In this document: positions 1-41,735 of the stretch, piece by piece
Numbering within the stretch: the stretch's first letter is position 1
Layout: each line of letters starts with the position of its first letter
DNA from: Nautiliaceae bacterium
GTDB taxonomy: Bacteria; Campylobacterota; Campylobacteria; Campylobacterales; Nautiliaceae
Direction of reading: 5' to 3'
Assembly: GCA_027063865.1 (NCBI GenBank)
Contig: JAMOQT010000036.1
Coordinates: forward strand, 1-41,735
DNA length: 41,735 bases
Made by a program: the position numbers and the translations under genes
The notes under the pieces: generated by a model
Databases searched by the model: none
What the model was told of the DNA's origin: nothing
The model's input: only the letters and a program-made list of their open reading frames with translations

Positions 1-400
1 GGATTTTATCGTCGTTTCCGGAAATAATGGTTGAAACCTGTATTATTTTGCCGTCCTTGACGTAATTATAGACTAAAAGCGTTTCCTTGCCTGTGGGAAG
101 TTTGATTTTTTTTGTAAAAAAACCTTCTATTTTTTTGTTTTTTTGTGCGATAAAAGGGTTTTCCTCGTCTATTATACGTATAAAAAGAGGATAAACCTTA
201 TATTTGTGCTGAAGATTTAAAAGGGTGTTTTTGTTAAGTTTTTCATTAGAAATTTCCGTGGCGATTATTACAAGTTTGTCTTTAAGGTGCATATTAAAAG
301 AGCTTATAAGAAAAAAAATCAAAGCCCCTTCAAAAAATGCGATAATTATAAATACCACAACGGCGAATTGGATAAAAAGAGTGTTTCTAAGATTATTCAT
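1..400 (-). CDS. Sensor histidine kinase, N-terminal part (truncated by window edge)
   Basis: Reverse-strand frame from ATG at 400 reads MNNLRNTLFIQFAVVVFIIIAFFEGALIFFLISSFNMHLKDKLVIIATEIS..., an N-terminal TM segment plus sensor-like region. It overlaps the end of the response regulator gene. Confidence 0.7.
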   Translation of the reverse strand, partial: MNNLRNTLFIQFAVVVFIIIAFFEGALIFFLISSFNMHLKDKLVIIATEISNEKLNKNTLLNLQHKYKVYPLFIRIIDEENPFIAQKNKKIEGFFTKKIKLPTGKETLLVYNYVKDGKIIQVSTIISGNDDKI

Positions 401-1058
401 CGCTTAATTTAAATCCCATTCCCCTGTATGTTTTAATCAGTTTTTTATCAAAATCCTTGTCTATTTTTTTTCTTAAATGGGATATATACACATTTATTAC
501 GTTTGAATTTATTTCATCGTCCATTTCCCATAAATTCGCATGTATCATATCCGTATTTACTATTTTGTTTTTGTTAATCATTAAATATTTCAAAAGCTCG
601 AACTGTTTTGCGGTGAGCTCTATGAGTTTACCGGCTCTTCTTACTTCTTTTGTTTCGGGATTTAACTCTAAATCCCCGACTTTTATAACATTGTCGTTGA
701 GGTTGTGGCTTCTTCTAAAAAGCGCCTTAACCCTTGCAATAAGCTCTTCAAATTCAAAAGGTTTTGTCAAATAATCGTCAGCAACGCTTAAGCCTTCAAC
801 TTTGTCTTCAATATCGCTTTTAGCTGTTAAAATTAACGCCGGTGTGTTTTTTTTCTTTTTTAATTCCTTTAAAATATCAATACCGCTCATTTTAGGTAGC
901 ATCCAGTCGACTATTAAAACGTCATAAGGGTTGTTTTGAGCCATATAAAGCCCTTCTTCTCCGTCTTTTGCTATATCTATTCTGTAGCCTAATTTTTTAA
1001 AGCCCTCCTGTATAAATTTTACAATTTTTTCATCATCTTCAATTAAAAGTATTTTCAT
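393..1058 (-). CDS. OmpR/PhoB-family two-component response regulator
   Basis: MKILLIEDDEKIVKFIQEGF...DVLIVDWMLPKMSG...ALILTAK...YLTKPF receiver, then a winged-helix C-terminus (LTAKQFELLKYL...VINVYISHLRKKI). Confidence 0.95.
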   Translation of the reverse strand: MKILLIEDDEKIVKFIQEGFKKLGYRIDIAKDGEEGLYMAQNNPYDVLIVDWMLPKMSGIDILKELKKKKNTPALILTAKSDIEDKVEGLSVADDYLTKPFEFEELIARVKALFRRSHNLNDNVIKVGDLELNPETKEVRRAGKLIELTAKQFELLKYLMINKNKIVNTDMIHANLWEMDDEINSNVINVYISHLRKKIDKDFDKKLIKTYRGMGFKLSDE

Positions 1059-1303
1059 TATGTCTCCTTTTATGGTAAGCTAAAAGCTGAAAGCATAAAG
1101 CCTATTTGCTTTCGCTCACTTAAAGCTAATTTGTTTTAAGTTTTTTTATTATACATAGTTTATTATAAAAATGTTAAAATTCGGTTAAAGAAGTGGGGTA
1201 AGTGGTGTATGTGTAAGTAGTTAAGTTGTGAAAGTATAACTTCTATAAATTTCCTTCACTACTTCACAACTTAACTACTTATACGCTTTATTAAAGGATA
1301 AAA

Positions 1304-2287
1304 ATGATTTTAGCGATTGAGAGCAGTTGTGACGATACTTCCGTGGCGGTTACGGAAATTGAAAGCACAAAACTTCTTTTTCACAAAAAAATATCCCAAG
1401 AGCTTGAACATTCCGTGTATGGAGGGGTGGTGCCCGAACTTGCAAGTAGGCTTCACGCCAAAGCGTTGCCTAAGATTTTAAATGATGCAAAGGAATTTTT
1501 CCCATCTTTAAAGGCTATAGCCGTTACCAATGCACCGGGTCTTTCAGTGACGCTGCAAGAGGGTGTAATGATGGCAAAGGCTCTTGGTATATCCCTGAAT
1601 ATTCCATTAATTGCAGTTAATCACTTAATGGGGCATATATATTCTCTTTTTATCGAAAAAGAAGAGATTAAACCGTTAATGGTGCTGCTTGTAAGCGGAG
1701 GGCATACAAAAATACTGAAGTTTAACGGAATTGAAGAGGTTTGTGAGATAGCTACCACTATGGATGACAGTTTCGGTGAAAGTTTTGATAAAGTTGCGAA
1801 GATGCTGGGACTCGGATATCCCGGAGGTCCCGTTATTGAAAAACTTGCTAAAAAAGGTGAAGATATTGTCCCCTTTCCGTTGCCGCTAAAAAACTCTCCA
1901 AATATCGCATTTAGTTATTCAGGAATAAAAAACGCGGTGCGTCTTGCTATTGAAAGTGCTAAATTTAAGCCTGAAGATATTGCCGCATCTTTTCAGTCTA
2001 AAGCAATAGAGCATCTAACATTTATGTGTAAAAGGGCATTTAAAAAATATAAACCTGAAAATTTTGCAATAGTAGGCGGTGCGAGTGCTAATCTGAAGTT
2101 AAGGGAAGAATTTGAAAAGCTTTCCGAAAAATTCGGGTTTAAACTGATTTATCCTCAAATGCAATATACATCCGACAATGCCGCTATGATAGCAAGGGCG
2201 GGGATTGAAATGTATAAAAAAAAGATGTTTACGGATTATAAAGATATAAAAATTATCCCGAGGGTTGCGTTTAAAGGGTGTGACTGA
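1304..2287 (+). CDS. tsaD: tRNA N6-adenosine threonylcarbamoyltransferase TsaD
   Basis: [35 protein letters not shown] and [10 protein letters not shown] motifs of the Kae1/TsaD family. Confidence 0.97.
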
Positions 2288-2489
2288 AGTGAAAAAGGAT
2301 GAAATAGTCAATGGAAAATGGAGAATTGAGAAAGCGGGGTCCCCAAAAATCGCCAGATTTTTTGGGGTGCAGAGGGAGAATGTAGAATTAAAAACAACTA
2401 ACCTTAACAACCTCTAATATTTTTTTTGCATTTTTACAAATTTATGATAAAATTCCGATTACAAAAAAAAACGAAAGGTGGTGAGAGCA

Positions 2490-2702
2490 GTGCCAGGAAT
2501 CGTAGTACATCAGGGCGAAGATTTCGAATCTGCTTACAGAAAGTTCAAAAGACAGGTTGACAGAAACCTGATCGTAGTTGAACTTAGAAAAAGAAGATTC
2601 TACGAGCCGCCGAGCGAAAGACGTAAAAAAGAAAAAATCGCGACTCGTAAAAAAATCCTTAGAAAACTTTGGATGCTTAGAAGATACGAAAGCAGATTAT
2701 AA
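2490..2702 (+). CDS. rpsU: 30S ribosomal protein S21
   Basis: [25 protein letters not shown]...[16 protein letters not shown] start at 2490 behind the AAAGGTGGTGAG Shine-Dalgarno (the ORF track starts at an upstream GTG, 2478). Confidence 0.95.
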
Positions 2703-2718
2703 TATCTGCTTTCTTTTT
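2688..2718 (+). terminator. Intrinsic terminator after rpsU
   Basis: GAAAGCAGAT-TATAAT-ATCTGCTTTC perfect 10-bp stem followed by TTTTTAT; overlaps the rpsU stop codon. Confidence 0.8.
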
Positions 2719-2730
2719 ATTTCAATATTT

Positions 2731-2745
2731 CAGTGACAGACACTA
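2731..2745. repeat. Short REP-like palindrome CAGTGACAGACACTA
   Basis: AGTG-ACAGA-CACT; near-identical CAGTGCCAGACACTA at 28011-28025. Confidence 0.4.
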
Positions 2746-2811
2746 TAGCTTTTGTATAATCAAACCACATAAAAATCTAACTAATACTTTTTCCTTTAAC
2801 TATCATCAAAA

Positions 2812-3024
2812 CAGGGCTGTTTCATGCTAAACTACAAAGATAAAAATATGACATTCGTGCTCCTTTTTGCTTACGCAACACTCAAATTTTGCTAAAAAGT
2901 GCGAACGGCAAGCGCCCTGACGGGTAGACGCACTTAATTTAGGGCAAAATTTTCGTTAAAATCCGCAACCTTGTCTTTTTTTACTTTTTCGTTGTTTGAA
3001 TTTTATCAGCGTGAAACAGCACTG
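2812..3024 (+). mobile_element. MITE-like element copy 1 (213 bp), 10-bp TSD ATCATCAAAA
   Basis: Ends CAGGGCTGTTTCATGCT...AGCGTGAAACAGCACTG; flanked by ATCATCAAAA at 2802-2811 and 3025-3034; homologous to 27726-27941 and to the complement of 40670-40971. Confidence 0.9.
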
Positions 3025-3092
3025 ATCATCAAAACCCCAATAACCCCAAAAATTTTAATAAAATGTTATAATTTCAATTAAAAAGGCGCTAA

Positions 3093-4730
3093 ATGAGCAA
3101 GTATATTTTTGTAACCGGAGGAGTGTTGAGTTCTCTTGGAAAAGGAATTACATCGGCTTCGATTGCCGCTCTTTTACAGCACAGCGGATTTAAAGTTACT
3201 ATGGTAAAAATAGACCCTTATATAAACGTTGACCCGGGGACAATGTCGCCGTTTGAACACGGTGAGGTTTTTGTAACTGAAGACGGGGCTGAGACGGACC
3301 TTGATATCGGGAATTATGAAAGATTTTTAAATAAAAACCTCAGTAAAAAAAACAATTTTACGACAGGACAGATTTATCTTACGGTAATAGAAAAAGAAAG
3401 AAGAGGGGATTATTTGGGTAAAACCGTTCAGATTATCCCTCACATTACCGATGAAATAAAAAGAAGAATTAAAGATGTCGCAAAAGACGTTGATATTGTG
3501 GTGGTTGAACTCGGAGGTACCGTAGGGGATATAGAAGGGCTTCCGTTTTTAGAGGCTGTAAGGCAGATTAAGCAGGAAGTTGGAAAAAGCAATGCGATGT
3601 TTGTTCATGTTACCTTAATCCCATATATTAAAGCCGCAGGCGAGCTTAAAACAAAACCTACCCAGCACAGTGTGCAAGAACTCAGACGTATAGGAATTAC
3701 TCCGCATATGCTTGTGTGCAGAACGGAAAAACCGCTTCCAAAATCCCTTAAAACAAAACTTGCGGACAGTTGTGACATTGAAAGAGATGCGGTAATTGAA
3801 GCGGTTGACGCTCCTACGGTTTATCAAGTGCCTTTAAACTTTTTAAATCAGGATATTTTGGTGCCTATTTCAAAGCAGCTGGATTTAGGTGAGCTGCATC
3901 CGGATATGACGGAATGGAATTTCATAGTCAAAAAAATAATTTCCCCTCAAAAAAGTGTCAAAATCGCTTTTGTAGGAAAATACCTGCAGCTTAAAGAATC
4001 TTACAAATCATTAATAGAAGCCCTAATTCACAGCGGTGCCCATCTTGATATGAAAGTGGAGATTGAGTGGGTTGACAGTGAGGATTTGGAAAAAATGGAT
4101 GATGAAAAACTTGATGAAGTGTTTAATGAAATAAGCGGTATTTTGGTTCCCGGAGGATTTGGTGAAAGAGGCGTTGAAGGTAAGCTTAAAGCCATAAAAT
4201 ATGCAAGGGAAAATAAAATACCTTATCTTGGAATATGTCTTGGTATGCAATTAGCCGTTATAGAATTTGCAAGAAACGTACTGGGGCTTGAATATGCTAA
4301 TTCTCAGGAGTTTGACCCTGACACTCCCGAACCTGTGGTGTATCTAATCGACGAGTTTATAGACGCAAGCGGACAAAGGCAGCTTAGAACCCACAAATCC
4401 CCTCTTGGCGGGACTATGAGGCTTGGCGGGTATGAGTGTTTCGTTCAAAAAGGAACAAAACTGTATGAAGCATATAAAACGGATAAAGTAATCGAAAGAC
4501 ACAGACACAGATACGAAGTAAACGGTGCTTATGAAGAAGCTTTAAAAGAAAAGGGTATGATAGTAAGCGGTAAAAGTGTTGAGGGTCTTGTGGAGGCTGT
4601 GGAGATTAAAGACCATCCTTGGTTTGTAGCCGTTCAGTTTCACCCGGAATTTACCAATAAATTAAAATCACCGAATAAGGTCATAATGTCATTTGTGGAA
4701 AATGCGTATAAGTTTGAGAAGAAAATATAA
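3093..4730 (+). CDS. pyrG: CTP synthase
   Basis: [60 protein letters not shown]; GATase domain [16 protein letters not shown]. Confidence 0.98.
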
Positions 4731-4743
4731 TTAAAGGGAATTT

Positions 4744-4962
4744 ATGATTTTAAATGCGATAATAGTAAAAGATTCCGACGGATTTTTTGCTTATGTACCT
4801 GAACTTGAAGGGTGTGTAAGTGAGGGTGAAACTTATGAAGAAGCAGTTGAAAATATTAAAGAGGCAACAAAACTGTATCTTGAAACGTTAAATACAGAGG
4901 AAAAAAGAAAAATTTTAAAAAATATTGTTTCAATAACACCAATAGAAGTGGATAATGCCTGA
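4744..4962 (+). CDS. hicB: HicB-family antitoxin
   Basis: AIIVKDSDGFFAYVPELEGCVSEGETYEEAVENIKEATKLYLE is a HicB fold; followed by overlapping hicA. Confidence 0.85.
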   Translation: MILNAIIVKDSDGFFAYVPELEGCVSEGETYEEAVENIKEATKLYLETLNTEEKRKILKNIVSITPIEVDNA

Positions 4963-5152
4963 ATATCCTAAATTGACCGCAAAGGAAGCGGAAAAAATTT
5001 TATTGAAAAACGGTTTTATTTTGTTGCGTTCTAGAGGGTCTCATAAAATATACGGAAAAAACAACTGTAGAATGGTGTTACCGTTTCACAGTGGTAAAAT
5101 TTTGCATCCGAAAATAATTAAAAAAATGTTTGAAATAATTGAAAAATGCTAA
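4955..5152 (+). CDS. hicA: HicA-family mRNA interferase toxin
   Basis: PKLTAKEAEKILLKNGFILLRSRGSHKIYGK...LPFHSGKILHPKIIKKM, HicA/YcfA signature with GSH catalytic His. Confidence 0.88.
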   Translation: MPEYPKLTAKEAEKILLKNGFILLRSRGSHKIYGKNNCRMVLPFHSGKILHPKIIKKMFEIIEKC

Positions 5153-6714
5153 ATAAATCTAAAATAAAAAAAATCCTCTCAAGCAGAATTGAAGAATTAA
5201 GCTCTTCAAATCTTCCCCATTTCCTGCTTTTAAGCGATATACAAAAAGCCGCTAAAAGAATCGTAAAAGCAATAAAAAACAATGAAAAAATCGTTGTTGT
5301 CGGTGATTATGACGTTGACGGGGTTAGTAGCAGTGCGATAATGAAACTCTTTTTTGAGAAAATGGGATATGAGATAGAAACAGTTATCCCCGACAGGTTT
5401 AAAGACGGCTACGGTTTGACGCCGGGACTGCTTGAAAAAATCAAAGCCGATTTAATAATTACCGTTGATAACGGAATTACGAGTTTTGAAGCGGCTGAAA
5501 TTTGCAAACAAAGAGGGGTTGATTTGATTATTACAGACCATCATACACCGCTTATAAATGAAAAATGGAAAATGGAAAATGAAAAATGTAAAAATTCTAA
5601 ATTTTTATTGCCTGACGCTTTAGCGGTGGTAAATCCCAAAACATCTCCCGATTTTCCTTTTAAAGAAATATGCGGGGCTGAGGTTGCGTGGTATTTGTGT
5701 GCGGCGGTAAAGAGTGAAATGAAACTGAAAGTCGATTTAAGGGAGTTTACGGATATATTAGCCCTTGCGATTATTGCGGATATAATGCCTCTTACGCATA
5801 TGAACAGGACACTTGTAAATATGGGGCTTAAAAGGTTAAACAAAGCCTTAAAGCCTTTTTCAAAGGCGCTTAAAAGGTTTTTTAATAAAGAGTTTAGAAG
5901 CGAAGATATAGCTTTTCAAATCGCTCCGAGACTTAATGCCGCTGGAAGAATGGCGCATGCATATACGGCGTATGAATTTTTGGTTTCAGATGATGAAAAC
6001 AGGGCTTTTGAACTTCTTATGGAGCTTGACAGACTGAATAATATAAGAAAAGAGACTGAAAAAGAAGCCGTTGAATCGATTAAGCAGAGTGATGATGATT
6101 TTATTTTGGTTAAGGGGGATTATCACGAAGGAGTTGTCGGAATAGTTGCAAGCAGGCTGGTACATAAATATAAAAAACCGGCAATTGTTTTTTGTGAAAA
6201 AGACGGAATTTTAAAAGGCAGCGGAAGAAGTCTCGGGAATATAGATATATTTTCTTTAATAAACGAATGCAGGGATTTGCTTGAGGGGTTTGGAGGTCAT
6301 AAAATGGCCTGCGGGCTTTCATTGAAGAGTGAAAATTTTGAAAAACTAAAAACAGCGCTTAATGAAAAAATATCGAATTATTCAAAAGAGGACTTTTTTA
6401 TTGAGGATTATGTTTTAGGGGAGCTTCCTTTTAGCGAAATCGATATTGAACTTTTGGATATTTTGGAGTCTTTTGAGCCATACGGTGAAGGGAATCCAAA
6501 GCCGAAATTTTTAGCTGCGGCCAGAATTGAGCATATTCAAAATTTAAAAGATAATCATTATAAATTAATTCTCTCTCAAGACGATATTATTTTACCTGCG
6601 GTGATTTTCAGGTTTGAAGGAGAATTTGAAGAAGATATACGCTTTAAGTTTAGTATAAATGAAAACAACTATTACGGAAGAAGTGTGCAATTAATGATAG
6701 AGGAGATATTATGA
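5146..6714 (+). CDS. recJ: Single-stranded-DNA-specific exonuclease RecJ
   Basis: VVVGDYDVDGVSSSAIM, TVDNGI, IITDHHTP DHH motifs; RLNAAGRM; GFGGHKMACGLSL DHHA1 motif. Confidence 0.95.
   Translation: MLNKSKIKKILSSRIEELSSSNLPHFLLLSDIQKAAKRIVKAIKNNEKIVVVGDYDVDGVSSSAIMKLFFEKMGYEIETVIPDRFKDGYGLTPGLLEKIKADLIITVDNGITSFEAAEICKQRGVDLIITDHHTPLINEKWKMENEKCKNSKFLLPDALAVVNPKTSPDFPFKEICGAEVAWYLCAAVKSEMKLKVDLREFTDILALAIIADIMPLTHMNRTLVNMGLKRLNKALKPFSKALKRFFNKEFRSEDIAFQIAPRLNAAGRMAHAYTAYEFLVSDDENRAFELLMELDRLNNIRKETEKEAVESIKQSDDDFILVKGDYHEGVVGIVASRLVHKYKKPAIVFCEKDGILKGSGRSLGNIDIFSLINECRDLLEGFGGHKMACGLSLKSENFEKLKTALNEKISNYSKEDFFIEDYVLGELPFSEIDIELLDILESFEPYGEGNPKPKFLAAARIEHIQNLKDNHYKLILSQDDIILPAVIFRFEGEFEEDIRFKFSINENNYYGRSVQLMIEEIL
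5557..5595 (+). repeat. In-frame heptad repeat inside recJ
   Basis: aatgaaa|aatggaa|aatggaa|aatgaaa|aatgtaa|aaat, encoding NEKWKMENEKCKN just after the DHH motif. Confidence 0.75.
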
Positions 6715-7172
6715 AATATTCCATATTCAAGGTTTTAAACGATAATGAAACAGAAGAAATAATACCTTATTTTGAGAAAAGAACCGTTAAAGCGGGGGAA
6801 TTTATAGTAAAAGAGGGTGAATATTCGGATATTGCCTTTTTACTTACAAAAGGGGAAGTTTCGGTTATAAAAGAAACGATTTATAAAGACGATTATATCG
6901 TAACCGATATAAAAGCGGGGGGCGATGAATTTTTCGGGGAAGTGAATCTTATTGACAGGGGTCTTGTAACATCCACCATAAAAGCAAAAACGGATTGTGA
7001 AATACTGCAGATCACCCATAACGATTTTATTAATATGATGGATGAAAAACCCGTCATTGCCATAAAAGTGCTGTGGGTGGTTGCATACGATATAGCAAAA
7101 CATTTAAGAAAAGCCGACAGTGACGTTATAACCCTGTTTAACGCTTTTGTGGAAGTTGTAGAGAATGATTAA
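6711..7172 (+). CDS. Cyclic nucleotide-binding domain protein
   Basis: FEKRTVKAGEFIVKEGEYSDIAFLLTKGEVSVIK...GGDEFFGEVNLID...TDCEILQITHNDF resembles a cNMP-binding (Crp-type) domain; no HTH seen. Confidence 0.8.
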   Translation: MKYSIFKVLNDNETEEIIPYFEKRTVKAGEFIVKEGEYSDIAFLLTKGEVSVIKETIYKDDYIVTDIKAGGDEFFGEVNLIDRGLVTSTIKAKTDCEILQITHNDFINMMDEKPVIAIKVLWVVAYDIAKHLRKADSDVITLFNAFVEVVEND

Positions 7173-8030
7173 ATGTCGATGAGTAATGGGCAATGGAAAA
7201 TGGAAAATGTAAAATGTGAACGGAGTGAACCCGTCATACACGGAGTGTGTAATGGGGAAAATGAGCGCAGCGAACCCGGCCGCTTGGAAAGTGGCGGGGT
7301 GGATAATGGAAGATTGAATAAGTTTATAAAAACAAAAGACGGAAGTTTTACTTTAAAAAGTGAAAAATACAATGAATGTTATCATTCAAGCGAGGGGGCT
7401 TATACGGAGAGTCTTTATAAACACGTCCTGCCCGGATACACCGTAGCTGAAAAATTTGATTATTACGGCGGTGAAATAAGAATACTCGATATATGTTTCG
7501 GGCTCGGGTACAATACCTTAACCGCACTGCTTCACAAACCAAAAAACGTTAAACTAAAAATATTTTCACCCGAACTTGATTTAAAACTTATAAAATCATT
7601 AAAACATTTTAAATATCCGGAAAAATTTGAAAATTTATTGAGTGTAATCAATGACATAAGCCGAAATTTATATTATAAATCGGATAATGTTGAAATAGAG
7701 ATTTTTAACGGAGATGCAAGGGAATATGTAAAAAAACTTTCCGACATTCACATAGTTTATCAGGACGCTTTTTCCCCGAAGGTAAATAAAGAACTTTGGA
7801 CAATGGAATATTTTAAAAATATATCTGAAATACTGCATAAAAACAGTATAATAACTACATACAGTGTAGCAACGCCTGTGAGATGTGCTTTTTATAAATT
7901 AGGTATGAATATATATACACATCCATATGATGAAATAAGAAAAGGTACAATTGCATCGTATGCTAAGCTTGATTTCCCAAAAGTTGATTTTGAAGAAAAA
8001 TTAAAAAGAGTTAAGTGTATAACGTATTAG
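7173..8030 (+). CDS. MnmC-like tRNA 5-methylaminomethyl-2-thiouridine methyltransferase domain protein
   Basis: SEKYNECYHSSEGAYTESLYKHVLPG...ILDICFGLGYNTLTAL...IVYQDAFSPKVNKELWTMEYF (DUF752/MnmC methyltransferase motifs). First ~47 aa look repeat-derived; an in-frame TTG at 7314 could be the native start. Confidence 0.85.
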   Translation: MSMSNGQWKMENVKCERSEPVIHGVCNGENERSEPGRLESGGVDNGRLNKFIKTKDGSFTLKSEKYNECYHSSEGAYTESLYKHVLPGYTVAEKFDYYGGEIRILDICFGLGYNTLTALLHKPKNVKLKIFSPELDLKLIKSLKHFKYPEKFENLLSVINDISRNLYYKSDNVEIEIFNGDAREYVKKLSDIHIVYQDAFSPKVNKELWTMEYFKNISEILHKNSIITTYSVATPVRCAFYKLGMNIYTHPYDEIRKGTIASYAKLDFPKVDFEEKLKRVKCITY

Positions 8031-8272
8031 AAGAGTTAAGATGTTATTGTTTTTATAAACCAGAACTAGAAATTTTATAAATATTATTTTAAAGCTTACA
8101 TGTTTTTTCTTTTTTTACTTTCTTTCACTTCAAAAATATCGAAATTAGCATTACAAAAATTTTACAATTTTTTACAAAACATTACTTAAATGTGACAAAT
8201 TTAACAATAATTTAATGTTTGTGATTTATAATTCTACTCCCCCTTTTTCATCCTTTCTCCTTTTTAGATTTT

Positions 8273-8599
8273 CTAAAAAGTCAGATTGACAAGATGGTCG
8301 ATTCCGTCTTTTACGATCACAGCATCGATACAAAAGGCGGAATCGATTCTATTTTGTTTTAAATAAATTTCAGCTGAACGTATTATTCTTTTTAATTTAA
8401 CGGGAGTTATGTTAAAAACGGGCTCAAATGTTTTACCGCTTTTGACTTCAATAAAATGAAACACACCGTCTTTAAAAGCAATTATGTCTATTTCCCCGAA
8501 TTTTGTGTAAAAATTTCTTTCAACGATTTTATAGCCTTTGTTTTTTAAATATTCACAGGCTTTTTCTTCTGCAGTATTTCCGATTTTACGTGTATTCAT
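8273..8599 (-). CDS. UPF0102 / YraN-family endonuclease-like protein
   Basis: [49 protein letters not shown]. Confidence 0.92.
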
Positions 8600-8954
8600 T
8601 TAATATCTTTATATGTGATTGCGGAATTTTTGATAATTTGGAATTTTTTATATAAGCTACAGTTACTTTAAGTTCGAATATTTTTTGTTTATCTTTGTAA
8701 ATTTCCTGTAAGATATTTACTCTTATTTTGGTGTAACCCAAAACTTTTGTTTTTATTTCGATTAAATCTCCAAGTTTTGCGGGAGTTATGTATTTGGCTT
8801 TTAAATCGGTTACAATATAACCTTCATTTTCAAAAAAAATATCGTGTTTAAAAAAAATTTCGCTTCTTGCCTGTTCGCAGAATTTGATGTATTCCGTATG
8901 GTAAACAATACCTCCGGCGTCCGTTGAGTCGTAATAAATTCTTTTTTTCATCAA
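8586..8954 (-). CDS. YbgC-like acyl-CoA thioesterase (hotdog fold)
   Basis: [32 protein letters not shown], YbgC/4-hydroxybenzoyl-CoA thioesterase motif. Confidence 0.92.
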
Positions 8955-9044
8955 AACTCCTTTAAGCCCGGAAACTTTGTTCTTTAGGGCGGAGAGGATG
9001 GCTTTTCTCTTGAATTATAACAAAATTTTGTATATAATATTTAT

Positions 9045-10376
9045 ATGAAAACGATAATATTAACCCAAAAAAACAGGTTAAAACTAACAAAAGAAAAACA
9101 TAAAATTGTTAAGTTGCTTGCCTACCATTCTGCAAGACTGTATAATGTAGGATTATACAGCGTAAGACAATACTACTTTTTAAACGGAGAGTATCTGCCT
9201 TATGTAAAAAACTATCACTTATGCAAAACGAACGAACACTATAAACTACTTTTAAGCGATACGGCTCAACAGATATTAAGGCTTGTAGACAGAAATTTTA
9301 AAAGTTTTTTTAATCTGCTTAAACTAAAAAAACAGTGCAAATATTCAGACAAAATAGGACTTCCGAAATACAAAAAAGATAATGAGCTTATGACAATCTC
9401 AATTCAAGGCAGAAGTGCAAGAATCAAAGATGGATATGTTTATATTGGTTTGTCAAAGACATTTAAAGAAAAATATAAACCAAAAATTAACAAATTAGTA
9501 TTTAAACTGCCAAAACATATCCAAGTTGATAAACTTCAAGAAGTTAGGATAATTCCTGTATTCAATGGGATGGAATTTGATATAGAGTTTGTCTATAAAA
9601 AACAGGTTGAGCCTTTATCAATGGATAAAAACAGATATTTATCTATTGATATGGGCTTGGATAATCTATCTACCTGCTATTCTGATAGCGGGGCGGCTTT
9701 TATAATAGACGGTCGCTATCTCAAAAGTGTTAACCGCTATTACAATAAGCGGGTAGCATATCTTAAGTCCATATATGACAGACAGGGCATTAAATACTCA
9801 AAAAGACTTTTAAGATTAAAAAGAAAAAGAGATTTTAGAATTAACAATTACTTTAATCTTGCAGTCAAATATATTGCCGATTATTGTATTCAAAACAAAA
9901 TCGGTAATATAGTAATTGGAGATTTTAGAGATATTAAACAAGAAATCAATCTTGGTAAAAAGAATAATCAAAATTTTACATACATTCCTTACTACAAATT
10001 CAAACAAAAACTAAAATTAAAATGCGAACAGCTTGGAATTAGCTATATTCTTCAAGACGAAAGCTATACTTCTAAGGCTTCTTTTATAGATATGGATACT
10101 CCTGCAAATAACACTACTTTTAGCGGTTATAGAATTAAAAGAGGGCTATACCAGACAAAAGACGGATTAAAAGTAAATGCCGACGTAAACGGGGCGGCAA
10201 ATATATTAGTAAAATACTTAAAAAGTAACGGGCTGAGTAGAGAACTTGAAAATCTCTACTCTACCCGATATGGGTGCGTCAACCACCCTGTGAGGTTAAG
10301 GTTAGCCGCTCCTTTAAGGGGCAATCCCAAGACTGACATACCTCACAAGCTCCCGCTTTTAAGCGGGGGTAGTTGA
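9045..10376 (+). CDS. tnpB: IS200/IS605-family TnpB (OrfB) RNA-guided nuclease-like protein
   Basis: YLSIDMGLDNLSTC (RuvC-I), IVIGDFRDIKQEINLGKKNNQNF, LQDESYTSKASFID, LKVNADVNGAANIL (RuvC-III). Confidence 0.92.
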   Translation: MKTIILTQKNRLKLTKEKHKIVKLLAYHSARLYNVGLYSVRQYYFLNGEYLPYVKNYHLCKTNEHYKLLLSDTAQQILRLVDRNFKSFFNLLKLKKQCKYSDKIGLPKYKKDNELMTISIQGRSARIKDGYVYIGLSKTFKEKYKPKINKLVFKLPKHIQVDKLQEVRIIPVFNGMEFDIEFVYKKQVEPLSMDKNRYLSIDMGLDNLSTCYSDSGAAFIIDGRYLKSVNRYYNKRVAYLKSIYDRQGIKYSKRLLRLKRKRDFRINNYFNLAVKYIADYCIQNKIGNIVIGDFRDIKQEINLGKKNNQNFTYIPYYKFKQKLKLKCEQLGISYILQDESYTSKASFIDMDTPANNTTFSGYRIKRGLYQTKDGLKVNADVNGAANILVKYLKSNGLSRELENLYSTRYGCVNHPVRLRLAAPLRGNPKTDIPHKLPLLSGGS

Positions 10377-10380
10377 CTTC
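10260..10380 (+). ncRNA. Candidate omegaRNA/reRNA scaffold overlapping the 3' end of tnpB
   Basis: GC-rich structured 3' end (CTCCCGCTTTTAAGCGGGGGTAG...) at the right end of the tnpB element, where reRNAs are encoded in this family. Positional inference only. Confidence 0.45.
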
Positions 10381-10419
10381 AATCCTTTCAATGTTATAAT
10401 TCTATCAAAAAGGCAATCT

Positions 10420-11532
10420 TTGTATGATGTGATTATTTTAGGAGCAGGGGCGAGCGGGCTGTTTTTGGCTGAGTTTTTAAAAAACAAAAAGATACTGATA
10501 ATAGAACATAATTCAAAAATCGGCGAAAAAATAAAAATAAGCGGCGGCGGAAAATGTAATATTACCAACAAATATGTGAATTATAAAAATTATTATCCCG
10601 AAAGCGAATTTGTTAAAAACACACTGCAAAAAGCAGGTAATAAAGAACTTTTAAAATGGATAAAAAACAAAGGGCTTAAAGTTTACGAATTAAAAGAGGG
10701 ACAGTATTTTTTTAAATCTTCTCAGGATATTTTAAATGTTTTACAGCCTGGTTGCAAGGTTTTGTTAAACACCGAAGTTTTAGAAGTAAAAGAAGGTTTT
10801 GAGGTTGTGACCGATAAAGGCGTTTTTAAGTCCAAAAACGTTGTGGTGGCGCTTGGGGGTAGAAGTTATAAAAAACTGGGCGCTAGTGAAAAAGGATATG
10901 AAATAGCTAAAAATTTCGGACATACAATTACACCGCTTAAACCGGCGCTTGTCGGATTTACCGTCCAGCCCCAAGAGAACTGGTTTAAAAAATTAAGCGG
11001 AGTTTCTTTAAGGGCAGATGTATATGTATCGGATAAAAAATTTTCTCAAAACATTCTTTTTTCGCACAGGGGTATTACGGGACCCGCTGTTTTGAATGCA
11101 TCTCTTTACTGGGAGAAGGGCAGAATAAAAATAGATTTTTTGTCTGGAAAAAAGCTTGAAGAGTTTTTAACAAAAGGACATAAACAGATAACCACCCAGC
11201 TTCCTTTGCCGAAAAACTTTGTAAAAGAGTTTTTAAAAAGTATAGGTTTGGATGATAAAAAAGTTAAATTTTTAAACACTAATGAATGGGAAATGTTAAA
11301 ACATCTGGAAAATTATGAGTTTGCTCCTGCCGGGACGTTTGGTTTTGAGAGGGCGGAAGTAACAAAAGGCGGCGTTAATCTGAATGAAATAAATAGATAT
11401 ATGGAATCTAAAAAAGTAAAAGGGCTTTATTTTATAGGTGAAGTTTTGGATGTTACGGGAGAACTTGGAGGATATAATTTCCAGTGGGCTTTTAGCAGCG
11501 CTTATTTGGCTTTTTTGGGATTAAGTTTGTAA
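10420..11532 (+). CDS. BaiN/HI0933-family NAD(P)/FAD-dependent oxidoreductase
   Basis: YDVIILGAGASGLFLAEF, ISGGGKCNITN, VVALGGRSYKKLGASEKGYEIA, LYFIGEVLDVTGELGGYNFQWAFSS; TTG start. Confidence 0.93.
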   Translation: MYDVIILGAGASGLFLAEFLKNKKILIIEHNSKIGEKIKISGGGKCNITNKYVNYKNYYPESEFVKNTLQKAGNKELLKWIKNKGLKVYELKEGQYFFKSSQDILNVLQPGCKVLLNTEVLEVKEGFEVVTDKGVFKSKNVVVALGGRSYKKLGASEKGYEIAKNFGHTITPLKPALVGFTVQPQENWFKKLSGVSLRADVYVSDKKFSQNILFSHRGITGPAVLNASLYWEKGRIKIDFLSGKKLEEFLTKGHKQITTQLPLPKNFVKEFLKSIGLDDKKVKFLNTNEWEMLKHLENYEFAPAGTFGFERAEVTKGGVNLNEINRYMESKKVKGLYFIGEVLDVTGELGGYNFQWAFSSAYLAFLGLSL

Positions 11533-12068
11533 TGTTCTAATTTTAATGTTAAATTGATGTTTTCTTTGTTTTTTACAAAATCAATTGGAAAATATACCCT
11601 AAGGACTGATTTATAAGTTTTTAAAGAGTCTATAAAGTCGTAGAAATTTTTCGGGGATTTTATTGTTGAGGTGACAATGTATGTGGTTTTTAAGAAATCT
11701 TTTTTATAAACGCTTGAGTTGATTTCTTTTATAGAATGTACATTCATATATTTGGACGCAAACATTTTGAAATTTTTTTCATTAAAATCCCTTTTTAGCG
11801 CATTGATAATTTTTCTGTTTGCGTTTTGAAGTTTTTTTAAACTTTTAAGTTTTGTTTTATATTCGTTGGTTGTGACTTCAAGGTTGTATTTGGTTTGATA
11901 ATACTCTTTTTTTGCTTTTTTAAAAGAGTGTATTGCGGGAGATATTAAAAATGCTATAATTGCAAGAGTAATGATTATGAAAAGTGTAAAAAAGAGAAAA
12001 TTTTTTATAACATCAATGCCGTATATTTTAATTTTTGGTATTTTTATGGAAATTTTCGGTATTTTCAT
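11502..12068 (-). CDS. Single-TM coiled-coil protein, PilO-like
   Basis: N-terminal TM (FLFFTLFIIITLAIIAFLI), coiled coil, C-terminal alpha/beta region; lies after PilM- and PilN-like ORFs. Confidence 0.4.
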   Translation of the reverse strand: MKIPKISIKIPKIKIYGIDVIKNFLFFTLFIIITLAIIAFLISPAIHSFKKAKKEYYQTKYNLEVTTNEYKTKLKSLKKLQNANRKIINALKRDFNEKNFKMFASKYMNVHSIKEINSSVYKKDFLKTTYIVTSTIKSPKNFYDFIDSLKTYKSVLRVYFPIDFVKNKENINLTLKLEHYKLNPKKAK

Positions 12069-12571
12069 TCTTTTTCTTTCAAATAGTTTTCCGATTTAAA
12101 TTTGTACCATCCGTTTTTCATTTGGTAAAAATATGTTTTTGTTTCGGTAAAAATCGATTCCAACGGAGGTAGCATCAACATATTGTATATATCCTGAGTC
12201 GGTGTAATACCGTATATAATCAGTTTGTTTTTATCAAATGAGATACTGCTTAATGTAATAGGGTCGGGGATCAGATCAAGAAGGTTTTTTATACTGTCTT
12301 TCATAAGGGAATTTTTAACCATTATATCTTCATAAAGGGTTTTTTGTTTATAAATAAACTGTTTTTGAGAATCCATTTCTATGATTTTTTGTTTTAACGA
12401 AACTATTTCTTTATTGAAAGAATCTGTGTCTTTATTGTATAAAAACGTTTTTATTTCCAGAAATACAACAAAAGAAATATATAGTATTACAGAAGCACAA
12501 ATAAATATAAGCCATAATTTTGTATCCTCTTTTAAGAGCGGTTTTTTTTTGGGTTGTGTAAAACTATACAT
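12065..12571 (-). CDS. Single-TM protein, PilN-like
   Basis: LWLIFICASVILYISFVVFL TM, coiled coil, then LLDLIPDPITLSSISFDKNKLIIYGITPTQDIYNMLMLPPLESIF, a PilN-type pattern. Confidence 0.45.
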   Translation of the reverse strand: MYSFTQPKKKPLLKEDTKLWLIFICASVILYISFVVFLEIKTFLYNKDTDSFNKEIVSLKQKIIEMDSQKQFIYKQKTLYEDIMVKNSLMKDSIKNLLDLIPDPITLSSISFDKNKLIIYGITPTQDIYNMLMLPPLESIFTETKTYFYQMKNGWYKFKSENYLKEKE

Positions 12572-13436
12572 TTTCCCTGCTTATTTTGTTTATTGTTTTT
12601 AAAATATCAAATTTATCGACCGAACTTTCAATAAACAGTTCATCCATTATCATATCCGTAATGGTGTTTTCAATACCTATGGTATCAAAAATAAAAATTT
12701 TTTCAACAAAATCGGATCCGTTTTCATAATACTCCTGCAGGGCGGCTTTAATGTGTTCTATTATTTTATATTCAAAATTTAAATTTTCTATATTTTCTTT
12801 TTCTTCCTCTTCTTCATCAATGTTTTCGATATCTTCATCTAATGTTTCATCAAAATCTTCAACTATGTCAATATCGCTTATATCTTCAATTCCCTCTTCT
12901 TCGGAAGTTTCGCCGCTTTCTTCTGTGATGGGAAAAGTGTCGCTAAAAACGGGAATGTGGTTGTTGTAAATTAAAACATATGAAAATTCTTTGGTGGTAA
13001 GGATATAAAGGGTGTTGTGTCTTAATGTGGACGTAAAATCTATTAAAGCGAATGCCGAGTATAAAAAATCGAGTTTAGCGTAAGTTTTTTTTAATTCTAC
13101 AAGTTCGTAAATGGTGGTGTAAAAAGAGTATTTGTTTTTTATGCATAAAAATTTTATGTTTTCAATATCTATTCCGAATTCTTTGTATTTTTGTTTGTTG
13201 CATGAAGGCACTACGCCTTGATTCGGAGAATCGATAAAAGTGGATATGTATGTTTGAGGATTGTCTTCAATGACCAAGTCTATATATTCCGTCAGCTCTT
13301 TTTTATTTTTAAATTCTTTTGTTTCACTGAAAATTACCCGGTTTTTTTTGTATTGTTCGTTTAAAAGTTTATACTGATCCTCTTCTTTGTAAAATGCTAT
13401 AAGGTTCGGTTTAAAAAGAAGGCTTTTTATGAACAT
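12564..13436 (-). CDS. PilM-like / transformation-system-like protein with acidic insert
   Basis: Position and size fit PilM in a PilM-N-O-like overlapping trio; contains a highly acidic tract (TEESGETSEEEGIEDISDIDIVEDFDETLDEDIENIDEEEEEKENIENLN). Confidence 0.35.
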   Translation of the reverse strand: MFIKSLLFKPNLIAFYKEEDQYKLLNEQYKKNRVIFSETKEFKNKKELTEYIDLVIEDNPQTYISTFIDSPNQGVVPSCNKQKYKEFGIDIENIKFLCIKNKYSFYTTIYELVELKKTYAKLDFLYSAFALIDFTSTLRHNTLYILTTKEFSYVLIYNNHIPVFSDTFPITEESGETSEEEGIEDISDIDIVEDFDETLDEDIENIDEEEEEKENIENLNFEYKIIEHIKAALQEYYENGSDFVEKIFIFDTIGIENTITDMIMDELFIESSVDKFDILKTINKISRENV

Positions 13437-14236
13437 AACGGATGGGCCTTTAAATAGTTTTGCAGTTTTAAAGAGTTACTGAGTTTTGTATAAATCTGTG
13501 TTGTAGAAATAAATTCATGTCCTAAAAGTTCGCTTACGTCGTTTATCCTCGCTCCGTTTTGAAGCATATAAGTGGCAAATGAATGTCTCAGCTGGTGGGG
13601 TGTTACATGAATGCCGTGCTTTTTAAATGCTTTTTGAATAAGGTATCTTATTTTGTCCGCACCTAAAGGATGTCCTTCTTTTTCAAAAAGAAACTCTTTT
13701 TTAGGGTTTGTCTGGAGATATTTGTCAATAAATTCTTTCAGTTTTGGATGAAGCGGCAATATTCTTGTTTTTGCCCCTTTTCCCCTTATTTCAATCCACT
13801 CTCCTTTAATGTCGCTAAGTTTGATACCCGCTGCTTCGCTTATACGAAGACCGAGTGAAAATATGACTATAATTGCGAGATATTCATCCATTGTGGCGGA
13901 TTGAAGCGCTTTTTTAATATGCTCCATACTGACGGGTTTTGGAAGGGTTTTTGGTACTTTTATATGCTCATCCCCGACTATTTTGAATTTATATCCTTCA
14001 GTTTGCAAAAATTCAAAAAAGCTTCTAAGGGCAGATACTTTTTTTGCAATTGTTTTTTTATTTAAATCGGCGATATGAAGCCTGTATGGTGTTATGTCGA
14101 TTATGTTGTTTTCAATTTCTATATGGTTTATTGCTTCGTTTAATACAATTTCATACGTTTTGTAGGTATTTGCCGATTTTGTTTTTTTAACAAAGCTAAG
14201 AAACTTTTTAATCTCTTTTTGCAAAAACTTTTTCAT
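13427..14236 (-). CDS. xerH: Tyrosine recombinase, XerH/XerD-like
   Basis: FSLGLRISEAAGIKLSDIK, TPHQLRHSFATYMLQNGARINDVSELLGHEFISTTQIYTKLS catalytic R-H-R-H-Y pattern; XerH assignment is inferred from likely taxonomy. Confidence 0.88.
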   Translation of the reverse strand: MKKFLQKEIKKFLSFVKKTKSANTYKTYEIVLNEAINHIEIENNIIDITPYRLHIADLNKKTIAKKVSALRSFFEFLQTEGYKFKIVGDEHIKVPKTLPKPVSMEHIKKALQSATMDEYLAIIVIFSLGLRISEAAGIKLSDIKGEWIEIRGKGAKTRILPLHPKLKEFIDKYLQTNPKKEFLFEKEGHPLGADKIRYLIQKAFKKHGIHVTPHQLRHSFATYMLQNGARINDVSELLGHEFISTTQIYTKLSNSLKLQNYLKAHPLCS

Positions 14237-14615
14237 ATATTTTTTTCGCCTTTTTGTATTGTAGTTTTGCTTTGTTTTTTAAATCATCGCTTATTAAAAG
14301 CGATGGTTTTAAATTTCTATATTCGTCCAGCAGTATTTCAAGCATTATTTTAACTCTTTGACGTTCTTTGTCGTTTAGGTGGTCTTTATTTGCTATTTCT
14401 TCAATTTTTTTAAAATATTTATCTGCGTCACTCAGAAAATTCTGCCATTCTTTTGCGATTTGCGACTGTGTGTAAACGGTAAATGCCATTCTGTTATACG
14501 GGTCTAGCAAATAAGCTTTTTTTGATTTTTCATATGCTTTATTATATTCCCCGTTTTCGAAATAATACCTGGCCTCCAAAGAAAGCCGGTATGAATCATT
14601 TAGCATAAAATACAA
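14208..14615 (-). CDS. Hypothetical TPR-like protein
   Basis: Helical, SLEARYYFENGEYNKAYEKSKKAYLLDPYNRMAF resembles a TPR repeat. Confidence 0.55.
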   Translation of the reverse strand: MYFMLNDSYRLSLEARYYFENGEYNKAYEKSKKAYLLDPYNRMAFTVYTQSQIAKEWQNFLSDADKYFKKIEEIANKDHLNDKERQRVKIMLEILLDEYRNLKPSLLISDDLKNKAKLQYKKAKKIYEKVFAKRD

Positions 14616-14680
14616 TATAAAACAGATAATAATTATACCAAGAAAAAACAGTACTTTTTTTATATTCTCTCCTTTTTCAA

Positions 14681-14790
14681 GTTAAGTAGATAAGTAGTTA
14701 AGTTGATAAGTTGTGAAGGGTATATATGCAATATTGTCTTTTAAACCTTCACGACTTCACGACTTCACAACTTCACAACTTCACAACTTA
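14681..14790. repeat. Octad-repeat hairpin at the 3' end of miaB
   Basis: Left arm aagtagat|aagtagtt|aagttgat|aagttgtg|aag; right arm cttcacga|cttcacga|cttcacaa|cttcacaa|cttcacaa|ctta; innermost 11 bp perfectly complementary. Confidence 0.75.
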
Positions 14791-16059
14791 TTTTACCACT
14801 TCCCCGCTTAATGTATGTTTATTGGCGTTTGTTATTTTAACATCGACAATTTCACCGAGGTATTTATCCTTCTGTGGTATTTTTACCGTAAAAAAATTAT
14901 CGCTTTTACCCATTCCCGGTTCTTCAATTAATACTTTATAAATCTTTCCGATTTGGTTTTTTGCAATTTCATCAAGTATTTCGGCATGCCTTTTTTGAAG
15001 TCTGTATAATCTCTCTTTTGCCACTTGTTTATCCACTTGATTTGGCATGTCGGCGGCTTCGGTAAGAGGTCTTGGCGAATATACAAAACTGAAAATCTGC
15101 TCAAACCTGACTTTTTCAAGTACATCCATTGTTTCTTCAAAATCTTCTTCACTTTCACCCGGAAATCCCACTATTATATCGGTTGTAATGCTGACATCAG
15201 GAATTTGACGTATTATTTCGCATCTGTTTAAAAACCATTCCTTGCTGTATCCTCTTCTCATAGCCTTTAAAAGTTTAGTGCTTCCGCTTTGAAGAGGGAA
15301 ATGGATATGTTTGCAGATTTTAGGATTGTTTGCGAATTCTTCTAAAAATCTGTCGTCCGCATGAAGCGGATGGGGGGATGTGAATCTGATTCTCTCAATG
15401 CCGTCAATTTTGCTCACTTCCCTTAAAAGATCGGTAAAATCGACTTTTGGATGGCTTACGCTGAATCTTTTTCCGTAATTGTTTACGTTTTGTCCAAGAA
15501 GCGTTATTTCTTTAACGCCTTCAGCGGCTAATTTTTCTATTTGCCCGATAATCAAATCCATCGGAATTGAAAGCTCTTTTCCCCTGGTTTTCGGAACAAT
15601 GCAGTAAGAACATTTTTTATCGCATCCGACCATTATGTTTATAAAATCTTTATAAGGGTTTTTTCTGGTGTTTTTGAAAACATATGTAGTTTCATCGTAG
15701 TCTAAATCCGTAATAACCGCTTTTGGGGTGTTTAGGGCTTCTTTTATGCGGCTGACGTTTCTTGCGCCAAGGACAAAACTTACAAAGGGTGCTCTTTTGA
15801 TGATTTCTTTTCCCATATGCGAAGCCGTACATCCGCATACGCCGAATTTGGCATTCGGATTTTTTTTATTTAACGCACCGAGTTCGGAGAAGAGTTTTTG
15901 GACCGGTTTTTCCCTGACCGAGCAGGTATTAAGAAGAATCAAATCGGCATTTTCAGGATTTTGGGTAATTTCATACTCATCAGAGAGTTCTGCGATGATG
16001 TGTTCGGAGTCTTTTACGTTCATTTGACATCCGAACGTTTCAATATATAATTTTTTCAC
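14788..16059 (-). CDS. miaB: tRNA-2-methylthio-N6-dimethylallyladenosine synthase MiaB
   Basis: [39 protein letters not shown] radical SAM motif, TRAM-like C-terminus. GTG start at 16059 preferred because a small ORF occupies the region upstream; the ORF track start is 16119. Confidence 0.95.
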
Positions 16060-16067
16060 TTTGCTTG

Positions 16068-16175
16068 TTATTTTTCGTGTTGTGGTTTGTGTTTTGTTTT
16101 CATTTCTTTTACAGTCCATAATCCAATTGCAAGTGCAATTAACCCTATTGTTGTAACAATGATTTGTCCTATCAT
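16068..16175 (-). CDS. Small single-TM protein (35 aa)
   Basis: [35 protein letters not shown] with GGAGAG Shine-Dalgarno; ATGA overlap with the 63-aa ORF upstream. Confidence 0.6.
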
Positions 16176-16363
16176 TTTAACTCTCCTTGAATATAGATAC
16201 CAACGATCATAACAAAAAATCCTACAAAAACATCAATTAAATTAAAAAACTCAATTGTCCCGTCGCTTATTCCGTATAATGCGTTAACAAATACACCAAG
16301 CCCTATGTTTTCGATGATTTTACCTCTTATTTTTAGATTATACCATAAATCAGTTATTTTCAT
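16172..16363 (-). CDS. Small membrane protein (63 aa)
   Basis: [63 protein letters not shown]; one to two TM segments. Confidence 0.6.
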
Positions 16364-16399
16364 ATAATTCTTTCATCCTTCAACCTTCTCCCTGTCACC

Positions 16400-16630
16400 T
16401 TAAATAATATGAAGCTCATACATATACGCGCCTTCGTCAAGACCGTATTTTACTTCCCTGAAATAGACAGAATATCCGTCGTTTTCAAGTCTGTCGATTA
16501 AATCTTTAAGGTCCTTGTATGACGTGTCCTTATGAAAATAAAAAAAAGAGTTCGGTTTTATCTCTTTTATAAAATCCTCATAAGTTTTTTCTATAATGTT
16601 GTTGTCACTGCTGATAAGTTTTAAAATCAT
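16400..16630 (-). CDS. HP0268-family protein
   Basis: 76 aa, ending YGLDEGAYMYELHII; size, C-terminal YELHII and position beside miaB match H. pylori HP0268 (recalled, not searched). Confidence 0.65.
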   Translation of the reverse strand: MILKLISSDNNIIEKTYEDFIKEIKPNSFFYFHKDTSYKDLKDLIDRLENDGYSVYFREVKYGLDEGAYMYELHII

Positions 16631-16692
16631 TGTATTCCTTTTGTCTTTTATTATTATTTTAGCAAAAATTTTTGTAAAATTATACCTAAAAA

Positions 16693-16787
16693 AGTACTCA
16701 GTAAGCAGTAAACAGTAAACAGTCTTAAGTGAATTTTTTTATTTAAAATTTAATATACTATACTGGATACTGAAAACTGAAAACTGA
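16693..16787. repeat. Heptad-repeat hairpin upstream of nusA
   Basis: Left CAGTaagCAGTaaaCAGTaaaCAGT; right ACTGgatACTGaaaACTGaaaACTG; 4-nt complementary cores spaced every 7 nt. Confidence 0.75.
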
Positions 16788-16802
16788 ATAAAAAGGATAA
16801 TC

Positions 16803-17876
16803 GTGGAAAAAGTATTGGATTTACTATCGCTTGTGGCAAATGAAAAAGGTCTGGATTTTGAAGAAGTAAAAGAGGCGTTTAAACGCTCAATTATAAAAAC
16901 TGCCAAAAAAGTACTCGGTGATATAGATGTTGAAGTGGCAATTGAGGACGGAGAGCTAAAAATATACCAGATTTTTGAAGTAAGAAACGATGATACGGCT
17001 CTTGAAAATCCTGAGAGATATTTTTATCTTGACGAAGCTAGGGAATTTGACCCTAACGCACAAATAGGGGATAAGCTTAAAGTCGAGCTTGATCTGGGTA
17101 AGCTTGGAAGAAGCGGCGCAATGGCGCTTCAAAGAGAATTTGAAAGGGAAATTACAAGACTTTTAGAAAATGAAATATACAGAAAGCTCATCTCAAAACT
17201 TAACACTATTGTAAGCGGTGAAGTTGTAAAAGTGGACAGTGAAGAGAATACATGGGTTGAACTTGACGGAGTTAAAGGCGTACTGCCTATGAGAAACAGA
17301 ATCAAAGGCGAAAAATTTGAAGTCGGCGATGTAATGAAAGCCCTTTTAAAATATGTGCATTTTGATACCAAGAGGGGTATTACAATCGAACTTAGCCGTA
17401 CAAATCCAAAATTTTTGGAAAAGCTAATTGAATCTGCGGTCCCTGAAGTTAGGGATGGAATTATAAAAATACACACAAGTGCCAGAATTCCGGGGGTTAG
17501 GAGTAAAGTGGCTGTAAGCTCTCTTAATCCTAAAGTGGAACCGATAGGAACCATTATAGGTAAAAACGGAGTTAGAATCAATGCTGTTTCCAACGAATTA
17601 AACGGTGAAAACATCGATGTGATTGAATATTCCCCCAAACCGGAAATTTTTATTGCAAGGGCATTGTCTCCGGCAATTGTAAAAAACGTTCAGGTTGATG
17701 AAGATAAAGCTTATGCCTTAGTTGAAGTGGACCCAGACCAAAAAGCAAAAGCAATAGGAAAAAACGGTATAAACATAACACTTGCCGGAATGCTTACGAA
17801 ATATAAAATAGAACTTAAAGATGCAGAGGAAAAAACAAAAGATACGAGTAAGTTAGAGAATCTATTTAAAATATAA
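16803..17876 (+). CDS. nusA: Transcription termination/antitermination protein NusA
   Basis: LDLLSLVANEKGLDFEEVKEAFKRSI, S1 domain, KH domains (IGTIIGKNGVRINAVSNELNGENIDVIEYSP; AIGKNGINITLAGMLTKYKIEL). Confidence 0.97.
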   Translation: MEKVLDLLSLVANEKGLDFEEVKEAFKRSIIKTAKKVLGDIDVEVAIEDGELKIYQIFEVRNDDTALENPERYFYLDEAREFDPNAQIGDKLKVELDLGKLGRSGAMALQREFEREITRLLENEIYRKLISKLNTIVSGEVVKVDSEENTWVELDGVKGVLPMRNRIKGEKFEVGDVMKALLKYVHFDTKRGITIELSRTNPKFLEKLIESAVPEVRDGIIKIHTSARIPGVRSKVAVSSLNPKVEPIGTIIGKNGVRINAVSNELNGENIDVIEYSPKPEIFIARALSPAIVKNVQVDEDKAYALVEVDPDQKAKAIGKNGINITLAGMLTKYKIELKDAEEKTKDTSKLENLFKI

Positions 17877-17884
17877 GGAATTTA

Positions 17885-18841
17885 ATGCGTTATTTTTATT
17901 TTTCTTTCATTATAGCCGCAATAGGTCTTGGACTTGCGTTTTTTATTGACGGGTGGAGTGCCGTTTATCTGACGGCTATTTTGGCTCTTTTAGAAGTTAG
18001 CCTTTCATTTGACAATGCAGTGGTTAATGCAAAAATATTAAAAGATTTTGATAAAGTCTGGGAGAAGCGGTTTTTAACGTGGGGAATGGTTATAGCCGTT
18101 TTTGGGATGAGGTTTTTATTTCCCATATTGATAGTTTCCGTTGCCGCAAATCTTGGCATTATAGAAACATTGAATATAGCAATCAACCATCCTCACCGCT
18201 ATTATGAGATTTTGCTTGAGAGTGAAAAGCTAATTTACGCATTCGGTGGTGCGTTTTTGTGGCTGGTGTTTACCGATTTTTTATTTGAGGATAAAGAAGT
18301 CAGATGGATAAAACCTGTAGAAAGGTATGCTGAAAAGCTGGGGAAAGTTAATAATATTTCATTAATAATCGCAACAATTATAGGGATTATAATAATTTAT
18401 GACTCAAAGTCTTACGAAATAGGAATTGCATATCTTTTGGGGATGCTTACTTTTTCTTTACTTAACGGAATAAACGATGCTTTTGCCATTGAAGGTGCTA
18501 AAAATGGTCTGATGGGATTTTTGTATCTTGAGGTATTGGATGCAAGTTTCAGCTTTGACGGAGTAATCGGGGCTTTTGCTATTACCGGTAATATTTTCCT
18601 TATTATGATAGGTTTGGGTATTGGGGCTATGTTTGTAAGAAGTCTTACAATCTGGATGGTTGAAAAAGGGGTTTTAAACGAATACAAATACCTCGAACAC
18701 GGAGCCCACTATGCAATCGGTGTTTTGGCGGTTATTATGCTTTTAAAAATATTTATGGAAGTAGGCGAGGTTTTGACAGGAACAATAGGACTTGGACTTT
18801 TAATTTTGGCATTTTTGCATTCAAAGTATGAAGAACGTTAA
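17885..18841 (+). CDS. DUF475 / TerC-like integral membrane protein
   Basis: Multi-TM, LLEVSLSFDNAVVNAKIL and LEVLDASFSFDGVIGAFAIT paired acidic TM motifs. Confidence 0.9.
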   Translation: MRYFYFSFIIAAIGLGLAFFIDGWSAVYLTAILALLEVSLSFDNAVVNAKILKDFDKVWEKRFLTWGMVIAVFGMRFLFPILIVSVAANLGIIETLNIAINHPHRYYEILLESEKLIYAFGGAFLWLVFTDFLFEDKEVRWIKPVERYAEKLGKVNNISLIIATIIGIIIIYDSKSYEIGIAYLLGMLTFSLLNGINDAFAIEGAKNGLMGFLYLEVLDASFSFDGVIGAFAITGNIFLIMIGLGIGAMFVRSLTIWMVEKGVLNEYKYLEHGAHYAIGVLAVIMLLKIFMEVGEVLTGTIGLGLLILAFLHSKYEER

Positions 18842-19617
18842 ATTATTTTAATTTCTTCTTTGAGTAAAATACCGAAATTTTCAAAAACCCTTTTTTTTGC
18901 CTCATTAATTAAAAACAGCATATCATCAAATGTCCCGTCGCCCGTATTTACAAAAAAGTTTGCGTGAATTTCGCTGACTTTAACACCGCCTTTAACCATT
19001 CCTTTCATTCCGACGGATTCAATCAGCCTTCCTGCGTAATCGTTATCCGGGTTTTTAAAGACACTTCCTAAACTCGGTTCTTTAGGTTGATTTGAGCGTA
19101 TTTTTTTTAATTCTAGATCCAAATCAAAATCGAATTTTCCCTTAATTTCAAAGACCGCTTCAAAGACAGGCTCATTTATATTTGAATGTCTGTAGCTAAA
19201 TTCGAACTCTTTTTTTTCTTTTAATCCCTCGGTTGTTTTTATTGCGGCTAAATGATTTGAAATTTCGTATTCCTTAACCCCCGCGTTCATTTTTACACTG
19301 CCGCCTATGGTACCGGGAAGCTTGCTTAAAAATTCAAAGCCTCCTATATTGTTTTTTTTGCAAAAATTGTAAAGTATTTGATTATTGGTTTTGCCTCCGA
19401 CGTGCAAATAACCGTTTTTAATTTTTATGTATTTATATCTGTCGTCTAAAACGGCTAAATTTTCTGTATTTGGGGAAATAAGTGTATTTGTGGCTTTTCC
19501 GATGATAAATTCTCCGTTATAATTGTCTTCGCTTAGTAATTTAACTTTTATTTTAGGACCTATTTTTATGCTTGAAAATTTTGAAAAATCAATAATTTTC
19601 CATTTTACATTTTCCAT
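18838..19617 (-). CDS. murB: UDP-N-acetylenolpyruvoylglucosamine reductase
   Basis: GGFEFLSKLPGTIGGSVKMNAGVKEYEISNHL, FSYRHSNI, PSLGSVFKNPDNDYAGRLIESVGMKGMVKGGVKVSEIHANFFVN. Confidence 0.95.
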   Translation of the reverse strand: MENVKWKIIDFSKFSSIKIGPKIKVKLLSEDNYNGEFIIGKATNTLISPNTENLAVLDDRYKYIKIKNGYLHVGGKTNNQILYNFCKKNNIGGFEFLSKLPGTIGGSVKMNAGVKEYEISNHLAAIKTTEGLKEKKEFEFSYRHSNINEPVFEAVFEIKGKFDFDLDLELKKIRSNQPKEPSLGSVFKNPDNDYAGRLIESVGMKGMVKGGVKVSEIHANFFVNTGDGTFDDMLFLINEAKKRVFENFGILLKEEIKII

Positions 19618-19630
19618 TTTTATTTTCCAT

Positions 19631-19897
19631 TTATCTTAGAAAAGTAGGTATAAGTTTAAATACATAAGTGGTAAAATCAATTATTTCATTCATCATCCAC
19701 GGCATTGTAAAAATTAAAACCACCGCAATTGCCAAAATTTTAGGAACGAAACTCAGCGTCATTTCGTTAATCTGCGTGGTTGCCTGAAAAATTGAAATCA
19801 ATAAACCCACTATCATTCCTACAAGCAATGCCGGAAGAGATAACAGAAGTGCAAGTTTAAGCGTTTGGACTGCAAGGGCTATTATTTCAGACTGCAA
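19631..19897 (-). CDS. fliQ: Flagellar biosynthesis protein FliQ
   Basis: 88 aa, ALLLSLPALLVGMIVGLLISIFQATTQINEMTLSFVPKILAIAVVLIFTMPWMM. Confidence 0.96.
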   Translation of the reverse strand: MQSEIIALAVQTLKLALLLSLPALLVGMIVGLLISIFQATTQINEMTLSFVPKILAIAVVLIFTMPWMMNEIIDFTTYVFKLIPTFLR

Positions 19898-20363
19898 AAT
19901 CGACTCCTAATACTTTCATAACGGCTTCATCTACTTTTTTCATTTCTTCTTTACTTAGTTTTGTAACCAAGCCTTTTGAAAAAATTATTTTTCCCGTTGA
20001 TATTATACCAATTGCTGTGGCTACTATTTCGCTGTCCTTGCTCATATTGTCCCTTTTTTTAATCAAAACCCTGTAATCTCCGCCTAATATCTGTCCCGAA
20101 AGCGGCAATACCACAACCGTATGATATAACCCTTCAAAACAGGCTTTGTTTAGGAAATCATTTTGATATATTAAAAACGGTCTGGTTTTGGCAGAATCTG
20201 TCAGTTTTGCAAAATAAATCTCACCCCTTTTGAATTCGGGGACTTTTTCCCCTTTGAATTCCCCTTCGAAAAATTCAATGTAACTTGCCCGCTGCGTTCT
20301 TGGTTTGCACTTTAGTGACAGTTCGTTTCTTTCAAGCCATTTTTGAAATTTTTCACTTTTCAT
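19887..20363 (-). CDS. PemK/MazF-family toxin-like protein with N-terminal extension
   Basis: FKRGEIYFAKLTDSAKTRPFLIYQNDFLN...YHTVVVLPLSG...DSEIVATAIGIISTGKI PemK/MazF pattern; extra ~40 N-terminal residues. Confidence 0.75.
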   Translation of the reverse strand: MKSEKFQKWLERNELSLKCKPRTQRASYIEFFEGEFKGEKVPEFKRGEIYFAKLTDSAKTRPFLIYQNDFLNKACFEGLYHTVVVLPLSGQILGGDYRVLIKKRDNMSKDSEIVATAIGIISTGKIIFSKGLVTKLSKEEMKKVDEAVMKVLGVDFAV

Positions 20364-20366
20364 TTT

Positions 20367-21266
20367 TCACTTTTCATTAAATCTCAGGTTTTTATATTCT
20401 CTTGGTATCATATATTCCCTTATGTCTTTTATTCGGGGCAACAATCCCGCCTTATGTCCTATATCATACAGTTTATTGATCGCGTTAATTTGTTCTTCAT
20501 CAAGTTCGATTGATTTATCGTTTGCGTAAAGCGAGAGGTATTTATCAAGCGTTTTATCATTAACCCTCACTAAATTTCTTTCGATTAACATTTTTGCAAG
20601 AAGGTTTTTATGTGTGTTTGCCACATCTACCGCTTTTGTCAAAATCTCTTCAATTTCAATTGCGTTAAGCAGTGGAATTGAGCGCCTGATTGCCATTCCG
20701 CCAAGGGGCAGGGGTGTGTTCCCCGCAAGTTCGACCCATATATCCCAAAGCTCTTTTTCAACTTCCAGCCTTTCATCGAATGTTAAAATGCTTTCATGAA
20801 TCAATACACCCGCATCCACTTCGCCGTTTAATACGGAGTCTTCTATTTCAAGGAAATTTTTGTAAACAATTCTCGCTTTTGGGTAAGCAATTTTAAAAAT
20901 CAGTGCGTTTGTGGTGTATTCGCCGCTTAGCGCTACTTTAAAATTGGGTTTTAGTTTTTTGCCTTTTAGTTTTACGAGCTTAGGACCATATCCGTAACCG
21001 AAACTAATCGCAGTACGTAAAAGCGCATATTCATCCTTTATAAAAGGATACGCCCCAAAACTTATAGCACTTACGTCATATATGTTTTTAAGGGCTTTTT
21101 GATTAAGTGTTTCAATATCCTCGGCTATATTTTCAAAATTGTATTTAATTTGGCGTCCTGGGCTTACATTTATCCACCCGAATTTAATTGCATAATACAT
21201 AAAAATGTCATCCGCATCCGGAGAGTGTGCCACCGTTATTTTTTTAATTAATTTTTCATTATCCAT
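20367..21266 (-). CDS. mqnD: 1,4-dihydroxy-6-naphthoate synthase-like protein (futalosine menaquinone pathway)
   Basis: ITVAHSPDADDIFMYYAIKFG, YDVSAISFGAYPFI, GVLIHESILTFDE, NTPLPLGGMAIRRSI; MqnA/MqnD family, MqnD preferred. Confidence 0.85.
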   Translation of the reverse strand: MDNEKLIKKITVAHSPDADDIFMYYAIKFGWINVSPGRQIKYNFENIAEDIETLNQKALKNIYDVSAISFGAYPFIKDEYALLRTAISFGYGYGPKLVKLKGKKLKPNFKVALSGEYTTNALIFKIAYPKARIVYKNFLEIEDSVLNGEVDAGVLIHESILTFDERLEVEKELWDIWVELAGNTPLPLGGMAIRRSIPLLNAIEIEEILTKAVDVANTHKNLLAKMLIERNLVRVNDKTLDKYLSLYANDKSIELDEEQINAINKLYDIGHKAGLLPRIKDIREYMIPREYKNLRFNEK

Positions 21267-21309
21267 TTTTCACTCTCTTTCACTTTTTTCACCCTTTTTT
21301 ACTTTTCCC

Positions 21310-21825
21310 TTATATTATTTCTTCCAAAATTTCTTCTTTTGTTAAAGTAATATCTCCACAAGGAGTTTTTAAAGTAATTTCTTCCAATTCTTTTTCTGTT
21401 TTTAAATTCAGCATAATAATTTTATTATCAGGATATATCATGACGTAAAAAGGGACTTTTTGGTTTTTATAGATTTCTTTTTTGGTTATTTCATCCCTTA
21501 GTTTGGTAGATGATGAAATAATTTCAAAAATAATCAAAGGCGCTTTTGTGATGTATTTGCCAAGCTTTCCGCATATTAAACTTACATCCGGTCTTAAAAC
21601 GGTGTCTTTACTGACTCTGTATTCGGCTTCGCCTAATACATAGCATTCTTTACAGTTTTTAAGTTTTGAATTTAAAAGATATCCCAGTTTCATTAATATC
21701 CACTGATGCTTATTAAAAGGAGCCGGTGCCATCACATAAGGTCTGCCTTTGATTAACTCCCAGTCACCTTTCCACTGCTCATAATCTTTAACGGTATATA
21801 GCTCTTCAATAATCGCAATAGCCAT
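21310..21825 (-). CDS. Uma2-family (DUF820) PD-(D/E)XK endonuclease-like protein
   Basis: GDWELIKGRPYVMAPAPFNKHQWILMKLGYLL...VLRPDVSLICG...APLIIFEIISSSTKLRDEITKKEIY. Confidence 0.92.
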   Translation of the reverse strand: MAIAIIEELYTVKDYEQWKGDWELIKGRPYVMAPAPFNKHQWILMKLGYLLNSKLKNCKECYVLGEAEYRVSKDTVLRPDVSLICGKLGKYITKAPLIIFEIISSSTKLRDEITKKEIYKNQKVPFYVMIYPDNKIIMLNLKTEKELEEITLKTPCGDITLTKEEILEEII

Positions 21826-21860
21826 TTAAAAGCCTTTTTTCTAATTATAGCAAATTAATT

Positions 21861-21943
21861 GAAAAGGGTGAAAGAGGGTTAAAAAGGATAAATCTCTTCC
21901 CCTTCAACCTTCATCCTTCTCCCTTCACCCTTCACCCTTTTTT
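21861..21943. repeat. Heptad-repeat hairpin upstream of recA
   Basis: Right arm ccttcaa|ccttcat|ccttctc|ccttcac|ccttcac|cctt; left arm degenerate aagggtgaaagaggg...aagg. Confidence 0.75.
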
Positions 21944-21978
21944 GATATAATTGCATAATATTTATAAAAAGGATTTAA

Positions 21979-23019
21979 ATGGATACTAATAAGCAAAAAG
22001 CACTTGAACTTGCTATGAAACAGATTGACAAGCAGTTCGGAAAAGGCTCTTTGGTTAAACTCAGCGATAAGGAGATAGAACCTATTGCTTCAATCCCTAC
22101 AGGAAGCTTCGGGCTTGATTTAGCTCTTGGAATAGGCGGTATTCCAAAGGGGAGAATTACCGAAATTTATGGACCTGAAAGCAGCGGTAAAACTACGTTA
22201 GCGCTTTCAATAATCGCACAGGCTCAAAAGCAGGGCGGAATTGCAGCGTTTATAGATGCCGAGCACGCGCTTGACGTAATTTACGCAAAACATATAGGGG
22301 TGGATGTTGATAACCTGCTTGTTTCACAGCCGGATTACGGTGAGCAGGCTTTGGAAATTGTGGAAACTCTTGCAAGAAGCGGTGCGGTTGATATTATCGT
22401 AGTAGATTCGGTTGCGGCACTTACACCTAAAGCCGAAATAGAAGGAAATATGGGGGATGCTCAGGTGGGCGTTCAGGCAAGGCTTATGAGTCAGGCTTTA
22501 AGAAAACTTACAGCCGCCATCCATAAAATGAACACAACCGTGGTGTTTATCAACCAGATAAGAATGAAAATCGGAATGATGGGTTACGGAAATCCTGAAA
22601 CGACTACCGGAGGTAACGCACTTAAATTCTATTCATCAGTTAGACTTGATGTAAGAAGAATAGCTACCTTAAAACAGGCTGATAAAGAAGTCGGAAACAG
22701 GGTTAAGGTAAAAGTTGTTAAAAACAAAGTGGCGCCTCCGTTTAGAATTGCAGAATTTGACATAATGTTCGGTAAAGGTATCAGTAGGGAAGGCGAGATT
22801 TTAGATTACGGTGTAAAACTCGATATAATTGACAAAAGCGGGGCTTGGTTCAGTTACGGGGCAACGAAGCTTGGACAGGGTAAAGAAAACGCAAAAGAAT
22901 ATCTCAAAAATCATCCTGAATTAGCTAAAGAAATTGAAGAAAAAATAAAAGAAGCGTTAGGCGTTGAGCTTTCTCATATGATTGAAACTATTGAAAAAAA
23001 TGAAGATGAAAATGTATAG
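21979..23019 (+). CDS. recA: Recombinase RecA
   Basis: [74 protein letters not shown]. Confidence 0.99.
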
Positions 23020-23200
23020 AGTGTTTGAAGAGATTGGTAAAGCGTTATTTAATTTTGCAAATTTAGTAACGGCTATAATTTTTTTGAAAGCATTTTTTGA
23101 TAAAGATGAAGTGAGTATGTTGTTGTATGGTATATATTTTTTTGTTTCGTTTTATTTTTTAGGTAGTGTATTACTTTATTTATCAAAGGACAAAGTATGA
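23012..23200 (+). CDS. Small membrane protein (~62 aa)
   Basis: [62 protein letters not shown]; overlaps the recA end, start assigned to the internal ATG. Confidence 0.6.
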
Positions 23201-23292
23201 GTATAGAGAGTTTTTTATTTTGGTTTGCAACATCTGCATTAATGATAAGTCTTTTTTTATTAATTTTTTCTAAAAAACTAAAAGGAGAGTAA
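23197..23292 (+). CDS. Small single-TM protein (31 aa)
   Basis: [35 protein letters not shown] overlap with preceding ORF; TAA directly abuts the eno ATG. Confidence 0.55.
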   Translation: MSIESFLFWFATSALMISLFLLIFSKKLKGE

Positions 23293-24558
<1,266 letters not shown>

Positions 24559-24596
24559 ACGATGAAAGGTTTTTACCTTTTCATCGGAGTTAATCA

Positions 24597-24845
24597 ATGA
24601 TTGATTTTGACGATTTACAGCAGGATAAAGAAATTGATTATAAAATAATCATAGTCATAATTGTGGCAATACTATTTGCTTTTTATGTTTATGATTTGCT
24701 TTTTGGAAGCAGGTCTTACACAAGGCTAATCGATTTGCAAAACGAATATAAATTGCTCCAAAAGCACGTTCGTGAGCTGAAAAGTAAAAACGAAAAACTT
24801 CAAAAAGAGTATTTTGAATTAAAAGAATTACAAGGCGGAGAGTGA
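24597..24845 (+). CDS. FtsB/DivIC-like septum formation protein
   Basis: N-terminal TM followed by coiled coil (LQNEYKLLQKHVRELKSKNEKLQKEYFELKEL), directly downstream of eno. Confidence 0.7.
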   Translation: MIDFDDLQQDKEIDYKIIIVIIVAILFAFYVYDLLFGSRSYTRLIDLQNEYKLLQKHVRELKSKNEKLQKEYFELKELQGGE

Positions 24846-25414
24846 AAAAGTTACTTTTATTTATTTGCACTTTTTTATTTGCCAGAATAAATCCTTTCGA
24901 ACCTGTAATAAAGCCTCAAAATACGATTGTCATTTCTCCAAAATATTTTAATCACACAAAAGTCGAACTTCCAAGCGATGCTCGGGTTTTAAAAAAAATT
25001 ATTTTTGTGTATCAAAGCGTAAGCGGCGATATAAAACAAAAGGAAGTGCAAATAAATAAACATGTGGATTTTCATAATCCATTATACATCTCTCACGAAC
25101 CGCAGAATTTCCCTATGAAAAAACTGAATTTTTTAAATCTATTTACGATGTATATTAAAAATAAAAAAATTTTTATTCAGACAAAAGATAAACTGATTAG
25201 ACATTTTTTTCTTGTCAAACCTTTCAGGATTGTGTTGGATTTTAGAAAAGATGCGGATTTTCTTACTATTAAAAAGTATTTAAAAAATTCGTTTGTAAAA
25301 AAAGTGGTTGTTGGAAATCACAGCGGCTATTACAGGGTTGTTATATATTTTGATGCAAAATATATGTATAAAATTACAAAAACCACAGAAGGCATAAAAA
25401 TTGAAATCCAATAA
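24842..25414 (+). CDS. AMIN-domain-containing exported protein
   Basis: GTG start; signal-peptide-like N-terminus; LVKPFRIVLDFRKDADFLTIKKYLKNSFVKKVVVGNHSGYYRVVIYFD. Confidence 0.75.
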   Translation: MKKLLLFICTFLFARINPFEPVIKPQNTIVISPKYFNHTKVELPSDARVLKKIIFVYQSVSGDIKQKEVQINKHVDFHNPLYISHEPQNFPMKKLNFLNLFTMYIKNKKIFIQTKDKLIRHFFLVKPFRIVLDFRKDADFLTIKKYLKNSFVKKVVVGNHSGYYRVVIYFDAKYMYKITKTTEGIKIEIQ

Positions 25415-25910
25415 TATAATATTAACAGGTTTTATGGGAAGCGGAAAATCCACCGTTGGAAGAATTCTGGCAAAGGAGCTTGACACTTATTTTCTGGATA
25501 CCGATGTTTTAATCGAAAGTTTTGAAAACAGAAAAATAACCGAAATATTTGAAAAAGAAGGAGAGGAAGCTTTTAGAAAAATGGAAAAAAGATGTTTTGA
25601 ATGGATCAAACAAAATGTGCAAAACACCATCATATCAGTAGGAGGCGGTTTTCCCGTTTATATTCCGGAAATTAAGGAAGCGGGGAGGGTTATTTATTTG
25701 AAAGTCGAGTTTGACGAAATTGTTAAAAGAATGAATAAAGACGAAATAAAAAAAAGACCCCTTTTTCAAGATATTCAAAAGGCGAAAGAACTTTTTGAAA
25801 AAAGAGATAAAATTTATTCCTCATTAGCCGATATAGTAATAGAAAACAGGGATGTGCAAACAACCGTAAAAATGATAAAGGATGGTTATGCAGGTTTCAA
25901 ACAACGCTGA
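25401..25910 (+). CDS. aroK: Shikimate kinase
   Basis: NIILTGFMGSGKSTVGRILAKELDTYFLDTDVLIE; ISVGGGFPVY; TTG start. Confidence 0.95.
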   Translation: MKSNNIILTGFMGSGKSTVGRILAKELDTYFLDTDVLIESFENRKITEIFEKEGEEAFRKMEKRCFEWIKQNVQNTIISVGGGFPVYIPEIKEAGRVIYLKVEFDEIVKRMNKDEIKKRPLFQDIQKAKELFEKRDKIYSSLADIVIENRDVQTTVKMIKDGYAGFKQR

Positions 25911-26073
25911 TTTAAAAACCGCCATACAGGTTAACGTTCAAAAAAAAGCTCAGGACGTTGTTAAAAACGTATTAGGGGATTTGCTTGAAAAAACGTTTGA
26001 AAATACGAAAAAAATAGAGGAAATGGCTGCAAAGTCAACAGGCAAAGGCGTAAATTTAAACGTGAAAGCATAA
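25882..26073 (+). CDS. YjfB-like putative motility protein
   Basis: 63 aa, MQVSNNADLKTAIQVNVQKKAQDVVKNVLGDLLEKTFE; weak resemblance to the YjfB family. Confidence 0.45.
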   Translation: MVMQVSNNADLKTAIQVNVQKKAQDVVKNVLGDLLEKTFENTKKIEEMAAKSTGKGVNLNVKA

Positions 26074-26203
26074 TTTTCCCTCTCTTTTACCTCTTCTTAT
26101 TTAATCTTAATACCAATTCCAAAAATAAAAATGTCTCATTTATTTTGGAGTGAAAGAAAGTGAAAGAAGGTGAAAAGATGTAAATTTTAAAATTGGAGAA
26201 AGA

Positions 26204-26791
26204 ATGGACTGGAAAGAAAAATTAGTTGATTTTTATAAAACAAGAAAAGCGTATATTCAAAAACATTTAAACGAAAATATTGATTTTACGGATGTTTATG
26301 ATCCGTATATTTTTGAAAAGAGGGATAATCCCATAATGGTTGTCGGGGAGGCTCCGGGAGCTAACGAAGTGATGCTGGGAGAGCCTTTTGTGGGAAAAGC
26401 GGGGGAGAATCTTTCATATTTGATTGAAAAAAGCAAACTTGATAGGAAAAAAGATTTTTTAATTACAAACGCGTTTCCTTTCAGGACGTTTGAGAAAAAT
26501 AAAAACAGGACTCCAAAAGCAGATGAATTAAAAACAGGGGCGAAACTTTTAGAAAAAGAAATCGAAATAGTGCAACCTAAAATAATTCTTTTATTAGGCA
26601 ATTCGGCAATAAAGGCTTTTTCATATATAACTTGGGCAAAAGAGGTTAAAAATTTAAAAAAATGCGGCGTGTATGAAATGGGTAGGTATAAAATAGGTGT
26701 GTGTTTTCATCCATCACCCCTGGCTTTTAACAGACGTGATATAAGAAAATCTTTAGAAGAGTTTTTTAAAAACCTAAAAACACTTATTTGA
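26204..26791 (+). CDS. Uracil-DNA glycosylase family protein (type 4-like)
   Basis: MVVGEAPGANEVMLGEPFVGKAGENLSYLIEKSKLDRKKDFLITNAFPFRT; FHPSPLAFNRRD. Confidence 0.9.
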   Translation: MDWKEKLVDFYKTRKAYIQKHLNENIDFTDVYDPYIFEKRDNPIMVVGEAPGANEVMLGEPFVGKAGENLSYLIEKSKLDRKKDFLITNAFPFRTFEKNKNRTPKADELKTGAKLLEKEIEIVQPKIILLLGNSAIKAFSYITWAKEVKNLKKCGVYEMGRYKIGVCFHPSPLAFNRRDIRKSLEEFFKNLKTLI

Positions 26792-26851
26792 CACATTTTC
26801 CCTTTACATTAGGTTAAGCGTTTAATATAATAAAACAAAAAAAGGACGGAT

Positions 26852-27142
26852 ATGGCAAGAGAAATAAATGAACAGATTTTAAGTTTCGGAGAAATTCAAG
26901 AAGCGCATGAGAGTTTTACTATAGCATACGGAAGTGTAAGAGTTGAACAAAACAGACTATATAAAGACGTGCTTCCTACCGATGCTGTTAAACAGGTAAT
27001 AATTATGCTTCAAGAACAAGCCGCGGAAATGGAAGCGGACGGCGTTAAAAACATAACTGTAACCGTTACACCCGCTACAAACGAAAAAGGTGAAGCTGTT
27101 ATGGATTATTACGGGATGGGGACTCTTATTAAACTTAAATAA
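26852..27142 (+). CDS. Conserved-looking hypothetical protein (96 aa)
   Basis: Complete ORF with AAAGGACGG ribosome-binding site; no family recognised. Confidence 0.65.
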   Translation: MAREINEQILSFGEIQEAHESFTIAYGSVRVEQNRLYKDVLPTDAVKQVIIMLQEQAAEMEADGVKNITVTVTPATNEKGEAVMDYYGMGTLIKLK

Positions 27143-27688
27143 TCACCCGCAAAGCATCTCAATCACAGCCGGGAGGAATTTATGCTCGGCTTTTTTCAGT
27201 TCTTTATGATACTCTTCAAATGTATTGAATTTATCAGGGTTTATATGGTATTGGAGTATTATATCTCCGCTGTCAAGCTCGATATCAGCGTAATGAATTG
27301 TAATTCCGCAAGACTTTTTAGCTTCAAAAGATAATTTATCCGCATTTAAACCCTTAAAATCGGGGAGTATGCTTGGATGTAAATTGATTATTTTTCCTTT
27401 GAATTCGTTGATTATAAATTCCGGAACTATTCTCATATACCCGGCAAGTACTATTAAATCGGGATTAAGTTCTTTTAATTTTTCATAAATTTCTTTATGG
27501 TCTTTGCTTATTAATAGGGGAGGGAGTTTTTTTTCTTTCAGAACTTCGGAATCCGCTCTGTTAGTAATACCTAAAATTACTTGATAATTTGTCTGATGTT
27601 TTAATATGTTTAAAAAATTGCTTCCGCCTTTGCCAAAGAAAACTACTATTTTTTTCAAAACAAACCTTTTTGGATGTAATTTTATCAC
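27143..27688 (-). CDS. purN: Phosphoribosylglycinamide formyltransferase
   Basis: VFFGKGGSNFLNILKH, LVLAGYMRIVPEFIINEFKGKIINLHPSILPDFKG, GITIHYADIELDSGDIILQ. Confidence 0.94.
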   Translation of the reverse strand: MIKLHPKRFVLKKIVVFFGKGGSNFLNILKHQTNYQVILGITNRADSEVLKEKKLPPLLISKDHKEIYEKLKELNPDLIVLAGYMRIVPEFIINEFKGKIINLHPSILPDFKGLNADKLSFEAKKSCGITIHYADIELDSGDIILQYHINPDKFNTFEEYHKELKKAEHKFLPAVIEMLCG

Positions 27689-27725
27689 AAAGATTTTATA
27701 TTTTTTGAATTGATATGGAAAAGAT

Positions 27726-27941
27726 CAGGGTTGTTTCATGTTAAACTACAAAGATAAAAATATGACAGCTTCGTGCTCCTTTTTGCTTACGCAACACTCA
27801 AATTTTGCTAAAAAGTGCGAACGGCAAGCGCCCTTACGGGTAGACGCACTTTTTTTAACGCAAAATTTTCGTTAAAATCCGCAACGCTGTCATATTTTTA
27901 CTTTTTCGTTGTTTGAATTTTATCAGCGTGAAACAGCCCTG
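27726..27941 (+). mobile_element. MITE-like element copy 2 (216 bp), 10-bp TSD TGGAAAAGAT
   Basis: CAGGGTTGTTTCATGTT...AGCGTGAAACAGCCCTG; TGGAAAAGAT at 27716-27725 and 27942-27951; about the same sequence as 2812-3024. Confidence 0.92.
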
Positions 27942-28010
27942 TGGAAAAGATGAGCAGAGAAGAAGAGAGTGATTTAAATTATTTAATATTTTTAAAAAAT
28001 CTAAAATACA

Positions 28011-28025
28011 CAGTGCCAGACACTA
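28011..28025. repeat. Short REP-like palindrome CAGTGCCAGACACTA
   Basis: AGTG-CCAGA-CACT; near-identical to 2731-2745. Confidence 0.4.
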
Positions 28026-28074
28026 GTTTGATAAATAAATTTTTTTCGACTATTAATTATTTTACAATTTTAAA

Positions 28075-28150
28075 TGGTGCCCAGGGACGGAATCGAACCG
28101 CCGACACAGGGATTTTCAGTCCCTTGCTCTACCGACTGAGCTACCTGGGC
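28075..28150 (-). tRNA. tRNA-Phe (GAA)
   Basis: Complement GCCCAGGTAGCTCAGTCGGTAGAGCAAGGGACTGAAAATCCCTGTGTCGGCGGTTCGATTCCGTCCCTGGGCACCA; cloverleaf arms and encoded CCA; anticodon GAA. Confidence 0.98.
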
Positions 28151-28344
28151 GGGAGTGAAATTATACTAAACGATTCTTAAAATATGCTTAAAATAAAAAA
28201 TTGACTAGTTTTAAGAAAATTATACAAAACACAAAACACTTTTACATTCATCTTTCTTTTCCTCCTCTTCCCTGATACTAAAAATTAGATTGGTGTTTTT
28301 GTAAAATTTTTGTATTGTTTATATGAATTAATGTTCATTTATTG

Positions 28345-28366
28345 AAATGTCAATGTATTGACATTT
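28345..28366. promoter_or_regulatory. Perfect 10+2+10 palindrome upstream of MCP gene, candidate operator
   Basis: AAATGTCAAT-GT-ATTGACATTT, 60 bp upstream of the ATG at 28426. Confidence 0.5.
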
Positions 28367-28425
28367 AAAATAAAAAGTGTTAGTATTTTTTTAAGTGTTT
28401 TTTTACTAAATCTAAAAGGGAAATA

Positions 28426-30393
28426 ATGAATATCGGCACATTAACACTGCGTAAACTGATGGCGGTTATTTTTATAAGTATGGTTATTGTAGGTATAAAT
28501 ATAGGAAGGGAAACTTATAGTCAGATTGTGTTTATAAACAATAACCATAAGCTCGAAACGCTTATCGATTTAAGTAAAAAATTAAGCGAACTTATTCACG
28601 AAACACAGAAAGAAAGAGGGATGAGCGCTGGTTTTTTAGGCTCAAAAGGTAAAAAATTTGCAACTATGCTGCCTAAACAAAGAATGCTTACGGATGAAAA
28701 AATAAAATGTTATAAAGAATTTATAAAGGAAATAGATTTTTCCGACTTTCCTCCTGAACTTAAAGAAAAAGTTGATGAGCTAAATTCATATCTTGATAAT
28801 TTAGAGTCTATGAGAAACAAAGTTACAAATCAGGAAATTTCATTTAAAGAAGAGGTTAAATGGTATACGGCAATGAATAAAGTGGTCCTTGACGCTATTG
28901 CAAAAACTGCAAAACTGGCACCAGATAAAACAATAGCGCTGGATTTGAATTCATATACCAACTTTTTAAAAGCAAAGGAAAGAGCTGGGATTGAAAGGGC
29001 TGTGGGAAGTGTTATTTTCGGTAAAGACAAGGCTACGAAACCTCTTTTAATAAAATTTGTAAAACTTATAACCGAACAGAAAACTTATACCGATGCATTT
29101 TTGGCAACGGCTAATGAAACAATGACAAAAATGTATTTTGAAACTGTAAAAAAACCTCCTTTTATTAAAGTGGAAAATTACAGAGAGCTTATTCTCTCAA
29201 AAGAATCCGGCTATAATGTAAATCCTGAAATATGGTTTAAAACTATAACTGAGAAAATCAACCTTTTAAAACAGATGGACGATAAAATAGCCGATATTAC
29301 AAAAAAAGATTTAAGCAGACTTTCAAGTGACGCTGTCATATATATTGCTTTGGGTATTTTGGCTTTGATATTATTGATAGTAACTTTTGTATCGGCTTAT
29401 ATTCTTTCTAAAAAACTGCATGAAACGGAAGAATTTATTTATGAATTGACAAAAAGCAAAAATCTATCCGCTAACATTAATATTGACGACATTACCGAAT
29501 TTAAAGAAGTAAAAGAAGCGCTAAGGAAATTTTTAGATTTGGTAAGAGAGTTTATTGTTAATTCTAAAAACAGTGCCGAACAAAATAAAAACGCTGTTGA
29601 AAGATTAAAAAACTCATTTAAAAATATCATTAATGAAATAGTAAAACAAAATAATATAGTAGATAATACATACTCAAAAGCAAATAATTTAAGTAGTAAA
29701 ATTGTAGAGGAAAGCGAAAATTTAGAGAAAATCAAACAGTTTATGCATGAGACGTATGAAAGTCTTTCAAAGGCAACGGATACGATTCAAAACACCATTG
29801 AAGATATTAGGAAAAATGCAGAAAACGAAAACGAGCTTGCGGCAAAATTAAACACCCTCTCAGATGAAGCTCAAAATGTAAATAATGTTTTAAGTGTTAT
29901 AAAAGAGATTGCGGACCAGACTAATCTGTTAGCGCTCAATGCTGCAATTGAGGCTGCAAGGGCGGGAGAGCATGGAAGAGGATTTGCCGTGGTTGCTGAT
30001 GAGGTTAGAAAACTTGCCGAAAAAACGCAAAAAAGTCTTGGAGAAATAGGCTCTACCATAAATGTGGTAATTCAGGAAATAATGGATACTAGTGCGCAGA
30101 TGCAGGAAAGCTCAGCACATATAAATGAACTCTCTTTAAAAACAGGTGATATACAGGAAGATATAAATTTGATTTCACAAAAATTGAATGAGGCTATTGA
30201 TAATGTAAACCGATTTGCAGAAGAAATAGGTATTATTGTAAAAACGATGAAAGAATTTATGAATGATATGAAAGAAGTTGAGAATATTTCTGATTCTAAT
30301 AAAGATAAAATTATTCAAAACGAAAAAAATATAGAAGAAATTGAAAAAATCGCAAATAAAATTTTAGAGGAAATTAAACAGTTTAGATTTTAA
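28426..30393 (+). CDS. Methyl-accepting chemotaxis protein with NIT-type periplasmic sensor domain
   Basis: [19 protein letters not shown] (NIT motif), two TMs, signalling tip [50 protein letters not shown]. Confidence 0.93.
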
Positions 30394-31558
30394 TAACAAA
30401 TTTTTTAAAAATTTCCCCTCTTTGTTTATATCCGCTGAACTGATCAAAACTTGCACAAGCAGGGCTTAAAAGTGCTACAGATTTATTGTCGTGCAGTTTT
30501 GATATTTCATTTACTGCGTTTTTAAGCTCACCGCTTATCCGGTGTTTGATGTTGAACTGTTCTGCAAATTTTTTAAAAACAGACGTATCTTTACCTATAA
30601 TGAAAAGTATTATATCAAGGTTTTTCATATATTTAAAAAGGTTTTCAAAATTCTGTCCCTTGCCGTCGCCGCCTAAAATAAGTAATATTTTTTTATCTTT
30701 GTATCGTTTCAGAGCGTTTAGGGTTGCGTCTATGTTTGTGGCTTTTGAATCGTCAACCCATATTCTGCCTTTAGAATCTTTAAACTCTTCAAGTTTGTGC
30801 GGGTCTATTTTAAAACCGCTTAAATTTTTTTCTTTTAAAAACAGTATTTTATAAACAGCTTTTGCAAGAAGTTCGTCAAGCAGGAAAGGCATTTGAAATT
30901 CTTTTGTTTCAAATCCGAAATATTTGATTAAATCCCTTTCGTTTTCGTAAAGTATTTTAAACGCCTGTGTCTTGGTATCAAGGTTTTTTGGCATTATTAC
31001 CACATCTCTTTCGGTCATTCTTTTAAGGGGCGAAAGTTTTGCTTTGACATATTCTTCAAAACTTCCGTGCCATGAAATGTGATCTTCCCTCAGAGGCAGG
31101 ATTAAAAAAATATTAGGTTTTGCATATTTGGTGTAGTAAAGTTGAAAGCTGCTTGTTTCCACAATCCAAAAATCGGCGTTTTTATTCATATTTGCCAGAG
31201 GAATGCCGATATTTCCGCCAATGTCGGCATTATATGTTTTTAGTAAATGATATGTCATTTGAGTGGTGGTGGTTTTGCCGTTTGTGCCTGTTATCCATAT
31301 CTGAAAAGGTGCATATTCATAAAAATAGTCAAATTCGCTTATTAAATTTTTTGCTTTTTTAATAAGCAGATGGGTTGGAGGAATTCCGGGCGATGTTATT
31401 TCAAGAATTGATTTTTCGGGGTTGAATTCTTTTGAAGGTAAAAGCTTGTTTCCATATTTATCGAACGAAGCTTCTTTAAAACTGTCGTCAAATATATGCC
31501 ATCCTCCGCTTTTTGCTATCGCTTTTGTTGTAAGGCCGTAACCAAACAGTGATTTCAT
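30383..31558 (-). CDS. murD: UDP-N-acetylmuramoylalanine--D-glutamate ligase
   Basis: [73 protein letters not shown]. Confidence 0.96.
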
Positions 31559-32466
31559 TGGTTTAAATAACCTTTAAGAAGTTCTCCTAAATCTGAATCA
31601 AGTTTTATGTTTAAATACGGAAATTTTTTCTTATCAAAATTTATATTTACAAATTCCACATCTCCTAATCTTTTTTTGATTTCATTTTTAAATTCCGTAA
31701 GAGTTGAAATGTTATCGACAAGCACACCTTTAACTTTTGTTGCTATAAATATTTTTCCATCGGCATATTTTTTTAATTTATCAACCGATATGTTTCTGTC
31801 TTTTGCCACCGTTTTTAAGAAATTGTCGTATGTCGGAAGCAGGAGGTTGTTCATGATATATTCTTTTTGGGCAGGTGAGGCTTTTTTAAATAATGAAATC
31901 GGTTTTTTGTATTTTCCGACCGTAATATCGTCTTCTTCGACTCCTAATTTTTTGGCAAGTTTACCTATTACGTAATGCGGCATTATAACGCCTATGCTTC
32001 CTACAACTGCGTTTTTGTTAGCGACTATCGGTTTAATTGCGCTTATAATGTAATACCCGCCGCTTGCCGCCATGCTTTCAACATAAACGTTTACTTTTTT
32101 GGTTTTGTTTAGGAATTTCAGGTATGCGTTAAATTCATCACTGGCACTCGGACTGCCTCCCGGCGTGTTGAATATCAAAAGAAACTCTTTGCATTTTTTG
32201 TCTTTTTTGAGCCGGTCCATTTTATTCATTATTTTATGGATGTAGTCCACCGTAATTGTTTTATTGATGTTAATTACCGCAACATAAGGTTTTGCAGATG
32301 ATATTTCGGGTTTTAAGGTTTTTTTTAAAAAGACACCAAGAGCCGCCAGTTCGGCCATAATTAAGAGTATTACGCCAAAAAGAATTACTTTTTCCTTAAG
32401 GGCTTTAATTTTAAATATTTTAAGTTCGGCTTTTAGTTTTTCGTTTTCTGCATTGTAGTTTTCCAT
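31555..32466 (-). CDS. sppA: S49-family signal peptide peptidase SppA-like
   Basis: N-terminal TM; LLIFNTPGGSPSASDEF, VYVESMAASGGYYIISAIKPIVANKNAVVGSIGVI. Confidence 0.92.
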   Translation of the reverse strand: MENYNAENEKLKAELKIFKIKALKEKVILFGVILLIMAELAALGVFLKKTLKPEISSAKPYVAVININKTITVDYIHKIMNKMDRLKKDKKCKEFLLIFNTPGGSPSASDEFNAYLKFLNKTKKVNVYVESMAASGGYYIISAIKPIVANKNAVVGSIGVIMPHYVIGKLAKKLGVEEDDITVGKYKKPISLFKKASPAQKEYIMNNLLLPTYDNFLKTVAKDRNISVDKLKKYADGKIFIATKVKGVLVDNISTLTEFKNEIKKRLGDVEFVNINFDKKKFPYLNIKLDSDLGELLKGYLNQ

Positions 32467-32479
32467 AATTACTCCAAAT

Positions 32480-32806
32480 TTATAATTGAGATAATATTAA
32501 TTCGTCAATTTCTTTTTCAGTTAAATTTGTGATTTGGCTTTTGTCATAAATATATAACAGATGTAATTCTTTTTTAGTTATTTTTAAATAAGTAATAAGT
32601 CTATACCCTCCGCTTTTACCTTTATTTTTATCGCTGTTTTTTATTCTAGCTTTAAATATATTGGATTTTAATTCAATACCTAAATCATCTTTTGTAGTAA
32701 CTGAATTTAAAAAATTATAAACCTCTTCATTTATATGTTTATATTTTTTTGAAAGTTTTTTTACTGCTTTTATATATAGAGATTGCTCGATTATTTGTAG
32801 TTTCAT
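32480..32806 (-). CDS. RelE/HigB-like toxin
   Basis: IKNSDKNKGKSGGYRLITYLKITKKELHLLYIYDKSQITNLTEKEIDELI, typical RelE-like pattern; overlaps upstream partner ORF. Confidence 0.75.
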   Translation of the reverse strand: MKLQIIEQSLYIKAVKKLSKKYKHINEEVYNFLNSVTTKDDLGIELKSNIFKARIKNSDKNKGKSGGYRLITYLKITKKELHLLYIYDKSQITNLTEKEIDELILSQL

Positions 32807-33021
32807 AGTTCTAGTTCTATATATTTATCTGTTTTTACTCCTTTAGAGTTTTTTACATCCTCTAATGTTTTATGAAAGTTTTTTATATCGTATAATATTT
32901 CTTTTTCATAATCATTATGTAATACTTTATATTCTTTGAGTATTCCGTCTTTTTTAAAAAGTTCTAAAAACTCAAAAAAAATTTCTGATTTAATATCATT
33001 TACACTAATTTTCAATTCCAT
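32803..33021 (-). CDS. Putative antitoxin partner of the RelE-like toxin
   Basis: 72 aa ORF with 4-bp overlap with the toxin gene; no antitoxin family recognised. Confidence 0.55.
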   Translation of the reverse strand: MELKISVNDIKSEIFFEFLELFKKDGILKEYKVLHNDYEKEILYDIKNFHKTLEDVKNSKGVKTDKYIELEL

Positions 33022-33206
33022 CTTTATCCTTTTTTATATATTTGTTGCTTAAAGTAATATGTGCCCGTATATGCCATACGTCGATTAATAATGTAAAACA
33101 ACTAGTAAAAATAAATTTTTTTCATTTCATGTATAAAAGGTTTTATCTTGTTTTCGTTAATTATATCAATTTTTTATATAATTTTTCCATCAATTTTTAT
33201 ACTTTC

Positions 33207-34262
33207 TCACCTTATTTTAATTGATAAAATCGCTATGAGATTTGTAATTAAAGCAATTATCCAAAATCTTATGGTTATTTTGTTTTCTTTCCAGCCCAAC
33301 TCTTCAAAATGATGATGAATAGGCGCCATTTTAAATACTCTTTTTTTTCTTGTTTTGTAGCTACCAACTTGTAAAATTACCGATACGGTTTCCAAAATAA
33401 ATACAAACGCAATAAAAACAAGCAGAATTTCGTTTTTGGACATAACCGCTAAGAATCCAACCAAAGCACCAAGCGGCAAACTTCCGCTGTCTCCCATAAA
33501 AATTTCCGCCGGGTTTGCGTTATACCATAAAAATCCAAGAAGCGAGCCGATAAATGCAAATACAATAATAGTAAGTTCTCCAACTCCTAGTTCAAAAGGG
33601 TAAAAAAGATATGAGCTGAATTTATAGTTTCCTATAATATACAAAAAAATACCGAGCGTAAACAGTGAAAAAATAGAAGGGACCGATGCAAGACCGTCAA
33701 GTCCGTCGGTTAAATTTACTGCATTACTCATAGCTACAATTATAAACGCCCAGAAAACAATCGCAAAATACCCCATATCGACAATCGGTTCTTTGTAAAA
33801 AGGAATATATAAATTTGTATCAAATCCGATTTTAACCAACAGATAAGAAATAATGAGCGCACCGATCCATTGCAGTATAAATTTGGCTTTTGCACTGAGC
33901 CCCGCTTTATTGGAAGAGCCTTTTATTTTTCTAAAATCATCAATAAAACCCAAGACGGCAAAATATATCACCATAAAAAGTGCAAGTAAAACATATTTGT
34001 TAAATTTTGCGGTAATCAAAATAGAAACAACAGAAGCCGCTGTAAAAACAAGCCCGCCCATGGTTGGAGTTGAATCTTTTTCTTTATGGTTATCGGGAGC
34101 GAGTTCAAAAATCGGTTGAGTCGCTTTGGATTTTGCCCATTTTATAAATTTGGGCATAACTGCAAGTGTAATAATAAATGATAAAAAGAAAGCCAGTATT
34201 GCCCTGAAAGTAATATAATGTAATATGTTTATATGAAACAGTTCGTAAAAATAATATAACAT
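33207..34262 (-). CDS. mraY: Phospho-N-acetylmuramoyl-pentapeptide-transferase
   Basis: [61 protein letters not shown]. Confidence 0.98.
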
Positions 34263-34300
34263 TGTGGACCTTTTTTGGGTAAAATTTTATCATAAAAAAG

Positions 34301-34344
34301 AAAAGGAAAAGAAGAGGTAAAGAAAAGGAAGAGAAGAGGTAAAG
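34301..34344 (+). repeat. 22-bp purine-rich tandem repeat x2 between mraY and fabG
   Basis: AAAAGGAAAAGAAGAGGTAAAG followed by AAAAGGAAGAGAAGAGGTAAAG (one mismatch). Confidence 0.75.
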
Positions 34345-34376
34345 AAAAAGTGGAAAAATTATATAAAGGAGCATAA

Positions 34377-35120
34377 ATGACTTTTAGCGGAAAAAATGTA
34401 TTGGTTACTGGTGCAAGTAGAGGAATAGGAGCTGAAATAGCCAAAGTTTTAGCGGGATACGGTCTTAAGGTGTGGATTAATTATAAAAGCTCTGCGGAAG
34501 CTGCGGACAGGGTAAAAGAAGAAATTGAAGCAAACGGTGGAGATGCGGCGGTAATCGGATTTGACGTAAGCGATGAAAAAGCTTTTGTGGAAGCGGTTAA
34601 AACAATTATTGATAGCGACGGTGAACTTAGTTATCTTGTAAATAATGCGGGAATTACTAACGATAAACTTGCCATGAGGATGAGTGTTGAAGATTTTAAA
34701 AAGGTAATTGATGCAAACTTGACTTCAACATTTGTTGGATGCAGGGAAGCATTGAAGGTTATGAGCAAAAAAAGGTTCGGTGCAGTAGTAAACGTTGCAA
34801 GCGTGGTGGCTGAAGCAGGAAATATGGGACAGGCAAACTATGTGGCAAGCAAAGGCGGAGTGATTGCAATGACTAAAACATTCGCACTTGAGGGTGCCGC
34901 TAGGGGAATTAGATTCAACAGCGTTACACCCGGATTTATCGATACTGACATGACAAAAGATTTGCCTGAAAAGGTAAAAGAGGAAATGCTAAAAAGAATT
35001 CCTTTAAAAAGATTTGCAAATCCAAAAGAAGTTGCAAATGCAGTTGCGTTTCTTTTGAGTGACGAGGCAAGTTATATTACCGGTGAAACATTAAAGGTAA
35101 ACGGCGGTATGTATATGTAA
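34377..35120 (+). CDS. fabG: 3-oxoacyl-[acyl-carrier-protein] reductase
   Basis: NVLVTGASRGIGAEIAKVLA, NNAGITNDKL, YVASKGGVIAMTKTFALE, NSVTPGFIDTDMT. Confidence 0.96.
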   Translation: MTFSGKNVLVTGASRGIGAEIAKVLAGYGLKVWINYKSSAEAADRVKEEIEANGGDAAVIGFDVSDEKAFVEAVKTIIDSDGELSYLVNNAGITNDKLAMRMSVEDFKKVIDANLTSTFVGCREALKVMSKKRFGAVVNVASVVAEAGNMGQANYVASKGGVIAMTKTFALEGAARGIRFNSVTPGFIDTDMTKDLPEKVKEEMLKRIPLKRFANPKEVANAVAFLLSDEASYITGETLKVNGGMYM

Positions 35121-35181
35121 CTTTCACATTTTTGTTAATTTATGCTAAAATGGCAAAAATAAAAAAACTAAAGGAGAAATA

Positions 35182-35415
35182 ATGGCATTATTTGATGAAG
35201 TAAAAGAAGTTATCGTTGAGCAGTTAAACGTTGCTCCAGAAGAAGTCAAACCTGAGGCTAAATTTGTAGAAGACCTTGGTGCAGATAGCCTTGATGTTGT
35301 TGAAATGATTATGGCGCTTGAAGAAAAATTTGAAATCGAAATTCCTGACAGCGAAGCTGAAAAAATCCAGACAGTCCAAGACGTAATCGATTATATCGAA
35401 AAAGCTAAATCTTAA
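35182..35415 (+). CDS. acpP: Acyl carrier protein
   Basis: [46 protein letters not shown]. Confidence 0.98.
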
Positions 35416-35470
35416 TTTTTCCCTTTTTTAGGGATTTGGATTTATAAAATATCCGAAATCATCGCTGAAT

Positions 35471-35535
35471 GCGTAAAGCTGAAAGCTGAAAGCTAAGGAT
35501 AAAAGCTTTGTGCTTTAAGCTTTGTGCTTTTAGCG
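35471..35535. repeat. Heptad-repeat hairpin between acpP and fabF
   Basis: Left aaagctg|aaagctg|aaagcta; right agctttg|tgcttta|agctttg|tgctttt|agcg. Confidence 0.75.
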
Positions 35536-35571
35536 TTTGCATAAGCAAACATAATTATTGAAAGGAAATAT

Positions 35572-36792
35572 ATGAGAGTTGTTGTAACCGGAATAGGTAT
35601 GATAAATGCGCTCGGTCTTAATAAAGAAGAAGCGTTTGAGAATATTATTGCCGGAAAAACAGGGATTGAGAGAATTACACATTTTGATCCTGAAGGGTTC
35701 GGTTCTCAAATAGCTGGTGAAGTTAAAAATTTCGACCCAAAAACCGTAATGAATCCCAAAGATGTTAAAAAAGCGGACAGATTTATTCATTTTGGTATGG
35801 CTGCCGCAAAAGAAGCAATGGCGGACAGCGGACTTAGCGAATATGACGGAGAAAGATTCGGTATTTCAGCGGCAAGCGGAATAGGAGGACTTACTAACAT
35901 TCAAAAAAACTCCGTAATTTGTGAAACAAGGGGACCAAGAAGAATATCACCGTTTTTTATTCCAAGTGCACTTGTAAATATGCTTGGTGGATTTGTATCA
36001 ATAGAATACGGCTTAAAAGGCCCTAACCTTTCAAGCGTAACGGCATGTGCGGCAGGGACTCACGCAATAACCGAAGCGTTTAAAACTATAAAGCTCGGAC
36101 TTGCGGATAAAATGATGGTTGTAGCGGGCGAGGCTGCAATCTGTGAAGTAGGTGTTGGCGGATTTGCGGCAATGAAAGCCCTTTCAACAAGAAACGATGA
36201 CCCTGCTCACGCTTCAAGACCTTTTGATGCAAAAAGAGACGGTTTTGTAATGGGTGAAGGGGGTGCTTGTTTAATACTTGAAAAATATGAAGATGCAGTA
36301 AATAGAGGCGCTAAAATTTACGGCGAAATTATAGGAATTGGTGAAAGCGGTGACGCTAATCATATTACAACTCCCGCACCCGGGGGCGAAGGTGCATACA
36401 GGGCGATGAAAATGGCTTATGAAATGGCAGGTGAGCCGAAAATAGATTATGTAAATGCGCACGGAACGTCGACTAAATACAATGATTTGTATGAAACCAT
36501 GGCACTTAAAACACTTTTCGGAGGCAAAGAAAAAACCCCTCCTGTAAGTTCGACAAAAGGTGCTACAGGGCATTGTCTAGGTGCTGCCGGAACGATAGAA
36601 GCCGTTATTACCCTAATGGCGATGGATAAAAATATAATGCCTCCGACCATTAATTATGAAGAACCGGATCCTGAATGTGATTTGGATTATGTGCCAAATC
36701 AGCCAAGAGAAGCGGAAATAAATATAGCTATGAGTAATTCTTTCGGATTTGGCGGTACAAACGGAGTTGTAATCTTTAAAAAAGTAAAATAA
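35572..36792 (+). CDS. fabF: 3-oxoacyl-[acyl-carrier-protein] synthase II
   Basis: RVVVTGIGMINALG, SSVTACAAGTHAITEAF, YVNAHGTSTKYND, KGATGHCLGAAGTIEA. Confidence 0.97.
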   Translation: MRVVVTGIGMINALGLNKEEAFENIIAGKTGIERITHFDPEGFGSQIAGEVKNFDPKTVMNPKDVKKADRFIHFGMAAAKEAMADSGLSEYDGERFGISAASGIGGLTNIQKNSVICETRGPRRISPFFIPSALVNMLGGFVSIEYGLKGPNLSSVTACAAGTHAITEAFKTIKLGLADKMMVVAGEAAICEVGVGGFAAMKALSTRNDDPAHASRPFDAKRDGFVMGEGGACLILEKYEDAVNRGAKIYGEIIGIGESGDANHITTPAPGGEGAYRAMKMAYEMAGEPKIDYVNAHGTSTKYNDLYETMALKTLFGGKEKTPPVSSTKGATGHCLGAAGTIEAVITLMAMDKNIMPPTINYEEPDPECDLDYVPNQPREAEINIAMSNSFGFGGTNGVVIFKKVK

Positions 36793-36801
36793 AGGCGTAT
36801 T

Positions 36802-37734
36802 TTGGCGGTACTTGATTTTGAAAAAAGAATAGAAGAACTTAAAGAACAGATTGATGTCGCTAAAATCAAAGGCGACTCTCACGCTGTTTCAACTTTGGAA
36901 AAAGAACTTAAAAAAGAGATAGAAAAAACTTTTAAAAATTTAACTCCTTATCAGAAACTTCAGCTTGCACGTCACCCTGACAGACCCCATGCAATTGATA
37001 TTATTAATTTAATAATGGAAGAAAAAATTGAACTTCACGGGGACAGGGAATTCAGAGACGATGCCTCTATAGTCTGTTATATCGGATTGATAGGCGGGAT
37101 TAAATGCGTTGTTATTGGTGAGGAAAAAGGCAGAAACACAAAAGAAAAATTGGCCAGAAATTTCGGTATGCCTCATCCTGAAGGGTACAGAAAAGCGCTA
37201 AGAGTTGCAAAACTTGCAGAGAAATTCGATTTGCCTATATTGTTTTTAGTAGATACGCCCGGTGCGTTTCCCGGAATAGGAGCTGAAGAGAGGGGACAGA
37301 GTGAAGCTATTGCCAGAAATCTTTTTGAACTTTCACGCATTAAAACCCCGACCGTTTCTGTTGTCATAGGGGAAGGGGGAAGCGGCGGCGCTTTGGCAAT
37401 AGGGGTTGCCGATAAATTTGCAATGCTTAAATATTCGGTGTTTAGCGTTATTTCACCTGAAGGATGTGCGGCTATTTTATGGGGTGACAATTCAAAAGCC
37501 GAAGCGGCTACTAAGGCCCTTAAAATTTCAGCAGAAGAGCTTAAAGAATTGGGACTTATAGATGATATAATTGATGAACCTTTAGAGGGTGCGCACAGGG
37601 ATTATGAAACTACGGCTAACAATATTAAAAATTATTTTATTGAAAAAGTTAATGAGCTAAAACAGTTGACCAAAGACGAACTTCTTCAAAAAAGATTTGA
37701 AAAATACCTAAACTACGGAAGCTTTAACAAATAA
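36802..37734 (+). CDS. accA: Acetyl-CoA carboxylase carboxyltransferase subunit alpha
   Basis: [77 protein letters not shown] start. Confidence 0.97.
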
Positions 37735-37779
37735 AATTAGTAGGCAGCTGTTCCATTAACCCTCAACTATTGACCATTC

Positions 37780-40593
37780 TCAGTCTGCTTTATTGCTTAA
37801 CTCCTTTTTCAAAAATTTAGCGGTGTAGCTGACATCGGTGTATTTTTCGGCAACTTCTTCGACACTTCCCGTCGCTATCACCTTTCCGCCTCCGCTTCCG
37901 CCTTCAGGTCCCATGTCGATAATATAATCCGCGTTTTTAATAAAATCGAGGTTATGTTCTATTACTATTACGCTGTTTCCTAAATCAACGAGATGCTGCA
38001 ATACTTTTACGAGTCTGTCTATATCCGCAAAATGAAGTCCCGTTGTAGGTTCATCCAGAATATAAAGCGTATTTCCGGTGTCACGGCGGCTTAGCTCTTT
38101 AGAGAGTTTGATTCTCTGTGCTTCTCCGCCGCTTAGTGTGGTGGCGTTTTGTCCGAGCGTAATGTAGCCAAGTCCCACGTCTTTTAGGGTTTTAAGCTTT
38201 TGTTTTATTTTAGGTATTTTTTCAAAAAATTCATACGCTTCATCTACGCTCATTTCTAGCACGTCGGCAATTGATTTGCCTTTGTATTTAATTTCAAGGG
38301 TTTGTTCGTTATATCTTTTTCCTCCGCACGCTTCGCATGTAACCATTACATCGGGCAGGAAGTGCATTTCTATTTTTATCTGGCCTTCACCCTTACACAC
38401 TTCGCATCTTCCGCCCTTTACGTTAAAGCTGAATCTCCCGGGAGTGTAGCCTCTAAGCTGTGCTTCGGGAGTCTGGGCGAAAAGCGCTCTTATATCGTCA
38501 AACACACCCGTGTATGTCGCAGGGTTGCTTCGAGGCGTTCTGCCTATGGGGCTTTGGTCAAGATAAATTACTTTATCAAGCTGCTTAAGTCCGGTAATTT
38601 CCACGCCTTTTACTTTTTGGATTTTGTGTGCGTGGTTTAAAATTTCCCTGGCGACAGGAAGAAGTGTCTGTAAAATTAACGAACTTTTGCCGCTTCCGCT
38701 CACACCCGTTACACATACGAGGTTTCTAAGCGGAATTTTAACGTTTAGGTTTTTAATGTTGTGAATGTTTACGTTTTTTATTTCTATCCATTCGTTTTGA
38801 GGTCTGTTTTTTCTGTAATTAATATCTTTTTGACGTTTGATGTATTTAGCGGTTTCGGTGTTGCTTTTTAAAAGCTCATCTACATTTCCGCTAAATATTA
38901 CCTCTCCTCCGAATTTTCCGGCACCGGGACCGATATCTACTATATGATCCGCATTAAGTATCGTTTCCCTGTCGTGTTCAACGACTATTACGGTATTGCC
39001 TTTGTTTCTAAGGTTTTTGAGGGTATTTATAAGTTTTAGGGTATCTCTTTCGTGAAGCCCGATACTCGGTTCGTCAAGTACGTACATAACCCCCGTAAGT
39101 CCGCTTCCGATTTGACTGGCGATTCTGATTCTCTGGCTTTCCCCTCCGCTGATTGTCCTTGCATCCCTGTGAAGGGTGAGGTATCCAAGCCCCACATCCA
39201 CTAAGAAAAAGAGTCTCTCTCTAATTTCTTTTAAAATCGGCTCGGCAATTCTTTTTTCCTGCTCGTTAAGGTGTGAGAAGTTTTCTTCGTTTTTAAAAAA
39301 TTCATACGCATCGCTAATAGGCATTGATATTATTTCGGCTATTGTTTTTCCGGCTACTTTTACGGCCAGACTTTCGGGTTTAAGTCTGAATCCTTTACAC
39401 GAAGGACATACGCTTTCACTCATAATTTCGCTCATATCTTCGTCTTTATACAAATCAAGCGCTATTTGCCTCAGTCCCGGCCATCTTTTTGAAATTTTGT
39501 GTTTGGCGTATTCGAATTCTATATCATAAGCCGTACCGTTTAGGATAATTCTTTTTTGCAGGTCGTCAAGTTCGAAAAAGCTTTTGTTCATATCTATACC
39601 AAGCTCGCGGCAGAGCGCTTTGAAAAACTCTTGGTAATATTTTTTGTTAAATCCCCATATGAGTGGTATTGCGCCTTTATTCAGTGGTTTGTCCTTAATT
39701 ACCTTTTCAATGTCAAGCGTATAGGTAACACCTAGCCCGTCACATTTTGGACACGCTCCTTTTGGGGAGTTGAACGAAAAACTAACAGGTTCAAGTTCTT
39801 CAAAACTTATCTTGCAGTCAAAACAGGCAAGATGTTCGCTGTAATGGATAAAATCCCTATCAAGCCCTAACTCTTTTGCGTTTAATATTTCTATTTCAAC
39901 CTCGCCAAAACTTTTATTCAGCGCCTTTTCAACCGCTTCGGCTATACGGGATTTATTCTCTTCTTTGACTATTACCCGGTCAATTACGGCTTTAATGGTG
40001 TGTTTTTTGGTTTTTTTAAGTTCGATTTCTTCATCAAGCCTTACTATTACTCCGTCTATATAGGCTCTGATAATCCCTTCTTTTCGGAGTTTTTCTAAAA
40101 GGTCTTGAAATTCGCCTTTTTTTTCTTTTACAATAGGGGCATAAATGATGATTTTGGCGCCTTCTGGGAGTTTAAGGACTTCATTGATAATATCCTGAGG
40201 GGTCATCTGGGTGATTTCTTTGCCGCAGAGATGACAGTGCTGGATACCTATTCTTGCATATAAAAGTCTTAAATAATCATATATTTCCGTAACCGTCCCG
40301 ACGGTTGAGCGCGGGTTTTTAGACGTGGTTTTCTGGTCTATTGCGATTGCGGGGGTAAGACCTTCTATTTTATCGACTTCGGGCTTTCCCGTTTTTTGTA
40401 AAAACTGCCTTGCGTACGAACTGAGAGATTCGATATACCTTCTTTGACCTTCGGCATACAGCGTATCAAAAGCAAGTGTGCTTTTACCGCTTCCTGAAAG
40501 CCCCGTAAATACGATAAGTTTGTTTTTCGGTATTTCAAGGTTTATGTTTTTTAGGTTGTTTTCCCTGGCACCTGTTATTTTGATTTTATCCAT
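37780..40593 (-). CDS. uvrA: Excinuclease ABC subunit A
   Basis: GARENNLKNINLEIPKNKLIVFTGLSGSGKSTLAFDTLYAEGQRRY, zinc-finger CxxC motifs, two ABC signature regions. Confidence 0.99.
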   Translation of the reverse strand: MDKIKITGARENNLKNINLEIPKNKLIVFTGLSGSGKSTLAFDTLYAEGQRRYIESLSSYARQFLQKTGKPEVDKIEGLTPAIAIDQKTTSKNPRSTVGTVTEIYDYLRLLYARIGIQHCHLCGKEITQMTPQDIINEVLKLPEGAKIIIYAPIVKEKKGEFQDLLEKLRKEGIIRAYIDGVIVRLDEEIELKKTKKHTIKAVIDRVIVKEENKSRIAEAVEKALNKSFGEVEIEILNAKELGLDRDFIHYSEHLACFDCKISFEELEPVSFSFNSPKGACPKCDGLGVTYTLDIEKVIKDKPLNKGAIPLIWGFNKKYYQEFFKALCRELGIDMNKSFFELDDLQKRIILNGTAYDIEFEYAKHKISKRWPGLRQIALDLYKDEDMSEIMSESVCPSCKGFRLKPESLAVKVAGKTIAEIISMPISDAYEFFKNEENFSHLNEQEKRIAEPILKEIRERLFFLVDVGLGYLTLHRDARTISGGESQRIRIASQIGSGLTGVMYVLDEPSIGLHERDTLKLINTLKNLRNKGNTVIVVEHDRETILNADHIVDIGPGAGKFGGEVIFSGNVDELLKSNTETAKYIKRQKDINYRKNRPQNEWIEIKNVNIHNIKNLNVKIPLRNLVCVTGVSGSGKSSLILQTLLPVAREILNHAHKIQKVKGVEITGLKQLDKVIYLDQSPIGRTPRSNPATYTGVFDDIRALFAQTPEAQLRGYTPGRFSFNVKGGRCEVCKGEGQIKIEMHFLPDVMVTCEACGGKRYNEQTLEIKYKGKSIADVLEMSVDEAYEFFEKIPKIKQKLKTLKDVGLGYITLGQNATTLSGGEAQRIKLSKELSRRDTGNTLYILDEPTTGLHFADIDRLVKVLQHLVDLGNSVIVIEHNLDFIKNADYIIDMGPEGGSGGGKVIATGSVEEVAEKYTDVSYTAKFLKKELSNKAD

Positions 40594-40669
40594 TTATGCT
40601 CCTGCGTGAAATTAATCGCGAATTATACCATAAATTTAAGGAAAGTTTAAGAAATGTAAAGTTATGAAT

Positions 40670-40971
40670 CAGGGCTGTTTCACGCTGAAGATATTTAAAT
40701 AACGAAAAAGTAAAAAAAGACAAGGTTGCGGATTTTAACGAAAATTTTGCGTTAAAAAAAGTGCGTCTACCCGTTAGGGCGCTTTACAGGCGTATGAAGT
40801 GCAAGTTTACACATTTTCATCGCCGTGCGAGCCTAAAAACGACAAGCAGTTGTCGTTTTTTTAACGGCTCTCCCGTTCGCACTTTTTAGCAAAATTTGAG
40901 TGTTGTGCAAGCAAAAAGGAGCACGAAGCTGTCATATTTTTATCTTTGGAGTTTAGCATGAAACAACCCTG
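40670..40971 (-). mobile_element. MITE-like element copy 3 (302 bp, inverted, with ~88-bp apical insert), 10-bp TSD AGTTATGAAT
   Basis: CAGGGCTGTTTCACGCT...AGCATGAAACAACCCTG; AGTTATGAAT at 40660-40669 and 40972-40981; reverse complement matches copies 1 and 2 outside the insert 40785-40872. Confidence 0.9.
40835..40862 (+). terminator. Terminator-like hairpin within the apical insert of MITE copy 3
   Basis: AAAAACGACAA-GCAG-TTGTCGTTTTT perfect 11-bp stem followed by TT. Confidence 0.45.
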
Positions 40972-41181
40972 AGTTATGAATTATGAGTGGTAAATTTTGA
41001 GTTATGAATTAATACTAAAACATAAAATAACTTTTATATTCAGTTTTTCTTGGCACTGACTAAATGTCAGTTAGGTGATTAGGTGTTGAAGTGTGGAGGT
41101 GTTTATAATTTCAATATCTCAATCCTTCTTCTTCAAAACCCCTCAACCCCTATTTAGTCAGTTCCTAATGACGGAAATAGT

Positions 41182-41507
41182 TTATTCTCTAAGTAGTCTT
41201 TGCAATAACAAGTCTTCTAAATTTCTGCTTGTATCGGCTGCAATTAAGATATAAACCGTTTGTTTTTCAATTTTATAGATTATTCTCCATCTTTTGTATA
41301 TCAATTCCCTGTATTTATTAATGCCGATTTGCTGTAGTTCAGGTACAATTCTGTATTTTAAAGGAAAGTAATATAATTTTTCGCATTTTTCTTTGATTTC
41401 GAAAAAACTTTTTTAGCGTTTTGAATATTTGATATTTTTATATACTCTATTATCTCTTCTAAATCTTTTTGTGCTTTTTTTGTCCAAATAACTTTATATT
41501 CTTTCAT
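41182..41507 (-). pseudogene. ParE/RelE-like toxin, frameshifted
   Basis: MKEYKVIWTKKAQKDLEEIIEYIKISNIQNAKKVF then, after a 1-nt frame change at a homopolymer (41402-41414), EIKEKCEKLYYFPLKYRIVPELQQIGINKYRELIYKRWRIIYKIEKQTVYILIAADTSRNLEDLLLQRLLRE. Confidence 0.8.
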
Positions 41508-41508
41508 T

Positions 41509-41735
41509 TTATTCGAATAATTTTTTTTCTAAATTCTCAAACATTTTTTCTTGATTAACTGTATTATTGCTGTTTATGTTATTTTCGCTTTGGATAATCA
41601 ATTTTAACAAAATTAAAGAATTTACCAGATTTTCATAACTTTGAATATCTTGAATAACTGCTTTTGCTTCACCGTTTTGAGTAATAATAATTGCTCTTTT
41701 GTGTTCATTTACGTTTTTAATTATATCAGCTGTTT
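41509..41735 (-). CDS. Phd/YefM-like antitoxin (5' end beyond window)
   Basis: ...TADIIKNVNEHKRAIIITQNGEAKAVIQDIQSYENLVNSLILLKLIIQSE...FENLEKKLFE, Phd/YefM pattern next to a ParE-like gene. Confidence 0.8.
   Translation of the reverse strand, partial: TADIIKNVNEHKRAIIITQNGEAKAVIQDIQSYENLVNSLILLKLIIQSENNINSNNTVNQEKMFENLEKKLFE

Follow-up and report, generated by a model that had tools for sequence, protein, structure and literature searches.

Dispersed intercistronic palindromes, which form hairpins between genes, are known from bacteria as REP/BIME elements. The STRR heptamers of Calothrix and Nostoc and the long SSRs of Mrazek 2007 reportedly show an excess of 7-nt intergenic tandem repeats for which slippage was proposed; polarity and placement at stop codons are apparently not part of these descriptions. 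Rehm et al. (2015, PMC4692102) described the GGGAATC heptamers of Xanthomonas, which they discussed through G-quadruplexes, and the GGGGAYT heptamers of Nostoc, and MacGregor (2015, PMC4679880) described the intergenic TAACTGA direct repeats of Beggiatoaceae, which occur in 2-6 copies. The earlier heptamer repeats of several phyla have each been explained locally, by quadruplexes or by regulator sites.

The DNA analysed here (the window, 41,735 nt) is contig C36 of a 951-kb metagenome-assembled genome (MAG), 57% complete. Its NusA shares 96% identity with those of G001 and G002, two complete genomes assigned to the same genus, and we take the genus of the MAG and its congeners to be Nautilia. 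In these vent bacteria dozens of intergenic places hold short units repeated every 7 or 8 nt. The dispersed intergenic hairpins resemble REP/BIME, but there is no common palindrome; instead, tandem arrays from several unrelated families make up the arms.

The Nautilia arrays share with GGGAATC of Xanthomonas (PMC4692102) that they are intergenic heptamer arrays lying on the sense strand close behind stop codons, that paired arrays are convergent with the G strand on the left and the C strand on the right, and that arrays are not common to orthologous loci of related species. The placement described by Rehm et al., on the sense strand within 50 nt behind stops, was found in 38 of 44 cases. In contrast to Xanthomonas, the units are A-rich and without G-runs, so that quadruplexes are not expected; the main units AATTGAG, AAAAGTG, AAAATGG and AAGTTGTG contain no run of three G and so cannot supply the four G-runs of a quadruplex. 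Furthermore, several families with 7-, 8- and 9-11-nt periods coexist, and there is no antisense preference near starts (8:10). Since the units lack G-runs, another cause than quadruplexes must act at least in Nautilia. The TAACTGA repeats (PMC4679880) are likewise intergenic heptamers of a sulfur-habitat bacterium, with a unit close to ACTGAAA; however, they mostly end just upstream of starts, with one unit per genome and one inverted repeat, whereas Nautilia has many families and inverted pairs, and TAACTGA is not among the recurrent units of its arrays. As far as open-access full texts show, the Nautilia arrays are of the bacterial heptameric SSR kind and belong to neither of these two sets. 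Several unrelated word families with matching placement and polarity in one compact genome make the rule separable from any one sequence and its cause, be it mutational, transcriptional or structural, testable.

The nusA leader and the other arrays of the window

Repeat arrays and associated features of the window
Feature	Position	Strand	Remarks
8-nt hairpin, AAGTTGTG/AAGTAGTT family	1211..1284		upstream of tsaD
8-nt hairpin, AAGTTGTG family	14681..14791		directly behind miaB stop codon
AT-rich segment TTTTAGCAAAAATTTTTGTAAAATTATACC	16649..16685		conserved in family (six-genome alignment); putative promoter role
nusA hairpin left arm, heptad array CAGTAAGCAGTAAACAGTAAACAGT	16699..16723	+	
nusA hairpin right arm, heptad array ACTGGATACTGAAAACTGAAAACTGAA	16762..16788	+	
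nusA	16803..17876	+	TIGR01953
ATTTTCC 7/14-nt array	19595..19632	-	overlaps start end of minus-strand ORF
TTTTCAC-family heptad array	20348..20378	-	minus-strand gene junction; G-type on coding strand
TTTTTCAC-type array	21266..21306	-	minus-strand gene junction; G-type on coding strand
CCTTCNN heptad array (right arm), irregular G-rich left arm	21861..21943		upstream of recA
10-nt array AGTGAAAGAA	26149..26175	+	
11/22-nt purine array AAAAGAAAAGG	34296..34348	+	upstream of fabG
AAAGCTG / GCTTTGTGCTTTAA hairpin (7/14-nt)	35463..35535		between presumed acyl-carrier-protein-like ORF and fabF

The original prediction had described a hairpin upstream of nusA in which four CAGT cores face four ACTG cores at 7-nt spacing, and both the gene and the arrangement were confirmed. 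The CAGT cores start at 16699, 16706, 16713 and 16720 and are separated by the triplets AAG/AAA/AAA; the ACTG cores start at 16762, 16769, 16776 and 16783 and are separated by GAT/AAA/AAA. Period 7 was detected in both arms by TRF, and the minimum free energy of 16693-16788 was -22.3 kcal/mol, compared with -12.1±2.6 for shuffled sequences. Read on one strand, the two arms differ at the same positions of every copy (CAGTAAA vs CAGTTTT).

The segment TTTTAGCAAAAATTTTTGTAAAATTATA, which precedes the hairpin, is conserved across the family and is probably a promoter, which could serve nusA, the gene divergent from it, or both. In three genomes of the same genus the hairpin segment sits between this conserved AT-rich segment and the Shine-Dalgarno, and the left-arm heptad spacing is partly common to G001 and G002. 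The segment was found in Nautilia only, being absent from the other genera of the six-genome alignment, and in G001 and G002 it folds no better than shuffles (z -0.5 and -0.9). Since the segment persists in two congeners but does not fold significantly there, and other genera do without it, a conserved RNA structure at this place is unlikely, and so is a hairpin essential for nusA. Thus the structural function which had been considered for these hairpins found no support at nusA as a conserved one. A known structured RNA element was rejected for the hairpin and the arrays, as the Rfam search of the window at gathering score returned tRNA only.

Four further places had been predicted to follow the same design. 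The 8-nt versions at 1211-1284 and 14681-14790 both fold strongly (z -6.5 and -5.4, respectively). The hairpin at 35471-35535, just before fabF, has a left arm of 7-nt AAAGCTG units and a right arm built of a 14-nt higher-order unit; from a reading of its sequence, the ORF in front is presumably acyl-carrier-protein-like. At 21861-21943 the right arm is a CCTTCNN heptad array as predicted, but GGGTGAAAGAGGGTTAAAAAGG, the left arm, lacks a regular period and folding is only weakly favoured (z -2.1).

Two other elements were noticed in the window. Three 14-nt copies of TGAGTTATGAATTA at 40970-41011 may represent a decayed heptad array. A 146-bp MITE-like element with the terminal inverted repeats TAAAAATATGACAGC...GCTGTCATATTTTTA is present in at least four copies in the MAG (window 27755-27900; G000 C60:1078-1223, C2:12580-12725 and C28:15413-15558).

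Abundance, unit families and turnover

The scans covered 462 kb of the MAG and the whole of G002, with genes called by a simple ORF heuristic; G001 was used at nusA and in the pattern counts. Intergenic arrays of period 7 numbered 15 in the MAG and 23 in G002 (0.0 and 0.4 in dinucleotide shuffles), those of period 8 numbered 4 and 5 (0.1 and 0.0), a decisive enrichment of the two periods that the original prediction had singled out. Periods 14 and 16 were also in excess over shuffles, periods 9, 10 and 11 were present at a lower level, and periods 3 to 6 and 12 showed no excess in the intergenic DNA of these two genomes. The excess is head-to-tail and mainly intergenic, as in bacterial heptameric (5-11 nt) SSRs. 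Inverted repeats of score 14 or more were enriched as well (30 vs 1.5 in G002, 13 vs 0.5 in the MAG), and by inspection a good part of them consists of periodic arms.

The arrays form several dispersed unit families with one common architecture. In canonical form, the recurrent units are AATTCTC (14 loci), AAAAGTG (10), AAAATGG (9) and AACTTCAC (9); many loci share units of AAGTTGTG, AATTGAG, AAAAGTG or AAAATGG, and members of the AAAGC and CAGT families are found at other places of the MAG, too. Exact matches to the octad pattern CTTCACAACTTCACAACTT number 37 in the MAG, 1 in G001 and 4 in G002, whereas 38 other genomes have none. The predicted sharing of period without sharing of sequence therefore holds between families but not within them, since both 8-nt hairpins of the window belong to a single family and units recur at many loci. 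As many loci per family have units in common, dispersal or convergence of sequences must have contributed to their origin. A dispersed segment like GAGCGCAGTGAACCCGGCCACTTGAAAAGTGG was seen after several G-type arrays in the MAG (G000 C99:3468-3580, C127:21381, C5/L013 6026-6228).

The MAG and G002 were compared at the species level over 125 syntenic spacers. Arrays were present in the MAG only in 30 of them, in G002 only in 6, in both in 4 and in neither in 85. For stop-adjacent arrays, co-occurrence in orthologues was not significantly beyond chance (2 of 91 pairs in both, p 0.35). The comparison of orthologous spacers, proposed along with the original prediction, revealed some that carry arrays of a different unit and even of a different period; at a few places different families or periods follow the same stop codon in the two species, such as the octad and AATTGAG (own_C79|15, np|934). 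Since orthologous spacers hold different units and periods, a generating process is likely rather than a single inherited element.

Orientation and order of the arrays

The strongest regularity of the arrays is a strand rule, which was absent from the original prediction. Most units consist of A, G and T on one strand (G-type) and of A, C and T on the complementary one (C-type); the CAGT and AAAGC families are mixed, being neither purely G-type nor purely C-type. Among the stop-adjacent arrays, i.e. those whose distance to a stop codon is within 50 nt and smaller than that to the other boundary, the G-type strand is the coding strand in a ratio of 38:6 (p 9e-7), a bias partly inflated by annotation, since G-type units often contain stop codons. 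In orthologues, however, the C-terminus and the stop are kept in both species (e.g. YQAEALKEAGL*, KKVAREMGYN[VI]*, ELNEMIKDFEV*) while the array directly behind is present in one of them or differs, hence annotation is not the source of all of the bias. There was no G/C skew behind stops in spacers without arrays, and near starts no orientation bias was observed (sense strand G-type in 8 cases and C-type in 10, p 0.81). At own_C60|29, own_C127|22 and own_C57|1 the arrays enter the 3' ends of genes and provide a new C-terminal tail (e.g. ...KVKSEK*) relative to the orthologue.

The order of neighbouring arrays of opposite type is similarly biased: G-type is followed by C-type in 24 cases and C-type by G-type in 3. 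The same order is found for arrays which do not pair and for arrays of different families in one spacer, and the latter means that the order does not result from pairing. Of 298 Campylobacterota genomes, 13 contain the G-then-C heptad pattern; part of these 13 represent a single AAGGGAG hairpin in one genus, and most copies are in Nautiliaceae and one relative (G084); a reversed control of the same composition (C-then-G) gave no match in the 298 genomes.

Two explanations of the placement were rejected. Fail-safe stop-codon cassettes were dropped because the effect on stops was weak (arrays have stops in 2.28 frames, shuffled ones in 1.93), GGGAATC is free of stop codons, and bacteria showed no selection for extra stops in a broad study (PMC6764699). 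The avoidance of false start codons upstream of genes is not compatible with the near-start orientation.

It is conceivable, though less likely than not, that one sequence-independent process or constraint acts in distant bacterial phyla, placing the G/purine strand on the coding strand behind stops and allowing pairs in no other order than G-type followed by C-type. In that case the rule in Xanthomonas would be wrongly explained by G-quadruplexes, since in Nautilia A-rich units that lack G-runs follow it as well.

Origin of the arrays and of the hairpins

Each left arm was scored against all right arms of its own family, and in this small sample of loci chosen for good local pairing the local right arm was the best partner in only 3/6, 1/3, 3/10 and 2/5 cases in the respective families. 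Left arms pair about as well with the right arms of other loci as with their own. Since the arms are not locus-matched, their complementarity comes from shared family units in convergent orientation, and neither local foldback copying nor locus-specific structural selection is needed. On the best reading, the hairpins would largely be by-products of the arrays. Thus, of the generating process that had been predicted (slippage or foldback), the process itself stands as likely but its foldback variant is not required.

The explanation which we favour, and hold to be on balance probable, is that slippage-prone arrays of the heptameric-SSR type turn over fast, are dispersed as families and are subject to a strand-specific constraint that acts as a filter. 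The nusA hairpin would be one member of a genome-wide population of short-unit arrays, mainly of 7 and 8 nt, found between the genes of a compact, AT-rich Nautilia genome. The arrays, of a few unit families dispersed over many loci, would come and go quickly, for which replication slippage in steps of 7-8 nt is the simplest mechanism; copies that are alike within an arm while the arms differ at the same positions, as at nusA, would fit slippage within the arm. They would survive where promoter and Shine-Dalgarno are left undisturbed, as is seen in the aligned spacers, and the filter would retain G-type arrays mostly on the coding strand behind stops and, on both strands, G-type before C-type. 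Our preferred guess for this filter, a possible one since rho exceeded the cut-off in each of the five complete or near-complete genomes searched for it, is the avoidance of unpaired, C-rich, G-free untranslated RNA: such RNA would be a loading site that recruits Rho, and the G-first order would sequester it co-transcriptionally. At nusA, two arrays of the same family in convergent orientation in the leader would be sufficient for the hairpin, and an influence on the expression of nusA, if any, would be a side effect. It counts against this explanation that slippage does not account for identical units at many loci.

Alternatively, convergent arrays could be kept as bidirectional insulators, mRNA end protectors or leader control elements, the structure being conserved while the sequence drifts. 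The hairpins of the MAG do fold far better than shuffles, orthologous spacers are moderately correlated in the strength of their inverted repeats (rho 0.40, p 0.003, n=51), and at C127:22637, at C92:7638 and in the acpP-fabF spacer the hairpins differ in sequence between the two species, those of acpP-fabF being folded but unrelated. The correlation and the acpP-fabF hairpins hint at some selection for structure. However, we consider a selected structure as the general explanation rather unlikely, given that the arms are not locus-matched, the nusA segment has no significant fold in G001 and G002, the position of the arrays relative to the likely promoter varies between loci by inspection, and the G-then-C polarity extends to arrays that do not pair.

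Improbable is a local foldback, in which one array arises, the other arm is copied by intrastrand template switching and the perfect inverted array then decays. Several near-perfect hairpins (e.g. 1211-1284 and 512720 in G002) would agree with it, and a foldback restricted to G-type nascent strands could produce the polarity, but the local partner is often not the best one and many arrays stand alone or have a partner from another family. Quite improbable is that the units are protein- or RNA-recognised sites or copies of a small mobile element, as MacGregor proposed for TAACTGA (PMC4679880): identical units do recur within a family, yet a single placement rule holds across several families and periods, which is unexpected for one binding protein, and no fixed ends or common element are visible by eye around the arrays. 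Untemplated or hairpin-driven elongation by thermophilic polymerases was rejected, since the units in PMC13061963 are short palindromes, unlike those of Nautilia.

Related patterns were also seen outside the genus. Three AATTGAG units in tandem have exact matches in 40 stretches of IMG/VR contigs (L209-L248, about 51% GC), and the reversed unit GAGTTAA, also in three copies, in 11; thus the AATTGAG heptad is not confined to Nautilia. On these viral contigs crude ORF calls run through the stop-free C strand, which blurs the orientation of the arrays. In a different genus (f11 g15; G062, G100, G112, G144 and G163) a AAGGGAGAAGGGAG...CTCCCTTCTCCCTT hairpin is near-identical between species, unlike the fast-changing arrays of Nautilia.
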